Positions 1 through 64,000 of a DNA stretch of 64,000 bases are shown piece after piece (positions within the stretch are counted from its first letter, which is position 1; each line of letters starts with the position of its first letter). The DNA is from Rubidibacter lacunae KORDI 51-2 (GTDB lineage: Bacteria; Cyanobacteriota; Cyanobacteriia; Cyanobacteriales; Rubidibacteraceae), in the NCBI RefSeq assembly GCF_000473895.1, contig NZ_ASSJ01000070.1, positions 124,001 through 188,000 of the forward strand, written 5' to 3'. The notes beneath the pieces were generated by a model, which worked only from the letters and a program-made list of their open reading frames with translations, was not told the origin of the DNA and searched no databases. Both the position numbers and the translations under genes were made by a program.

Positions 1-1
1 A

Positions 2-418
2 CTCGGCGGCATTCTTTGCGAAACGCGCGTTCGCACCGACACGATCGCCGTGGCAGTTATCGGCGTCGGTGTTAACTGGTGCAACCCAACGCCGGCCACG
101 GGGATCGATCTCAGCTCGTACCTTGCCGGTTGCGGCAGTCGGGCGGTTGCCTCCCTCGACGATCTAACTCATCTGACCGGCGCGGGCGTGCTAGCAGGTT
201 GGGCCCGCTACAGTGAGGTCGGACTAGAAATCGCACTTGCCGACTATACGCAACTGTGCAGCAGCCTCGGTCGCTCGACCGTCGTGGACGGTCGCATCGG
301 CAAGGTCGTCGGCGTAATGCCAACGGGAGAACTCCGCATCCAATATGGTGATGGGACGAGTCATTGCCTAAAGGAAGTACGGCGATCGCCCGGTACAATC
401 GGTCTCGGTTACGATTAA
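2..418 (+). CDS. birA: biotin--[acetyl-CoA-carboxylase] ligase, C-terminal part (5' truncated by window)
   Basis: The frame is open from the first bases, so the gene starts upstream of the window; GTG at 50 is only an internal codon. The visible part begins LGGILCETR and continues VIGVGVNW.NPTP, the conserved core of BirA-type biotin protein ligases around the biotin-binding lysine loop. It ends with a small SH3-like C-terminal domain (GRIGKVVGVMPTGELRIQYGDG). The family attaches biotin to the BCCP subunit of acetyl-CoA carboxylase. No N-terminal DNA-binding domain can be judged because the start is missing. The ORF ends 134 bases before the preferred start of the M23 peptidase on the same strand. 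Confidence 0.85.
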   Translation, partial: LGGILCETRVRTDTIAVAVIGVGVNWCNPTPATGIDLSSYLAGCGSRAVASLDDLTHLTGAGVLAGWARYSEVGLEIALADYTQLCSSLGRSTVVDGRIGKVVGVMPTGELRIQYGDGTSHCLKEVRRSPGTIGLGYD

Positions 419-552
419 CACAGCTAGCCGGGTTATAATCCTCCGCGCTCATGCGTCTGGTGGTCGGCAGCAGAATACCGGCCGGACGGTCGCTCGGGTT
501 CGTTCGTATGTCAATCGCCATCCCTACAAGAGCTTTTGCAGACAAGGCAGTT

Positions 553-2505
553 ATGACTTCGCAACCTTTGCATTGGTCCGCGTCGGTCCCGGCCCGCCGT
601 TGGTTCTTGCGCAGCTTCATTTGGCTCGGCGGGGCCGGTCTCGGTCTCCTCAGCGACAGTGTCGGGATCGCTCAATCTGCTCTAGCACCAGCCTCGAGTG
701 CAACCGAGGCGTTCCAGACTGCCGTTGTAGTTTCGACGCCAGCCCCCGAGTCATTGCTGCCCGATATCAGACCGGCGATCGCCACGGTCGGAACCTCCGC
801 AAGCGACTTGCACGGAACGTCTGGCTGGGCGATCGCGCAGTCATTGCCCGTGACGAATAGCGACGAAGTATCGCTGCCGGACCTGCCGCCATTGGTTCCA
901 GCTGAGCAAAAGGGCGCTGTTGCAGTCGAGCGAGATGCAACGCAGGAGGACTCGAACAGCGCGATTGCCTCGCCGCCCCTACCCGCCGACGCCCCCGAGG
1001 TGACCGCAACGGTCGAAGTAACCGTACAGATTCCCAATGCCGTCAGTTTGCCACCATTGGAGCCGATTGCACCGCCGCGCCATTCCTTACCCGCACAATA
1101 CGAAACGCTTAGGCAGCCACCCGCAACAACCGTAGCCGATGCCCCGGCTGCCGAGGACGGCAAAAACCGCCTTGTCGATCCGGTTCCCTACAGCATCGGC
1201 ACTACAACTGCCTCTGCACCGACCGTGCGCTTGCGCAATCGCACCACCGGTTGTGAAACCGTCGTCCAGGGAGAAGAGGTAACCCTCAGCTGCGACCCAA
1301 CCCGCGCGGGCGCATCGGGATTCTCCCCGGAATTGCCACCGCCCCCGGCGTTGCCATCGATCGCCGACCTCGGGCCGGCTGCATCGGGCACTGCAATTGC
1401 TAACGTACCCTTACCGGAAGCAATTGCCTTGCCGTCGGACTTGCCGCCGCCGCCCCATGTTGCTGCCGAACTCGAAGCACTGCAATTGCCCGGCAACGGG
1501 GATACGGAACTACTGTTTCCTCTGCTGACAGCGGGGTCGCTGAGCTCTAGTTATGGCTGGCGCATTCACCCGATTTTCCATGTGCGCCACTTCCATACCG
1601 GTGCGGACTTGGCTGCGCCCTTCGGTACGCCCGTGGTTGCGGCCTACTCCGGTCGCGTAGAGACAGCTGCCGTCAACTCTGGATACGGTTTGCTGGTAAC
1701 GTTGCGTCATGCCGACAATGCTCAGGAGTCGCGTTACGGGCACCTCAGCTCGGCTTACGTGCGACCAGGCGAATGGGTCGAGCAAGGGCAAGTAATCGGC
1801 CGCGTGGGCAGCTCTGGGAATTCTACCGGACCGCACCTGCATTTTGAGTGGCGCATTCGCAAAGACGGACGTTGGGTGGCGGTCGATCCGGGCGCACAGT
1901 TGCTGGCTGCCGCTCGGGGGATCTTCATCGATCCGTTGGCGCTGCCCGAGCCGCGATTGCTGGTTGCAAGCGACCTCGTGACAGGTGCTAGCCAAACCAT
2001 CAAACTCGATAGTGCTCGCACCTCTTGGCTGCAAGTTCCCGATATCAATTCCCTGCGGTTGCAGCTCGAGGCATCGGTTAACCGTCTCTACCACCGTGCT
2101 GCCCTGCGCCCGCGCTTGGTCAGCCCGGACCTATCTTTACCCAACGCGATCGCAGCTGCCTTGCCCTGGAACATAGCGCGGCCAGTTTTCCCGCCTCCCG
2201 AGGACGTGTCGGCATTCTGGCGCGCGGTAGCAGCCATTACCGATTTGTTCGAGCGCATTCCAGCGATCGCCCTAGAGCCGCAGCGGGTTGAAACCGAGAC
2301 CTCGCTGCCCAACGCGATTGCTTCGCCGCTTCCAGAACCGCCGAGCGGGCGCTGGGTTGCTGCCGATGACGTCGATCTCAATGCCGATGCCTTGAGGGAT
2401 GACGCCCTCGACCTAAACTTCCAGTTGCAGCCCCACGAGCGCGCGCGCGCGACTGCCTGGCAACTGGAACCGGAGCGCCTACTCGACCGACCCGTTCTCG
2501 ACTGA
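553..2505 (+). CDS. secreted M23 (LytM-type) metallopeptidase
   Basis: About 650 aa. The ATG at 553 is preferred over 451 or 511 because it gives a basic N-terminus (ARRWFLRSF) followed at once by a hydrophobic signal segment ending near GIAQS. Residues ~40-340 are low-complexity, rich in Pro, Ala and acidic residues, as expected for a periplasmic linker. The M23 domain lies at roughly 350-480: YGWRIHPIF, then HTGADLAAPFGTPV (zinc-binding H...D) and GPHLHFEWR (HxH zinc ligand). The family cleaves peptidoglycan cross-bridges or acts as an EnvC/NlpD-like amidase activator. The C-terminal ~150 residues carry no motif I recognise. The reading frame also runs upstream to 451. Confidence 0.85.
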   Translation: MTSQPLHWSASVPARRWFLRSFIWLGGAGLGLLSDSVGIAQSALAPASSATEAFQTAVVVSTPAPESLLPDIRPAIATVGTSASDLHGTSGWAIAQSLPVTNSDEVSLPDLPPLVPAEQKGAVAVERDATQEDSNSAIASPPLPADAPEVTATVEVTVQIPNAVSLPPLEPIAPPRHSLPAQYETLRQPPATTVADAPAAEDGKNRLVDPVPYSIGTTTASAPTVRLRNRTTGCETVVQGEEVTLSCDPTRAGASGFSPELPPPPALPSIADLGPAASGTAIANVPLPEAIALPSDLPPPPHVAAELEALQLPGNGDTELLFPLLTAGSLSSSYGWRIHPIFHVRHFHTGADLAAPFGTPVVAAYSGRVETAAVNSGYGLLVTLRHADNAQESRYGHLSSAYVRPGEWVEQGQVIGRVGSSGNSTGPHLHFEWRIRKDGRWVAVDPGAQLLAAARGIFIDPLALPEPRLLVASDLVTGASQTIKLDSARTSWLQVPDINSLRLQLEASVNRLYHRAALRPRLVSPDLSLPNAIAAALPWNIARPVFPPPEDVSAFWRAVAAITDLFERIPAIALEPQRVETETSLPNAIASPLPEPPSGRWVAADDVDLNADALRDDALDLNFQLQPHERARATAWQLEPERLLDRPVLD

Positions 2506-2711
2506 AGCGATCGCCGCCTTCCGATACTTTTTTCCCTTGAGGCTCTTTGGGTACCTGCTTCAGGCACAGCTTTGTCGGTGTGGCTGAAGCAGAGAACTGA
2601 CGACTTGTATGCGGTTAAGCACCGCGGCTTCTCCCAGTCGACATTTGGGGGATTATTTCGGGACGCGTGGCAAGAGGATGTCTGGCGACGCGAAGCAGAA
2701 AATTGTGAAAG

Positions 2712-3590
2712 GTGTCCTATCTTCGCGCAGAGCCTGGATACAACAAAGTATTTGGCGGTAAAGTCTTAGCGGGTCAAGAGCTCGATAGCAACGAGGGCGA
2801 TCGCTTGCGATTTTTGGGCGTCGATTTAGGGTGGAGTACCGGCCCGACGGGGTTGTGCTGCCTGGGCTGGGAGAACGATCGCCTGCAGCTACTCGCTCTC
2901 GAGCGCTTGAGCGCCCTGGATGACATCCTCGACTGGTGCGATCGCTACACCACCCCCGACTTGCCGGCAGGCATCGCCGTCGACGCGCCGACAATTATTC
3001 CTAACGCTACAGGCATGCGCGTGCCCGATCGCCTCGCGCACAAGTTCTTCAGCCGCTATCATGCCGGTTGCTACCCGGCGAATCTCGGCCGGTCGTTTGC
3101 CGCGCGCACGATCGCCTTCGGTACGAGTTTGGAAGCCCAAGGCTTCGTCCATGCCGACGCGATCGCGCCGCGCCGCCCACAACGCTTCCAAATTGAAGTG
3201 TTTCCCCACGCGGCGACCGTGCAATTATTTCGGCTCGATCGCATTTGCAAATATAAGAGGGGCCGCCTCAGCGATCGCAAGCGCGAACTCGCGCGCCTGC
3301 GCGGATACATCGCCGACGTGCTGCCAGTCCTCGAGCTACCATTGGACTTCGCCAGCTCGCCAGTCGCGTTGCCGGATGACTTCGCCGACCTGACTGGAGC
3401 TGCTCTGAAAGCCAGTGAAGATCGCCTGGATGCAGTCATCTGCGCTTACGTTGCCGCCCACTGGTGGTGGTGGGGAAGGGCTCGGACCCAGGTGCTCGGC
3501 GACATCAAGAGCGGTTATATAGTGGTGCCCCTGGCCAGCGATCGCGCTACTGACGAGCCCAGACAAGCTGATGCGGCGGCCGTTCCTTAG
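2712..3590 (+). CDS. DUF429 family protein (RNase H-like fold)
   Basis: 292 aa from the GTG at 2712. The conserved part starts FLGVDLGWST, so a TTG at 2805 could be the true start and would drop an N-terminal stretch with no family similarity. The core shows the DUF429 pattern: an acidic first strand (GVDLGW), a central AVDAP segment (IAVDAPTII), an EVFPHAA motif and a late DRLDAVICAYVA helix. These Asp/Glu positions match the RNase H-like active-site layout predicted for the family. Biochemical function is unknown. It lies convergent to the amidohydrolase gene, with 21 bases between the stops. Confidence 0.75.
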   Translation: MSYLRAEPGYNKVFGGKVLAGQELDSNEGDRLRFLGVDLGWSTGPTGLCCLGWENDRLQLLALERLSALDDILDWCDRYTTPDLPAGIAVDAPTIIPNATGMRVPDRLAHKFFSRYHAGCYPANLGRSFAARTIAFGTSLEAQGFVHADAIAPRRPQRFQIEVFPHAATVQLFRLDRICKYKRGRLSDRKRELARLRGYIADVLPVLELPLDFASSPVALPDDFADLTGAALKASEDRLDAVICAYVAAHWWWWGRARTQVLGDIKSGYIVVPLASDRATDEPRQADAAAVP

Positions 3591-3611
3591 TCGCACGATC
3601 GCTGCAGGATA

Positions 3612-5000
3612 CTATCGCGTGCCGACTAAGACCGATTGCGGAAGCGACTTCCGCAAGCGATCGCCATAGAGTGAGAGAGCATTCCCACCGAGCAATCGCG
3701 CCAGATGGTCGCGATCGTAATCGGCACAAGTTGCTGCATCTTTCACTGAATCGGTCAGCACGCCATCCCAATGACCGTAGTCGCCGGAGAAACACGGAAT
3801 GCGCTTGCCCGTCTCGCCCATGGCATAAGCCATGTACGACGGACCCGGATCGTCGGATTCAAACGAGGCAAAAACTTGTCCGCGTTCGAAGTAATCCATC
3901 GGATCGCGATGGCGCAAGTCGGAGTGCTCGAAGAGACTGGCGTCGTCAATTTTGGTCGGGTCGTGCTGCGCGCTCCACATCAAATCGAAGAGGTTGCGCG
4001 CTTTCGAGATGATGTTAATTTGGTCCTTCCCGCCTTTTTCCTGAATCATCAGCTTCGTGAATTCCATCAGCGACGGACGATACGGATGCTGAGGATCGAA
4101 GTCGCGAATGCGCTTTTCCCAATGTTCGTGGAATGCATGGGCGAGGTCGGGAATCCAGCCGCAGCCCCCTTCTAGGAAGCCAACACGCAGCGTCGGAAAC
4201 TGCTCGAAGGCACCATCAAACACCATGCGCGCGAGCGCGTGTTGCTGTTGGTTGCGCTGCACGAAAACATGCGTGAGCACAAAAGTTTCCGTATGGTCGG
4301 AAATACCGCCCATCATGTACGAACCCGGTCCGCCGTGGATGGCGAGCGCGATGTCGAGATCGACAGCAGCCTGCAGGATCGGACGGAAGTCTGGATGCGA
4401 AATCGCTTTACAGGTGCGAATTTCTGGGAAGGCGTCGGGCGCGCTCGGATGAGGCACGGGCAGGTTAGGCGCAACGGCAACGCTAATGGTCCCCAACTCT
4501 TCAACACAGCGGTGCATTTCTTTGACGGCTTCGTCTACATCCTGAAGCGGAAGAACTCCGACCGGCTTGAGGCGATCGCCGTACGGGCGGCAGTCGTCAG
4601 TGATGTAGTCGTTATAGGCACGACATAGGGCGATCCCTAAATCCTTATCGAGGATGCTAGAGAAAATCAGATTCAGCGTTCCGTAAATGACATGAACGTC
4701 AATCCCTTCGCGATCCATGTGCTCGATGCGAATCCTATTGAACATCGCGCCTAGCGTGGTTTCCGGGTGCAAATTGCGAAAGCCACCTTTGCCCAATCCT
4801 TGCGGTTGTGGGAACATTCGCATGTAATCGTAAGCGCCAGTTGCGGGGTTCCAATCGCGAATCTGGGCGCGCTGGTCGCCGAGGCTATCGACAACGAGCC
4901 CGACGCGATCGCGATACTCGGGCGCAATATAGTCGCGCAGAATCAGCGGATTTTCGAGCTTGTGGGCATCAGCGTCAATAACAAGAAGATCTTGATACAT
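3612..5000 (-). CDS. amidohydrolase family protein (amidohydrolase_2 / ACMSD-like)
   Basis: 462 aa. The start is supported by a strong GAGGAG ribosome site about 5 bases upstream. The N-terminal VIDADAHKLE motif is the metal-binding first strand of the amidohydrolase-2 family, which includes metal-dependent decarboxylases and hydrolases. Further conserved pieces are LAIHGGPGS (metal-binding His strand), RVGFLEGGCGW, and SGDYGHWDGVL near the C-terminus (the last metal-binding Asp strand, followed by the family's GGNALSLYG ending). The substrate cannot be named. The flanks give no pathway context: a DUF429 gene on one side and a DUF962 membrane protein on the other. Confidence 0.8.
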   Translation of the reverse strand: MYQDLLVIDADAHKLENPLILRDYIAPEYRDRVGLVVDSLGDQRAQIRDWNPATGAYDYMRMFPQPQGLGKGGFRNLHPETTLGAMFNRIRIEHMDREGIDVHVIYGTLNLIFSSILDKDLGIALCRAYNDYITDDCRPYGDRLKPVGVLPLQDVDEAVKEMHRCVEELGTISVAVAPNLPVPHPSAPDAFPEIRTCKAISHPDFRPILQAAVDLDIALAIHGGPGSYMMGGISDHTETFVLTHVFVQRNQQQHALARMVFDGAFEQFPTLRVGFLEGGCGWIPDLAHAFHEHWEKRIRDFDPQHPYRPSLMEFTKLMIQEKGGKDQINIISKARNLFDLMWSAQHDPTKIDDASLFEHSDLRHRDPMDYFERGQVFASFESDDPGPSYMAYAMGETGKRIPCFSGDYGHWDGVLTDSVKDAATCADYDRDHLARLLGGNALSLYGDRLRKSLPQSVLVGTR

Positions 5001-5294
5001 GGGAGCTCCTCAAAAGCAGAAAAGAGTAATGAGTCAACAATGCAAGAACAAGCGCAGGAAAACCCATTTGATCTGAGTTCAGTAGATACTCGATGCTCGA
5101 CAGCGCGACCATTGGGTGCAACGAGCCTGGAACGCGTTCGTCGACAACGCAAGCGAGCTTATAGCCGTTACGGGATTCGCCAAACCTTCTGGTTTTAACT
5201 CAAATAAAACCGGTTTAGGTACTCTGAAATGCCATGCCATCAAAGTCCGCTGGCATGGCAATCCATGCATCGGACTCCAAGCACCTAATTCCTA

Positions 5295-5642
5295 TCAGGA
5301 TTGCTTGACAGGTCGCGTTCGAGCTTGCCAAAGTTGGCGCAAACCGAATAAATTCTCGAAGGACCAAGACATTGAAACGAGGATAACAATCCCCGGATAC
5401 CTCCTAAAGGCCGGTTCGTTTTTCTCGAAGAGCGCATGCCCGCCAAGAGCAAGCACCTGAGTGAGAACACCACACAATAACGCGACTCTCCAGTCATAGA
5501 AGAGGAAAACAATTCCGGCAATAACAAGCAGGTTGACGATGTGGTGGAGCAGAATATTAATAGGATGCTGATGGCAGGCGACAAAATGAGCCTTTGCTGC
5601 TTGAAAGTAGCTCAATATCTTTCTCCTTAAAAGAACATGCAA
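5295..5642 (-). CDS. DUF962 / Mpo1-like membrane protein
   Basis: 115 aa with two or three hydrophobic segments. The signature of the DUF962/Mpo1 family is plain: an N-terminal CHQHPINILLHHIVN motif and the central GGHALFEKNEPA motif, whose His residues are thought to bind metal. In yeast the family member Mpo1 is a dioxygenase acting on 2-hydroxy fatty acids; bacterial members are not well characterised, so a lipid role is inference. It is on the same strand as the amidohydrolase but separated by about 290 bases without a gene, so co-transcription is uncertain. Confidence 0.75.
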   Translation of the reverse strand: MHVLLRRKILSYFQAAKAHFVACHQHPINILLHHIVNLLVIAGIVFLFYDWRVALLCGVLTQVLALGGHALFEKNEPAFRRYPGIVILVSMSWSFENLFGLRQLWQARTRPVKQS

Positions 5643-6221
5643 GACTCATGCTTGCTGGTTAGCTCAAGGGTAGCACCAACATTAGCTGCAGGCGCGCGCC
5701 TTTCGTAAACTTTTCTTGCGAGCACGATCGCAAACATCAAAGGTCCGATAAAGTTCGCAAAGTCATGGAATCGCGGCCTTAAGGAAGGGTCAGAAGCTCG
5801 TTTCGCTCTATTATCGTTAGCGGGCTGTCAATGCGAGCGAGCGATCGCATTTTTTCGAGCGTTAGTCTATTGAGCGCTACTGCACTCGATTGAATCGATT
5901 AACCAAATACTTCAGATACAAATCTCCTCTTAAAATAGTCTCATAAACCTTCAGCAAAACTGCTTTTGAGTAGCTCAGAGACAAGCACCGGTTAACCGGA
6001 TTGATTGCACGCGCCTTGTGAAGCCCTGTTGCTTGCTCGGCTGAGTTTCTCTTTTTGTAAATTCAGGACTGAATCGGGATGCATCCTGCACGGGGTTCGA
6101 AGCGGGATATGCCCCCGTTGGACTTTCAACGGACAGGGTGTGGAGCGGCTTGCTGTGAGTGTATTGAAGCGACTGTGGCACAATGATGTGATGTTTGCCC
6201 AGCTCCTCGAGACCGCTACCT
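5643..6221. other. intergenic region upstream of chlI
   Basis: No convincing gene. It contains a perfect 12-bp palindrome ccggttaaccgg at 5988-5999, a possible operator-like site, and AT-richer sequence at 5880-5960. ORFs here have no family features. Confidence 0.4.
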
Positions 6222-7313
6222 ATGACCGCTGCTTCCGTCTCAGCCCCGACCAATCTCCGCCGCCGCATCGTCTTCCCCTTCACGGCGATCGTCGGTCAGG
6301 AAGATATGAAGTTAGCCCTACTGCTCAACGCGATCGACCCAAAGATCGGCGGCGTTATGATTCTCGGCGATCGGGGTACGGGCAAATCCACCACCATCCG
6401 CGCGCTGGCCGACCTGCTGCCCGAGATCGAGATCGTTGCTGGAGATCCTTACAATAGCAGCGCTGACGATCCGGACCTCATGAGCGATGAGATCCGAGAG
6501 CAACTCGCACAATTGCCTGCCGGCGCAACCCTCGCGACTGCCAAGATAAAGGTGCCTATGGTGGACCTGCCGTTGGGGGCTACCGAGGATCGCGTCTGCG
6601 GCACCATCGACATTGAAAAAGCCCTTGCTGAGGGCGTCAAAGCTCTCGAGCCTGGGCTGCTCGCTCGCGCCAACCGCGGCATCCTCTATGTCGATGAAGT
6701 GAACCTCCTCGACGATCACCTCGTAGACGTTTTGCTCGATTCCGCCGCCAGTGGTTGGAATGTCGTCGAGCGCGAAGGAATTTCCGTCCGCCACCCGGCA
6801 CGCTTCGTGCTGATCGGCTCCGGCAATCCGGAAGAAGGCGAACTGCGCCCCCAGCTGCTCGATCGCTTCGGCATGAGCGTGGAAGTTCGTACCGAGCGCG
6901 ATCCCGAACTGCGGGTTCAGATCGTCGAACAGCGCTCCGAGTTCGACGCCGATCCTCAAGGCTTTGAGACCCGCTATCAAGAGCCCCAAGCGTTGCTGAG
7001 CGATCGCCTTGCTCTCGCCCAGCAACGCCTTCCCGACGTCAGTATCGAGTACGACATGCGGGTGCAAATTTCTCGCGTTTGTGCCGAGCTCGACGTTGAC
7101 GGACTGCGCGGTGACATCGTCACCAACCGGGCTGCTAAAGCGATCGCGGCTTACGAGCAACGCGACGCGGTGACGGTTGATGATGTCCGGCGCGTCATGC
7201 CTTTATGTTTGCGCCATCGCCTGCGCAAGGATCCGTTAGAGACGATTGACTCTGGCTATAAAGTAGAGAAGGCTGTTGCCGAGGTGTTCGGATTGCAACT
7301 GCCTGCAGACTAA
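6222..7313 (+). CDS. chlI: magnesium chelatase ATPase subunit I
   Basis: 363 aa from the ATG at 6222 (MTAASVSAP); an in-frame TTG at 6195 would add nine residues and is less likely. ChlI is the AAA+ motor of magnesium chelatase. With ChlD and ChlH it inserts Mg2+ into protoporphyrin IX at the start of the chlorophyll branch. Visible motifs are [14 protein letters not shown] at the N-terminus, Walker [10 protein letters not shown] (residues ~49-57), Walker [14 protein letters not shown], sensor-1 [21 protein letters not shown] and a C-terminal helical lid ([10 protein letters not shown]). Length is normal. An ABC ATPase gene follows 37 bases after the stop, on the same strand. Confidence 0.97.
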
Positions 7314-7350
7314 TCGCCCGCAAAATAGTGAGTCGTCAGCACGCGATCGC

Positions 7351-8178
7351 ATGACCACGACTACCTGCAATGGTGCACTTACCAAAGCGACGCCCGTCAT
7401 CGAGTTGCGTGGAGTATCTAAATTCTTTGACAACAAGCCGATTCTCGACGAAGCCGACTTAGAAATTTACCCCGGCGACGCACTGGCTATTATCGGTCCC
7501 TCTGGAACGGGAAAGTCAACAATTTTGCGCGCGATCGCGGGCTTGATGCCGATCGACAGCGGCGAGATTTACGTCAACGGGAAGCTCCGCAAAGGCTTAA
7601 TTGAAGAAAGCACCGACCCGCTTGCGATTAGCATGGTGTTCCAGCAAGCTGCCTTATTTGACTCGCTCACGGTAGCGGAAAACGTCGGTTTTGCCCTGTA
7701 CCAGCACTCTCAGTTACCGCCCCAACGCATTCAAGAAATTGTCGATTACGCTTTGGAACTAGTCGGATTGCCAGGAGCTGGTCCGCTGATGCCTTCAGAG
7801 CTCTCAGGTGGGATGCGCAAGCGCGTTAGCTTCGCCCGCGCCGTTATGCACGATCCCGACAATCGCAATTCCGCCCCGTCGGTGGTGCTCTACGACGAGC
7901 CGACGGCCGGACTCGACCCCATTGCCTCAACCGTGATTGAAGATCTGGTTCGCTATCTTCAACGCGACGTATCCGCCTGCAGTACTTATGTTATGGTCAG
8001 TCACCAGGAGAGTACGATCCGTCGGACAGGCGATCGCATCTTGTTCCTTTATCAGGGCAAGTTTCAATGGTCGGGGTCCGTTAGCGAGCTGGACACAACG
8101 GACAATCCACTCGTGCGACAGTTCCTCAGTGCAAGCGTTCAAGGACCGATCAAAGTAGCTCCGGCCCGAAGAGTGTAA
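7351..8178 (+). CDS. ABC transporter ATP-binding protein, MlaF-like (lipid transport)
   Basis: 275 aa from the ATG at 7351; an upstream in-frame extension to 7276 overlaps chlI and is not family sequence. All nucleotide-binding domain motifs are present: Walker A GPSGTGKST, Q-loop VFQQAALFDSL, signature LSGGMRKRVSFARA, Walker B VVLYDEPTAGLDP and switch VSHQ. The LSGGM.KR signature and the GLDP form match the Mla/Ttg2/TGD ATPases that power phospholipid movement between membranes. The next gene encodes the MCE-domain partner, which supports this. The MlaE-type permease gene is not in the window. Confidence 0.9.
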   Translation: MTTTTCNGALTKATPVIELRGVSKFFDNKPILDEADLEIYPGDALAIIGPSGTGKSTILRAIAGLMPIDSGEIYVNGKLRKGLIEESTDPLAISMVFQQAALFDSLTVAENVGFALYQHSQLPPQRIQEIVDYALELVGLPGAGPLMPSELSGGMRKRVSFARAVMHDPDNRNSAPSVVLYDEPTAGLDPIASTVIEDLVRYLQRDVSACSTYVMVSHQESTIRRTGDRILFLYQGKFQWSGSVSELDTTDNPLVRQFLSASVQGPIKVAPARRV

Positions 8179-8280
8179 ATGCAGGCAGATACGTTGCTCT
8201 AGTGCAGCATTCGAGCGATCTTGAGTCCGGTTGAGTGCGTTTAAACTACCGAATCCTAGATCCTATTGCGGGGAACCATC

Positions 8281-9537
8281 ATGCGAGCGCGTACGCTGCG
8301 GGAAGGAGCTGTCGGACTCACCATGCTGATCGGACTGATCGCGATCGGCGGGTTGGTGGTGTGGGTCCGCGGAACGCGATTCGGCGTGCTGAGATACAAC
8401 TTCACCGTCGAGTTCGATAACGCCAACCAACTCGTGGTTGGTGCACCGGTATACTATCGCGGCGTATCTGTTGGCAGGATCGACAGTATCGAGCCTCAGT
8501 CCGGCACCGTGGACGTTGAGGTGATCGTGACATCGAAAAGCCTGAGAATTCCGAGCGACGTGCTGATCCAGGCAAATCAGTCCGGGTTGATCGGGGAAAC
8601 ATCGGTCAATATCATTCCGCAAGCCGGGCTGTCAGAGGCACTGTCGGCGGATGCGACCGATCCCCTGGCTAAGGACTGCGATTCTACTCTCGTCGTGTGC
8701 GATGGCGATCGCGTGCAAGGTGAAGTTGGCGTGAGCATCGTGACACTGATCCTTACGGCAGAGGAAGCGTTGCGGGAGGTAGCAGTCGATACGCGAACGG
8801 TCGCAACCCAGATTTCCGAGCTCAGCAGCGAGCTGATCGAGCTGTCGGAAAAGGTGCAGGGCGAACTCGAACGGGCCGTCGATGCGGTTGAGGGAACGAC
8901 TGGAGAGATGACAGAGCTCGTTCAGCAAGTCGGGGAGTTAGTCGAGAATACAAACGGTCTCGTAGCCGACAACCGCGATGATATCTCGCGCGCACTAGCC
9001 AACCTTGCCGACACCAGCGAGCAAGTTAACGCCGCAGTAGCCAGCGTAGCGCCCACCATCGAGCGCTTCGGTAATGAGTTATCAGAGTCAGACGTGGCGC
9101 AAATCGCGGAAGATTTGGAAATACTCGTCTCCAATGCGCGCGAGGCATCGGAGAACATCCGCGACGTGTCGCGGACGCTCAACGACCCCGAAAATGTCGT
9201 GCTCCTGCAGCAAACGCTGGATTCTGCGCGGGCGACGTTTGCCAACGCACAGAAGATTACAGCGGATTTAGACGAGCTGACCGGCAGCCCGGAGTTCCGC
9301 GATAACCTGCGCCGTTTAGTGGAAGGCTTGAGCGACTTGGTGTCTTCTGCCGGAGACTTGGAGCAGCACGTGGAAACGGCGCGCTTTCTGGGCGAAGCAG
9401 AAGCAATTGCCCGCGAGCTGGAACGACTGCAGCTCGAGCTGGTGGCTCGCGACCCGGCCGTCGAGTCCGCCGCCGATCGCGATTCAGATTCCACCATCGA
9501 CCCCGCAATCGATCGATCCGAGCGATCCGAGCAATAG
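8281..9537 (+). CDS. MCE/MlaD-family lipid transport protein
   Basis: 418 aa, ATG at 8281. One N-terminal membrane helix (residues ~12-32, AVGLTMLIGLIAIGGLVVW) is followed by an MCE domain (~40-125: F.VEFDNANQLVVGAPVYYRGV.VGRI and later SGLIGETSVNI). The long C-terminal part (~150-400) is rich in Glu, Leu and Ala with heptad-like spacing and is probably helical or coiled-coil. MCE proteins are membrane-anchored, periplasmic lipid-binding partners of MlaE/MlaF-type ABC transporters; in plastids the counterpart is TGD2. It lies 102 bases after the ATPase gene on the same strand, so the two probably form a transcription unit. Confidence 0.9.
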   Translation: MRARTLREGAVGLTMLIGLIAIGGLVVWVRGTRFGVLRYNFTVEFDNANQLVVGAPVYYRGVSVGRIDSIEPQSGTVDVEVIVTSKSLRIPSDVLIQANQSGLIGETSVNIIPQAGLSEALSADATDPLAKDCDSTLVVCDGDRVQGEVGVSIVTLILTAEEALREVAVDTRTVATQISELSSELIELSEKVQGELERAVDAVEGTTGEMTELVQQVGELVENTNGLVADNRDDISRALANLADTSEQVNAAVASVAPTIERFGNELSESDVAQIAEDLEILVSNAREASENIRDVSRTLNDPENVVLLQQTLDSARATFANAQKITADLDELTGSPEFRDNLRRLVEGLSDLVSSAGDLEQHVETARFLGEAEAIARELERLQLELVARDPAVESAADRDSDSTIDPAIDRSERSEQ

Positions 9538-9726
9538 CTCCACCAGCAGTTACGGAGTATTGTTGCGGAGTGCAGCAGCACGATCGCTCGATGGCGCGCG
9601 GAGGCGTAGCATGGAGGATGCAGTAGAGCGACGCCGGGCGTGCTGGAGGTAACGGCAACCGCGACGCGCTCTCGACAGTCAAGTCAACTGCTCGGACACG
9701 GCACGCTGCGGGAGAACGTCAAGGCA

Positions 9727-11163
9727 ATGCAGGAAAGCAACAAGCCCATGTGGCGCAAGCCCATTTTGATCGGCGGGCTCGGGTTATCGGCAGCGCTGTG
9801 GGCGTGGTCGAGCCTGCAAGACGCGCTTTGGCAAACCGGCGAATTTGGAGTGCTGAGCCTCGCAGCAGTGGGAACGGGGGCGTGGTGGTTGCAGCAGCAG
9901 TCGCGTCGCGTACCCACGCCAGCAGCAACGCCGGTCGATCGCGCGGCCCTCGAGCGCGAACTGGCCAGGGTGCGGGCGGCGATCGCCCAGTTGCAAGCCG
10001 AAGTTCCCCACGCCGATACTGCAGTGTGGGAAGGGCAGCTCGCGCAACTGCCGCAAACCCTGGAGCGACAGAAGCTACGCGTCGCAATTGCGGGCGGGGC
10101 GGGCACGGGGCGGGCACACCTCGCACAGGTGCTAGCTAACGAACCCATCAAGGCTGCGATCGACATTGCCGAGACCGCAACACCGCTGGTTGGTACCGAC
10201 GATGACGCGGCAACGCGCGCGACTGTGCTGGCCGCGGATCTGGTGGTTTTCCTTATCCATGGCGATCTGACAGCATCTGAATGGGACTGCATGACGTTCC
10301 TGCGGGGCGAACGCCAGCGGGTCTTGCTTGCGCTCGATCGCCAAGATCGTTTTCTTCCAGAAGAGCGCGCTGCTATCTGGCAGCAGGTGCGCGATCGCGT
10401 CTGTCCGACCCTCGACGCTGCGGATCTGGTGGCGATTGCGTCCGCACCAGCACCGGTTAAGGTTCGCCGTCACGCCGATGACGGCACGGTGGGCGAGTGG
10501 CTGGAGCAGACCGCTCCCGATCTGATTGCCTTGCGCAATCGCCTGCAGCAGCTCGTCGCTACCGAGCAATCGCAGCTCGTCCTGGCGGCTGCGTGGCGGC
10601 AGGCACGGGCGATCGGTGCCGATATCAAGGCACAGCTTAATCGAGCGCGGCGCGAGCGCGCACTGCCCGTCATTCAGAACTATCAGTGGCTGAGTGCCGC
10701 TGCTGCCTTTGCCACGCCAGTGGCATCCTTAGATTTATTAGCAACGGCTGCAATCAACGCTCAGCTCGTTGCGGATCTGGGGGCGATGTATTGCCAGGAT
10801 TTTTCGTGGCAGCAAGCTCAAACGGCTGCCGGAGCCCTTGGACGGCTGATGGCGCAACTCGGACTCGTGGAGCTGACGACCCAAGCAGTAGCCGGGCTGC
10901 TCAAGGGCAACGCATTGACCTATGCGGCAGGCGGTCTAGTGCAGGGCGTTAGCGCGGCTTACCTGACCCGACTGGCTGGGTTGAGTCTGATCGCTTACTT
11001 TGAGGAGCAAGAGTTACCGGCGGGTGGAGAACTGCAAGGCGATCGCCTTCAAAAACACCTCCAGGCGATCGGCGAGCAAACGCGCCGTGCAGCAATCTTC
11101 CAGGACTTCGTGCGCGGTGTTGCCCAGCAACTGCAGGCGAGAGCGGCAGCTCCAGCATCCTAG
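9727..11163 (+). CDS. DUF697/YcjF-like membrane protein with degenerate P-loop
   Basis: 478 aa from the ATG at 9727; a GTG at 9640 or an ATG at 9748 are alternatives. Two hydrophobic segments lie near residues 15-30 and 40-55. A GTPase-like region follows, but its P-loop reads GGAGTGRAH, with Arg and Ala in place of the usual Lys-Ser/Thr, so nucleotide binding is doubtful. The C-terminal third has the hydrophobic DUF697 region (LGRLMAQLGLVELTTQAVAGLLKG through YLTRLAGLSLIAYFEEQ). DUF697 proteins are often fused to Era-like GTPase domains in cyanobacteria. Function is unknown. It follows the MCE gene on the same strand. Confidence 0.65.
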   Translation: MQESNKPMWRKPILIGGLGLSAALWAWSSLQDALWQTGEFGVLSLAAVGTGAWWLQQQSRRVPTPAATPVDRAALERELARVRAAIAQLQAEVPHADTAVWEGQLAQLPQTLERQKLRVAIAGGAGTGRAHLAQVLANEPIKAAIDIAETATPLVGTDDDAATRATVLAADLVVFLIHGDLTASEWDCMTFLRGERQRVLLALDRQDRFLPEERAAIWQQVRDRVCPTLDAADLVAIASAPAPVKVRRHADDGTVGEWLEQTAPDLIALRNRLQQLVATEQSQLVLAAAWRQARAIGADIKAQLNRARRERALPVIQNYQWLSAAAAFATPVASLDLLATAAINAQLVADLGAMYCQDFSWQQAQTAAGALGRLMAQLGLVELTTQAVAGLLKGNALTYAAGGLVQGVSAAYLTRLAGLSLIAYFEEQELPAGGELQGDRLQKHLQAIGEQTRRAAIFQDFVRGVAQQLQARAAAPAS

Positions 11164-11184
11164 ACCGCACCGACAAGCGCTGGC

Positions 11185-11460
11185 ATCCGACCGATTAGGG
11201 CAAATGCGTACAGATTTCTTTGCTACGACCGAATTGGGGAATCAGCGATCTGGAGTGTTTGAACTTAGCTCTCAGTTCTCGTACCAACTCTAGGAAGCGC
11301 TGCGACAGATGGCAGATCCCGAACCAGTATTCCTTCGGATTGTTTGCCTCATCTTTCGTAGGTATTGTGCAAATTGGTATCAACCAGTCCAGATCGAGCC
11401 TCGCTTATTGCGAAAACCGAGCTGAGGTTCCGAGTCTATGTTTGCCCTAATCCGACCGAT
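11185..11460. mobile_element. 254-bp MITE-like element with inverted ends and 11-bp flanking direct repeats
   Basis: The element runs 11196-11449. It begins TAGGGCAAA and ends TTTGCCCTA, a perfect 9-bp inverted repeat. It is flanked by the 11-bp direct repeat ATCCGACCGAT at 11185-11195 and 11450-11460, which looks like a target-site duplication. It has no full transposase. A related, degraded copy of its core and one arm lies at ~54290-54465. A short open frame in the core (11220-11450) resembles the frame in the second copy, which may only reflect shared ancestry. Confidence 0.8.
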
Positions 11461-11486
11461 ACCCAACTAGCATTTACCCCCCTCCC

Positions 11487-12304
11487 ATGCAGTGGCAAAA
11501 CCTTCTTCAACACCTCGGCGACTGGGAGGGTAGCTTCACCCGCCTCACACCACGGGGCGAACCGGTAGATGATACGCCGACCCTAGTCAGCCTGACCGGG
11601 CTGGACGACAACCGACGCATTCGCCAGACGATCGCGCGCTTCCCTGAGGGGGACGCGCCGGCACCGCAGGTGATTGAATACGGCTCGCTCAACCGCAACA
11701 CGCTGGTATTTGAAGATGGGACGTTTTCGGTTGGCTCCAGCCAGTTTGGTCCCTTTAGCGAGTTCGGAGCGGAGATCGGATTTGTGGAGAGCGATCGCCG
11801 CTTGCGCCTGGTGTCGCTCTTCAATCGCGATAGCCACCTCAGTAGCATCACGCTGATTCGCGAACGGCGGCAGGACACGACGGCACCCGATCGCCCGCAA
11901 ACGACTGTCGAGCAACTCGTGGGGACGTGGCAGGGGACAATAACAACGCTGTATCCGGACCTACGACCACGCGCGACGGCCGAGTCGCTGGTCACCGTGC
12001 GGCAGGTGGGCGATCGCCTGGAGTCCGTGCTGAAATCTGGGAGGTGGGAGTTGACGACGTCGGCGCGGATCGACGGCACGCGCCTGCTGTTCGATCGCGA
12101 CGAGCCAACCGCTCAGGTGTTATTGCTGCCCGATGGGGCATCCTGCACGACCCCACTCGAGATCCGCAATCGTCAGGTTTTTTTTTGGAGGTTGGGTGGT
12201 TGTTCGCACCCGCCCGGCGGCGGCGCGCGATTCGCCGCTACGACGATCGCGGGACGTGGGTAGAGTTTGCGCTTATTGAAGAACGTAAGATTGCTCGAAC
12301 GTAA
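11487..12304 (+). pseudogene. DUF3598 family protein, frame broken at a T9 run
   Basis: The first frame starts at ATG 11487 with the usual DUF3598 opening (QWQNLLQHLGDWEGSFTRL, SLTGLDDN, IRQT) and goes out of frame at cag-g-T9-ggag (12178-12186), ending at 12263 with a tail that does not fit. The family ending continues in the other frame (VFFLEVGWLF... then AIRRYDDRGTWVEFALIEE) to the stop at 12302-12304. One extra T would join them into a protein of about 272 aa. DUF3598 is a lipocalin-like beta-barrel family of cyanobacteria and plants with no settled function. The cause may be a true frameshift, a sequencing error in the homopolymer, or transcript slippage. Confidence 0.75.
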
Positions 12305-12369
12305 GGCCGCTCGAACGCTACCGGGAAGGCTTCGAGGGGAGTGCGATATAGCTCTGCCTCAACTGAGTC

Positions 12370-12437
12370 CGAGCCGTTGCTCGGATCGCCGACGGTTCAG
12401 TGGTGGAATTTGACGGCAAGACCCTGCACGGATCTAG
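12370..12437 (+). pseudogene. possible remnant of an ISAs1-type transposase
   Basis: A short frame reads IADGSVVEFDGKTLHGS, resembling the conserved IDGKTLRGS catalytic segment of ISAs1-family transposases. It has no start and is cut by the inverted-repeat element that begins at 12438. The match is short, so this is tentative. Confidence 0.3.
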
Positions 12438-12602
12438 CCTGAATTATTCATGAACTCTTATGCGGAGATCCTATACCTTTTGCCGTAAAAGGCTTGCAGA
12501 CTTTTTCGCTCAATGACAGTGCGTTTCTATACAAATAGATTGGAGCCTAGTCAGTGAAAGGGTTTGAAACTTCGTCAAAATCTTCGTGAATAATCCAGGC
12601 TA
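12434..12602. mobile_element. 162-bp non-autonomous inverted-repeat element (MITE-like)
   Basis: The left end CCTGAATTATTCATGAA (12438-12454) pairs with the right end TTCGTGAATAATCCAGG (12583-12599): two imperfect 17-bp inverted repeats differing at two positions. The tetramer CTAG flanks both sides (12434-12437 and 12600-12603), consistent with a 4-bp target duplication, although CTAG is itself palindromic. The interior has no ORF of note. Ends beginning CCT with a 4-bp duplication recall the IS1380 family; that assignment is inference. Confidence 0.65.
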
Positions 12603-12754
12603 GCAACGACGAGCGCAGACCTATTCCAGAGCGAGATAACCCAGCGGCACTTCAGCAAGCTAAGGTACTTCTCTAGCTCCTACCCTCAGTGCCTCGTCCT
12701 GATGCGAGTACGAAATGAAAACCTCAATGTGCATCCCCAGCATCCGCCCCGTGT

Positions 12755-13948
12755 TCAATCCGGCAAATTGTACTGCTCCACGATGCGCTGGGCGTACTCC
12801 GGTACGTGATCTGCCAGCTTCTCCGGGTGGTTGCGTTTCACGTATAAATAATTGCGCGTGAAATGCGAGTCAATCGAAAAGCGCGCGTACTCCAACCCCT
12901 TCGGACCAATACGCTCGATAAATACACCCATCAACCGCGCCGCCCACATCGGCAACGTCACGCCCTTGTCATAAGCCGGAATGCTCTGCTGCACCGCCGC
13001 TCGGCGATCGCCCTGCGACCCGACCGGCTGCATCACCAACCGATCGGCAACCACCTCCAACATCTCCTTACCCGTGTCATTGCGCACCACGATCCACTGA
13101 TACCCAAACGGCGCGCCCATATACCCGACCACCAAATCCGCCAGCGAATTCACGTAATCGAAACAACTCATACACGACGGCGCGAACACGTCCTTCAACT
13201 TGTTTGTCTTCAGTCCGAAGAACGGCACCATCTCCACCGACCCGTCCTCGTGCTTGAAGTGCACCCGAAAGTCTTGCATGAACTCGTAATGCACCACCGT
13301 CTCCGGCGATTGACTCGTCGTCTCCAAAAACTTCTGCAAACCCGCCCGCGTTACGTTATCCACGCACGGCGTCCCCAACACGTAAAGCTTCTCCAGCCCG
13401 AGCTTATCCTGCACCGCCCGCAGTGCCTGAATCTGGCACCCAACCCCAATCGCCAGCAACCGCTGCATCCCCGAGCGCTCCACCAGCTCCAACACCGACA
13501 AATTCGGCGACAGCGTCGGCTTATTCACCCGCGCCGCCAACACCTCCTCAGGCGTCTTGGCGATCGTCGGCTGCGGCTGAAAGCGATCGCCCGGCGCGCT
13601 TTGCACGCACACGACTCCTTCCACCAACCCGCGCTCCAACATCTCGCAGGCGATCGCGCTGACAATCCCCGTCCACTGCGCCCCCGCGATCGGCTCGCGC
13701 TTGCGCGCCGCGATCATCTCCTGATGCACCCCAAAATAAACGTCATCCGGCGCATCCAAGTCCCGACTGCGCCCGTGCGCGACCTCTTCCAGCTCCGCCA
13801 CCTGTTGATTGAGGAACGCACAGGCATCCTTCACGTAATGCACGAAATAGGTATCGCACAACCCGCACTCGCTGCAGAGTTCCTTCGCAGGACGAGGGCT
13901 CCCGGGGCGGAGTGCGCGGGCCTTGTGGTGAGTCGGCGCAGCTGTCAT
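12755..13948 (-). CDS. bciB: 8-vinyl reductase, F420-hydrogenase beta-subunit type (BciB-like)
   Basis: 397 aa. The N-terminus carries a four-Cys motif CSECGLCDTYF with a further Cys in KDACAF, and a second cluster APSCMSCFDYVNSLADLVVGYMG lies near residue 255, both typical of the [4Fe-4S] ligands of this family. Other conserved pieces are GVGCQIQALRAVQDKLGLEKLYVLGTPC and GAPFGYQWIVVRN. Cyanobacterial members (the slr1923 group) reduce the 8-vinyl group of divinyl (proto)chlorophyllide with ferredoxin as donor; the plant relative HCAR reduces 7-hydroxymethyl chlorophyll. The reductase call follows the usual cyanobacterial role. It is divergent from nnr, with 148 bases between the starts. Confidence 0.88.
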   Translation of the reverse strand: MTAAPTHHKARALRPGSPRPAKELCSECGLCDTYFVHYVKDACAFLNQQVAELEEVAHGRSRDLDAPDDVYFGVHQEMIAARKREPIAGAQWTGIVSAIACEMLERGLVEGVVCVQSAPGDRFQPQPTIAKTPEEVLAARVNKPTLSPNLSVLELVERSGMQRLLAIGVGCQIQALRAVQDKLGLEKLYVLGTPCVDNVTRAGLQKFLETTSQSPETVVHYEFMQDFRVHFKHEDGSVEMVPFFGLKTNKLKDVFAPSCMSCFDYVNSLADLVVGYMGAPFGYQWIVVRNDTGKEMLEVVADRLVMQPVGSQGDRRAAVQQSIPAYDKGVTLPMWAARLMGVFIERIGPKGLEYARFSIDSHFTRNYLYVKRNHPEKLADHVPEYAQRIVEQYNLPD

Positions 13949-14096
13949 GGGCGTTTGTAAACCGAAGTTAATATCGATTTCTCACGGTAAAGCAAGCCCC
14001 AGTCCCTCCGCTAGCGTGGGTAAACAAATGTGACGCGATCGCCGTCATCCTAAATTCCACCCGGCGCGATCGTCCCACCGCCATCCCAGCCCACCC

Positions 14097-15638
14097 ATGC
14101 CTCCCAATCTCACCGACGCGATCGTCACCGCCGCCGAAATGCGCCAAATCGAACAGCGCCTGTTCGATGCCGGTCTGCCCGTCGCCGCCCTGATGGAAAA
14201 AGTCGCCGGTCGCATCGCCGCCCGCATCCAAACCCTCTATCCGCGCTCGCGCTATCCTCGCATCGGTATCCTCATCGGTCCCGGTCACAACGGCGGCGAC
14301 GCCCTCGTTATCGCCCGCGAACTCCACCACAGTGGCTACCGAGTCGCCCTCTGGCAGGCAACCGACAAACTCAAAGACCTGCCCACCGCCCACCTCCGCT
14401 ACGCCGATCGTCTCGGCATCCCCATCCACCGCACCATCACCCCGCTCCAAGCCAGCGATCTGATCGTTGACGGACTCTTCGGCTTCGGTCTGGAGCGCGC
14501 GATCGCGGGCAACCTTGCCGACAGCATCGCCCAAATCAACGCCTGGCAAATTCCCATTGCTAGCATCGACCTGCCCTCCGGCATCCACACCGACACCGGC
14601 GCGACAATGGGCATCGCCGTCCGCGCCACCCACACCCTCTGCCTCGGCTTGTGGAAACGCACCTGTTTCCAAGACCGTGCCCTCGCTGCACTCGGTACGA
14701 CCGAACTCATCGACTTCGACATCCCACCCGCCGACATCCACGCTATCCTCGGCAACCCGCCCCCTGTCCGCATCCTCACCAACACGATCGCCCGCCAGCA
14801 CTTGCCTATCCCTCGCGAGCCCACGACACACAAATACCGGCAAGGCTACCTTCTCGCAATCGGCGGCTCCCAGCGCTATCCCGGCAGTATCCACCTTACT
14901 GCTCTCGGCGCGCGCGCCAGCGGCGTCGGCATGCTGGCGATCGCGACCCCCGAGGCAGTCGTTCCCGGATTGATCGCCCGTCTCCCCGAAGCCCTTGCCC
15001 TGTCCTGCCCTCCCACCAACACCGGCGCGATCGCTGCCCTCCCCAACCACGCCGACCTCACCCGCACCACAGCGATCGCCTGCGGTCCCGGCATCACCCT
15101 CGACGCCGGACCCCTCCTCGATGTGGTGCTCGACCTCCCTCAACCCCTCGTCCTCGACGCCGACGCCCTCACTCTCCTCGCCCAACGCGACGCAGTTGCG
15201 ACCCTACAGCAGCGCCGCGCTCCCACTGTCCTCACACCCCACGCGGGTGAGTTCCAGCGCCTTTTCCCGAAACTCCCAGACCCCAACGGCGATCGCCTTG
15301 CGGCCGTCCGAGCCGCCGCCGAAGTCTCCAACGCGATCGTCCTTCTCAAAGGAGCGCGCACTGCGATCGCGCATCCCAACGGCAACACCTGGGTCGTTCC
15401 TATTAGTACCCCCGCGCTCGCTCGTGGCGGCAGCGGCGACGTCCTCGCCGGACTGCTCGGCGGCCTCGTCGCCCAGCTACCCGGTAGCAATCTCCACACC
15501 CTATCCGCCACTGCCGCAACCTGGCATGCCCGAGCGGGGGTTATTGCGGCACGAGAGCACACCGAACTCGGTGTCGATGCCTTCACCCTGACCCAATATC
15601 TCACTCGGGCTGCTATGCAGATTACACGCGATCCCTAG
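14097..15638 (+). CDS. nnr: bifunctional NAD(P)H-hydrate epimerase/dehydratase
   Basis: 513 aa. The N-terminal half is a YjeF_N epimerase (residues ~10-215: LTAAEMRQIEQ-like opening, GPGHNGGDALVIARELH, VDGLFGFGL, DLPSGIHTDTG). The C-terminal half (~235-510) is the ribokinase-like dehydratase with YLLAIGGSQRYPGSIHLTALGA, CGPGI, LVLDADALTLL, LTPHAGEF and the GGSGDVLAGLLGG anion-hole motif. The enzyme repairs hydrated NADH and NADPH: the epimerase equilibrates the R and S forms and the dehydratase uses ADP or ATP. Fusion of both halves is the usual bacterial form. Long open frames on the other strand here are composition shadows. Confidence 0.95.
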   Translation: MPPNLTDAIVTAAEMRQIEQRLFDAGLPVAALMEKVAGRIAARIQTLYPRSRYPRIGILIGPGHNGGDALVIARELHHSGYRVALWQATDKLKDLPTAHLRYADRLGIPIHRTITPLQASDLIVDGLFGFGLERAIAGNLADSIAQINAWQIPIASIDLPSGIHTDTGATMGIAVRATHTLCLGLWKRTCFQDRALAALGTTELIDFDIPPADIHAILGNPPPVRILTNTIARQHLPIPREPTTHKYRQGYLLAIGGSQRYPGSIHLTALGARASGVGMLAIATPEAVVPGLIARLPEALALSCPPTNTGAIAALPNHADLTRTTAIACGPGITLDAGPLLDVVLDLPQPLVLDADALTLLAQRDAVATLQQRRAPTVLTPHAGEFQRLFPKLPDPNGDRLAAVRAAAEVSNAIVLLKGARTAIAHPNGNTWVVPISTPALARGGSGDVLAGLLGGLVAQLPGSNLHTLSATAATWHARAGVIAAREHTELGVDAFTLTQYLTRAAMQITRDP

Positions 15639-15830
15639 GACCGTAACCCGCAGTTCGGTGCTTGCCGGACCCAAAGTTTTCCCTAGGTTAAGATCGGGAC
15701 ACGGACGGCTCGCGATCGAAAACGGAACCATGATGCATGGCATTTACACCCAATCAAGCTATGCGTGGCGAGCGGGATTCGGTCGCTAGCTATACGCGGT
15801 CCCCGACCTTACGACAGCACTGAAACCGCT

Positions 15831-16517
15831 ATGAATTCGCCCATTCAGGCAGTCCAAGCTCCTTATTACGGCGACGCCATGCGTACGCCGCCGCCGCCAG
15901 ATTTGCCCTCGCTGCTGCTCAAAGAACGCATCATCTATCTCGGGCTGCCACTGGTCTCCCCGGATGAATATAAAGAGCAAATGGGCATAGACGTGACCGA
16001 ATTGATTGTCGCGCAGCTGCTTTACTTGCAATTTGAAGACCGCGAAAAGCCCATTTTTATGTACATCAATTCCACCGGGACCTCTTGGTACGGTGGCGAG
16101 GCGATCGGCTTTGAGACAGAAGCCTTTGCCATCTGCGACACCATCAACTACATCCAACCGCCCGTGCACACCATTTGTATTGGGCAAGCCATGGGAACTG
16201 CCGCGATGATTCTTTCTTCCGGCACCAAAGGTTATCGTGCTAGCCTTCCTCATGCGACGATCATCTTGCACCAGCCGCGTCAGGGCGCACAAGGTCAAGC
16301 AACCGATATCCAAATCCGCGCGAAAGAAGTCCTGGCAAATAAGCAGATGACCCTGGAGATCCTCGCCCGCAATACCGGTCAGTTATCCGAACGCCTTGCA
16401 AAGGATTCCGATCGCATGCTGTACATGACCCCGCAAGAAGCACTGGAGTACGGCTTGATCGATCGCGTACTGACCAGCTCCAAGGAACTTCCCAGTAAGG
16501 TCGCCGTTCCGAATTGA
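15831..16517 (+). CDS. clpR: ClpP-like protease subunit ClpR, catalytic Ser absent
   Basis: 228 aa from the ATG at 15831; the open frame extends upstream to 15765 without family sequence. The fold is ClpP (YINSTGTSWYGGEAIGFETEAFAICDT, GTKGYRASLPHATIILHQPR). The nucleophile position reads CIGQAMGTAAMIL: aligned on the active-site His (HQP, His147), Gly122 stands where ClpP has Ser. This is the hallmark of ClpR, an inactive subunit that forms a mixed ring with an active ClpP in cyanobacteria and plastids. The active partner follows 104 bases downstream on the same strand, the usual clpR-clpP arrangement. Confidence 0.93.
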   Translation: MNSPIQAVQAPYYGDAMRTPPPPDLPSLLLKERIIYLGLPLVSPDEYKEQMGIDVTELIVAQLLYLQFEDREKPIFMYINSTGTSWYGGEAIGFETEAFAICDTINYIQPPVHTICIGQAMGTAAMILSSGTKGYRASLPHATIILHQPRQGAQGQATDIQIRAKEVLANKQMTLEILARNTGQLSERLAKDSDRMLYMTPQEALEYGLIDRVLTSSKELPSKVAVPN

Positions 16518-16621
16518 TGACGCGGACGCAATTGACTGTTGAGGCAAATCACACGCGCTGGGGTGCCTAAATCCAGCGTCGACCATCATTCTTCGTTCTG
16601 CCTGAAAGGACCATTACAACC

Positions 16622-17227
16622 ATGCCTATTGGTGTTCCCCGCGTTCCCTACCGCTTGCCCGGCCAGCCCTATTCGGACTGGGTCAATATTTACGATCGCC
16701 TTTACCGCGAACGAATTATTTTCATCGGGCGCGGCATTAACGACAGCCTGGCCAATCAGGTGGTTGCCGTCATGCTCTACCTTGATTCGGAAGACCCCGG
16801 CAAGCCAATCTACCTGTACATCAACTCCCCGGGCGGTTCTGTCACGGCGGGCATGGCCATCTACGACACCATGCAACACATCAAGTCAGAAGTCGTCACG
16901 ATCTGTGTCGGTACGGCAGCCTCAATGGGAGCGTTCTTACTCGCAGCTGGCACACCTGGCAAACGCCTGGCTCTTCCGCACTCGCGGATCATGATCCACC
17001 AACCAATGGGTGGGGTACAGGGCAGCAGACAAGCTTCGGACATCGAAATCGAGGCCCGCGAAATTCTTCGCATTCGTCAACAGCTCAACGAGCTGCTAGG
17101 CCATCACACTGGAAAGCCCGTGGAGAAAATTGCCAAGGACACCGATCGCGACTACTTCATGTCTGCTGAAGAAGCACGGGAGTACGGATTGATCGATCGC
17201 GTGATCGAAGATCGCATGGCGGCTTAA
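16622..17227 (+). CDS. clpP: ATP-dependent Clp protease proteolytic subunit
   Basis: 201 aa, normal ClpP length. The catalytic triad is intact: Ser101 in [14 protein letters not shown], His126 in [11 protein letters not shown] and Asp175 in [10 protein letters not shown]. The [19 protein letters not shown] segment forms the substrate-binding strand. In cyanobacteria the ClpP encoded next to ClpR (ClpP3 in Synechococcus) joins it in the essential ClpP3R core that works with ClpC; applying that here rests on gene order. A clear terminator follows the stop, so clpR and clpP probably form one transcript. Confidence 0.97.
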
Positions 17228-17242
17228 AAGAACGCAACCGCA

Positions 17243-17286
17243 CCGTCTGTAACGCACCGATCGTTGCAGACGGCAGTCTTTCTTTA
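17243..17286 (+). terminator. terminator after clpP
   Basis: Stem ccgtctgtaacg (17243-17254) pairs with cgttgcagacgg (17262-17273) with one G-U pair; the loop is 7 bases and a T-rich tract (agtctttcttt) follows. It begins 16 bases after the clpP stop. Confidence 0.8.
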
Positions 17287-17461
17287 AGCACTGGAATGAC
17301 ACGACGTAATTGACATGAACTTCACTCCAGACACCAGTGACGGTCTGCCCAAAAGCTTCAACGGCGAGTAAAGTCCATAGGGTATTTTCATTTCCTATAC
17401 TGACAGCAAGATACGAGCTAATCAAAAAAAACTCTGCATATTGCGTGTCCTGGGAGAAGCG

Positions 17462-18130
17462 ATGTCGAAGCGGAAGCTACGGATGAGTGTTGAGGAGTGC
17501 TATCGCGTGCTAGAGCTGAGTGTCGGTGCCGACTCAGAACAAGTAAAAGCCTCCTACCGACGTCTGGCCCGCCAGTATCATCCCGATATCAACCCCAGAC
17601 AAGATGCCCTTGCGCATTTCATCACTCTGACCGATGCCTACAAATTTTTGATGAAATGTGTCGGCTCGCGACCGCCTGCCACTAAGTACGACCGCACCGC
17701 ACCGCGCGCTGGTGCAACTAGTCAGGGACGCGTCCGCGTTGAACGCGAAGCCCCAACCGAACCAGCCTCGACAGCTACATCACCAGCCGCACCACATCAG
17801 GGCAACTCCACAACATCACAGCCACTCTCCGACCTCGATCGCCATCTCAAACGGCAGTCCTATCAGCAACTTCATGTCTTGCTAAAAGAGCAACGGTTCA
17901 TCCGGGCTATCACCTTAGTTGAAAGCCTAGCCCGTCGCCTACCTGAAGACCGGGAAGTTCGCCAGTGGCAAGCGATCGCCTACCACTTGCACGGTCGAGA
18001 TTTGGCCGCCTCGCACCAGACCGATAAGGCCCGCATTTATCTAAAAAAAGCGTTGCAATCCGACCCGCACAACCGGTTGCTTTGGACCGAAGTCGAACAA
18101 GATTTTCGCTTCTTGGAAGAGCAGATTTGA
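17462..18130 (+). CDS. J-domain (DnaJ-like) protein
   Basis: 222 aa from the ATG at 17462. Residues ~8-70 form a J domain: CYRVLELSVGADSEQVKASYRRLARQYHPDINP, including the essential HPD tripeptide, then a helix IV-like LTDAYKFLM. Such domains stimulate the ATPase of Hsp70 (DnaK). A Thr/Pro/Ala-rich linker follows (~75-120), then a helical C-terminal part with repeated alanine and leucine spacing (AYHLHGRDLAASHQTDKARIYLKKAL) that resembles TPR repeats. There is no Gly/Phe region or zinc-finger domain, so it is a type-III J protein. The client is unknown. Confidence 0.85.
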   Translation: MSKRKLRMSVEECYRVLELSVGADSEQVKASYRRLARQYHPDINPRQDALAHFITLTDAYKFLMKCVGSRPPATKYDRTAPRAGATSQGRVRVEREAPTEPASTATSPAAPHQGNSTTSQPLSDLDRHLKRQSYQQLHVLLKEQRFIRAITLVESLARRLPEDREVRQWQAIAYHLHGRDLAASHQTDKARIYLKKALQSDPHNRLLWTEVEQDFRFLEEQI

Positions 18131-18731
18131 GGTATCGGAGTCGCCTGCTGACTGGACTGCCTACCGGCAGAACGTCCCGAGCAGATCCGCAGTAATACTT
18201 AGACGCTACCCGCGCTCGTCTTCCTCTCTTTAGCTAACTTCCTTTTTCTCATCCTCAAAGAGTACAGCATGTCCGGCTTTTGTCGAACGTAGCTTGTACG
18301 TTAGCAGTTGGACAATATCAGAGAGACGAAGTCGAGCATACAGGGATCGACCGGATGTCGTTTATACGCTCCACAGGTCTTGGATTTGAGGAACTCAGAC
18401 CCTGATGTCAAGACTGCGAGCTATTTCGAGAGCAGCGGAAGAACGGGAGCTGACGGAGAATGGTTCGGGTAGTTTGATGAGTATCTCAAACAAGCTGGAA
18501 GCAGGCGCAAGGCGGCAACGCTAGGTCTTTTTATATCTGCAAGTGAACCTCGGGCAGGGAAAACTAACTGACTTTATGAAAAATATTTATTCTAAAAAAG
18601 GAAGTTAATAAAATGAGAATAGCTGCTAGTAGAACCATAACTTCCCCCGATCGGAAACGGTGTGGTTGGAAAGGCTGCATGCCAGTCATGAAACCGACCA
18701 TTGCTACCCTCGCCGAATCGGCGTGTGACAG
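18131..18731. other. 600-bp gap with a possible decayed coding fragment
   Basis: No intact gene. On the minus strand a ~40-residue fragment (about 18358 to the stop at 18230-18232) reads SLYARLRLSDIVQLLTYKLRSTKAG and lacks a start codon. It looks like a gene remnant, possibly of a transposase or other accessory gene, but the family is not recognised. The rest shows nothing. Confidence 0.3.
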
Positions 18732-21467
18732 GTGCTTCGTATGCTGGAGGCAAATGTACGAGGAATTGTCGTGGATCTCGTTCTCTGCCATCAAACAGCT
18801 GATTTCGACACCTTGGGAGCTGCTGTCGGACTGACACGACTCAAGCCCGGCGCGCGCCTCATTCTCACCGGCGGGACTCATCCAGGTGTGAAGGAATTCT
18901 TAGCCTTCTATCGCGACAAACTGGCTGTCAGCGAACGACGCAGCATCCATCCCGACCGCATCCGCACCCTCGCTGCCGTTGATGCCCAGACCCGCGATCG
19001 CTTCGGTCCCGTTGCCGAGTGGTTCGACCTGCCAAACCTCAGCGCCGTGGAAGTCTACGACCACCACCTCGACGTCACTAGCGATCTGCCTGCCACGCTC
19101 CGTGTCGTCGAACCCGTCGGCGCCACCGCCACCCTGATCGCCGAACGCCTGCGCGCCCAGAACATCCTACCAACGCCAGTCGAAGCAACGGCTATGGCCT
19201 TGGGCATCCACGCAGATACTGGCTCCCTGACCTTCGAGCAAACCACTCTCCGCGACGCCCGTTCCCTTACCTGGTTGCTGGAGCAAGGGGCTAGCATCAG
19301 CGCGATCGCCGCGTTCCTGCAGCCCGCCCTCTCGCCACCTTTGCAACAGTTGCTTGCCACGGCACTCAAAACTCTACAAACCGACGCAGTTGCCGGACGC
19401 CAGCTGGCTTGGGTATTGCTAGCAGGTGACGCCTTCATTCCCGGGCTCTCCCGCGTTGCCGAACAGCTTTTCGATCTCACCGAAAGTGACGCTTTGCTGC
19501 TGGGCTATCGCTACCGGCGCGGCGATCGCAACAAGCTGATCCTGATCGGGCGATCGCGCCGCGACGCTGCCGACATGGGCGCGCTCCTGACCGGCTTCGG
19601 TGGCGGCGGTCATCCCCAGGCGGCCTCGGCCACGCTCTCCGACATCGCTCCGCAGACTACCTTCGACGACGCGCTCTCCCAGTTGCACGCGCTCGTCCCA
19701 CACCCGCCCACTGCTCGCGAGCTGATGTCTGCTCCCGTCCGCACGATCCGTCCGGAAACCCCCATTGCTGATGCCCAGAGAATTCTGCTGCGCTACGGTC
19801 ACTCGGGTCTATCCGTCGTCGATGCTAGCGATCGCCTCGTCGGTATCATCTCCCGCCGCGACCTCGACCTCGCGCTGCACCACGGCTTCGAACACGCACC
19901 CGTTAAAGGCTACATGAGCCGCAACCTCAAGACGATCGCCCCAGACGTGCCGCTGCCGGAAATCGAATCCTTGATGGTTACCTACGACATCGGACGGCTG
20001 CCAGTCCTGAACAGAGGCGAACTTGTCGGCATCGTCACTCGTACGGACGTCCTGCGCCAACGCCAGCACGACCGCGCCGTCGGTAGTCCAGCTCGACAGT
20101 CTCCAACCAACGCCTGCCTGCTGCCGAACCTCTGCGATCGCCTGGCACCGAAACTGTGGGACATGCTGCAAGGGGCTGCAACCGCTGCCAGCGATCGCGG
20201 CTGGCACCTGTATCTTGTCGGCGGAGCCGTCCGCGACGTCTTGCTTGCCGAGGACGGTCGACCGCTGCAGCTCGAAGATATCGATCTCGTCGTCGACGGT
20301 TTTCACAACGCGGCTACCGTCGGTGCGGGAGTCGAACTCGCCAACGTCATTCGCGACGGGTTCCCTGGCGCGCGTCTTGACGTCCACGGCACCTTTCAAA
20401 CTGCAGCGCTGCTCTGGTCTGCTCGTAGCGATCTCGGGCCGCTCTGCGTTGACATCGCCACTGCCCGCACGGAGTTTTACCCCTATCCGGCTGCCAATCC
20501 CGAAGTCGAAGCCAGCTCCATCCGCCAAGACCTCTACCGCAGGGATTTCACCATCAATGCTCTTGCCCTGCGTCTGAGCGCGCCCAGAGCTGGTGAATTG
20601 CTCGACTTCTTCGGCGGCTATTTGGACCTGCGCGCGGGACTGATCCGCGTCCTCCACGCCAATAGCTTTATCGAAGACCCCACGCGGATCTATCGAGCCG
20701 TGCGCTTTGCCGTCCGTTTGCACTTCGAGCTCGAGTCCCAAACGGTTGATTACATTCACTATGCGATCGCCAGCGGTGCCTACGAACGCTCTCGTAGCGA
20801 GCGCGAGCGCGCCCCCGCCCTGCAAACTCGCCTCAAAGCCGAACTTAAATACATCTTGCAAGCTCCGTACTGGCGGCCGGCCGCGCACCTACTCGCCGAC
20901 CTCGATGCCTGGCGGTGTCTGCATCCCGACCTGGTACTCACCGCTGAGTTGTGGTGGCAAGTCCGGTATCTCGATCGCTGCCTTCACCGCCTCGATCGCG
21001 ACAACCAGCTCGACCGTTGGCGGTTGCGCCTCGAAGCAATTGTCGCCGCCCTACCCCATCGCGATCGCCTTGACGTGGCTGCCGCCCTCCAACTCCCTGC
21101 CGACAGCCAGGAGCGCTTGAGCACCTTGAACGCTGCTGAACCCGCGATCGCAACTGTATTGTCCAAAGACAGTCCGCCGAGCACGATCGTTGTTGCCTTG
21201 CGGAGGTATCAGCAGCCGCTCCTGCTCCTGGTGCTTGCTCGCGCCCCTAAACTGCTCCGCCGCCGTCTCTGGCAGTACCTCGCCCATTGGAGCCATATCC
21301 GCCCGCTGCTAGACGGCAACGACCTTCGCGCTCGTGGCTACAAACCCGGACCGCAGTATCGTGAAATCCTGGATGCATTGCTTGCTGCCTATCTCGATGG
21401 TAAGCTTGCCAACCGCGCGGCTGCCGAACATTGGCTAGAGCAGCACTATCCGCTCAATGCCCGATAG
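18732..21467 (+). CDS. DHH-CBS-CBS-tRNA nucleotidyltransferase fusion (CCA/A-adding type)
   Basis: 911 aa from GTG 18732; the ATG at 18741 is an equally good start. Domains in order are a DHH/DHHA1 phosphoesterase-like part (residues ~15-310: LCHQTADFDTLGAA, VYDHHLD, GIHADTGSL, GFGGGGHPQAAS), two CBS domains (~325-450: LMSAPVRTIRPETPI, YMSRNLKTIAPDVPL), and a class II polynucleotide adenylyl/CCA transferase (~475-910: LVGGAVRDVLL, EDIDLVVDG, FTINALALRL, DPTRIYRAVRFAVR). In organisms that split CCA addition, members of this fusion act as the A-adding enzyme on tRNA 3' ends or as poly(A) polymerase. No separate CC-adding gene is in the window, so specificity is open. Confidence 0.9.
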   Translation: MLRMLEANVRGIVVDLVLCHQTADFDTLGAAVGLTRLKPGARLILTGGTHPGVKEFLAFYRDKLAVSERRSIHPDRIRTLAAVDAQTRDRFGPVAEWFDLPNLSAVEVYDHHLDVTSDLPATLRVVEPVGATATLIAERLRAQNILPTPVEATAMALGIHADTGSLTFEQTTLRDARSLTWLLEQGASISAIAAFLQPALSPPLQQLLATALKTLQTDAVAGRQLAWVLLAGDAFIPGLSRVAEQLFDLTESDALLLGYRYRRGDRNKLILIGRSRRDAADMGALLTGFGGGGHPQAASATLSDIAPQTTFDDALSQLHALVPHPPTARELMSAPVRTIRPETPIADAQRILLRYGHSGLSVVDASDRLVGIISRRDLDLALHHGFEHAPVKGYMSRNLKTIAPDVPLPEIESLMVTYDIGRLPVLNRGELVGIVTRTDVLRQRQHDRAVGSPARQSPTNACLLPNLCDRLAPKLWDMLQGAATAASDRGWHLYLVGGAVRDVLLAEDGRPLQLEDIDLVVDGFHNAATVGAGVELANVIRDGFPGARLDVHGTFQTAALLWSARSDLGPLCVDIATARTEFYPYPAANPEVEASSIRQDLYRRDFTINALALRLSAPRAGELLDFFGGYLDLRAGLIRVLHANSFIEDPTRIYRAVRFAVRLHFELESQTVDYIHYAIASGAYERSRSERERAPALQTRLKAELKYILQAPYWRPAAHLLADLDAWRCLHPDLVLTAELWWQVRYLDRCLHRLDRDNQLDRWRLRLEAIVAALPHRDRLDVAAALQLPADSQERLSTLNAAEPAIATVLSKDSPPSTIVVALRRYQQPLLLLVLARAPKLLRRRLWQYLAHWSHIRPLLDGNDLRARGYKPGPQYREILDALLAAYLDGKLANRAAAEHWLEQHYPLNAR

Positions 21468-21534
21468 ATCGGCAAGTGGCTGTTTGCGGCATTTATGCGC
21501 TGTCCGTTTGCCACGGCGGTGAGGACAAGGCAGA

Positions 21535-21864
21535 TCAGCGGTGAACCCGCACCAGAACCCGCGTTCCAAAGTGAAGACCGGTTTCAGTCCAGAGCGGTGG
21601 TTCGTCCGATAGCATTTCAAATGCCGTCCGCGAACATACCACCATGCGCCCGTCTTCTACCAAAGCCAGTGGAATTGGCGCTCTCAACACAAAACAGCGG
21701 GCCAGTTGTGCGGCGAGAGCTGTCGGCGGGCTGTCGGCGGGCAGCACAGCTGTAATCGGGCTGTCTGGGGTCACAATGCGAATGCCATCTGCATCGCGAT
21801 CTATCTGGCAATCGCGGCAAAACGCAATGTATTCCTCGGGAATTGTGGTCGGTTGCTTCTTCAT
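21535..21864 (-). CDS. small conserved-looking protein of unknown function
   Basis: 109 aa from the ATG at 21864 (MKKQPTTIPEEYIAFC); the open frame reaches 21957 but the upstream part is unlike protein. It contains FCRDCQIDRDADGIRIVTPD, with two Cys three apart. The middle is a hydrophobic stretch with LARCFVLRAPIPLALVEDGRMVVCSRTAFEMLSDEPPLW. I do not recognise the family. The regular reading frame and its place on the same strand as the following genes suggest a real gene. It is convergent with the CCA-transferase fusion, 67 bases away. Confidence 0.5.
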   Translation of the reverse strand: MKKQPTTIPEEYIAFCRDCQIDRDADGIRIVTPDSPITAVLPADSPPTALAAQLARCFVLRAPIPLALVEDGRMVVCSRTAFEMLSDEPPLWTETGLHFGTRVLVRVHR

Positions 21865-22506
21865 ATCGACAGGATATCGGCAAAGACCGGCGCGATCGCA
21901 TCCAGCTATTGGCTTTTCGGATCGTTTGCGGACGCCAAACGCCCGGTTGCTCACCACTTCAACACATCAGCCCTGTTCGTGCGGCCCCATCGCACCAATC
22001 GCAGATTCCTCCAACTTCTTCAGGATCCGCACTTGCACTTGCACGAGTATTTGTGAGCCGAACACATGCGTTCTTCAGTGTGCGAGTTTGAGAGATCCCT
22101 AATGGGAAAGCCTTTTCGGAATCGTAATGCGATCGCTTTTCCTCAATAGTTTCTAGTTCTTGCGAAATGCGGACCGTAATCTCAACCAAAGAGTTTGCTG
22201 CGACTAAACAACGACTACCTTGATAGTTCGATCCCCTAGTGCTCTGTCAAGTCCATGATTCAGGGTTGGCGATTTCTGGGAACTCCTTTGAACAAGGCTA
22301 GAGAGGATGAAAACCCTAAAAATTCTTCTTGATGCAGCACTAGTAGCAAGAGATGCAGCTGTAGGTTCCATCAACCTCGCGTCTTCAAGAGCTCGTCAAT
22401 TTTTTCCGATTGCAGCGGACTGACAATGAAATAGGGAATATTCTACTGACTAGCACTCAGTACAGCATTTCTTGTGATGCGGTTGCGGTTGCGCGCGCGT
22501 TTCGTC
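21865..22506. other. gene-free stretch
   Basis: About 640 bases with no ORF carrying family features. The segment around 22235-22280 (tagtgctctgtcaagtcc) looks like an insertion-sequence end, but no partner end or transposase was found. Confidence 0.3.
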
Positions 22507-23007
22507 CTACCACCACTTAAGAGCCAAGTAACTGCGCTCGGACTGAGAACGCTCGGCTTCAGTCAACCAATCTACGGGCTTGTAGGTGCCAAAAATGCGG
22601 TCCCACCAATCGACCGCGAGCCCGAAGTTATGGTGCCACATGCCGTACTTGTGGTGAACGTAGTGAACTGGCATTGGCATCCAGAAACACTTAACGGGGT
22701 TCTCGTGCTGAAGCTGATGGGCGTAGGCAGAGAAAGCGGCATAGGCGAGCGCTCCGAGCAGCCAGCCACTTCCTGAGGGAATTGAGACCAGGAACATGAC
22801 CGGCAAGGCAACCAAACTACCGACGACATAATCGCGGAATTCCCAAAGCACGCCCTGACCTTCATTGCGTCGGTGATGGTCGCGGTGACGCTGACCGACT
22901 CGCGCGCTGGCATGCATCAGGCGATGCAACCAGTATTCGACCAGACTGGCAAAAACGAATGCCAGTGCGAATGAAACCGAGAAAACGCTAACCGACGCGA
23001 TCGACAC
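22507..23007 (-). CDS. fatty acid hydroxylase superfamily membrane enzyme (carotene hydroxylase/sterol desaturase type)
   Basis: 166 aa. The GTG at 23007 is preferred because an AGGAGG ribosome site sits 9 bases upstream; the ORF extends to 23043 but has no such signal there. Histidine boxes of the di-iron membrane hydroxylases are present in order: EYWLHRLMH, RDHHRRNE, HYVHHKYG and WHHNFG. Two or three hydrophobic segments separate them. The spacing resembles bacterial fatty-acid and sterol desaturases and beta-carotene hydroxylases; the substrate cannot be told from sequence alone. No carotenoid gene is next to it. Confidence 0.8.
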   Translation of the reverse strand: MSIASVSVFSVSFALAFVFASLVEYWLHRLMHASARVGQRHRDHHRRNEGQGVLWEFRDYVVGSLVALPVMFLVSIPSGSGWLLGALAYAAFSAYAHQLQHENPVKCFWMPMPVHYVHHKYGMWHHNFGLAVDWWDRIFGTYKPVDWLTEAERSQSERSYLALKWW

Positions 23008-23340
23008 GAGTCTTGTCCTCCTCAAGCGGGTCTTCCCTGCCACCTTTAAAAATTGTACGATCGCAAATTCTTACCGACGAACTGCACGTGCAATGGCGAC
23101 GAGCGTATAGCCAGGCAAAGTCGCCTAGGATGGAAGTCACGAAGCAGGATCGTTGCAGGCTTGCAATGTCCAAACCAACTCCTCAACTACTGCGACTACC
23201 CATTCTCACAGGCACAACACTTGTCATAAGTCCTGGTACCTCGCTCGCCCACGATTTATTTCTCTGGCAATGAAATATAAGGAGTAATTACTCGTCTGCA
23301 GATGTACCGTCGACACTGCTCGATCGCTCGCTAGGAAGAA
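23008..23340. other. intergenic region
   Basis: No gene or strong hairpin seen. It lies upstream of the hydroxylase gene and downstream of the AarF gene, both on the minus strand, and so may hold the hydroxylase promoter. Confidence 0.3.
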
Positions 23341-25353
23341 CTAAATTGAACGAGCGGGAGGCAGCAGTGCAGCGTTGTCGTGAACTCGTTTCGGTGCTTC
23401 GGAGACAATCGGGCTGCTATCATTACTGTTCGCAATCGCAACATCGCGAACCAGCAGGTAGCGAATCAAGCGTGCGACTGCTCGTTGAGCGAGTCCGCTT
23501 GCAATTTGTTGTCCCAAACGCTGAGTCTCGGGCTTAGCCAATACCTGCGGAACTAAGGGTAACAATGAAAGCGGGTTGAAGCCCGGTGTCTCGCGTAGAA
23601 TATCGACAATGCGCTGAAAGTGCTCGATGTTCTGTGCATCTCGCGTAACCGCTGGCGGGCCATCGTTAACTGCCATTCCCACCCGCTCGCGGAACGCCAT
23701 CGTGAGGTTGTGGAAACTTTGTTGTCCCAGGGCATCAACTGCATCAATTACCTCAGATGCCACGCGCTCGCGGATAAATGCCCCGCGCTCGGAAAACAAA
23801 AATTCAAATGCTTGGTCGAGCACTTTCTCAAAATCGTAATCTTGAGAAATGCGTGCGTTCCGCAGTAGATTCTCGAGGCGGTTCCAACGGAAGCTATCGT
23901 CTCGGAATAGCAAATCGCGCAGCGACGCACGTAATTGCGGCGACGGATCGGTCAGCAAGCGCTTGGCGATATAGGGATACGCTTTGCTCAATACCTTGAA
24001 ATCTGGATCGATACCGATTGCAATCCCTTCAAGCGTCACGAGCGAACGAATGATCAGCGCATAATACGCCGGTACGCGAAACGGAAACTCGTACATCACC
24101 TCGGACATTTGGTCGGTGATGCTCTTGAAATTCAGCTCTGCAACACTGGCTCCAAGTGCGTCATTGAATACGCGCGCCAGGGCAGGGACAATCGGCTCGA
24201 GGTTGGTATCCGGCGCGAGAAACTCCAACTGCACGTAGTCGTTTGCAAGCGACTCAAAATCGCGATTGACCAAATGCACGACGGCTTCGATGAGCCCATA
24301 CCGCTGATAGGATTCGATCTCGCTCATCATGCCGAAGTCCAGATAGGCCAAGCGTCCGTCCCGCATTGCTAACAAGTTGCCGGGATGGGGATCGGCATGA
24401 AAAAAACCATATTCCAGAAGTTGACGCAGCGAGCACTCTACACCGACTTCAAGCAGGCATTTGGCATCATTACCTTCCGCCTGGATCTGCTTGGGCTTCG
24501 TAAGCTTCGTTCCGTCGATCCACTCCATGGTCAGGACACGCCGCCCGGTGTACTGCCAGTAAATTTTGGGAACGTAAATTTCTTCGATATAACCGTACAG
24601 CTCGGCAAACCGCTCGGCATTCTGCCCCTCATGGATGTAGTTCATCTCCTCGAAGATGCGAGCGGCGAACTCATCGAGAATGGCTACGAGATCGCTACGA
24701 AGTCGTTTGACACGCTGCTGCAGCCAAATTGCTAAACCCCTTAGGATGTATACATCGAGGGTAATACGGCGGGCAAGGTCCGGACGCTGTACCTTGACGG
24801 CAACGACTTCGCCAGTAGCCAGTTTCCCCTTGTAAACTTGCCCGAGCGAAGCAGCAGCGACGGGCTCGGGCGATAGTTCGTCATAAACTGTCTCGGGGCG
24901 CGCTCCCAGCTCCTCCTCAATGAACCCGAAGGCAATTTCATTCGCAAACGGCGGTAGCTGGTCTTGAAGTTGAGCTAGTTCTTCAAGGTAAAGCGTCGAG
25001 ATCAAATCGGGACGGGTGGAGAGAGCTTGCCCGATCTTGATGTAAGTCGGCCCGAGATTGGTGAGTAACTCCCGGAGTTGAACTGCCCGGCGGTGCTCGT
25101 TACGAGCGATGCTACCCGTTACCCGATCCCATAGCAGGATCAGTCCAAAAGAAAGGGCTGGAGCAATCAAATCAAACAGACGTCTGAGGATTGCTAAATA
25201 GCGTCCGCGGTAAGCGCTCGCGATCGCGGCAGGGTTGTAGCGCCAGTCTTCGCCAGAACCAGCGGCAGGTCGCTCGGCTGCAAGGACGACTGATTCGGAA
25301 GGGCGAGCCGCAGGTGCGGCTACCGGAGGAGATGCAGTCTTGGATCGAACCAT
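23341..25353 (-). CDS. AarF/UbiB/ABC1 family atypical kinase
   Basis: 670 aa. Family motifs are complete: LGPTYIKIGQALSTRPDLI (the KxGQ motif), PPFANEIAFGFIEEELG, AAASLGQVYKGKL (Ala-rich loop), VAVKVQRPDL (ATP-binding Lys), FFHADPHPGNLLAM (catalytic/metal-binding region) and LDFGMM. Bacterial UbiB and plastid ABC1K proteins are needed for ubiquinone or plastoquinone/prenyl-lipid metabolism. The N-terminal ~40 residues are Ala/Pro-rich and poorly conserved. It follows a PspA/Vipp1 gene on the same strand, 126 bases apart. Confidence 0.92.
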   Translation of the reverse strand: MVRSKTASPPVAAPAARPSESVVLAAERPAAGSGEDWRYNPAAIASAYRGRYLAILRRLFDLIAPALSFGLILLWDRVTGSIARNEHRRAVQLRELLTNLGPTYIKIGQALSTRPDLISTLYLEELAQLQDQLPPFANEIAFGFIEEELGARPETVYDELSPEPVAAASLGQVYKGKLATGEVVAVKVQRPDLARRITLDVYILRGLAIWLQQRVKRLRSDLVAILDEFAARIFEEMNYIHEGQNAERFAELYGYIEEIYVPKIYWQYTGRRVLTMEWIDGTKLTKPKQIQAEGNDAKCLLEVGVECSLRQLLEYGFFHADPHPGNLLAMRDGRLAYLDFGMMSEIESYQRYGLIEAVVHLVNRDFESLANDYVQLEFLAPDTNLEPIVPALARVFNDALGASVAELNFKSITDQMSEVMYEFPFRVPAYYALIIRSLVTLEGIAIGIDPDFKVLSKAYPYIAKRLLTDPSPQLRASLRDLLFRDDSFRWNRLENLLRNARISQDYDFEKVLDQAFEFLFSERGAFIRERVASEVIDAVDALGQQSFHNLTMAFRERVGMAVNDGPPAVTRDAQNIEHFQRIVDILRETPGFNPLSLLPLVPQVLAKPETQRLGQQIASGLAQRAVARLIRYLLVRDVAIANSNDSSPIVSEAPKRVHDNAALLPPARSI

Positions 25354-25479
25354 CGAACTTGCAACCTGGGCGCTACGTAACGCATTGTAACAACGAGCGG
25401 CTCGCCCTGAATGCTTCTTGCGATGCAGATCGCTCGTCCCAATGGGCTGGGAACCGGCACCCGAAATCCCGCCAGCAGC

Positions 25480-26247
25480 TTAGGTGCGATCGAGTTCAGA
25501 ACGTATGGCGTCGAGTTCTCGGTCGATATGCGTTGTGTGGGTTGCTGATGTTGGAGGCAGCTCGCCTTGGACCTCGCTGCTACCGAGCTCGGCCTTAAGA
25601 GCCGAGAGTTCGCCATCAACGTCGCCATTGCGATCGCCGGCTTCAAGGGCTCGGAAGCGCTCGTCGAGGCTGTCGCCGACCAAGCTTGCCGCCGATGCCT
25701 CGGATTGCGCTTCGAGTTCGTGCACGCGATCTTCCATGCGCTCGAAAGCATTGAGGGAACCGCCTGTTGTCAAGCCGCCGAGCATGTCATTGAGCTGCTG
25801 CGAAGCTTTTGCCGATCGCGCACGGGCAACAAACAGGTCTTTCTTCGCGCGCGCCTCGGAAATTTTGCTCTCGAGCGATCGCAAGTCGCGCTTGAGTCTG
25901 TCGATGATTGCAGACTGCTGCTGGATTTGATCTCGGTAGGAAGCTGCGCTGTCCTGGTAGGATTTGCGACGCACTAGAGCTTCGCGCGCGAGTTCTTCGT
26001 TGCCTTTACTCAAGGCAAGCTTCGCGCGCCCTTGCCACTCGTCGGCGTTCTGGCTTGCCTGAGCGGCGTGACGCTCGATGCGTTTCTGCGATGCGATCGC
26101 CTGCGCAACCGCTTGACGCATTCCAATCAAATCTTGCTGCATGTCATCGACAGCTTGCTCGAGGATTTTCTCGGGATCCTCGGCTGCTGACACCCAGCTA
26201 GTGACTCGCGATCGTGCCGCGCGCCAAGCCCGGTCTAGTAAGCCCAT
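25480..26247 (-). CDS. pspA: PspA/Vipp1 (IM30) family membrane-remodelling protein
   Basis: 255 aa. It opens MGLLDRAWRAARSRVTSWVSAAEDPEKILEQAVDDM in fit with the PspA/IM30 amphipathic helix and first coiled-coil helix. The middle has the long charged coiled coil (AKLALSKGNEELAREALVRRK, KISEARAKKDLFVARARSAKA) and AFERMEDRVHELEAQSEA. After a variable linker a final helix IDRELDAIRSELDRT is present, a feature of Vipp1 that simple PspA proteins lack, so it may be a Vipp1 paralogue. These proteins oligomerise on membranes and protect or remodel the plasma or thylakoid membrane. The neighbour is AarF, in probable co-transcription. Confidence 0.88.
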   Translation of the reverse strand: MGLLDRAWRAARSRVTSWVSAAEDPEKILEQAVDDMQQDLIGMRQAVAQAIASQKRIERHAAQASQNADEWQGRAKLALSKGNEELAREALVRRKSYQDSAASYRDQIQQQSAIIDRLKRDLRSLESKISEARAKKDLFVARARSAKASQQLNDMLGGLTTGGSLNAFERMEDRVHELEAQSEASAASLVGDSLDERFRALEAGDRNGDVDGELSALKAELGSSEVQGELPPTSATHTTHIDRELDAIRSELDRT

Positions 26248-26592
26248 GTCCTACATCTCCCGCATACGACATACTGCCAACTCATAAGCCCAGCAGCTCG
26301 CCGACCGAGCTGAGTGCGTCACTCGCGCGAGTTCTTCTCGCCAACTGCGACTCCAAAACACCTGCGTACAAAGTCTTTGCTCCTCATCGTACCGCGTGCC
26401 TCTTGCGGACTTCCCCAAAATCTCCGTTCGGAGGGCGAGAATGTCCGGGCACCATACAAACTGAGAAGCGAATATTGACACCACCGCCTTACACCCTGAT
26501 ACCAACTTGCCACTCCTAAGCCAATCAGGGCTTGCCGCCGGCGGCGGCAGAGCTGTTGCTATGTAGCAGGGGGGTTGAGCTGGCGGTGAGAT
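26248..26592. other. intergenic region with GC-rich palindrome
   Basis: No gene. A GC-rich inverted stretch gccgccggcggc lies near 26535, downstream of the SPOR gene on the minus strand; there is no T tract after it, so a terminator call is weak. Confidence 0.3.
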
Positions 26593-27681
26593 TTACGGGC
26601 GATATACCTCGGCAGCGATCCCTTGCCGTGCGAGTTGTGCGACGTGGGCTACCGCTTCGTCTTGACGGCGGAAAGCACCAACCTGAATGCGAACACCAAC
26701 TGGAAAGTTTACTAAATAGGCGTCGGGCACGACAGCACGCGTGGATTGGAAAGCGCTATTGCCGCTGTAAGGCACCACTACAAAAAACCAATTGCTGTTA
26801 GCAGCTGGCGCAGGAGCGGCAGCGACAGGAACTGTTGCAGTTGCTTGTGGAGGAACTGCGGCTTCAGCAGGAGTCGGTGGGGGAGCAGACTCGCCGTCCT
26901 CTTTGAGGTTGCTGAGCCTGTCGAGTTGGAGATCGACAAACTCCCCAGAGGCAAGATCTGGCTGGGTGATAGGCGTCGAGCCGCTTGAAGAGCCACTCGC
27001 TGCCGTCAGTGGCGGCGGTTCTGGCGCAGATGAGTCTGAGCTGTTGCGCCACCGCTGCCAGACATCCGTATCGATCGAGATCGCACCGATGAGCGTACCC
27101 GTGGCCAATATCAGTGCGATCCCGACGACGCCCAGTGGCGTGAAGGATGACCGTTTTTCAATAGCGATCGCTTCCCCTTCGAGCTCGAATTCTTCAAAAT
27201 TTTCTGCTGTCGGGCTGTCTGCAAGGTTGCGCAACAGCTGCTCGGTCGATTCCATATAGTCGTCGGGGATCGACTCAACCGACTGATTTAATTTATTGAA
27301 ATCATCTGCTTGTGGGTGGCGAACCAAGCTTGATGCTGATTGAGCGGCGCGGCGGCGGGAGACAAACTCCGGAACGGTTGCATCTTCAGCCGCCATGGCA
27401 GCGTCGCGACCTGGCACGTCGGCGCGATTGCGATCGGAAAGAGGATCGATGGCGAACTCGGCCACTGCAGCAGGGTCGGACTGCCCCACGGGTCCTGCTG
27501 CATCTGCATGCAGGTGAGCTGCACGATCTTGCCAGAGCTTGGAACGAGGGTTTTGCCTGCGATCCCGGCGGTAGCGAAGCAGCTCGTCCTCCAACCCGAT
27601 ATCTAAACAACCCAAAGCAACGCAAAGAACTGGATCCAGCGACGGAGCGGGCGGCTTTCGAATGGGAGATGAGTGGTTCAT
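26593..27681 (-). CDS. single-pass membrane protein with a C-terminal SPOR-like region
   Basis: 362 aa. The ATG at 27681 is chosen because GGAGGA lies 8 bases upstream; the open frame runs to 27903. The first ~190 residues are hydrophilic and charged. One membrane helix follows (PLGVVGIALILATGTLIGAIS, about 195-215), then a Pro/Ala-rich linker and a C-terminal end with FPVGVRIQVGAFRRQDEAVAHVAQLARQGIAAEVYRP, the strand-helix pattern of SPOR domains that bind denuded septal peptidoglycan. The preceding segment NSNWFFVVVPYSG may form part of the domain. A link to cell division or envelope is inference. Confidence 0.7.
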   Translation of the reverse strand: MNHSSPIRKPPAPSLDPVLCVALGCLDIGLEDELLRYRRDRRQNPRSKLWQDRAAHLHADAAGPVGQSDPAAVAEFAIDPLSDRNRADVPGRDAAMAAEDATVPEFVSRRRAAQSASSLVRHPQADDFNKLNQSVESIPDDYMESTEQLLRNLADSPTAENFEEFELEGEAIAIEKRSSFTPLGVVGIALILATGTLIGAISIDTDVWQRWRNSSDSSAPEPPPLTAASGSSSGSTPITQPDLASGEFVDLQLDRLSNLKEDGESAPPPTPAEAAVPPQATATVPVAAAPAPAANSNWFFVVVPYSGNSAFQSTRAVVPDAYLVNFPVGVRIQVGAFRRQDEAVAHVAQLARQGIAAEVYRP

Positions 27682-28337
27682 ATTGGCGCTCCTCCAGAAA
27701 CTAGTCGTTGCGAGCGTTTGTCTAAATCGTTTGTCCGCGTCGAACCGAGAGCACGTCCTGTTGGAATTCTCAGACCGGCAGGGGTCTGGGAACTCGAGCG
27801 TCGGTCGGCACTGCCAGTCGGACTGGTCGCACTGAAAAACTCTGCCCCCCATTACACCTGCTCTGGACTCCAGTTGACTGCTGGAAGTTGCAAACTGTGA
27901 CAAACTCCATCCGATACTTCCTCAGGCGCGAGCACCCCAAGCTTAGGTTCTCTGCCCGATACTTCGGGGTTGCTGCAAAAATTGCTCTGAAGGCAACAGG
28001 ACTCACCTGTGCAATTGTTTCGAGCTCGCGTTTTTACATGCCCCTACCCGATCGAACAAGTCTCTGTAGTACCTTTTGCCTCGATCCCCAGCCAATGCAA
28101 GATGGGGATCGGAGGTTTTCTATCAATTCTCTAGATTTTCTTGAAGCATCCCAGAGGGTAATTGTTGCTATTTGCAAAGCAATAACGAAGAAAATCTAAA
28201 CTGCCGAACTCGGCTGGGGATCGCATGGCGCGGGAAGGACGGGGCATTTTGGCGGCAAAAGTCGGCGCGGGATCGCGCTGACAATCATAAATACGGACAA
28301 AATCCCCCATGTTGCCGAATTTAGGACACCATTGCCG
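27682..28337. other. gene-free stretch around the foldback element
   Basis: Apart from the foldback structure at 28082-28223 nothing is recognised. The part at 27682-27900 is upstream of the SPOR-like gene and probably holds its promoter. Confidence 0.3.
28082..28223. repeat. 142-bp nested foldback element
   Basis: Perfect 12-bp inverted ends CGATCCCCAGCC (28082-28093) and GGCTGGGGATCG (28212-28223). A third copy of TGGGGATCG lies at 28103-28111. Inside, TAGATTTTCTT (28132-28142) pairs with AAGAAAATCTA (28189-28199), and a smaller TTGCT/AGCAA hairpin lies within that. It is AT-rich compared with its surroundings. It has no gene and could be a MITE or a structured RNA; no target duplication is evident. 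Confidence 0.5.
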
Positions 28338-28667
28338 ATGAAAGCAGCTAGATGCTCGCCCTCAATCTGCCGTTACTGCCGAAGCTATACGCCCGTCGGC
28401 CGGCGTGGCGGCAATTGTCAGAAGTTGGGCGTTCCCGTGCGGGCAACTTGGCAGGCTTGCTCACTGGCTGATTCGCCCTTTGCATCCCCCTGGCAGCGGT
28501 GGGAAGCAACGCTTGCTTTGTTGGACGATGCAGTCGCGACGGCGGGCGCGGACGGGTGGCGCGGGGTGCCAACTGCCATTGCTACCGAAAGCACTACCGA
28601 GGACGCTAACTCCAGTGCCGTCAAGCAACGGCAGTCTGTAGGTGCAGGCGTTCGCAATCGTCTATGA
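28338..28667 (+). CDS. Cys-rich small cyanobacterial protein
   Basis: 109 aa from the ATG at 28338. The N-terminal half holds a conserved-looking Cys pattern C11-x2-C14-x12-C27-x13-C41 within ICRYCRSYTPVGRRGGNC, QKLGVPV and ACSLADSPF. I recognise this arrangement from small conserved cyanobacterial proteins of unknown function; the spacing suggests metal (zinc or Fe-S) binding or redox-active thiols, which is inference. The C-terminal half is Ala/Thr-rich and variable. It stands alone between long gene-free stretches. Confidence 0.6.
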   Translation: MKAARCSPSICRYCRSYTPVGRRGGNCQKLGVPVRATWQACSLADSPFASPWQRWEATLALLDDAVATAGADGWRGVPTAIATESTTEDANSSAVKQRQSVGAGVRNRL

Positions 28668-29167
28668 GCTCATCCTCCACGCTTGGCGTGCGCTGAGCCA
28701 CGTTTGCCAACAACTGCCAATTGAAAGAGGAATGGCGCGAGTCGGTTCGAGAGCGCCGGTGTTGCTCGCTCGGGACGGGTTGGTGGTAGTTGTATTTTTA
28801 CCAACACGGCTCTGGTTTTAACAACTCAGTCATCTACTGCGATCGGCAAGCTTAAACCCAGCGAACACTGAAAGAGACGAGCCCGCTAGCCCTCTCGCAT
28901 CCAGTTCGATGCCAGCAGATGTTGGATTCTAGTAGGCCCGAAACGCTGGGAGTCAGTTAGTACTCCCAACCTGCAATATCGTTAGGGCGAACTTGGAAAG
29001 CTCCTTAGAGGGGGCGATCGCTCGGAGTTGTGGCAAAATTCGTTTTGTTCTGGCAATTCGCTTCAAACGACCGGCCAATTGAGTCCTCTCATAGCCGGAT
29101 AGAACGTTATGGCAACACGTGAGCAGCGTGACGGGTCTGCTCCGGGAAGAAGATCTGGTAAGAGAAC
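28668..29167. other. gene-free stretch
   Basis: 500 bases without a supportable gene. A short perfect hairpin tgggagt/actccca is at 28947-28968, with no T tract on either strand. Confidence 0.3.
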
Positions 29168-30034
29168 GTGTATTTGGTTCCCGGGGATTTACTCTACGCT
29201 GTTGCGCCGTGCGGCGCCCTGAAAGACCAGGCAGCACTCGATCGCGGCTTGGAGGTTTGGCGATCGCGCGGCTACCGCGTTGCGCTCGGTAGCAACTGGA
29301 ACGCCTGCGAAGGATATTTGGCTGGATCGGATGAACTGCGGCGGCAGGTACTGACAACAGCATGGCAGGATCCTGAATGCAAAGGGATTCTATGTACGCG
29401 CGGCGGGTATGGCAGCATGCGTTTGCTGGAAGCCTGGCACTGGCCGGACGGTTTAGAAAGGTGGGTGGTTGGCTTCTCGGACTTGACGGGGTTGCTATGG
29501 AGTTTGCATCGTTCCGGACGCAACGGCGGCGTTCATGCCCCCGTTCTAACTACGCTGGCCGCCGAGCCGCCCGCACTGCAACAGCGATTGTTCGACGTGG
29601 TAGAAGGTCGCGCGATCGAACCGCTATACGGTGAGGGTTGGGGGAACGGGCGCGCTCGCGGTTGGCTGCTGCCAGCGAACTTGACTGTAGCGACGCACCT
29701 GCTGGGCACGCCCGTGCAGCCGGATTTGACCGGATCGATCTTGGCACTAGAGGACGTGAGCGAAGTCCCCTATCGCGTCGATCGCCTCCTCACTCACTGG
29801 CGTTTGAGCGGCGCGCTGGCTGGTGTATGCGGGATCGCCCTCGGGCGCTTCAGTCGCTGTACGGCTCCGCGTCCGAGCTGGCGGGTGGAAGAGGTGTTAC
29901 GCGATCGCCTCGGCGACCTGGGCATTCCGGTCGTAAGCGGGCTGCCCTTCGGGCACGACGGTCCGAACGCCGCGCTACCGGTGGGGTCGTACGTGACAAT
30001 TGATGGCAATGCCGGGAGCTTGAGCTGGGAGTAG
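29168..30034 (+). CDS. S66 peptidase (LD-carboxypeptidase / MccF type)
   Basis: 288 aa from the GTG at 29168. Conserved S66 elements are PGDLLYAVAPCGAL at the start, GILCTRGGYGSMRLLE, the nucleophile motif WVVGFSDLTGLLW (Ser in GFSD), NLTVATHLLGTP, the LALEDVSEVPYRVDRLLTHWR segment with the catalytic Glu, and GLPFGHDGPNAALPVG with the catalytic His. The family removes the terminal D-Ala from L,D-peptides in peptidoglycan recycling or cleaves microcin-like substrates. There is no signal peptide, so it probably acts in the cytoplasm. The next gene is hemE, 337 bases downstream. Confidence 0.88.
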   Translation: MYLVPGDLLYAVAPCGALKDQAALDRGLEVWRSRGYRVALGSNWNACEGYLAGSDELRRQVLTTAWQDPECKGILCTRGGYGSMRLLEAWHWPDGLERWVVGFSDLTGLLWSLHRSGRNGGVHAPVLTTLAAEPPALQQRLFDVVEGRAIEPLYGEGWGNGRARGWLLPANLTVATHLLGTPVQPDLTGSILALEDVSEVPYRVDRLLTHWRLSGALAGVCGIALGRFSRCTAPRPSWRVEEVLRDRLGDLGIPVVSGLPFGHDGPNAALPVGSYVTIDGNAGSLSWE

Positions 30035-30371
30035 CCAGGGCTCGGGTGCGAGTTGAGGACGCGATCGATGGCGGTGCTAAGCTAACAAATGCGATAGCGA
30101 CGTTTTCACGGCCCTTGCAGCAGCCAGTTGCACCAGACCTACGGGTCGGGTTCGATCCGACGCTGGGTTGGCAAACCCCTAATTCGAATCGAGGGCGGGG
30201 GGGATTCGGAATTGAAAAGGACCTTCCGTAAGCTCCGCCCGGACGAGCGGTTGCTGGCGCGCGCGACGCGCGATCGCGTTGAAATGCTTGTTTTAGCTGC
30301 GTTCGACTGAGCCCGTTCGGGCATGCCGACAGCTTGGAGTTCTTGAACTTTTGCAACCGTTGGGAGAAACG
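30035..30371. other. intergenic region upstream of hemE
   Basis: No gene. A T-arm-like sequence (gtcgggttcgatccgac, 30146-30162) was examined and does not fit a tRNA. It must contain the hemE promoter unless hemE is read from upstream. Confidence 0.3.
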
Positions 30372-31433
30372 ATGACTGAATCGGAGCAAGTTCCGTACCT
30401 GTTGCGTGCGGCAAAGGGTGAAGTGCTGCCGCGTCCGCCCGTGTGGATGATGCGTCAGGCCGGTCGTTACATGCAGGCCTACCGCGACCTACGCGAGAAA
30501 TATCCGAGCTTCCGCGAACGCTCCGAGAATGCTGACGTAGCAATCGAGATTTCCCTGCAGCCCTGGCATGCCTTTCAACCCGATGGCGTGATCATGTTCT
30601 CCGATATTCTGACACCGCTGCCGGGATTGGGCATCGACTTTGACATCGTCGAAAGTAAAGGACCGATTATCGACCCGCCGATCCGCACGCAAGCACAAGT
30701 CGAACGCATGCACCCGCTCGACCCGGATGCCGCGCTGCCCTTCATCCGCCCAATTCTCCAAACTCTACGCCAGGAAGTCGGCAATCGCGCTGCAGTACTC
30801 GGGTTTGTCGGTTCGCCATGGACCTTAGCAGCCTACGCGATTGAAGGCCGCACCTCCAAGAACTACGCCCACATCAAGGGCATGGCATTTTCCCAACCCG
30901 ACTTGCTACACCAATTTCTCGGCAAACTCGCCGATGGTATTGCCGACTATGCATGCCATCAAATAGACTGCGGCGCGCAGGTCGTGCAACTCTTTGACTC
31001 GTGGGCCGGACAGCTCAGCCCGCAAGACTACGAGACCTTCGCGTTGCCCTACCAACAGCAGGTGGTCCGACGCGTTAAATCCACCTATCCAGACGTGCCG
31101 CTGATTCTTTACATTAGTGGCAGTGCGGGCGTCCTCGAGCGCATGGGTCGTTCGGGCGTCGATATCGTCAGTGTTGATTGGACGGTTGATATGGCCGAAG
31201 CCCGCCAGCGACTCGGTGCCGAGATGATGGTCCAAGGAAACATCGATCCCGGCGTACTCTTTGGCTCGAAGGACTTCATCCGCGATCGCATCTACGACAC
31301 GGTTCGCAAGGCCGGCGAGCGGGGACATATTCTCAATCTCGGTCACGGCGTCCTGCCGGGGACGCCCGAGGAGAACGTTGCTTTCTTCTTCGAGACGGCC
31401 AAGCAAGTCAATCGCTTGGCTGCCAGCGTCTAG
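30372..31433 (+). CDS. hemE: uroporphyrinogen decarboxylase
   Basis: 353 aa from the ATG at 30372, preceded by gggaga; the frame extends to 30351. Signature motifs are [13 protein letters not shown] at the N-terminus, [11 protein letters not shown] (with an active-site Asp), [35 protein letters not shown] and [15 protein letters not shown] near the C-terminus. The enzyme decarboxylates four acetate side chains of uroporphyrinogen III to give coproporphyrinogen III, on the common route to heme and chlorophyll. A long hairpin follows the stop. Confidence 0.97.
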
Positions 31434-31435
31434 TC

Positions 31436-31478
31436 TGCGCTCCAGAAGGCGCACCGCGAGCGCACCTTCTGGAGCGCA
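31436..31478. terminator. strong hairpin between convergent hemE and CBS-CP12 genes
   Basis: tgcgctccagaagg (31436-31449) pairs perfectly with ccttctggagcgca (31465-31478), a 14-bp stem. There is no T tract on either side, so it may act as a processing or Rho-dependent end or as a bidirectional block; it begins 3 bases after the hemE stop. Confidence 0.55.
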
Positions 31479-31564
31479 TCGCAATTGTCCTCGCGCGATT
31501 ACCTCCCTACCAGTGGGGAATCGCGCAAGGGTGCATATATTGGTGTCCGTTTCTCGACAACCGC

Positions 31565-32113
31565 TCAGTCGCTGACGCGAGCGCGTTGGTGAGCAGCTTC
31601 TGCTTGGAGTTCCTCGACAACATCCCAGGCCGCTGCACATTCCGGCGACGTGTCGCCGGAAGCGGCGCAAATAGCCCGCGCGCGATCGCGCGCGGCTTCG
31701 ATTTCGTCTTCGATGTAAATACGCTGGGGATTGTCAACGAAGTGGCTGCGGCTGAGCAAGTCGTTTATTGAGATGATGCCGAGGAGCTGCGTGCCGCGGA
31801 CGACCGGTGCGTGGCGGATGTTTGCATTGGCAAACAAACGCGCAACGTACTCGACACCGAGGTCGGGATTGACCTCAATGCAGGGTTTGCTCATGATCTC
31901 GAACACACGTACGCACTCAGGGTTAGCCCCATAGGCAGCTACTTTAAAGACAATATCGGTGTCGGTAACGATACCGAATGCGTCCTCATCGTCGCGCTTT
32001 TCGACAACGAGGGCGTGGATGGAGTGCTGCCGCATGAGCTCCACGGCTGCGGCGACGGTGGCCGCCCCGCGCACGGTTACAACATGCGTTGTCAGGATGT
32101 CCTTGGCTTTCAT
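31565..32113 (-). CDS. CBS-domain protein fused to an N-terminal-type CP12 module
   Basis: 182 aa from the ATG at 32113 (MKAKDILTTH); further in-frame starts lie at 32152 and 32194. Two CBS motifs span ~1-125 (HVVTVRGAATVAAAVELM; EIMSKPCIEVNPDLGVEYVARLF; GIISINDLL). The C-terminal ~45 residues are CP12-like: RARAICAASGDTSPECAAAWDVVEELQAEA, with two Cys and the AWD.VEEL core. The C-terminal Cys pair and GAPDH-binding tail of full CP12 are missing. CP12 ties GAPDH and phosphoribulokinase together in the dark; CBS pairs bind adenine nucleotides. CBS-CP12 fusions are known in cyanobacteria. The role is therefore likely energy-linked control of carbon metabolism. Confidence 0.85.
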   Translation of the reverse strand: MKAKDILTTHVVTVRGAATVAAAVELMRQHSIHALVVEKRDDEDAFGIVTDTDIVFKVAAYGANPECVRVFEIMSKPCIEVNPDLGVEYVARLFANANIRHAPVVRGTQLLGIISINDLLSRSHFVDNPQRIYIEDEIEAARDRARAICAASGDTSPECAAAWDVVEELQAEAAHQRARVSD

Positions 32114-32529
32114 CTGAATCGCGTCAGTCAAGTCTCTGAGTTCGGCAGACATTACGGCGGTCAGAGCGCTGCAGCTCGTCCGGAATGACCCCATTAACGG
32201 CTCTAGGCGCTTCTTGCAGACTGCTTTTGGCCATATCCAACGTGCCTACAACGAAGTATTTTGGATGAGCTGGGTCGTACCCCGAGCGTATTCCCGCCGC
32301 GAGCAGCGATCGCCAAGCGCGCAGCGGTTTACGCGAGCATTGGGGCAATCCAAGGGTGGCTCCGCGCCGTTTCTCCTGAACTCTAAAACTCTGCGGCGCT
32401 ATTACCTGTAGGTTTAACAGTTTGTAATGTTCTGCCCGCAGAAGCTTTTGGGTTGAAATCCATTGCGCGGGGCGCGATTGCGATTCGATATGCTAGTCGA
32501 GACATGCGTCCTCCCCGAAACGAGACCCG
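32114..32529. other. intergenic region between divergent genes
   Basis: About 416 bases separating the CBS-CP12 gene (minus) and the DUF948-like gene (plus). It probably carries both promoters; no clear motif or hairpin was seen. Confidence 0.3.
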
Positions 32530-33033
32530 ATGCAGGATCCGTTCTTTTGGCTAGGGCTGTCGCTGCTGCTGGTGGCGGTCAGTCTGACGGCTGTCTTAGC
32601 AGCCGCACTCCCGGCCGTGCTGGAACTAGCGCGAGCGGCGCGCAGTGCCGAGAAGTTGTTCGACGTTTTGCAACGGGAGTTGCCCCCGACGCTGGCGGTT
32701 TTTCAAGAAACTGGCAAAGAGCTCGGCGAGCTCGGCGACGAGGTCAATGCGGGCGTGAAGGGCGCGTCCGAGCTCGTGCAACAAGTCGGTAACAGTGCGG
32801 CAGCTGCACGGCAGCAAGCGACAACGATTGCAATTGGCACGCGGGGCGTTGCAGCAGGTATTCGGGCAGCGTGGCGAGCTTGGCAGCAGCCAGTTGGCAC
32901 TGCTGGCGCGACCGGCGGTCCTCGGAACGGCACTAACTCACTGTTGGAAAATGAAAATAGTACTGCGTCAGCTGCCGATCGCGAACGCTCGGGCATCGAG
33001 GTAATCGCGAAGCCCGAGCGCAAACATTTGTAA
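32530..33033 (+). CDS. DUF948-like membrane-anchored protein
   Basis: 167 aa, ATG at 32530. One N-terminal membrane helix (FFWLGLSLLLVAVSLTAVLAAALPAVLELA) is followed by a helical region with heptad-like pattern (AEKLFDVLQRELPPTLAVFQETGKELGELGDEV) and a Gln/Ala-rich section; the C-terminal ~50 residues are low-complexity and polar. The layout of a single helix followed by a coiled helical segment matches DUF948 proteins, whose function is unknown. It is convergent with purB. Confidence 0.6.
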   Translation: MQDPFFWLGLSLLLVAVSLTAVLAAALPAVLELARAARSAEKLFDVLQRELPPTLAVFQETGKELGELGDEVNAGVKGASELVQQVGNSAAAARQQATTIAIGTRGVAAGIRAAWRAWQQPVGTAGATGGPRNGTNSLLENENSTASAADRERSGIEVIAKPERKHL

Positions 33034-33094
33034 CCGCCAATCTCGACAGCACCAGAAAGGCTTGAGGAGGTACCTACTTCAACGAATCCATTGC

Positions 33095-33128
33095 ACTGGC
33101 GACCGATCGCCACTGGCGACCGATCGCC
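33095..33128. repeat. two tandem 17-bp repeats containing cgatcg
   Basis: actggcgaccgatcgcc occurs twice without a gap (33095-33111 and 33112-33128) between the convergent DUF948-like gene and purB. Confidence 0.8.
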
Positions 33129-33252
33129 GATAGCCGGCAACCTAAACGCCCATTGAGGTAGTCCTGATGGCTGATGCTCATGCTGGGTTAGGAGCTTGGC
33201 TAAATCAGGGGTCTGCACCTGTTCAAACCTCACAGTGCAGGACTAACCCAAT

Positions 33253-34548
33253 TCAGATGCTCAACCGTTGGTAAACAGTTTCGAGATGCTTAAGTTGCTG
33301 GGTAGGGTCGAAACAGACAGCGATTGCTTCGGGCGACAGGCGCTCGGCAACGCGCGGGTCGGCTTCGATCAGGGTGCGGAAGTTACCGTCAGTCTGGTTC
33401 CAGGCCGCATGGGCGCTGGACTGCACGATGGCGTAGGCATCCTCGCGACTGAGTCCCGCTTCAACAAGAGCGAGCAGCACGCGCTGGCTGAAAATCGCGC
33501 CGCCATAGAGGTTCATGTTCCGCAACATGTTGTCCGGATAAACCTGCAAGTGCTGTACCAGTTCGGTCAGTTCCACGAGCATAAAGTGAGTCAGGATGCA
33601 GGCGTCGGGTAAGATCACGCGCTCCACCGAACTGTGCGAGATATCGCGTTCGTGCCACAGCGCGACGTTTTCCAAAGCTGCGATCGCATGACCGCGCAGA
33701 ATGCGCGCGCCACCGGTCAGTCGCTCGGAGCGAATCGGGTTGCGCTTGTGCGGCATTGCCGAGGATCCTTTCTGTCCTTTGGCAAAAAATTCTTCTACTT
33801 CCAGCACGTCCGTGCGCTGCAGGTTGCGGATCTCGACGGCGAAGCGTTCGATCGATGCGCCGAGCAGTGCGAGTTGCTGGACGAACTCGGCATGGCGATC
33901 GCGCGACACCACCTGAGTTGATGCCGTATCGGGCTGGAGGCCCAGCTGCTGGCAGGCGATCGCTTCCACGCGGGGGTCAATATTGGCGTAGGTCCCCACA
34001 GCCCCAGAAATCTTGCCGACGGCAATCTCGCGGCGCAGGCGAACCAAGCGGTCTCGGTGGCGCAGCATTTCAGCCAGCCAGCCAGCAAGCTTAAACCCGA
34101 AGGTCATGGGTTCGGCATGGATCCCATGGGAGCGCCCGACACAAATCGTGTTGCGGTGTTGCTGGGCGCGGTAACGAATGGCTTGAATGAGGCGTTCGGT
34201 TTGCTCGAGCAGGACGTCATTACTGGCAACGAGCTGCAATGCAAGGGCCGTATCGAGTACGTCAGAGCTGGTCAAACCGAGGTGAATGTAGCGACCGACA
34301 TCGCCGACGTGCTCGTTGACGTTAGTCAGAAACGCAATAACATCGTGCCGGACTTCTGCTTCAATTGCAGCGATGCGCTCCGGTTCAAAAGCAGCTTTTG
34401 CCTCGATCTCGGGTAAGGCTTCGGTCGGAATCGCGCCCAGTTCGGCTTGAGCTTTGCAGACGGCAATCTCGACCTGCAGCCACGTTTTGTACTTATAGCC
34501 GTCCGTCCACAAGTCGCCCATTGCGGGCAGCGTATACCGTTCGATCAC
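33253..34548 (-). CDS. purB: adenylosuccinate lyase
   Basis: 431 aa from the GTG at 34548 (VIERYTLPAMGDLW); the frame extends to 34593 with non-family sequence, and 431 aa is the usual length. Key motifs are IHLGLTSSDVLDTA, VGRSHGIHAEPMTFG (catalytic His), ISGAVGTYANIDP, the fumarase-superfamily signature GSSAMPHKRNPIRSE (catalytic Ser loop) and NLYGGAIFSQRVL. The enzyme acts twice: it forms AICAR from SAICAR in purine synthesis and AMP from adenylosuccinate. It is a stand-alone gene here. Confidence 0.97.
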   Translation of the reverse strand: MIERYTLPAMGDLWTDGYKYKTWLQVEIAVCKAQAELGAIPTEALPEIEAKAAFEPERIAAIEAEVRHDVIAFLTNVNEHVGDVGRYIHLGLTSSDVLDTALALQLVASNDVLLEQTERLIQAIRYRAQQHRNTICVGRSHGIHAEPMTFGFKLAGWLAEMLRHRDRLVRLRREIAVGKISGAVGTYANIDPRVEAIACQQLGLQPDTASTQVVSRDRHAEFVQQLALLGASIERFAVEIRNLQRTDVLEVEEFFAKGQKGSSAMPHKRNPIRSERLTGGARILRGHAIAALENVALWHERDISHSSVERVILPDACILTHFMLVELTELVQHLQVYPDNMLRNMNLYGGAIFSQRVLLALVEAGLSREDAYAIVQSSAHAAWNQTDGNFRTLIEADPRVAERLSPEAIAVCFDPTQQLKHLETVYQRLSI

Positions 34549-34718
34549 GCGCCGGTTGCTCCCGATACAACCGCAACATTGTAGCGCCTGCACGGGCGAT
34601 CGCGCCGAACCGGGAACTAGGATCGCATCCGCACGGGCGCCGAGATCGCTCCCCTCAATGTGGTGTGAGGGTTAGAACTGGATTACGGTTGCGACTCCAG
34701 TTAGGGAGGTCGAGAACG

Positions 34719-34874
34719 ATGGTCGAGCGTCTGCTGCTAGCGATCGCGCAGGGAATATTTCTGAAGCGATCGCCCCCACAACAACCAACGCCGCAAGTCG
34801 AACCGGAATCACTTGCAGCGATCGCGTCCCCGGTGTTGCCGGAACCGACGCGGGTTGAGTTCCCCCCGCTTTGA
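34719..34874 (+). CDS. putative 51-aa peptide, function unknown
   Basis: ATG at 34719 with a GGAGG ribosome site about 9 bases upstream. The peptide has a basic/hydrophobic N-terminus (VERLLLAIAQGIFLKR) followed by a Pro/Gln-rich tail ending RVEFPPL. It is part of a longer open frame that lacks another good start. No family is recognised. The ribosome site and the HIP1 copies inside (gcgatcgc-like, as in other genes here) support it only weakly. Confidence 0.4.
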   Translation: MVERLLLAIAQGIFLKRSPPQQPTPQVEPESLAAIASPVLPEPTRVEFPPL

Positions 34875-34884
34875 GCCGCGTGCG

Positions 34885-35013
34885 CTAATGAGTTTGAGTT
34901 AAACCCTCTGCCAAGACAACCAAGATCTTGCCCGTGCGAGTTTGTAGTGCACGTTCGTCTTCGAGCCGTTTGCGGAAACGCTGTCGCAAGCGCTTTGCTT
35001 TTACGTGGGGCAT
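34885..35013 (-). CDS. putative 42-aa basic peptide, function unknown
   Basis: ATG at 35013, preceded by aggaaaaagcgagc, which contains a plausible ribosome site. The N-terminal half is very basic (VKAKRLRQRFRKRLEDER), followed by ALQTRTGKILVVLAEGLTQTH. It is below the length that gene finders usually report. The pattern resembles a small ribosome- or nucleic-acid-binding protein, but that is inference from charge only. It is convergent with the 51-aa ORF, 10 bases apart. Confidence 0.45.
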   Translation of the reverse strand: MPHVKAKRLRQRFRKRLEDERALQTRTGKILVVLAEGLTQTH

Positions 35014-35604
35014 GCTCGCTTTTTCCTGGCGTCATTAGCCCGTGCTCGTAGTGGTTCACATGAAGTCGTGGAGGCTCTAACCTGACTTACTGCCACGAGT
35101 GCCTCAAACCATGCAAGCTCCTGTTTAGATATCAGGGGTTTCAGGAGATGTGTCAGTCAGCCAGGGCTCAAGCCTTTCAATCTATGCAGAATAGCCAGGC
35201 GCGAAGTGCAAATGGCACCAATATGTTTCCCGACTTCCTAAAAAAGATATGCTCTTTTCGATCGGTCTCGAGACCCGCTGTCGAAAGTTATTGCTGTGAA
35301 CTTCAACATTATTGGTTTGTCCAGTTTTCATTCTCAACCAGAGGATTTCGCTGACTGGGGATCGCTTTTTTGCAGGCTAGCCAAAAGTCAGTATACGTCC
35401 CAGCTCATCAAACTCAATCGTCTGTTGTCCTACCCACCTGTAAATGATTTTCGTCTTTGACACGATTGCAGTCGGGACGCAAGCTTGTTGCAATGAGTTA
35501 TGAGGCTTTCGAGCAACCCCAAAACCATTCATTAGGAAAATACTCGAACAAACGTGACGGAGAAGATCGGGCGATCGCTTTCCCCGCATCAATGCCAGCA
35601 GCGT
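35014..35604. other. intergenic stretch with a doubtful ORF
   Basis: A minus-strand ORF at 35377-35592 (71 aa, ending YRWVGQQTIEFDELGRILTFG) starts 13 bases after the Nudix stop on the same strand; its family is not recognised and it may be chance. Nothing else is supportable. Confidence 0.3.
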
Positions 35605-36033
35605 TCAGAGGTAATCCAGGAAGGCTGGAGGGACGACTGTTAGCTTGCCCGCAAGACATTCTTCGATATCAACCCACAACGCCAGCTTCGATCGCTTGCC
35701 TTCTAAAAACGGGATCTGCTCCCGCTCGTAGAAATCGAGATCGATAAACCGGCAACGATAAAGCTGGGCGATCTCGTGTCCGGTTTTGCCGTTGTACGTG
35801 AAAATGCTTTCCAAGCAGCCGAGGTAATGTATGTCTTCGAGCTCGGCACCGATCTCTTCACGGAACTCCCGCTGGAGGGCATCGCGGCTGTGTTCGCCGA
35901 AGTCCACGCCGCCGCCCATCGCCCGATAGAACGTTCGCTGTTCGACCGGATCGAACCCTTGTGATAGAAACAGACGATCGCGATCGCGGATCAATCCCAG
36001 CGCTAAGACGCGGATGCGTTTGGAGTCGTGCAA
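35605..36033 (-). CDS. Nudix hydrolase
   Basis: 142 aa. The Nudix box is complete: GGGVDFGEHSRDALQREFREEIGAEL, with the REFREEIG core and the spacing GX5EX7REUXEEXGU. An N-terminal beta-strand region (IRVLALGLIRDRDRLFLSQGFD) precedes it. Enzymes with this box hydrolyse nucleoside diphosphate-linked compounds, often as housekeeping sanitisers; the substrate is not predictable here. It lies 94 bases from the DUF3531 gene on the same strand. Confidence 0.88.
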   Translation of the reverse strand: MHDSKRIRVLALGLIRDRDRLFLSQGFDPVEQRTFYRAMGGGVDFGEHSRDALQREFREEIGAELEDIHYLGCLESIFTYNGKTGHEIAQLYRCRFIDLDFYEREQIPFLEGKRSKLALWVDIEECLAGKLTVVPPAFLDYL

Positions 36034-36127
36034 GGTAGGTGCGAGTGAGCTCGACAGAAAAGCAAGTTAAGACAGTGCGGCTATCGGTGCGGTCAAAAAA
36101 CAATTGGGCGAGCGACTTTTAGCGTGT

Positions 36128-36592
36128 CTAATTCTGGATGTTCTCGTTGTCGTCGTAGAAACGCGCCTCGGCCTTACTCTCAACCGGCCAGTCTTCATTA
36201 ACGCCACCGACGATCGCCTGCTCGATTTGCAAATAGTCTCTGCCGAGTTGCATTAACGCGTTAATCAATACATCCAAGGCAACCGGGTCGCTCGTGCCCA
36301 GATCGAACCAACAGCGTCCCCAGGTTCCGCGGTACTCGAACTCGCTCGAGTTATGCATCGGAGCCATCAATGCCTGCTCGCTTTGGTCCGTATCATAGTC
36401 CATGTAACTTAGATCGACACCTGCTTCCATAACCTGAAAGTTTTCTGCATTGAACCCACCGAGCTTGCCGACATAAAACCACGAGTCGAATAACTCCTCG
36501 ACATATTGCCGTTCCACAATTGACGGCACTGTTGCAAACTCCAGCCAAATCCACAAGTCAAACGGATTGACTTCGCGAAAAGTAACCTTCAT
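36128..36592 (-). CDS. DUF3531 family protein
   Basis: 154 aa. It opens with VTFREVNPFDLWIWLEF and contains YVEELFDSWFYVGKLGGFNAENFQV, EYRGTWGRCWFDLGT.D and ALMQLGRDYLQIEQ. This is the pattern of the DUF3531 family, found in cyanobacteria and in plastid-targeted plant proteins, with no established biochemical function. It is rich in Trp and Tyr. It is transcribed towards the Nudix gene. Confidence 0.85.
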   Translation of the reverse strand: MKVTFREVNPFDLWIWLEFATVPSIVERQYVEELFDSWFYVGKLGGFNAENFQVMEAGVDLSYMDYDTDQSEQALMAPMHNSSEFEYRGTWGRCWFDLGTSDPVALDVLINALMQLGRDYLQIEQAIVGGVNEDWPVESKAEARFYDDNENIQN

Positions 36593-36865
36593 GCCACCTC
36601 GATATTGAATCCCTTGTCCGTTCCCGACGGGCGCATGACGCGCTCTGCCCCTGCATTCTCATCATCAATCGATGCAGAAAGACGTCTCTATCGACGCGAT
36701 CGCACCTCTCAGGCTAACAGACTCCTCCTGTATCCCTGCTTCCCCAGGCAACACGGGACGGGAGATACCCAACCACCCAAGAACTGCGCATACCAGATCG
36801 AGAGCGCGCCCGATCGGATAGAATTGTGAAGTCTTAATAAAGATTTGTGTCTCGAGGTCAACTTC

Positions 36866-38656
36866 ATGACAGCTGCGATCCGCAACGTTGCCATCATCGC
36901 CCACGTCGACCACGGTAAAACCACCCTCGTGGATGCCTTGCTGAGACAGTCTGGGATTTTTCGCGAGGGGGAAGAAGTTCCTACCTGCGTTATGGACTCG
37001 AACGACCTCGAGCGCGAACGCGGCATCACGATTCTGTCTAAAAACACCGCCGTTCGTTATAAAGACACGCTCATTAATATCATTGACACGCCCGGTCACG
37101 CGGACTTTGGCGGCGAGGTCGAGCGCGTGCTCGGTATGGTCGACGGCTGCGTGCTCATTGTCGATGCTAACGAAGGGCCGATGCCGCAAACTCGCTTCGT
37201 ATTGCGCAAAGCTCTTGAAAAAGGATTGCGTCCGATCGTCGTCGTGAACAAAATCGATCGCCCCCAAGCCGACCCCTACGGCGCGATCGACAAAGTGCTG
37301 GACTTATTTATCGAACTCGGTGCCGACGACGACCAGTGCGACTTCCCCTATCTGTTCGCCTCGGGATTACAGGGCTGCGCGATTGCCGACCTCGATGATG
37401 AGGGTAAGGACATGCAGCCCTTGTTCGAGTCGATCTTGCGCCACGTCCCACCGCCAGCGGGCGATGCCGATAAACCGCTGCAGCTGCAAGTGACAACCCT
37501 TGATTACTCCGAGTACCTCGGGCGTATCGTTATCGGTCGCGTTCACAACGGTGTCATCCACGCGGGCGAACAAGTGGCACTGGTCAAAGACACCGGCGAC
37601 GTCGTCAAATCCAAGGTCACGAAACTGCTCGGGTTCGAAGGACTCCAGCGCATCGAAATCGAGGAAGCCGCAGCCGGAAACATTGTCGCCGTCGCGGGCT
37701 TTGCCGACGCCAACATCGGGGAAACGATCTCCGCTGCCGACGACCCGCAGCCGTTGCCGTTGATTGCCGTCGACGAGCCGACGCTGCAGATGACATTCTC
37801 AGTCAACGACGCACCTTTTGCCGGACAAGAAGGTCGCTTCGTGACCTCCCGGCAGCTGCGCGATCGCCTCTACCGCGAATTGGAAACCAACGTGGCATTG
37901 CGCGTGGAGGACGGCGACACGCCGGACAAATTCGCCGTTGCCGGCCGCGGCGAACTACACCTCGGCATTCTGATCGAAAACATGCGCCGCGAAGGCTATG
38001 AGTTCCAAGTTTCGCAGCCGCAAGTGATCTTCCGCGAAGTCAACGGTAAGCCTTACGAGCCCTTCGAGTACTTGGTGTTGGACGTACCTGAAGATGCTGT
38101 CGGCGGATGCATCGAGCGCTTGGGCGAGCGTAAGGGTGAAATGCAGAACATGCAGATGGCCGGTGGCGGGCGATCGCAACTGGATTTCACCATTCCGGCC
38201 CGCGGGCTAATCGGTTTCCGCAGCGAGTTCCTGCGCCTGACGCGCGGCGAAGGCATCATGAGCCACAGTTTCTTGGACTACCGCCCGATGGTCAGCGACA
38301 TCGGTACGCGGCGCAACGGCGTGCTGATTGCCTTCGAGGAAGGTACGGCTACGTTCTACGCCCTCAAGAATGCCGAGGATCGCGGGTCGTTCTTCATCAC
38401 GCCCGGCACGAAGGTGTACCGGGGCATGATCGTCGGCGAGAACAACCGCCCGCAGGATCTAGAGCTGAACGTTTGCAAGACCAAGCAACTCACGAACATG
38501 CGATCGGCTACTGGCGACGAACTCGTGCAGTTGCAAACACCCGTTGACATGAACCTGGAGCGAGCGCTGGAGTACATCCAAGCTGACGAACTCGTAGAAA
38601 TCACCCCCGTGTCAGTGCGCCTGCGGAAGTTGTCGAAGAAGCTCGCCAAGCGCTAA
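36866..38656 (+). CDS. typA: translational GTPase TypA/BipA
   Basis: 596 aa from the ATG at 36866 (MTAAIRNVA); the upstream frame to 36845 is not family sequence. GTPase motifs are [15 protein letters not shown] (G1), [12 protein letters not shown] (switch I), [14 protein letters not shown] (G3) and [11 protein letters not shown] (G4). EF-G-like domains II-III and V follow, and the C-terminal TypA domain includes [20 protein letters not shown] and [14 protein letters not shown]. TypA binds ribosomes and is needed under cold or stress conditions. It is of normal length. Confidence 0.97.
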
Positions 38657-38737
38657 ACCGAACGGTAATACCGCCCGAACGCGGAGCGATCGCGCGTTTC
38701 TGTTGGGAATCGCTCTGGAGCAATCGCACACCGATGC

Positions 38738-39235
38738 TTGCAGCGAATTTTCCAGGTTGCATCCAACCCCCAACACTCTGCGATCGCTCTAGCGACCTGC
38801 GATCCCGTTTCGGCTCAGGACAGATTGCAACTACGACCTGTGATTCAATTAGGCGATCGCTCCAACCTGATCGACATCTTACGCGCCGATTACCAGCGCT
38901 TCCCGTCCGATCAAAGCTTTGAGATCTACGCCGAGGACGTGTATTTCCGCGATCCCCTCAGCGAGTTTCGCGGGCGCGATCGCTTTCGGCAGACCATCGG
39001 CTTCATCCAGCGCTGGTTTCGCGAGGTGCGCATGGACCTCCACGCCATCTACCAACACGGCGACACGATCTACACAGACTGGACCCTCAACTGGACAACG
39101 CCGCTTCCATGGCAACCGCGCATAGCTATCGCCGGCCGCAGCGAGTTGCAAGTTTGCGACGGTCTCGTTATCTCCCATATTGACTATTGGCATTGCTCGC
39201 GCCTCAACGTTTTGCGCCAGCATTTCAGCTCTTAG
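38738..39235 (+). CDS. DUF2358 family protein (SnoaL-like fold)
   Basis: 165 aa from a TTG at 38738; the conserved part begins near NLIDILRADYQRFP, so an internal GTG is possible. The family pattern is clear: SDQSFEIYAEDVYFRDPLSEFRGRDRFRQTIGFIQRWF, MDLHAIYQHGDTIYTDWTLNW, TPLPWQPRIAIAGRSEL and ISHIDYWHCSRLNVL. DUF2358 proteins of cyanobacteria and chloroplasts have a nuclear-transport-factor-2/SnoaL-like fold; their role is unknown. Confidence 0.85.
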   Translation: MQRIFQVASNPQHSAIALATCDPVSAQDRLQLRPVIQLGDRSNLIDILRADYQRFPSDQSFEIYAEDVYFRDPLSEFRGRDRFRQTIGFIQRWFREVRMDLHAIYQHGDTIYTDWTLNWTTPLPWQPRIAIAGRSELQVCDGLVISHIDYWHCSRLNVLRQHFSS

Positions 39236-39267
39236 TCTAGGTCTCTTTCCGTCGGTGTATCTCGGCG

Positions 39268-39298
39268 GCAATTCCCACCGCCGGGCGGTGGGAATTGC
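39268..39298. repeat. perfect 14-bp inverted hairpin upstream of the ArsA gene
   Basis: gcaattcccaccgc (39268-39281) pairs with gcggtgggaattgc (39285-39298) around a cgg loop. It lies 32 bases after the DUF2358 stop and 49 bases before the ArsA-family start. There is no T tract downstream on the plus strand, so it may be an RNA stop/processing hairpin or an operator. Confidence 0.6.
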
Positions 39299-39346
39299 AA
39301 CAATGAGATGGCGTAAAGATTTTTAAGTTTTTTTACAGGCTGCCCC

Positions 39347-40528
39347 ATGCGCGTAATCCTCATGACCGGTAAAGGTGGAGTTGGCAAAACCTCCGTCGCT
39401 GCAGCGACCGGACTGCGCTGCGCCGAACTCGGCTACAAGACCCTTGTCCTCAGCACCGACCCCGCCCACTCTCTTGCCGATAGCTTTGACCTCGAGCTCG
39501 GGCACGAACCGCGCTCGGTCCGCGAGAATCTGTGGGGTGCCGAACTTGATGCGCTGGTCGAACTCGAAGACAACTGGGGTGCAGTCAAGCGTTATATCAC
39601 CGATGTCTTGCAAGCCCGGGGTCTAGATGGTGTTCAAGCAGAAGAGCTTGCCGTATTACCGGGAATGGACGAGATTTTTGGTTTGGTTCGCGTCAAACGC
39701 CACTACGACGAGGGCGAGTTTGACGTGCTGATCGTCGATTCGGCACCGACCGGAACCGCCTTGCGCTTGCTGAGTATTCCGGAGGTTGGGGGGTGGTATA
39801 TACGGCGGTTCTACAAACCGTTTCAAGGCATGTCAGCCGCTTTACGTCCGATCGTCGAGCCAATCTTCCGACCGATTGCGGGGTTCTCACTCCCAACTAC
39901 GGAGGTCATGAACGCGCCTTACGAGTTTTACCAACAGATCGAAGCCCTGGAAAAAGTCTTGACGGATAACATGCAAACCTCCGTCCGGCTAGTGACCAAC
40001 CCCGAAAAAATGGTCATCAAAGAATCAGCACGCGCTCATGCCTACCTGAGCCTTTATAACGTCGCGACCGATCTGGTCATTGCCAACCGCATCATCCCCG
40101 ACGAAGTGACCGATCCATTCTTCAAGCGGTGGAAAGAGCACCAGCACATCTACCGCCAGGAGATTCATTCCAACTTCCATCCGCTCCCGGTGAAGGAAGT
40201 GCCGCTCTACTCGGAAGAAATGTGCGGTCTTTCCGCTCTGGAGCGCTTGAAGGAAACGCTCTATGGCGATGAGGACCCATCGCAGGTGTATTACAAGGAA
40301 GATACGATCCGCGTAAAGCAAAACTCCGACGGCTACAATCTGGAGCTCTACTTACCAGGGATTGCAAAAGACAAAGTCCAGCTCAACAAAACCGGCGACG
40401 AACTGAACATCCGTATCGGCAATCACCGTCGCAACCTCGTGCTCCCTCAGTCCCTTGCCGCCATGCAACCAGCTGGGGCAAAGATGGAAGCGGATTACCT
40501 TAAAATTCGCTTCAGAGCAACTGCGTAG
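39347..40528 (+). CDS. ArsA/Get3-family ATPase with C-terminal HSP20-like domain
   Basis: 393 aa. The N-terminus is a deviant Walker A ([15 protein letters not shown]) followed by [14 protein letters not shown], the ArsA/Get3 P-loop and switch. The [18 protein letters not shown] segment is the Walker B/switch II. A helical domain (~100-290) includes [30 protein letters not shown] and [14 protein letters not shown]. The last ~70 residues ([30 protein letters not shown]) form an alpha-crystallin-like strand pattern found in some ArsA proteins. It may handle membrane proteins or metal ions; no ArsB permease gene is nearby. Confidence 0.88.
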
Positions 40529-40554
40529 CCATATCGAAGATCCCGATCGCATTT

Positions 40555-40592
40555 TAAAAAAGGCGGCAGGTTGCTTTTAGAACCTACCGCCT
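40555..40592 (-). terminator. terminator downstream of pstS (also lies after the ArsA gene)
   Basis: aggcggcaggtt (40561-40572) pairs with aacctaccgcct (40581-40592) around gcttttag, with one G-U-tolerant mismatch at the c/t position. On the minus strand the stem is followed by a T6 tract (aaaaaa at 40555-40560 on the plus strand). It is 48 bases beyond the pstS stop. Confidence 0.75.
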
Positions 40593-40639
40593 ATACGAGA
40601 TATCAAACTCGGGCTAAAGCAACCCGATTGCGACAGGAC

Positions 40640-41578
40640 TTATTGAAGCTGTGCAAGTTGCTGTGCATACTGGCTCGGGGACAGAGGTACGTAACCGACC
40701 TCGGACACCAGAGGTGAGCCTTCAGTCATCAAGTAGTCCACATAAGCTTGGACCTGCGGCTTCTCTGCGTAAGCATCCGTGCGGACGTAAACGAACAGCG
40801 GACGGGACAGTGGGGTGTAGGTGCCGTTTTCAACCGTTGCAGCAGAGGGCGAAACCGGACCGTTGCCGCTGTCGATCTTGACAGCCTTGAGACGACCTTG
40901 GTTCTCGACGTAATAGGCGTAACCGAAGTAGCCGAGAGCGTTCCGATCGCCCTCAACACCCAACACGAGGACGTTGTCATCTTCGCTAGCGGTGTAATCG
41001 CCGCGGCTGGCCCCTTCTTCGCCCACAATCACGTCGGTGAAATAATCGAACGTACCGGAATCAGCACCGGGACCGAACAGCGTGAGAGGTGCGTCGGGCC
41101 AGGAGGAACGTACTTGGCTCCAGTTGTCGATCGTGCCCTGCGCATCCGGCTCCCAGATCTTCTTCAGATCGTCGGTGGTCATGGTTTCTGCCCAGCTGTT
41201 GTTCGGATTGATCACGACCGTCAGGGCGTCGTAAGCAACTTCCAACTCGACGAACTCAATGCCTGCTGCTTTGCAGGTTTCGATCTCGGACTCTTTAATC
41301 GGACGCGATGCGTTCGAGATGTCGGTCTCGCCGCGGCAGAACTTCTTGAAGCCGCCGCCGCTGCCAGACACACCTACGGTCACGCGCATTCCGGGATTCG
41401 CTGCTTGGAATTCTTCTGCTACGGCTTCGGCGATGGGGAAAACCGTGCTGGAGCCGTCAATTTGTACCAGACCTGACTGGGAACGGACTGCAGGAACAAC
41501 AATGCCCACACTTGCCGCCGCCAGTGCCAAAGCACCTGCCTGAGTAACGCGGTTGAATTTGGATTTCTGCACGTTTGC
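40640..41578 (-). CDS. pstS: phosphate ABC transporter substrate-binding protein (PstS/SphX-like)
   Basis: 312 aa from the GTG at 41578, preceded by taggagagcgaatc; a frame to 41599 is less likely. An N-terminal signal region ([22 protein letters not shown]) is followed by [43 protein letters not shown] and [17 protein letters not shown], the phosphate-binding loops of PstS. The protein is periplasmic and feeds PstCAB, none of which is in the window. A Pho box upstream suggests phosphate control by SphR. Confidence 0.9.
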
Positions 41579-42215
41579 CACGATTCGCTCTCCTAACACT
41601 TGAACCTACACGGTTAGTCGTAGATAACACTATCCGGCAAATGTTAAGAGGAGTTTAAGTTGCGTCCCACTTGCGAGGGAGGCAGAACAATACAATCCCT
41701 GCCGTCAAACTGCTGTCGGCAGGATAGGACGAATTCATAGAGGCTAGCAACGAACGGGATCGCCTTAAGATCGCGCCTTCAGGTACCGCGACACTTGGCT
41801 GCTGCTGGCTTTCTTGACCGCACAAACAATCCCGAAGTTCCACCCCAGTCAATATATTTTGCTAAGCACGCAGAAGCCTGGTGTCGATCGAGATAGTCTG
41901 TGTAGATCGTCTTCTACGTTACCGAATGCCTTGCAGTCTCTTGAGCTTGTACGACCGATCGGCTTAGTAGCGTTTAAAACCCGATCTGCACGACACTCGA
42001 GACCGGTGCGATTTCTCAACGATGCCGTCCTCGATGCAAAACCAGAGGGCGATCGCGCAGTATGTCGAGTTCCTTACAAAACTTCTGCGGAAGGATCGAG
42101 GAACGACTTGCTTCAGGTCATTTATCGATAACATTTTGGCAGCGAGCGACCTGCCTTAAGATCGAACTAGGAATGCAAGACAGGCAATCGCCGTTCGGCA
42201 CCTTACAAGCAATCC
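41579..42215. other. intergenic region with pstS promoter
   Basis: Holds the Pho box at 41641-41659; otherwise no gene or strong hairpin was recognised. Confidence 0.3.
41641..41659 (-). promoter_or_regulatory. Pho box (SphR site) upstream of pstS
   Basis: On the minus strand two 8-bp direct repeats, CTTAAACT and CTTAACAT, are separated by 3 bases (CCT). They match the cyanobacterial Pho-box form (C/T)TTAA(C/T)(C/T)T with a 3-base spacer. It lies 63 bases before the pstS start codon. A third repeat is not evident on either side. Confidence 0.75.
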
Positions 42216-43112
42216 GTGACGCAAGAACGCATCCAGAAGCTACTTTCTCAATGGGGCATAGCCTCCCGGCGACAGGCAGAAACCATGATCCGCAACGGTC
42301 GCGTGACGATTGACGGTCGCCGCGCTCAATTAGGTGACAAAGCCGACCCTGCCCGCGATCGCTTGACAGTAGATGGGGAACTCCTAACTCCCGACACCCG
42401 CCCTGCACTCCGTTACCTGTTGCTCAACAAGCCGGTTGGCGTCGTGTCTACCTGTCGCGATCCCTACGGGCGGCAATCCGTCCTAAATTTACTCCCGACC
42501 GATCTCCGTAATGGTTGGGGCCTGCATCCAGTCGGACGACTCGATGCAGATTCCAGCGGCGCAATACTCCTGACGAATGATGGCGAGCTGACGCTGCGAC
42601 TGACCCATCCGCGATATCACCTACCGAAAACGTATCGGGTTTGGGTCTGCGGCAAACCGTCCGATTCTGTGTTAAAAAAATGGCGGCAGGGAGTTCTTCT
42701 CGATGGTCGGCTGACGCTGCCTGCACGCGTGGCGGTAGTTCGCTCGTGCGAGCGTCAGACCTTACTAGAGATTGTCTTGACCGAGGGGCGCAACCGCCAG
42801 ATCCGTCGGGTGGCCGAGCAATTGAGACATGAGGTTCGCACGCTGGAGCGCATTGCGATTGGTACAATCGCCCTCAATGCTCCAGGACAAACGCCCTTGT
42901 CGCGCGGGTGCTATCGCCCGCTCAGCGATCGTGAATTACGTTGGCTGCGCTGCTGCGTCGATCTAAATGCCGCACGAACGCCGCATCCACCAGGGGATCC
43001 AGCTTATGAGAAACAGCAAGACAGACCTGCGTCAGGAGCAAGCGATCGCGCTCTGCGAAATCGGCGCGCGCGTGCGTCAGGAACGGGAAGCAAAAGGTCT
43101 CACAATCAATGA
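42216..43112 (+). CDS. rRNA pseudouridine synthase (RsuA/RluB type)
   Basis: 298 aa from the GTG at 42216. An S4 domain ([31 protein letters not shown]) is followed by the catalytic core: [54 protein letters not shown] (catalytic Asp in GRLDADSSG), KTYRVWV and [12 protein letters not shown]. It converts a uridine in rRNA to pseudouridine. The last ~45 residues are unlike the family and overlap the rodZ-like gene in another frame. Family members usually end near LSDRELRWL, so the tail may be an accident of a lost stop. Confidence 0.9.
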
Positions 43113-43770
43113 AATCGCCGCTCAAACTCGCATTCAATCTCGTTTGCTAGATGCGATCGAGTCCGGCGATCGCAATCATTTGCCGGAGCCCGTTTACGTG
43201 CGCGCTTTGATCAAGCAGTTTGGTGATGCTGTCGGTCTGAACGGTGCAGAGCTGTCGCGGCATTTTCCCACCGATACGTTTGGGAGTCAGGCCGTGCGCT
43301 CTTCGTGGCGACAGCTTCCAGCCGCGCAACTGCGGCCGCTGCATCTCTATGCTCTTTACATCGCCTTAGTTATTGCGAGCGTTAGCGGTTTGCGTTATTT
43401 CATACAGAGAACTGCACAACCGACGCGTCTGCCGCTGCCCGTTCCTGGTGATGTCATCGCGCGTACTCCCGAAGACCCCTCGACTGCATCGGTATCCAAG
43501 CCGCAGGTCGAAGTAGCTAACGCCCCCGGTCACTCAGTCACCGTTGCCATTGCAATCAAACAAGATGCTTGGTTGAGAATTGTTGCCGATGGCGAGACAA
43601 CCTATGAAGGCATCATGACAACTGGTGAGGAGCGCACGTGGACGGCTGAGGAGCAGCTGACAGTGAGGACAGGCAATGCTGGCGGAGTGGTGGTTGCTTT
43701 TAACAAGAACGATCCAGAACCCCTAGGTAACCCGGGTCAGGTTCAAGAGGTAACGTACCAGGTCAATTGA
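43006..43770 (+). CDS. RodZ-like protein: helix-turn-helix, membrane helix, DUF4115-type domain
   Basis: 254 aa from the ATG at 43006 ([12 protein letters not shown]) with an AGGGG site 10-14 bases upstream; a longer start at 42967 is possible. It overlaps the end of the pseudouridine synthase ORF by 107 bases. Residues ~18-80 form a HTH ([34 protein letters not shown]), a membrane helix follows ([22 protein letters not shown]), then a Pro-rich linker and a beta-rich C-terminal domain ([34 protein letters not shown]). This order matches RodZ, which links MreB to the membrane for cell shape. Confidence 0.82.
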
Positions 43771-44005
43771 TGAGGGCAAAGAGGGTACGCTCGAGCGGCA
43801 ATCGAGCCGGATGCAACCGTGTGCTCACTTGCGGGCTCGCCATGCTGCACGACTCCTCCGAGTCAATTTAGCCCCCATGACTTGCAAAGCACATGCTGCT
43901 GCCAGTGAACCCTCGAACGCTCGCGCTGTGCCAACACGACGAAACGCTTGGTTGGCGACCCGCTCGAAACGAACTCGAATCGGGTCGCGGGCGTCAACCT
44001 CAGAC

Positions 44006-44701
44006 TTATACCGCCGCAAGCTCTGGCTGAGGACGCTTGCTGCAGCGGATGTCCGCGATTGCCGCTGAGTAATCGTCTGCTTTGAAGACAGCCGAGCCAG
44101 CCACGACCGCGTTAGCCCCAGCTTCGAGCACCTGCCAGGTATTATTCGGTTTCAGTCCCCCATCGACTTCGATCCACGGGTCGAGACCGCGCTCCTCACA
44201 CATAGCGCGCAGTTTCTGGATTTTGGGCAGGATTTCCGGAATGAACTTCTGACCGCCAAAGCCGGGGTTGACGCTCATGAGCAATACGAGGTCGCAGAGT
44301 TCGAGAACGTACTCGATCATCTCTAACGGTGTGGACGGGTTGAGCACGACGCCGGCTTGCTTGCCAAGGTCGCGGATCGAACCCAACGTGCGATGCAGGT
44401 GCGGGGACGCGTTGTGCTCGGCGTGAACGGAGATGATGTCAGCACCCGCGGCAGCAAAATCTTCTACGTATTTCTCCGGCTCTACAATCATCAAGTGTAC
44501 GTCCAGTGGCTTGCGGGTCAGGGGACGAATTGCTTGGACGATCAGCGGCCCGATGGTTATATTCGGGACGAAACGACCGTCCATCACGTCCACGTGAATC
44601 CAATCGGCACCGGCGGCATCGACAGCTTTGATTTCTTCCCCCAAGCGGCTGAAATCTGCCGATAGGATAGAAGGGGCAATGACGACTTGCTTCTCTGTCA
44701 T
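44006..44701 (-). CDS. rpe: ribulose-phosphate 3-epimerase
   Basis: 231 aa from the ATG at 44701 ([17 protein letters not shown]); the frame reaches 44779 without family sequence. Motifs are [19 protein letters not shown] (catalytic Asp/metal His), [36 protein letters not shown] and [30 protein letters not shown]. The enzyme interconverts ribulose-5-phosphate and xylulose-5-phosphate in the Calvin and pentose phosphate cycles. It is divergent from the S8-like protease gene, with 118 bases between the starts. Confidence 0.97.
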
Positions 44702-44819
44702 GGTTGATAATTTGGCTCGAAGCCTGGTTACTAAACTTATCCGGCCCGCATCAGGTAACGATATTAACAAAGTATTCACATTCTTCTACGTTTCGGTCCG
44801 GCCGGCAACTGCAGGCAAA

Positions 44820-46529
44820 ATGCCAGCTCGAGCGCCCCGAAAGCAGCGATGGCGGCCCGCCCTTGCCACGGCAGTTGGAACGCTTGCAGCGCTCGCGATA
44901 GGCGAACTGGCCATGGGAGAGGCAGCAGTTGCTTTAGAGGATTCAGTCGGCGATCGCGGTATCGGCGCGCGGCAGCTACATGCTCAGCCTTACAACCTAA
45001 CCGGGCGGAAGATCGCCATCGGACAAGTCGAAGTCGGCCGGCCGCAGGCAGTCGGTTTGGATAAAGGCACGTGGTACGGCACATTTCTCAACGTGGTAGG
45101 CGCGTTCTATCGAGATCGCCCGGCGGTTGCGAACGAGCACCTCGATGCCCACGCGCAGTTGGTAGCAATGGTGATGGTCAGCCAGGACAAGCGTCTGCGG
45201 GGCGTGGCTCCGGGCGCGCATCTGTTCTCGGCAGCCCTCGGGTCACTGCAAGGAGCGGGGCAACCGGAAGAATGCCTGACTACGCAGCACGTTGCCGAGC
45301 AAAATGGTAATGACGTCCGGGCAATCAATTTCAGCTTCGGCGATGCGCTGGCGCGGGACCCGCGCGAGAACGCGCGGCTGGATGGTAACGCGTTGCTGAC
45401 CCAATGTGTAGATTGGTCGGCACGCGTCCACGATACGCTGTATTCAATCGCGGGCAACCAAGGCCGCGGCGGCATTCAGATTCCCACCGATAACTACAAC
45501 GGCATCAGCATCGCTTATACGGCACGGCGCAATGGCGAATTCGCCAAAGTGGATTTCGCCAATCTCAGCGCCCGACCTGAAGGCATCGGACGGCGGTTGA
45601 TCCGGCGCGAAATCAATTTCGGTCCGCGCCGTTCGATTTCGCTGGTCGCGCCGGGCAGCCAAATCGAGCTGCTCGACCTAGACGGCGACGTCACCCGCGC
45701 GAGCGGGACGAGCTTCGCCGCGCCGCACTTAACCGCCACCGTGGCTCTGCTTCAGGAATACGGCGATCGCGTGTTACACCAGTTGCGCGGGACTTACCCG
45801 GACCCGCAACTGCCACCTTGGAGCGATGCTTCGCGCCAGCACGAGGTGATGAAAGCCGTGTTGCTCAACTCCGCCGAGAAGGTCCGCGATCCAGGAGATG
45901 GCAACTTGTTGGGCATGGAGCGCACGGTGATGACCAAAACCGGCGACACCTGGCTCGACTCCGATGCCGCCAGCGACCCGGAAATCCCGCTGGACCTCCA
46001 ACTTGGGACCGGCCAACTCGATGCCTTCCGCGCCTACCAACAATTTGCAGCCGGTCAGTGGTCACCAGATGCACTCGTGCCGCCGCGTGGCTGGGATTAT
46101 CGCGAGATCGAGGTCAGAACCGCGCGGTTCTATAAACTCGCGCAGCCACTACCGGCCGGAAGCTTTGCTGCCATCACGATTGCCTGGGACCGCTTGGTGG
46201 AGCTGCAAGATCGCGATGGCGACGACCGCTACGACATAGGCGAGACGTTCCGAGATCGCGGCTTGAACGACCTCAACGTTTATCTGGAGTCGATTGCCGG
46301 GACTGGCGATCGCGCCATTGCCTGTGCTTCTGCCAGTCCGACCGATAGCGTCGAGCACATCTTCTGTCCGGTTCCACAATCTGGTCGCTATGCCATCCGT
46401 GTCGAATTCGCGCGCCAGGTCAACGAGCCTACCCAGGTCTTCGCGATCGCCTGGTGGACGGCACCGGTTGGGTTCGAAACACCCGAGCCAGCGGGACGAT
46501 TTGACCCTTCCGAGCTTCTGGAGCACTAG
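44820..46529 (+). CDS. S8 (subtilisin-like) protein with altered active-site region
   Basis: 569 aa from the ATG at 44820, where a basic stretch and an Ala-rich hydrophobic segment (PALATAVGTLAALAIGELAMGEAAVA) form a likely signal. The Ser (RASGTSFAAPHLTATVALL) and oxyanion Asn (SIAGNQGRGG) are intact. The His is present in DAHAQLVAMVM but the second His of HGTH is lost. The Asp strand reads IAIGQVEVGRPQ, with Gln or Glu where DTG is normal. Similar variants occur in other cyanobacterial S8 proteins, so the protein may have altered or lost activity. The C-terminal ~180 residues have a beta-rich pattern (DYREIEVRTARFYKLAQPL...). Confidence 0.8.
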   Translation: MPARAPRKQRWRPALATAVGTLAALAIGELAMGEAAVALEDSVGDRGIGARQLHAQPYNLTGRKIAIGQVEVGRPQAVGLDKGTWYGTFLNVVGAFYRDRPAVANEHLDAHAQLVAMVMVSQDKRLRGVAPGAHLFSAALGSLQGAGQPEECLTTQHVAEQNGNDVRAINFSFGDALARDPRENARLDGNALLTQCVDWSARVHDTLYSIAGNQGRGGIQIPTDNYNGISIAYTARRNGEFAKVDFANLSARPEGIGRRLIRREINFGPRRSISLVAPGSQIELLDLDGDVTRASGTSFAAPHLTATVALLQEYGDRVLHQLRGTYPDPQLPPWSDASRQHEVMKAVLLNSAEKVRDPGDGNLLGMERTVMTKTGDTWLDSDAASDPEIPLDLQLGTGQLDAFRAYQQFAAGQWSPDALVPPRGWDYREIEVRTARFYKLAQPLPAGSFAAITIAWDRLVELQDRDGDDRYDIGETFRDRGLNDLNVYLESIAGTGDRAIACASASPTDSVEHIFCPVPQSGRYAIRVEFARQVNEPTQVFAIAWWTAPVGFETPEPAGRFDPSELLEH

Positions 46530-46607
46530 CGGCGCAAGATCCAAGTTGGGTGCTAGGGATCTATTGCGAGGCATTGTCCACTCTGGTCGAACAACGCTAC
46601 GCATAAG

Positions 46608-46980
46608 ATGGCTCTCGCCAAAAATCTTCTAGGTTTTCCCAATAGAAGCAGGTCTTATGATTTTCTGAAGGAGTTTGCAGCGGCTTATCCGCGGGACCTG
46701 CACGTGATGCAGGTCGATGGAGCGAGAGCGCACCGAGCGGGAGAGCTGCAAGTGCCGGAGAACGTAATATTGATGTTTCAGCCGGCTTACAGTCCCCAGG
46801 AGAATCCAATGGAGCTGTGCTGGGAATGGCTAAAGAGCGGACTGAAGTGGCTGAACTGCAGCCACTTGGAGGAACTACGAGAGAAGCTCAGGAAGCCCTG
46901 CAGCTGGCGGGACGGGACCTCATCGCCTCAGTACCGTGTGGCGTTGGCTCATCGACCAGCTATCCGCGTCAGGACTTTGA
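46608..46980 (+). pseudogene. 3' part of an IS630-family transposase, broken by two frameshifts
   Basis: Three frames carry successive parts of the usual C-terminus. One frame gives SYDFLKEFAAAYPRDLHVMQVDGARAH and QPAYSPQENPMELCWEWLKSGLKWLNC, with the DDE-type MQVDGA and QENPME motifs. A second gives EALQLAGRDLIASV, and a third ends WRWLIDQLSASGL at the stop 46978-46980. The first catalytic Asp region is missing and there is no inverted end nearby. It is dead. It lies downstream of the S8-like gene. Confidence 0.75.
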
Positions 46981-47213
46981 GGAATTGGTATCAGTACATT
47001 GTTCACTCTCGCTTACACCAGCTTGCCAATCTGCTCGTCCCTTCCGCCGAATACCTCGGCTACGCAGAAACGGAGCAAGGATTTGCCCTGCACGTATTAA
47101 CTGACGAAGGCGATCGTCAGTGCTTAGTCGTGGATCTTCAAGGAAATCCGATCTGTCGCGGGCCGGTCCACCAAACCAGTCCGTTTCGACTGTTCTCGGG
47201 AGTAATGTACTGA
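46977..47213 (+). CDS. C-terminal protein fragment or short ORF of unknown family, downstream of IS630 remnant
   Basis: About 78 aa if read from the TTG at 46977; the same frame is open from 46608 through the transposase remnant. The later part (HQLANLLVPSAEYLGYAETEQ, VVDLQGNPICRGPVHQ, FRLFSGVMY) looks like a genuine folded protein and does not match any part of an IS630 transposase. No ribosome site is seen. It is either the end of a gene interrupted by the insertion or a small gene that has lost its start. I do not recognise the family. Confidence 0.4.
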   Translation: MRNWYQYIVHSRLHQLANLLVPSAEYLGYAETEQGFALHVLTDEGDRQCLVVDLQGNPICRGPVHQTSPFRLFSGVMY

Positions 47214-47327
47214 ATTGCTGATGGGCTGCTAGAACTGCATGGCATGATTGCCGATAGCCGAGCCCGGAAATATTTGTCTGGGTGCATGCATGTGTTATGC
47301 GCGCGAACGAGTCCGAGTCAAAATTAA

Positions 47328-49121
47328 TTAATCGACGCTCAAGTCAAACGGCAGGCGAGCATAGATTCCTCGTGGGTCGTTAAGCTGCTGAAATTCCGTT
47401 ACGAGTCCCTGCAGGTGTTCCCACTCCGATCCTAGAGGACCTGCCGAAGTGCTGAGCTTGAGGGGAGTCGTGTGGGCGGCCAGGCGCTGTAGTAAACGTT
47501 CCTCGAAGGTTGTGCGGCGCGGATACTCTACGACGTCCCAGTTATCTTCCAGATCGGCTTGTTCTGCCGCGTAGGCGATCGCTGCATCGAGTCCGCCGAT
47601 GCTATCGACGAGTCCGATGTTGCGAGCTTCGCTTCCAGACCAAATGCGTCCTTCGGCAACTTCGGCAACGCGATCGCGCGGCATCGAGCGGGCTTCAGCC
47701 ACAACGGTCAAAAACTCGTCATAGATGCGATCGGCAAGCATTTGGAGGACTGCTAGCTCTCGCTCGGTTTTCGGGCGGGAAATCGTCGCACTTTCAGCCA
47801 GCTCCCCCGTACTCACACTGCCCCAGGTGATTCCATTGTCGTTGGCTAGCTCTTGCACGTTGGGCGAGAGCCCGAAGACGCCGATCGAGCCGGTAATCGT
47901 ATTCGGTTCGGCAAAAATGTGCGCACCCCCCGTTGCAATCCAATACCCGCCGGAAGCAGCGACGTTCCCCATCGAAACGATAACGGGCACGTTTTCGCGG
48001 GCGAGGGCGACTTCGCGACGAATGATCTCAGATGCCGTCGCGCTACCGCCAGGGCTATTGACACGTAAAACAATCGCGCGGATGTCATCGTCGTAGCGCA
48101 ATTTGCGAAACACCTTAGCAAAGCGTTCGCCGCCAACTGAATCGAGGGTTCCATTCCCGCTAACGATACTGCCTTCGGCGTAGACAACCGCAATCTTTTG
48201 CGAGGAGCCAATCGCGATTTCGGTGCTGCTGGAATCGGCGTAGGTCCCAATGGGTATGAGGGGCAGTTCGCCATCCGGACTGTCGGTTAGATCGCGGAGT
48301 TCGGCTTCCAGGCGATCGGGGTAATCAACTTCATCGACCAAGCCGGCCCCTAAAGCCGTTTCTGGCAGCAAAATTGCCTGCGTATCGGTGAGAGCTTGAA
48401 GGACGCTTGGTTCGAGTTTGCGACTGGTTCCGACCGTTGTCAAAAACTCGCCCCAGAGATCGTCTAAAAGTGCGACAAGCTGCGCGCGGTTTTCCGGACT
48501 CAAGTCTTGGCGGATAAATGGTTCGACGGCAGATTTGAATTTACCTACACGGACGACTTGAATGCCCACACCGAGCTTTTCCAGCAAGCCCGCAAAAAAA
48601 ACTGGCTCAGAACTCAATCCATCCATGGTGAGCGAGCCGAGTGGGTGCAAAACGATGCGATCGGCAAGCGAGCTGAGGTAGTACTCGCGCTCGCTCCAAT
48701 CGATGTCGTAGGCGAAAACTTGCTTGCCCCCCGCGCGAAATGCTTCCAGCGCTGCGCGCACTTCGCTCAGGGTTGCATAACCGGTAGTGCTGCTGCCCTG
48801 ACTGCCGTCGAGCAAGATGGCTACGATGCGGTCGTCCTCAGATGCTCGCTCGATAGCACCGACGACCTGCCGGAGCGCCAGCGCTCGCTGCCGATCGCTG
48901 TCTAGGGCACCGCCCAAGCTCAAAACCGGCCTCGTGTCGCTGATGGGTAGGTTCAGATCGAGGAGGAGCACGGACTTAGCGGCAACGCGCGGACCACTAT
49001 CGCGAGAGGCAACGGCCATCGCAAGAACGAGTAAACCGCCAAAACTCAGTCCCAAGAAGAGCGCAAAGCCGATGACCGTGCCGAGGGCACTGGCGAAGGT
49101 TTGTCTGAGGAATTGACGCAT
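47328..49121 (-). CDS. sppA: signal peptide peptidase SppA, 67K type
   Basis: 597 aa from the ATG at 49121 (MRQFLRQTFASAL); the frame extends to 49397 without family sequence. One N-terminal membrane helix (LGTVIGFALFLGLSFGGLLVLAMAVA). The first SppA domain has the catalytic Lys region (VVRVGKFKSAVEPFIRQD) and the second has the nucleophile Ser (VSMGNVAASGGYWIATGG) and EPNTITGSIGVFG. Both domains in one chain is the long form found in Gram-negatives and cyanobacteria. The enzyme degrades cleaved signal peptides in the membrane; in cyanobacteria and plants a role in light acclimation has been reported. Confidence 0.95.
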   Translation of the reverse strand: MRQFLRQTFASALGTVIGFALFLGLSFGGLLVLAMAVASRDSGPRVAAKSVLLLDLNLPISDTRPVLSLGGALDSDRQRALALRQVVGAIERASEDDRIVAILLDGSQGSSTTGYATLSEVRAALEAFRAGGKQVFAYDIDWSEREYYLSSLADRIVLHPLGSLTMDGLSSEPVFFAGLLEKLGVGIQVVRVGKFKSAVEPFIRQDLSPENRAQLVALLDDLWGEFLTTVGTSRKLEPSVLQALTDTQAILLPETALGAGLVDEVDYPDRLEAELRDLTDSPDGELPLIPIGTYADSSSTEIAIGSSQKIAVVYAEGSIVSGNGTLDSVGGERFAKVFRKLRYDDDIRAIVLRVNSPGGSATASEIIRREVALARENVPVIVSMGNVAASGGYWIATGGAHIFAEPNTITGSIGVFGLSPNVQELANDNGITWGSVSTGELAESATISRPKTERELAVLQMLADRIYDEFLTVVAEARSMPRDRVAEVAEGRIWSGSEARNIGLVDSIGGLDAAIAYAAEQADLEDNWDVVEYPRRTTFEERLLQRLAAHTTPLKLSTSAGPLGSEWEHLQGLVTEFQQLNDPRGIYARLPFDLSVD

Positions 49122-49861
49122 TATGAACCCAGAATAGTAGGGAGGATGAGTTGAGTGACGACTGGCAGCTCTGTGTGCGGTCAAGCGCTGCTCTGCACGC
49201 CACTTAGCGTAGTTTAAACGCACGGTTTGTCCGCCAGGCAGGGCTGGTGGCGAGATTCCAAAACAGCAGCGGCCGCAAATAACTCGGTATTGCTCGGGAA
49301 GTTCCGCACAATCGCCGCCAATGTTTGGCGAACGCGAGCCGCACTTAGTGCTGGTTTGACACCACAGTTCTGCGAGCGACTCGTGTCGGTGGAGCAACTG
49401 CCCGCTAGCAATGGCTCGAACAGAAACTCGGTTATTAAAACACTCTTAAGGACTTCCCACTCGTTGCATGCAGCCGCCAAACTTGAGATTGTGCTGACAA
49501 GTTGTACGGCAAGCCCAAAGGACTGTTGTCAATAAATTGTCGAAAGTTTCAGGCTACCTTCGGTTTGCACGAACTGCAGGAGTCTTTTGATGATTGCTGA
49601 AGGTCGGTTTTAGCCAAATCCTTTGCAGTTGTCAGGAATGTACTCTTGGCGGCGATGAAACAGCACTAAACCCCTACCTTATCGATGCGGTCGCATTGGC
49701 GGCTGCAGGTTGCTCTATCGCTTCCGAATCGTGCTTCCGGGCAAATTGATGTCAGCAACAAACGACTTCCTAACATCGATTTGCATGCGTTTAGAGCGAT
49801 CCCGAACTTCGAGTTCATGTCCGGATCGCAGTAACAAATAAAGTTTGATAGGAGAGGGTTA
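49122..49861. other. 740-bp gap between sppA and aqpZ
   Basis: No intact gene. A minus-strand ORF at 49214-49480 (88 aa, containing SVLITEFLFEPLLAG and VRQTLAAIVRNFPSNTELFAAAAVLES) is protein-like but unrecognised and may be a remnant. A ribosome site (aggagagg) for aqpZ is at 49850-49858. Confidence 0.3.
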
Positions 49862-49864
49862 GTG

Positions 49865-50656
49865 ATGACATTGAAGACGCGTTGTCTTGCCGAGCTGATC
49901 GGCACGCTTTGGTTGGTGTTAGGCGGGTGCGGTAGTGCTGTGCTTGCGGCCTCGTTCCCGTCCGGTGACGCTACCAATCCAGTAGGAATTGGCTTTCTCG
50001 GCGTTGCCCTTGCTTTCGGCTTAACGGTGATGACGATGGCTTACGCGATCGGTCACATCTCGGGGTGCCACCTCAATCCGGCGGTTTCCTTCGGATTATG
50101 GGCGTGCAAGCGATTCCCCGGCAGCGAGTTGCTTCCCTACATATTCGCGCAGGTTATCGGGGCGAGCATTGGAGCGCTAATCGTGCTCGTCATTGCCAGT
50201 GGCAGCGTCAGCGGTATCGACCTCAGCAGTGCTAACGCGCTTGCTTCGAACGGCTTTGGTGAAGCTGGCTCGCCGGGCGGCTATTCGCTACTGGCTGGAG
50301 CGGTGAGTGAGATTGTCTTGACCTTCTTCTTCTTGGTTGCGATTTTGGGCGCTACCGATCGCCGCGCTCCTGTAGCATTGGCTCCGGCAGCGATTGGGAT
50401 GATGCTGACGTTGATTCACCTCATCAGCATCCCAGTCACAAACACGTCGGTGAATCCGGCGCGCAGCTTTGGTCCGGCACTCATGGTGGCATTCTCCGGG
50501 AATTTAGTACCGCTGTCGCAACTGTGGTTGTTCTGGGTTGCACCCATTGCCGGTGCGATCGTAGCTGGGTTCCTATATCTGCAGATGTTCGAAGCATCGA
50601 GCTCCGATACTCCGATCGAAGATACTCCCGTCGAAGATACTCTGGTCGAGGAGTAA
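49865..50656 (+). CDS. aqpZ: aquaporin Z
   Basis: 263 aa from the ATG at 49865; a GTG at 49862 adds one residue. Both NPA boxes are present ([12 protein letters not shown] and [13 protein letters not shown]), with six hydrophobic segments and the AqpZ-like [18 protein letters not shown] start. The narrow-pore residues include His in [10 protein letters not shown]-type context and an Arg after the second NPA, consistent with a water channel. The C-terminus adds an acidic repeated tail ([15 protein letters not shown]) encoded by three near-identical 15-base units, not part of the family. Confidence 0.95.
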
Positions 50657-50812
50657 CCCCTAGCCCGTGCCAGCTGGATTGGGATCCGCTGGTCGTTATC
50701 GATTCCACCGGGCGACGGCTTGGCATTCTTGCGCGTCTAGCGGTCGCCCGAGCTGGAGAACTGGAACTTTAGGCTCCAGCCGACCGGGATTTTTATCTAA
50801 GCCCGAGTATCT

Positions 50813-51391
50813 ATGTCCGAGAGCCCACCCGTCTTACTCGTGCACGGAATTAATGACACGGCCGGCGTTTTCTGGCGTATGGCGGCATACTTACGCGATC
50901 GCGGCTGCTCTACTCATGCTCTCGACCTAACGCCCAATAACGGTGCAGCAAGGTTGGAAGTATTAGCCCAACAGGTTGCCGATCGCGCCACTCGCTTGCC
51001 AGCGGGTCCGTTCGACCTCGTTGGCTTTAGTATGGGCGGATTGATCGGTCGTTATTACTTACAGCGCTTGGGCGGCAGCCGACGCGTGCGGCGCTTTATC
51101 AGTATTTCCGCCCCTAATCGCGGCACGTGGTTAGCTTACTTAACGCACTTGCCCGGTTGCCAGCAGATGCGTCCCCAGAGCCAGTTCCTGAAAGACCTCA
51201 ATGGCGATCTTGCCTGGCTGAAGCAGGTGGAAACGACGGTATTTTGGACGCCATTCGACTTGATGATTCTGCCAGCCTGGAGTTCGGTCCTGCCGGGAGT
51301 CACCAGCACGCGATTGCCGGTTGCACTCCACCCGTGTATGCTGACCGACCGTCGCTGCTGTGCAGCTGTCGCCGCAGCGCTGACGTCATAG
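50813..51391 (+). CDS. alpha/beta-hydrolase, triacylglycerol lipase-like
   Basis: 192 aa. PVLLVHGINDTAGVFWRMAAYL is the oxyanion-hole strand and VGFSMGGLIGRYYLQRL contains the nucleophile elbow GFSMG. SISAPNRGTWLAYL follows, as in bacterial lipases with a NRG motif. The chain is short and ends at LHPCMLTDRRCCAAV; the catalytic His may be LHP. There is no signal peptide. The substrate (lipid ester) is inferred from the family only. Confidence 0.8.
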   Translation: MSESPPVLLVHGINDTAGVFWRMAAYLRDRGCSTHALDLTPNNGAARLEVLAQQVADRATRLPAGPFDLVGFSMGGLIGRYYLQRLGGSRRVRRFISISAPNRGTWLAYLTHLPGCQQMRPQSQFLKDLNGDLAWLKQVETTVFWTPFDLMILPAWSSVLPGVTSTRLPVALHPCMLTDRRCCAAVAAALTS

Positions 51392-51402
51392 CGAGGAACC
51401 CG

Positions 51403-51831
51403 TTAGCGATCGCCGATCGCCACTAGCTCCCGGCAGCCGAAGATCGCCTCGTCGTGGCGGTAGACCTTAAACTCCAGCAGATTGTGGAATGGGTCTGCCA
51501 GGAAAAACGTGCGGTGTTCGGTTACCTCGCCGGGGAAGCGGTGCTTGGGGACTTGGTGGCACCCGAGCTGTTTTTCAGTGGCCCGCTGCCATATTGCTTC
51601 CCAGGCTGATTCGTCGGGCAGCACCATCCCGAAATGACGCGGGTAAACGCCCTTCTGCGGCGCGCTCGGCTCGTGCGTCACGTGGGCGACGAGTTGATGA
51701 CCGTAGAAATTGAAGATGGCTGCACGATCGCTCTCGCGACCGACTGCACAGCCAAGACCCTCATTGTAGAACGCTTTAGCGGTGGGGATGTCGCCAACAG
51801 GAATTGCCAGGTGGAAGATCGGTGCATTCAC
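51403..51831 (-). CDS. VOC (glyoxalase/bleomycin-resistance fold) protein
   Basis: 142 aa with the paired beta-alpha-beta modules of the VOC superfamily: FHLAIPVGDIPTAKAFYNEGLGC, FNFYGHQLVAHV, HFGMVLP and FFLADPFHNLLEFKVY (metal-binding Glu at the end). Many small members are dioxygenases, lyases or binding proteins; the reaction cannot be named. It is convergent with the lipase gene, 11 bases apart. Confidence 0.85.
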   Translation of the reverse strand: MNAPIFHLAIPVGDIPTAKAFYNEGLGCAVGRESDRAAIFNFYGHQLVAHVTHEPSAPQKGVYPRHFGMVLPDESAWEAIWQRATEKQLGCHQVPKHRFPGEVTEHRTFFLADPFHNLLEFKVYRHDEAIFGCRELVAIGDR

Positions 51832-52132
51832 AGGACCGTGCTCCGAACGCTGTGGTTATTCGCTAGGATATCGGACCCCCAGCGATCGCTATTGGGCTGG
51901 CAAGCTAGCTGGTCGACCTCGTTCCGGGTCTGGTCTGGTGCGACTTACTTGCACCTACCCTTGCGGATTCCCCAACGCGCGAGCCATATCGTCAGGATGT
52001 TCCGCATCCCCCAGCCCGATTGTCGGTCTTGCTGCTGGTGGAACCGAGGTCCGCTTCTACTCGACGGAAGAGTGAAGACCGACCATTAACCGACCGATCT
52101 TCGACCGATAACTGACGCGAGCGACACGCAAT
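51832..52132. other. intergenic region
   Basis: About 300 bases between the divergent VOC and symporter genes; presumably both promoters. No motif stands out. Confidence 0.3.
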
Positions 52133-53947
52133 ATGCAAGGGATTGATTGGGCGATCGTGCTGCTGTACCTGGTCCTGGCAATGGCGATCGGATTGTTGTT
52201 AGCGCGGCGCGGCTCCGGAAGCCTGGTGGATTTCTTCGTTTCGGGACGCAATTTGCCCTGGTGGCTGGCCGGCACCAGCATGGCCGCCACCACCTTTTCA
52301 ATCGACACGCCGCTCTATATTGCTGGCGTGGTTGGAACGCGCGGTATCGTCGGCAACTGGGAATGGTGGAATTTTGGCATCGCACACGTGGTGCTAATTT
52401 ACGTATTCTCCCGCCTGTGGCGGCGAGCGGAAATCGTCACCGACGCCGAACTGACCGAGATCCGCTATGGCGGGCGAATGGCGGCAGTATTGCGTGCGAC
52501 CAAAGCCTTCTTGTTTGCCGTACCGATCAACTGCATCGCGATTGGTTACGCCATGCTGGCGATGGTCAAAGTCATCGATGCGCTAGAGCTATGGCAAAGC
52601 GTCGGAATTGATGGCGATGACTTGAAGCTCCTGAGCGCGATCGGCGTCAGCGTTTTGGTGCTGGCATATTCAGGCTTTTCGGGCTTATGGGGGGTCGTAG
52701 CAACGGATTTGTTCCAGTTCGTGCTAGCGCTGTTCGGCGCGATTGTCGTGGCGATCGTGTCCGTTAACTCCGTCGGCGGGATGCACGAGCTGATTCCTGC
52801 CTTACAAGCAATTGGCGATCGCGACCTGCTGAGCTTCGTACCGCTAACCCGCGGTGATGGCGGTTTCCTCGGATGGACCTGGAGCGACGCCGCCGGTATT
52901 CCAGCAACCACCTTCGCAGCCTATCTGTTCGTGCAGTGGTGGTCGTTCCGGCGTAGCGATGGCGGCGGCGAATTCGTGCAGCGCCTGGCTGCTGCCAAAG
53001 ACGAAGCGGCTGCCGAACGGGCGAGCTGGTGTTTCAACATCCTGCACTACATCGTCCGCACCTGGCCGTGGGTCGTCGTGGCGTTGGTGGCCGTCGTCGT
53101 GTACCCGAACCTAGAAGACCGCGAGTTGGGCTATCCGAAACTGATGTTGGATTTCCTGCCGCCGGGGTTGCTAGGCGTCGTCGTGGCATCGCTGGTGGCC
53201 GCGTTTATGAGCACGGTGTCCACCTCGATCAACTGGGGTGCGTCGTATCTCACCAATGACCTGTATCGACGCTTTTTGCGACCGGCAGCATCGCAGAACG
53301 AGCTAGTAAATGTTGGGCGCGCGGCATCGGTGTTGGTAACGGCCCTCGGCGCGATCGCCGCCTTCTTCGCCAGCGATGTCGCTACCGTGTTCCGACTTGT
53401 AATTGCGATCGGCACGGGTCCAGGGCTCGTCTTGATCCTGCGCTGGTTCTGGTGGCGTATCAATGCTGCTGCCGAGCTAGCAGCGATGGTTGCCGGTTTC
53501 GCGATCGGGTTGGCGACGAGCGTCAATCCAGACCTAATCGATATCTTCCCGAGTTTTGGTGCGCGCCTGCTGTTTATTTCCGGGGCAACCGCCGTCATTT
53601 GGATTGCGGTCATGCTTCTGACACCCCCGGAATCCGATGACACGCTCGATGCTTTCTACGCTCGCGTGCGCCCGAGCGCCCTCGGTTGGCAGCGGCAACG
53701 CGATCGCACCGGTCTGGAGCCACTTCAAGATCTGCGACAAGAAGCCCTGCGCGTCCTCGCAGCAATTTTGTTGCTGTTCGGATCCATGCTCGCGATTGGC
53801 GGGTTCTTGCTGCTGCAACCGCTCACGGGCTGGGTATCGTTATTAGCGGCAGCGATTGGTGGCGTTTGGTTGCGCCAACTCGGCAAGCGCCAGCTCCGCC
53901 CGATGCCGCGTCCAGGTCTCGACGACGAGGATATTTACGAGCACTAG
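52133..53947 (+). CDS. sodium/solute symporter (SSS family)
   Basis: 604 aa with about 13-15 hydrophobic segments. It starts with IDWAIVLLYLVLAMAIGLLLARRGSG and SGRNLPWWLAGTSMAATTFSIDTPL, the first-helix/second-helix region typical of SSS transporters, and has GLLGVVVASLVAAFMSTVSTSINWGASYLTNDLYRRF, the conserved Na+-binding region (STVSTSINW). It is a secondary transporter using sodium to move a solute such as a sugar, amino acid or organic acid; the substrate is unknown. Length is slightly above the family average. Confidence 0.92.
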   Translation: MQGIDWAIVLLYLVLAMAIGLLLARRGSGSLVDFFVSGRNLPWWLAGTSMAATTFSIDTPLYIAGVVGTRGIVGNWEWWNFGIAHVVLIYVFSRLWRRAEIVTDAELTEIRYGGRMAAVLRATKAFLFAVPINCIAIGYAMLAMVKVIDALELWQSVGIDGDDLKLLSAIGVSVLVLAYSGFSGLWGVVATDLFQFVLALFGAIVVAIVSVNSVGGMHELIPALQAIGDRDLLSFVPLTRGDGGFLGWTWSDAAGIPATTFAAYLFVQWWSFRRSDGGGEFVQRLAAAKDEAAAERASWCFNILHYIVRTWPWVVVALVAVVVYPNLEDRELGYPKLMLDFLPPGLLGVVVASLVAAFMSTVSTSINWGASYLTNDLYRRFLRPAASQNELVNVGRAASVLVTALGAIAAFFASDVATVFRLVIAIGTGPGLVLILRWFWWRINAAAELAAMVAGFAIGLATSVNPDLIDIFPSFGARLLFISGATAVIWIAVMLLTPPESDDTLDAFYARVRPSALGWQRQRDRTGLEPLQDLRQEALRVLAAILLLFGSMLAIGGFLLLQPLTGWVSLLAAAIGGVWLRQLGKRQLRPMPRPGLDDEDIYEH

Positions 53948-54586
53948 CTTGTCTACCCGCACGATCGTCTCCGTGCTTGCTTCACGCTCCCGCCCGGCGG
54001 AGCATGTCGCGACATATCAAGGCGACATGACGACATCAGGACGTTTGGTAAATGAGGGCGATCGCTCGCCCAACTTAACTCCCCCAAGTTGGGACTGAAG
54101 GGTTCAGCGATCTGGTTAAAGCGATCTGGTTAATAAGAAGGTTATTGCCCGGTTTGGTATTAGACAAAAACCAATGCAATAAGGCACCTCTAAAAATTCG
54201 CTCAAGACCGAAGTCCGGCACTGCAGCACGGGCAATTTAGTCGACGTTAAATCACAATCCAGCAATTTTCCGAGGTGCACAATCTATGGTCGTTTTATAC
54301 CAACCTTAGAAAGAGCTGTGAGAGATGGCAGATCGGGAATCCTTACTCCTCTGGATTGCTTGCCTCAACTGTCGTGGGCATTGTTCATATTGGTTTAAGT
54401 TCAAGCACTCTCGATCGTTGCAACCTAAATTCGGTCGTGGTAAAGAAATCTCTATGCGTTTGAACACATATTGACAGACGCACTTTCATTGACTGAGGCA
54501 TTTTCACAGAGGCACTCAGGCAACTGGCGCTAGTCAGGAGTTCTGCATAACTCACATTGCTTTGTGCCCATCTCGCACAAGTGACC
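53948..54586. other. gene-free stretch with repeat copy
   Basis: 640 bases between the symporter and argS. Contains the degenerate repeat at 54290-54465 and the hairpin at 54070-54094; no intact gene. Confidence 0.4.
54290..54465. repeat. degenerate copy of the 11.2-kb MITE-like element
   Basis: The segment ataccaacc...cattgttcatattggt (54297-54393) is about three-quarters identical to 11279-11378 in the same direction. The right arm (54424-54463: attcggtcgtggtaaagaaatctctatgcgttt) matches the inverse of the left arm of the first copy (11202-11238), so the arms are long inverted ends. The outer TAGGGCAAA end is lost. A hairpin cccaactt/aagttggg lies at 54070-54094. Confidence 0.65.
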
Positions 54587-56344
54587 CTACATCCGCTCCA
54601 AGACCGAAATCCCCAACAGGGATAACCCGAGCTTCAGCGTACGTGCAGTGAGATCGGCAAGGGCAAGGCGAGACGTACGTGCCGGTTCGGCAGCTTGCAG
54701 AATTGGGCAGCGGTCGTAGAATTGGTTGAACTTCTGACTCAGCTCGAAGAGATACTGGCACAGGCGATTTGGCAGCAGCTCTTCCTCCACAGCCGCGATT
54801 GCGGTATCGAGCTGCAGCAAGTGCTTGGCTAAGATAAGCTCCGTTGCTTCCGTCAAGGCGATCGCGGCGCTGTCTGCGAGTTGGGTAAAGTCGATGCCAC
54901 CTTTGCGACTGATACCTTGGACGCGCACATAGGCATAGAGCAAGTACGGTGCCGTGTTGCCCTGAAGCGCCAGCATTTTGTCGTAGCTGAAGATGTAATC
55001 GCTGGTGCGATTTTGGCTGAGATCGGCGTACTTGACGGCGCCGATCCCGACCGCGCGCGCGACCGCGTTGCGGAACCCCTCGCTTTCGTCGCGCTCCTCT
55101 GCCTGCAAACGCCGGTCGAGATCCTGACGCGCGCGAGCGATCGCCTCGTCGAGCAAATCCTGCAAGCGCACGGTATCTCCGGAACGAGTTTTCAGCTTCT
55201 TACCGTCCGGACCGCATACCAACCCGAACGGGACGTGGACGACGCCCACCGTTGCCGGCAGCCATCCGGCTCGACGCGCCACCTGGAATACCTGTGCGAA
55301 GTGGTTGGCTTGACCGGCATCAGTCACGTAGATGATGCGATCTGCCCCGTCCCGCTGGATGCGGAAGCACAGTGCTGCTAGGTCGGTTGTGGCGTAATTG
55401 TAGCCACCATCAGACTTCTTCACGATCAGCGGCAGGGGATCGCCCTCTTTGTTCGTAAAGCCCTCGAGGAAAACAACCTGAGCGCCGCGGTCTGTTTTCA
55501 ACAACCCCAACCGATCGAGATCCCGCACCACATCCGGCAGCATGGGGTTGTAGAACGATTCTCCGCGCTCGTTCAAGCTCACATCCAGTAAGTCGTAAAC
55601 GAGCTGAAACGCAATGCGCGATTGCTCGCACAGCAGCTGCCAAGCGCGCAAGCTATCTTCCGCACCAGATTGCAGGGTGACGACTTCGGTGCGCGCCGTC
55701 TCGCGGAAGGTGTCGTCCTCGTCGAAGCGCTTTTTTGCTTGCCGGTAAAGCGTTACTAGATCGCCCAGCGCCAGCGCATTCGCCGTCCGCAACGCCTCGG
55801 GATAGGCTTCGCGCAGATAGGCGATCAACATACCAAACTGCGTGCCCCAGTCGCCGACGTGATTGAGCCGCAGTACGTCGTGACCGCGCCACTCCAGCAC
55901 GCGGGCAAGGCAGTCGCCGATGATGGTCGACCGCAGGTGACCGACGTGCATTTCCTTTGCAATGTTGGGACTAGAAAAGTCGACAACGATCCGTTGTAGT
56001 CGTTTGACCGGCTCGATCCCGAGGCGCGGATCGCCCTGACATGCCTGCAGTTGCTCGGATAGAAACTCAGGCCGCAGGGTCAGGTTGATGAACCCCGGTC
56101 CGGCGATCGCGGGTGGCGTACAGAGATCGTCGACCTCAAGGCGATCGACAATTTGCTGGGCGATGTCGCGCGGCTTCTGTTTGAGAGGCTTGGCCAGCGA
56201 CATGGCTACATTTGCCTGATAATCGCCGAATTGAGGATTGTTCGTCGGCGCAACGAGCGGGTCGGTGTCGGCAAATTCGTCACCGAAAGCTGCCGCGAGA
56301 GCCAGGGCGACGCGATCGCGCAACTGAGCGAGCAAAGAAGTCAT
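54587..56344 (-). CDS. argS: arginyl-tRNA synthetase
   Basis: 585 aa from the ATG at 56344 ([16 protein letters not shown]); the frame to 56416 is not family. The HIGH-type signature is [20 protein letters not shown], followed by [18 protein letters not shown]; the KMSKS loop is replaced by [14 protein letters not shown] as in many ArgRS. The C-terminal anticodon-binding DALR domain holds [19 protein letters not shown]. It charges tRNA-Arg. Class I, normal length. Confidence 0.97.
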
Positions 56345-56802
56345 AGGCGAATGCTGGTCGGGAATCGGGGCGGACCCAAAGATCACCCAGCAATTGTAGC
56401 GACAAGCCGTCGGCACCCCGACGCCAGTTCAGCGAGATCGCTGCGGTTGCAAGGTCGGTCTCGTTCCATCGGTCTACCAGCCCAAAGCCGGGAGCGGAAA
56501 CTATTACCTGGACAGCAGCATCTTCAAGCATCAACGAACTTCAGCAAACTGCAAACAGTTTCTGCTTGAAGATCTTGAAGCCATTGCACTAGGTCGGGTT
56601 GCAATTGCAATTGCAGTCGCACGCGCGATCGCCGCAACAATCAGCAAATCAATTCCTATCGACTAGGAAGATCTCATCATTCCAATGCGTGGATGTTAAT
56701 GTTTCGAAACGCTCGCCTGAGATGCATGCCAATAACGGGCAAGAAATCGGGATAATATCGGCTGCAAGGGATTGCACAATCCCAACCAAAATTTAAGAAA
56801 AT
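56345..56802. other. intergenic region with a nested hairpin
   Basis: Between divergent argS and the glycosyltransferase gene. atcttcaagca (56520-56530) pairs with tgcttgaagat (56563-56573), and inside it aaactg (56546-56551) pairs with cagttt (56556-56561): two nested perfect stems. No gene. Confidence 0.5.
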
Positions 56803-58041
56803 ATGAAAATTTTAGCGATTTCGTCTCCATTGCCTTACCCGCCCCATCATGGCGGTGGAATAAGCGCGCGTGCGTTCAATCTAATTCGCTATTTAAGCGA
56901 ACGTCACGAGATAACACTCGTGACGCGTCGCTCGCCGGATGTCACTGACGATCGCTTGCAAGCTCTACGCGAGTGGGTCTGCGACTTAATTGTCTTCCCA
57001 CAAACGACCACTGCCATTCCCAGCAGGAGTGTTATCGAACGCGCCAAACGCTTGGGGAGCTATCTCAAAAGCGGCACGCCACCCCAAGTACGATGGCACT
57101 ACTCACCTCAAATGCAAGCATGGATCGACAACGCCGTGGGGTCAGAGACCTTTGACGTGCTGACATGCGAACATACTGCCGACGAGGTTTATGTGCGTCT
57201 GGACTGGCAGCAGCGTTTGCGGACGATACTCAACGTCCGCGGGTCTTTGTATGGGACGTGTCGGCAATATCTCGAGGCGATCGCGCAGGAGCGTAAAACC
57301 CTTCGCGATCGCCTCGATCTTCCGCTGCTGCGACGCTACGAGCAGCGATATTGCGAGAAGTTCTCTGCCGTTGTTGCGACAACACCAGAAGATCGCCAGC
57401 AGCTCAAGGCACTCAATCAGAACGCAAGGATTGCCGTTGTTCCTGACGGTATCGACCTACATCGATTTCCTGCGCCCGAGCTCGAACGCGAGCGAGCCCG
57501 TCTGGTCTTTCATGGTGCCTTCGAACGCATTACAGTTATCGAGGCCGCTCGCAGTTTGTGTACGAGTATATTCCCCGAGATTCGTCGCCGCTATCCCCAT
57601 GCAGTCCTGGAGTTGATCGGCGATCGCGTCGGCGATTTCGTCGGCGACTGGGCACGCCAACCGGGTATTATCCTCACAGCTACCTCGGACGCACGCAGCG
57701 CCCTCCAACGCGCAACAGTTAGCGTACAGCCGCTGCCGTTTGGGTTTGGAATCGAGCAGTCAGTGCTAGAAGCAATGGCGGCCGGTATCCCGGTTGTTGG
57801 CAGCGATCGTGCCCTAGAAGGACTGCCGGTAGACGGTCCGGGCGTGCCCCTAGCAGCGATGCGTGCCGAACGTCACGAAGAGTTCGTTTACGCCATCGGT
57901 CGCTTATTGCAAGATGTTAATCTGCAGGCCAGATTAACCGCAAATGCCCGCTTGTTAATTACCAAAGAGTTCACCTGGCAGCAAATTGGCGCGCGCTACG
58001 AACAGGTGGTTGCCGCAACGGCACGTTCGCTTTACCACTAG
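56803..58041 (+). CDS. glycosyltransferase family 4-type protein
   Basis: 412 aa. Two Rossmann-like halves: ILAISSPLPYPPHHGGGISARAFNLIRYLSE at the N-terminus (GGG loop of retaining GT-B enzymes) and VFHGAFERITVIEAA, LELIGDRVGDFV, then VSVQPLPFGFGIEQSVLEAMAAGIPVVGS, the donor-binding Glu motif of GT4 (E-x7-E-like). It transfers a sugar from a nucleotide donor, probably in polysaccharide or glycolipid synthesis. It is convergent with wecB, a sugar-nucleotide gene, which supports an envelope-polysaccharide role. Confidence 0.85.
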   Translation: MKILAISSPLPYPPHHGGGISARAFNLIRYLSERHEITLVTRRSPDVTDDRLQALREWVCDLIVFPQTTTAIPSRSVIERAKRLGSYLKSGTPPQVRWHYSPQMQAWIDNAVGSETFDVLTCEHTADEVYVRLDWQQRLRTILNVRGSLYGTCRQYLEAIAQERKTLRDRLDLPLLRRYEQRYCEKFSAVVATTPEDRQQLKALNQNARIAVVPDGIDLHRFPAPELERERARLVFHGAFERITVIEAARSLCTSIFPEIRRRYPHAVLELIGDRVGDFVGDWARQPGIILTATSDARSALQRATVSVQPLPFGFGIEQSVLEAMAAGIPVVGSDRALEGLPVDGPGVPLAAMRAERHEEFVYAIGRLLQDVNLQARLTANARLLITKEFTWQQIGARYEQVVAATARSLYH

Positions 58042-58209
58042 ACATTAGCGAACCGAGCACAGTATCTTTACACGCAACATACACGCAACATAAAGGCACA
58101 CAACGCCAAGGATAGAAACTCGACAGTGGGAGACGACAGGGGGCTCATCCACGCGATCGGGATACACGCGCTTGCCGGAGTCACCAAACCTCATTGTTCG
58201 GAGTACGCC

Positions 58210-59367
58210 TCAAGTGAGTTTCTCCGCCAGTGAATACTCCGGAATGGTTGCAGCGCTGACGCCAAGATAGCGCTCGATTAGGGCGACGATGCGTTCCGCC
58301 GCCCGACCATCGCCAAATGGGTTGACCGCTGTCGCCATTGCCCGATAGGTCTCGGCATTGGCCAGTAGTTCGCTCGCTGCTGCAACCACGCTTGCCGTAT
58401 CGGTGCCCACGAGCCGTGCCGTACCGGCTGCAATTGCCTCAGGGCGCTCGGTTGTCTCGCGGAGTACCAGCACGGGTTTACCCAAACTCGGTGCTTCTTC
58501 TTGCAACCCACCCGAATCCGTGATCAGCAGCGAACAGCGCTGAATTGCGCCGACGAGCTGTGCGTAATCTAACGGCTCGGTAAGGAACGCGCGTGGATGG
58601 CGCTCCAGTGTCGCGCGGATCGGCTCCCGCACAATGGGGTTGCGATGCATCGGCAGCAACAACGCCGTATCGGGAAACTTGTTGAGAATCGTTTGGAAGC
58701 CGGACAGAATCGCTTGCAGCGGTTCGCCCCAATTTTCTCGGCGGTGAACGGTTGCCAGCAAGACGCGATAGTGCTCCCAGTCCAGCCCATCAATGTGGCA
58801 ACTTGGCTGCCGCATTGCGGTTGCTAACAAGGCATCGATTACCGTATTGCCCGTGAGGTGAACCGCCCCCGTCACGGCCGCCCGCTGCAAGTTTTCCACT
58901 GCAGCTGGAGTGGGTGCAAAGTGTAGCTGTGCGATCTGCGCGATCAACCGGCGGTTGGCTTCCTCAGGATAGGGGTTGAGCAAGTCATTCGAGCGCAAAC
59001 CAGCTTCCACGTGTCCGACCGGAATGTTCTGGTAAAACGCCGCAAGTGCTGCAGCAAATGCCGTCGTCGTGTCACCTTGTACCACCACCAAGCGCGGCGG
59101 TTTAGATGTTTGCCACAAGCGCTCCAGCCCCTGCAGGCTGCGGCAGGTGATTCCCGTGAGCGTCTGACGATCGCGCATGATTTCTAAGTCGCAATCAGCT
59201 TGCAACTCAAATAAATCCATCACCTGCGCGACCATTTCCTTATGCTGGCCGGTCAAAACCACTTGGGTATCTAGTACGGAGCTGCGGCGGCAACGCGCGA
59301 TCGCAGGTGCGAGTTTGATTGCTTCCGGGCGCGTACCGAGGACGATACAGATGGGAGCGGGAATCAT
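58210..59367 (-). CDS. wecB: UDP-N-acetylglucosamine 2-epimerase (non-hydrolysing)
   Basis: 385 aa. Motifs: ICIVLGTRPEAIKLAPAI, VVLTGQHKEMV, VVQGDTTTAFAAALAAF, GHVEAGLRSNDLLNPYPEEANRRLI (substrate-binding), VHRRENWGEPL and LLITDSGGLQEEAPSLGKPVLVLRETTERPEA, all diagnostic for WecB/MnaA. It converts UDP-GlcNAc to UDP-ManNAc, a precursor for cell-surface polysaccharide. The ATG at 59367 gives the usual length. Confidence 0.95.
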   Translation of the reverse strand: MIPAPICIVLGTRPEAIKLAPAIARCRRSSVLDTQVVLTGQHKEMVAQVMDLFELQADCDLEIMRDRQTLTGITCRSLQGLERLWQTSKPPRLVVVQGDTTTAFAAALAAFYQNIPVGHVEAGLRSNDLLNPYPEEANRRLIAQIAQLHFAPTPAAVENLQRAAVTGAVHLTGNTVIDALLATAMRQPSCHIDGLDWEHYRVLLATVHRRENWGEPLQAILSGFQTILNKFPDTALLLPMHRNPIVREPIRATLERHPRAFLTEPLDYAQLVGAIQRCSLLITDSGGLQEEAPSLGKPVLVLRETTERPEAIAAGTARLVGTDTASVVAAASELLANAETYRAMATAVNPFGDGRAAERIVALIERYLGVSAATIPEYSLAEKLT

Positions 59368-59738
59368 AGCGCGGTTTCGCTCGAGGAGGCTTTATTCTGG
59401 GTAAAGCAAATAGTTGCTGACGCCTCCAATAGTAGTCGAGGTCGCAGCTTTAAAGGCTGCAGCATTTTGCCGGTCCGCGATCGCATCGCTTGTTTATCAG
59501 AAAGAGTTGTTTTCATCTCGTAGAAGTCTTGGCGATCGCATGCGATGTTATTAAACGTTTCGCGTGTCTCGACAACATTCCTTCTCAACGCCACTTGCGA
59601 ACGCTCGACAGCAAACGCCTATATAGTCGACTGCCTCCACGCACGCAAAAAAAGTCCGGCGAAAGCCGGACTCTCTCTCTACCTTATCCCGAGTCTGAGC
59701 GGGTGCCCCGAGAAACTCGACGAACCCGCGCAGCCTTG
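59368..59738. other. intergenic stretch with a terminator
   Basis: No gene; holds the minus-strand terminator at 59647-59672 that ends the small membrane-protein gene. Confidence 0.4.
59647..59672 (-). terminator. terminator after the 127-aa membrane-protein gene
   Basis: agtccggc (59653-59660) pairs with gccggact (59665-59672) around gaaa, followed on the minus strand by a T7 tract (59647-59653). It lies 66 bases beyond the stop at 59739. Confidence 0.85.
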
Positions 59739-60122
59739 TTAGCCCGCAACGCGGTCGATGCTGCAGGTTAGCGGGCAGGCGGCAAACTTAACCACCTCCA
59801 ACTGACCGTCTTTTCCATGCAGCCAGTGCAACCAGCGCACATCGTGCGGGTGAATCCCTTTCAACGTTAGTACGGCAGCTCCAGCAAAAACAGCGAAAAT
59901 ACTACCTCCGATCAATCCACCTCCGACAACCAAAACTGCACTCGTCGGCAAAACAGATTGCAATGCTACTGCCAGGAGCATCCCGGCGGTCGAGGCAATT
60001 GCGACGAGGGGGAAACCAACTACGAGCAAGCAAATTGCGAGCGTAAAGCTCCACACCAAAAAGCTCTTTATCTGCATCAGTCCAGCCGTCCCTAATAGAC
60101 TCCGCTCCTGAGCTAACTGCAT
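59739..60122 (-). CDS. small membrane protein of unknown function
   Basis: 127 aa with two or three hydrophobic segments (FLVWSFTLAICLLVVGFPLVAIA; AVALQSVLPTSAVLVVGGGLIGGSIFAVFAG), then a polar end with GIHPHDVRWLHWLHGKDG and two Cys near the C-terminus (AACPLTC). The HPHDVRWLHWL motif appears in cyanobacterial conserved membrane proteins of unknown role. A strong terminator follows, so it is a monocistronic gene. Confidence 0.55.
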   Translation of the reverse strand: MQLAQERSLLGTAGLMQIKSFLVWSFTLAICLLVVGFPLVAIASTAGMLLAVALQSVLPTSAVLVVGGGLIGGSIFAVFAGAAVLTLKGIHPHDVRWLHWLHGKDGQLEVVKFAACPLTCSIDRVAG

Positions 60123-60829
60123 TGCCTTAACCTCCTAATAAAATCGGTCGCGCGACCCGACCCCGCCAGTTTATTAACGCTTGTACGTTGCTATAAGGTG
60201 CAACGCTAGTAGCCATGAGTATAGAAAATCCTTAGGCAATACATGAGGAAAAGGCAATGAAAGTTTACAGTGTAACCGGTTTGTTTACATTTAATTTGGG
60301 CTTTTGCCCATAGATGGGCGCGCGTCAATAGTTGGCGATCCTCCTCGATGGCAAGATGCTTGGGCTTCTACCTGGTTGCACTCAAGGGCCCGTTTGCGTC
60401 TTCACGCGCAAGGAAGCCACGGCGTGTGCTCAACAAAACTTCAAAACTTAAAATGCCATTCTCATAAAATTTCAGGTTACGGGTGCGAGCTCGGAATTTT
60501 TTACTGAGAGGAGCGATTGAAGCTAGTGCTAAAGGTCTCATTCTTGCCAAAAAAAAGCTGCTATAAAGTTCGCAACATTCGATTGACCCCCCCGGTTTGT
60601 CAAATCGGTCGCTCGGTTATTGCACATTAATGTTGGGCGCGATTGCATAGGCGTATCAGCCGTAACGTTCCACACAACAAGATGGCGATCGCGCTCATAG
60701 TTCGTGGGGGCGTGGGATCCGCTCTATATCTGCGGGCTAATATTGTTGGAGAGTTTGTGTCGGCCGACCGCTGGGAAGCCGACCGCCTTTGCGTTCGAAC
60801 AACCAGTCGCATTCCAGCAAGCAGAAACC
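60123..60829. other. 700-bp gap before the PilT-like gene
   Basis: No supported gene. The open frame of the PilT-like protein extends upstream to 60704 but the ATG at 60830 is preferred. A T-rich and homopolymer-rich stretch lies at 60440-60600. It should contain the promoter of the PilT-KaiB pair. Confidence 0.3.
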
Positions 60830-62257
60830 ATGGCCGACCAGCAGCAGCGCCGTCCGTCTACGCCTCCCCTCCCTCCGCGCGTCGCGTCGCGCATTCCGCC
60901 GGTTCCAGCGACGCAAATTCCCCCAACACCCAGGTCGACAACTGACAGGAATACCCCACTGCCGCCAGTGCCGGGTTCGAGCGGCGTCAAAAGCGAACTG
61001 ACTCAGCAAATCGCACCGCTCGACCCAAGGTCTGCGCAAACCCGGGTCGCAAACCTGCCGGTTTCTCCCGGTGCACCGCGACCGACAGTTCCACCCCAGC
61101 TATCCACACCATCGAGCGTCGCACCGCCCCCACTCGCGGCGGCTACTCCCGCCACAAGTGGTTCCAAGGGCGCGTCGTTCTACCCGTTGCCACTCGGTCA
61201 ACCGCGTTTGGCAGACATCATATATATGGCCTACGAGAACGGGTTCTCCGATATCCACATCAGCGTGACGGAAGCGCCTCGCTTGCGCAACCGCGGAGAG
61301 ATGGACTACAGCGACTACCCCGAGACCGATCGAGCTACTTTTATGAGCTGGATACACGAGATCCTCAGTGAGGCGGATGTTGAGCGTTTCCAGAAGACCC
61401 TCGAGTACGACGGTGCAGCCGACTATGACTTTGCACGCGTGCGGATCAATATCTTTATGACCATGCGGGGTCCGGCTATGGTACTGCGGTTGATCCCGCT
61501 CAAAATTCTGACTATCGACCAACTGCGCTTGCCGCAAGTTTTTCGGGATATTTGCCACGCTCACAAGGGATTGATCTTGATTACCGGTCCCACGGGATCT
61601 GGAAAATCGACCTCGATGGCTGCGATGGTGGACTACATCAACAGCGAGATGCCCAAACACATCATTACCATCGAAGACCCGATCGAATTCGTGCATCGCA
61701 GCCGCAAGGCTTTGATCCGACAGCGGGAAGTTGGCTTGCACACCCACGAGTTCGATCGCGCGCTTAAATCAGCACTGCGTGAAGACCCGGACGTGATTCT
61801 CATCGGCGAGATGCGCGATCGCGAAACGGTGAACACGGCGCTGAAAGCCGCTCAGACCGGTCACGTGGTGATGGGTACGCTACACACCAACAGCGCGATC
61901 AAGACCATCGAACGTATCCTCGGTCTATATAGTGCCGAGGAACAACCAGCCATGCGTGTCGCGCTTGCCGAGTCGATTATTGCGGTTATCGCTCAGGGTC
62001 TGTGCCGCACCACCGATGGCAAACGAGCCGCGTTCCACGACATCCTTGTCAACACGGACACGATCAAGGACTACATCCGCGACGGTAAATACGATGAGAT
62101 CTTGCCGCTTATTAAGGACGGCGAGTACGACGGCATGATCACGATGAATCAGTCGTTGTTCAATCTTTACCAAGAAGGGCGCATTACAGAGGAGGCGGCG
62201 CTCGAATGGTCGCCGACCCCGAACGAGATGGCGCAGATGTTGCGCGGTCGCGTCTGA
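60830..62257 (+). CDS. pilT: PilT-like twitching-motility ATPase with Pro-rich N-terminal extension
   Basis: 475 aa from the ATG at 60830. Residues ~1-120 are Pro/Ser/Ala-rich, unlike typical PilT. The core has DIIYMAYENGFSDIHISV, the Walker A LITGPTGSGKSTSMAAMVDY, the Asp box HIITIEDPIEFVH, the Walker B ALREDPDVILIGEMRDRETV and the His box TGHVVMGTLHTNSA. The C-terminal MITMNQSLFNLYQEGRITEEAAL is also typical. PilT retracts type IV pili. Which of the cyanobacterial pilT paralogues this is cannot be fixed. Its TGA overlaps the ATG of the next gene (TGATG). Confidence 0.9.
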   Translation: MADQQQRRPSTPPLPPRVASRIPPVPATQIPPTPRSTTDRNTPLPPVPGSSGVKSELTQQIAPLDPRSAQTRVANLPVSPGAPRPTVPPQLSTPSSVAPPPLAAATPATSGSKGASFYPLPLGQPRLADIIYMAYENGFSDIHISVTEAPRLRNRGEMDYSDYPETDRATFMSWIHEILSEADVERFQKTLEYDGAADYDFARVRINIFMTMRGPAMVLRLIPLKILTIDQLRLPQVFRDICHAHKGLILITGPTGSGKSTSMAAMVDYINSEMPKHIITIEDPIEFVHRSRKALIRQREVGLHTHEFDRALKSALREDPDVILIGEMRDRETVNTALKAAQTGHVVMGTLHTNSAIKTIERILGLYSAEEQPAMRVALAESIIAVIAQGLCRTTDGKRAAFHDILVNTDTIKDYIRDGKYDEILPLIKDGEYDGMITMNQSLFNLYQEGRITEEAALEWSPTPNEMAQMLRGRV

Positions 62258-63030
62258 TGGCAAGCGCATTGCATCCAGTGAGCGTTCCGGCAGCACGCAC
62301 ATCTAAGGACATTGCGCTGTTCACGCCAGCAGGTGACCTGGTGTACTGCTGCGATATTGAAGCGAGCGCGCGCTGGCATGCCGATCTGTGCGTTCAGTTG
62401 CAGGAACTGCTAGGCCTGCCAGAGCCGCCGCACTTTCTCGTTCCCAGCCACACGGCGACAATCGTGCGCTGGCTCGATCCGGAAACTCAGCAAGTGGTTA
62501 GTGCGGCCGAGCTGTATCCTCCAGGCTGGCAGCATCGTTCGTTGTTGTCAGCGGCGTTCGGCTTGGCTAATAATGACTGGCGCGTGCTGCCTTGGCAGGA
62601 GGAGTGTTGCGACCCACTATTGTTGCAGGCACACCGAGGTCGCTTTCCGCAGTTGTGGGATTGCCACGAAGCGATCGTGCAATGCACGCTCTCGGAAGCC
62701 TTGTTACCGACGGCAGCGGTATCTGTGTCCGAGAACCAACTAACAGGTGCGATCGCGTCGCCTACGGGGTATGTCCTGCGTCTGTTTGTCTCCGGGCGCA
62801 GCCCACTGGCCGAATCGATTTTGGCAACCTTGCACCAGTTGCTCGACCGCCGCTTGCAGCAGCCTTACACGCTGAAGGTCGTCGATATCAGCAAGCATCC
62901 CGAGCAAGCCGAACTGAATCAGGTATCGGCGACGCCCACGCTCGTGCGGGTTTGGCCGAAGCCACTTCGGCGGATTGTCGGCGGTTGGGATAATCTACAA
63001 CGCTTGCTCGACCTCGTCAGCGCAACGTAG
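62257..63030 (+). CDS. KaiB-domain protein, coupled to pilT
   Basis: 257 aa, ATG at 62257 overlapping the pilT stop. The first ~165 residues are a domain I do not recognise, starting DIALFTPAGDLVYCCDIEASARWHADLC. The C-terminal ~85 (residues ~172-254) has the KaiB thioredoxin-like pattern: YVLRLFVSGRSPLAESILATLHQLLDRRL, YTLKVVDISKHPEQAELNQVSATPTLVRV, PLRRIVGGWDNLQRLLDL. KaiB is the fold-switching clock protein; related domains occur in SasA. The order (unknown domain then KaiB) is opposite to SasA. Coupling to pilT suggests a shared function such as motility control. Confidence 0.8.
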   Translation: MASALHPVSVPAARTSKDIALFTPAGDLVYCCDIEASARWHADLCVQLQELLGLPEPPHFLVPSHTATIVRWLDPETQQVVSAAELYPPGWQHRSLLSAAFGLANNDWRVLPWQEECCDPLLLQAHRGRFPQLWDCHEAIVQCTLSEALLPTAAVSVSENQLTGAIASPTGYVLRLFVSGRSPLAESILATLHQLLDRRLQQPYTLKVVDISKHPEQAELNQVSATPTLVRVWPKPLRRIVGGWDNLQRLLDLVSAT

Positions 63031-63220
63031 GCCCAATGCCCTGCTAGCTTTGTTTGCAAGCAGCACTATGGGGGCGTCGAGAATTTGCGGGAAATTGCCA
63101 AGATTACTGCTGACAGCATCTGAATTACACTCTTAGGTGATATCCGGACCGGTTTCGGAATGATGGCTGCGCGGCGATCGCGAACGTGGCAGCAGGAAAC
63201 AACAGGAGAACGGCAGCAGG

Positions 63221-64000
63221 ATGCATCTGGTAACCGGAGCAACGGGGCAAGTCGGGCGGCGAATCGTGCGGTTGATACGCGATCGCGAGGAACCCGTGCG
63301 AGCATTCGTGCGGTTGAGCGCGCGGTATGGCGAACTCGACCAACGCGGCGCGGAGATTTTTGTCGGGGAACTCGAGGACACCCGCGATATTCAACGGGCA
63401 TGCCGAGGCGTGCGCGTTATCCTCAGCACTCACGGCTCTACAGGCAATCCCCAGCGCCTCGATTACCGCGCCAACATTGAATTAATCGATGCAGCAAAAG
63501 ATAATGGTGTCGAACATTTCGTGTTTATTTCCGTGCTCGGGGCCGACCGCGGTTATGAAGACGCGCCTATTTTCAAGGCCAAGCGCGAGGTCGAAAAATA
63601 CCTGGCTGCGAGCGGGCTTAACTATACAATCTTGCGGCCCTCGGGTTTAGCGTCCGAACTGATTGCATCGGCAGAACGATGCCGCGATTCGGGCATTTAC
63701 GTCCTCGTGGGTGACCCAGGAAACCGTACCTCGATTGTCAGTACTGACGACCTGGCTGATATTGCCGTTGCATCCATGACCGCTGAGGGAGCGAAGAACC
63801 GCACGTTTTCAGTCGGAGGTCCGGACGTACTCAAACGCGAAGATATCCCGAGCGTTTACGGACGTATTCTCGATCGCGAACCGGTCGTTATTAACGTACC
63901 GCTTCCGGTCGTCGATTTCGTGCGAGCGGGGGTCGGCTTTTTCGACACCGACCTACAGTGCAACCTCGGTACGTTTAGAACGCTCCTCGCTAACGAGTTT
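63221..64000 (+). CDS. NmrA-like/atypical SDR NAD(P)-binding protein (3' truncated by window)
   Basis: At least 260 aa from the ATG at 63221, preceded by aggagaacgg; the frame is open at the window end. GATGQVGRRIVRLI (GxxGxxG nucleotide site), then VRAFVRLS, LIDAAKDNGVEHFVFISVLGADRG, APIFKAKREVEKYLAASGLNYTILRPSGLASELI and RTSIVSTDDLADIAVASM. These fit the atypical SDR group (NmrA/Ycf39-type). Such proteins bind NAD(P) and may be reductases, regulators or assembly factors. The C-terminus is outside the window. Confidence 0.85.
   Translation, partial: MHLVTGATGQVGRRIVRLIRDREEPVRAFVRLSARYGELDQRGAEIFVGELEDTRDIQRACRGVRVILSTHGSTGNPQRLDYRANIELIDAAKDNGVEHFVFISVLGADRGYEDAPIFKAKREVEKYLAASGLNYTILRPSGLASELIASAERCRDSGIYVLVGDPGNRTSIVSTDDLADIAVASMTAEGAKNRTFSVGGPDVLKREDIPSVYGRILDREPVVINVPLPVVDFVRAGVGFFDTDLQCNLGTFRTLLANEF

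Follow-up and report, generated by a model that had tools for sequence, protein, structure and literature searches.

Elongated KaiB proteins have been described as polypeptides of about 250 amino acids whose extension of about 150 amino acids is conserved only in cyanobacteria (PMC5520375), and the C-terminal KaiB domain of the form named KaiB-4 was found to be closest to KaiB1 (PMC5520375, PMC10808063). For a relative, KaiB-TV-4, the solved structure of the KaiB domain shows the fold-switched state (PDB entry 8ubh; PMC10808063). PilT2 is a second cyanobacterial PilT with a Pro-rich N-terminus as its described mark; negative phototaxis was reported for a pilT2 mutant and doubted by a review, and piliation and transformation were unchanged (PMC12288463). 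In S. elongatus, the clock was described as controlling pili and competence through rhythmic gene expression (PMC7125226). These articles, as far as consulted, ascribe no function to the extra domain of KaiB-4 and no settled role to PilT2.

Genes for both proteins adjoin in the window analysed here, a stretch of 64,000 nucleotides (C70:124001-188000) from the 4.15 Mb assembly of Rubidibacter lacunae KORDI 51-2 (Table 1; C, G and L numbers are our handles for contigs, genomes and loci). KaiB-4 itself and the Pro-rich PilT2 were already known. New are the adjacency of their genes, the strong conservation of the N-terminal domain of KaiB-4 and the survival of KaiB-4 after the loss of pilT2. The descriptions consulted of KaiB-TV-4 and KaiB-4, which belong to the same family as the window protein, give neither a neighbour gene nor a function, and no published mention of the linkage was found in a literature search that covered few subscription journals. 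The shared locus gives each protein a testable partner.

Table 1. Features of the pilT2/KaiB-4 locus, in window positions
Feature	Position	Strand	Basis
pilT2, PilT-family type IV pilus retraction ATPase, 475 aa	60830..62257	+	TIGR01420 464.9 bits vs cut-off 319.1
Pro-rich extension at the N-terminus of PilT2, ahead of the TIGR01420 match	60830..61207	+	translation; Pro-rich at about residues 1-115
GPTGSGKS in PilT2	61586..61609	+	read from sequence
TGATG, pilT2 stop/KaiB-4 start overlap	62255..62259	+	read from sequence
Elongated KaiB (KaiB-4), 257 aa	62257..63030	+	PF07689 and literature name (PMC5520375, PMC10808063)
N-terminal domain, about residues 16-143, no confident fold	62302..62685	+	first 171 residues found in 102/194 genomes
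Variable linker, about residues 144-170	62686..62766	+	22% mean pairwise identity vs 57% for flanking domains
C-terminal KaiB domain, about residues 171-257	62767..63027	+	PF07689 85.1 bits; best sequence and fold match 8ubh

The motor gene opens with the ATG at 60830 and closes with the TGA at 62255-62257; a GTG at 60704 also lies in its open frame, so that its start is not certain. The KaiB-4 gene starts at the ATG at 62257-62259, and another in-frame ATG (62206) falls within pilT2. The TIGR01420 match covers residues 127-466 of the motor, and its GPTGSGKS stretch is the Walker A motif. The only other PilT over the cut-off in this genome (497.4 bits) is found some 100 kb away, with a weaker PilB-like match next to it, and the window gene was therefore assigned as the second PilT, PilT2. 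It stands apart from this PilT and PilB-like pair and has a Pro-rich N-terminus, and no difference from the cyanobacterial PilT2 described in PMC12288463 was found. The extension that the initial annotation had considered unusual is thus an ordinary mark of PilT2, also seen by eye in all 20 PilT2 sampled from genomes without KaiB-4. A docking motif in this tail special to KaiB-4 genomes was looked for as well and discarded on reading, as GHRPAPPP-like words occurred in both groups.

The partner of pilT2 is elongated KaiB, KaiB-4, a protein already known though not yet characterised. The PF07689 match spans residues 175-250 (85.1 bits, cut-off 27), and the part preceding it had no match in Pfam or NCBIfam, which bears out the earlier reading of a KaiB fold behind an unrecognised N-terminal domain. 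The closest PDB sequence was KaiB-TV-4 (8ubh; phmmer 83.9 bits, E 1.3e-22), followed by eight cyanobacterial KaiB (59-65 bits), Legionella KaiB (33.6) and SasA (22.4). An N-terminal extension of about 150 amino acids of the cyanobacterial type and a C-terminal KaiB nearest KaiB1 were both found, and the best 80 of 389 relatives in an all-species scan carried cyanobacterial titles. The full-length model was weak (pLDDT 62); its best fold matches were 8ubh and fold-switched KaiB in complex with KaiC CI, and its matches at E <0.001 comprised KaiB-TV-4, fold-switched KaiB, SasA-KaiC entries, Legionella KaiB and thioredoxins, one of them designed.

CxxC is the active site of thioredoxins, and it was absent from the last 95 residues of all 102 members. 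Together with the PF07689 match over cut-off and the ranking of KaiB-TV-4 and fold-switched KaiB as best folds (pLDDT 62), this supports a KaiB-like C-terminal part over the alternative, raised at the outset, of an ordinary thioredoxin. Identity with the clock KaiB proper was rejected (TIGR02654, 61.3 bits against an equivalog cut-off of 145.3): the protein shares with KaiB1 the domain itself and the ATPTL and PxP stretch, but has an extra domain and, by eye, lacks the tail of short KaiB, its sequence stopping shortly past the final KaiB helix. It is not SasA either. Both fuse a KaiB-like domain to another domain, but SasA places it first and continues into a histidine kinase (10 of 10 checked), whereas in the window protein it comes last, at residues 175-250 of 257, and no kinase domain was found. 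This difference in domain order agrees with what the initial annotation had noted, and the Rubidibacter genome encodes SasA separately, as a protein with HisKA and HATPase_c domains. In a tree of KaiB domains, short KaiB and SasA each fell on one side of a branch and the elongated family did not; the columns being few and the branches long, no origin is claimed for it.

The N-terminal domain of about 130 amino acids was as conserved as the KaiB domain (57% mean pairwise identity each), with invariant residues including K17, F22-P24, W40-H41, C45, W108 and W134 among 29 sequences. Modelled alone, the domain of a Nostoc homologue (L116) reached a pLDDT of 87.6 and a pTM of 0.81. Foldseek searches of this model against PDB and viral models gave nothing at E <=0.001 (best E 0.09), and VIA-align gave no Z >=5 (best Z 4.6, rmsd 3.5 over 86 residues). 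A Pfam scan of the domain in 64 members yielded nothing credible (best E 0.044), and the best hit of a profile search of PDB sequences had an E of 0.026. ADF-H/gelsolin-type domains were the best matches of both Foldseek and VIA-align, below the level trusted for a fold, so that an ADF/gelsolin resemblance may at most serve as a weak lead.

The pairing of the two genes was widely conserved among cyanobacteria, as the initial annotation had proposed to check. The first 171 residues of KaiB-4 were searched in 194 cyanobacterial genomes that sample the class evenly, every matching region was inspected (30 loci and 73 regions), and a match was obtained in 102 genomes. Intact KaiB-4, with both domains in one frame, amounted to 102 copies in 101 genomes, and none of these copies had the N-terminal domain without KaiB. 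One genome (G007, locus L110) was omitted from the copy counts, its N-terminal domain being split over two frames, neither with a KaiB part. The PilT2 of that genome also had an internal stop, and a sequencing error may be involved.

A same-strand pilT lay directly upstream of 84 of the 102 copies (83 of 101 genomes), in 18 of the 23 GTDB families with KaiB-4. For the other 18 copies, a search with the Rubidibacter PilT2 located PilT2 elsewhere in the genome in 16 cases and did not find it in two (G143, G021). Among the best 80 of 389 relatives, taken as named loci, 66 had pilT within 1 kb upstream, one as a fragment only (L189) and two in two frames (L115, L149); of the remaining 14, six ended at a contig edge within 600 bases, one had pilT on the opposite strand (L144) and seven, including L151, had no pilT in reach. 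Nostoc punctiforme NIES-2108 (L128) is one of the strains in which the two genes adjoin. The adjacency is thus far beyond chance. On a quick tree of the KaiB-4 family it required nine changes, and repeated breaks of adjacency are likely, in a direction that such a tree does not give. As to a third conserved neighbour, only pilT2 stood out; 28 of 72 class-sample loci held 3.3 kb upstream, and most were too short to judge. The two-frame pilT2 of L115 and L149, both from Hormoscilla, stood beside an intact KaiB-4 and might reflect a frameshift or decay.

The stop/start overlap reported for Rubidibacter is real, at 62255-62259, but the coupling into a shared complex that had been read into it was not borne out. 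Start codons overlapping or touching the pilT stop were found in 2 of the 84 adjacent copies, Rubidibacter included, and the overlap was for that reason dropped as evidence for translational coupling. The distance from the PilT stop to the codon of the conserved Lys17 was at most 75 nt in 43 copies and 76 to 807 nt in 41 (more than 300 nt in 9). What is kept in the pair is adjacency, not overlap.

PilT2 was detected (E <1e-100, by eye) in 100 of 102 genomes with KaiB-4 and in 76 of 92 without it, so that PilT2 is the broader of the two and does not need KaiB-4. KaiC over the cut-off was missing from 12 of the 194 genomes; KaiB-4 was present in 1 of these 12 against 101 of the 182 with KaiC, counts made by eye and, like those for PilT2, confounded by kinship. 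The single exception (G123) had KaiB-4 adjoining PilT2 and a SasA-length KaiB frame, and short KaiB was not found in it. It also encodes a KaiC-like protein (G123:C121:1614-3032; 158.9 bits), below the circadian cut-off.

The tie to KaiC-bearing genomes bears on the possibility that KaiB-4 is concerned with neither clock nor pilus, its thioredoxin-like domain binding some other partner, for instance in a stress response, and its neighbourhood being historical. A precedent exists in Legionella KaiB, a KaiB relative outside the clock that is reported to act in stress response (PMC10808063), and the lack of a confident relative for the N-terminal domain would fit. Such an explanation appears quite improbable to us, given the KaiC tie and the fact that cyanobacterial KaiB scored well above Legionella KaiB and SasA.

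The KaiB surface was compared by columns in 183 elongated, 21 short KaiB and 21 SasA stretches. The rows were chosen by hand, with many Nostocales in the elongated set, and the 10 SasA rows checked, out of 21, all had kinase domains. By eye, short KaiB and SasA agreed in their commonest residue, each with a frequency of at least 75%, in 19 columns. The elongated family had that residue as its commonest in 18 of them: at 96-100% in 13 (L12, L42, D46, P51, A54, E55, A61, T62, P63, L65, P70, P72 and G78, T. elongatus numbering) and at 59-90% in L10, V14, V47, K67 and L80 (same numbering). The exception was L53, invariant in short KaiB and SasA (100%) and replaced by Q in 75% of the elongated family. 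The crystallographic contact with KaiC is made mainly by KaiB helix alpha2 (PMC6769508), which contains L53 as well as the kept P51, A54 and E55; in the alpha2 region, E56, K58 and L60 of short KaiB also differed in the elongated family. D91 aside, the side contacts between KaiB subunits that are named in PMC6769508 are partly kept (R23 in 60%, E or D at position 84 in 72%) or mostly not (K26 in 25%). If KaiB-4 binds KaiC, its binding is predicted to be perhaps less cooperative than that of KaiB, like that of SasA.

Diatom endosymbionts and their kin separated KaiB-4 from the motor. The endosymbiont of Rhopalodia gibberula (NZ_AP018341.1; genome G194, locus L151) had KaiB-4, short KaiB, KaiC (1000.9 bits) and a SasA-length KaiB frame, and no PilT-family match was obtained in its genome. 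Among 39 genomes, namely G194 and relatives, six were without PilT over the cut-off and had a fragment at most (G194, G195, G197, G198, G207 and G215). G194, G195 and G198 have an intact KaiB-4. In G197, which has lost both genes of the pair, it is broken, and in G207 and G215, genomes of 1.4-1.5 Mb, no KaiB-4 was detected. The last stretch of pilT2 was still recognisable upstream of KaiB-4 in G194, G195 and G197, with several stops. Some of these stops coincide in the alignment, suggesting a loss of pilT2 before these three genomes split; G198, with at most a trace of pilT2, falls outside this suggestion.

Since comparisons with free-living relatives were saturated or nearly so, dN/dS was calculated for pairs among G194, G195 and G198 only (Nei-Gojobori; dS 0.20-0.45). 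The values were 0.14, 0.19 and 0.23 for the whole of KaiB-4, with 0.07-0.16 for the KaiB domain and 0.21-0.29 for the rest. The G195 remnant has 4 stops in 73 codons; with stops that frequent, the odds that a frame of 243 codons not under selection contains none are about 1e-6. Purifying selection on KaiB-4 thus outlived PilT2. With KaiB-4 intact and selected where pilT2 is dead or gone, its role is not solely PilT2: it has one independent of the motor, most likely as a reader of KaiC like SasA. The endosymbionts thereby provide a natural experiment in which the two roles come apart.

The state of the clock in such organisms has been reported variously. The related endosymbiont of the diatom Epithemia clementina is stated to keep one copy of each kai gene (PMC11070190); daily expression change was dampened in the Rhopalodia endosymbiont (PMC11131595), whose clock may therefore be weak; and UCYN-A was reported to be without kaiA and kaiB (PMC6315102). 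KaiC was absent from the 200 kb around its guessed place in each of G195 and G197, a result that holds for those stretches.

These observations weigh differently on two narrower explanations. The PilT2 hexamer is a RecA-like ring, as KaiC is, and the KaiB domain could have been re-used on it as a regulator of the motor alone, the clock tie being lost. The linkage, the divergence within the KaiC-binding helix and the G123 pair, found without short KaiB or KaiC over the cut-off, would all suit such a regulator. It is nevertheless very improbable, because KaiB-4 stays intact and selected where no PilT-family ATPase remains and PilT2 is widespread in genomes without KaiB-4 (76 of 92).

Conversely, KaiB-4 could be a clock component only, binding KaiC to tune the oscillator or to compete with KaiB and SasA, its output having nothing to do with pili and its operon being shared with pilT2 for the timing of expression. 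Selection on KaiB-4 in G194, G195 and G198, with no PilT or a remnant, points that way, as do G143 and G021, which keep KaiB-4 with another PilT and without PilT2, and the titles of the fold matches, in which fold-switched KaiB relatives were solved on KaiC. We consider this unlikely all the same, as a linkage seen in 84 of 102 copies and 18 of 23 families would hardly be expected if the two had no function in common, and PilT2 occurs (by eye) in 100 of the 102 genomes with KaiB-4.

The linkage implies business shared with PilT2, the endosymbionts that PilT2 is not the whole of it, and the KaiB domain a relation to KaiC; from these three, the reading we favour is that KaiB-4 is a reader of the circadian clock with PilT2 as its usual but not its only client. 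We hold it tentatively, as nearly as probable as its negation. Observed at its base are the linkage, the domain make-up, the retention of most columns shared by KaiB and SasA, and the selection on KaiB-4 where pilT2 is dead. The C-terminal KaiB domain would stay in the thioredoxin-like, fold-switched state and would dock on the CI ring of KaiC, like the domain of SasA; the N-terminal domain would then act as effector, passing the time-of-day signal to clients. One client, in most free-living cyanobacteria with KaiB-4, would be the PilT2 encoded directly upstream, on which KaiB-4 may act, making the locus a direct post-translational output of the clock to the pilus; KaiB-4 has, besides, one or more clients or roles other than PilT2. 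If KaiB-4 does read KaiC and act on PilT2, a clock output would act directly on a motor.

Against the clock-reader reading stand G123, whose pair occurs without short KaiB or KaiC over the cut-off, the divergence in alpha2, PilT2 in 76 of 92 genomes without KaiB-4, the 16 of 102 copies with PilT2 elsewhere and the 2 without it, the phenotype of the pilT2 mutant and the dampened rhythm of the endosymbiont. The link between pilus and clock proposed from the window alone is partly supported, by adjacency (84 of 102 copies) and the KaiB-like C-terminus; against an exclusive pilus role speak the three genomes in which KaiB-4 is under selection without a pilus ATPase. The boldest version, in which a non-switching KaiB adaptor on KaiC hands time to the PilT2 ring without transcription and a second, pilus-free clock task outlived the motor in diatom endosymbionts, seems fairly unlikely to hold as a whole.

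Other genes flank the pair. Upstream on the minus strand, 59739-60122 encodes a protein of 127 amino acids, hydrophobic on reading and without a Pfam match, relatives of which occurred near KaiB-4 in 62 of 152 loci (2 in the class sample, where most loci were too short). A similar frame (L151:3861-4250, minus strand) was still open beside the dead pilT2 of the Rhopalodia endosymbiont. The minus-strand gene at 58210-59367, which we take to resemble UDP-GlcNAc 2-epimerase, had relatives farther upstream in 58 of 152 loci. The NmrA-like family was not prominent as a common neighbour among KaiB-4 loci; in Rubidibacter, an NmrA-like NAD(P)-binding protein is encoded directly downstream of KaiB-4 on the plus strand (63221-64000), cut by the end of the window.
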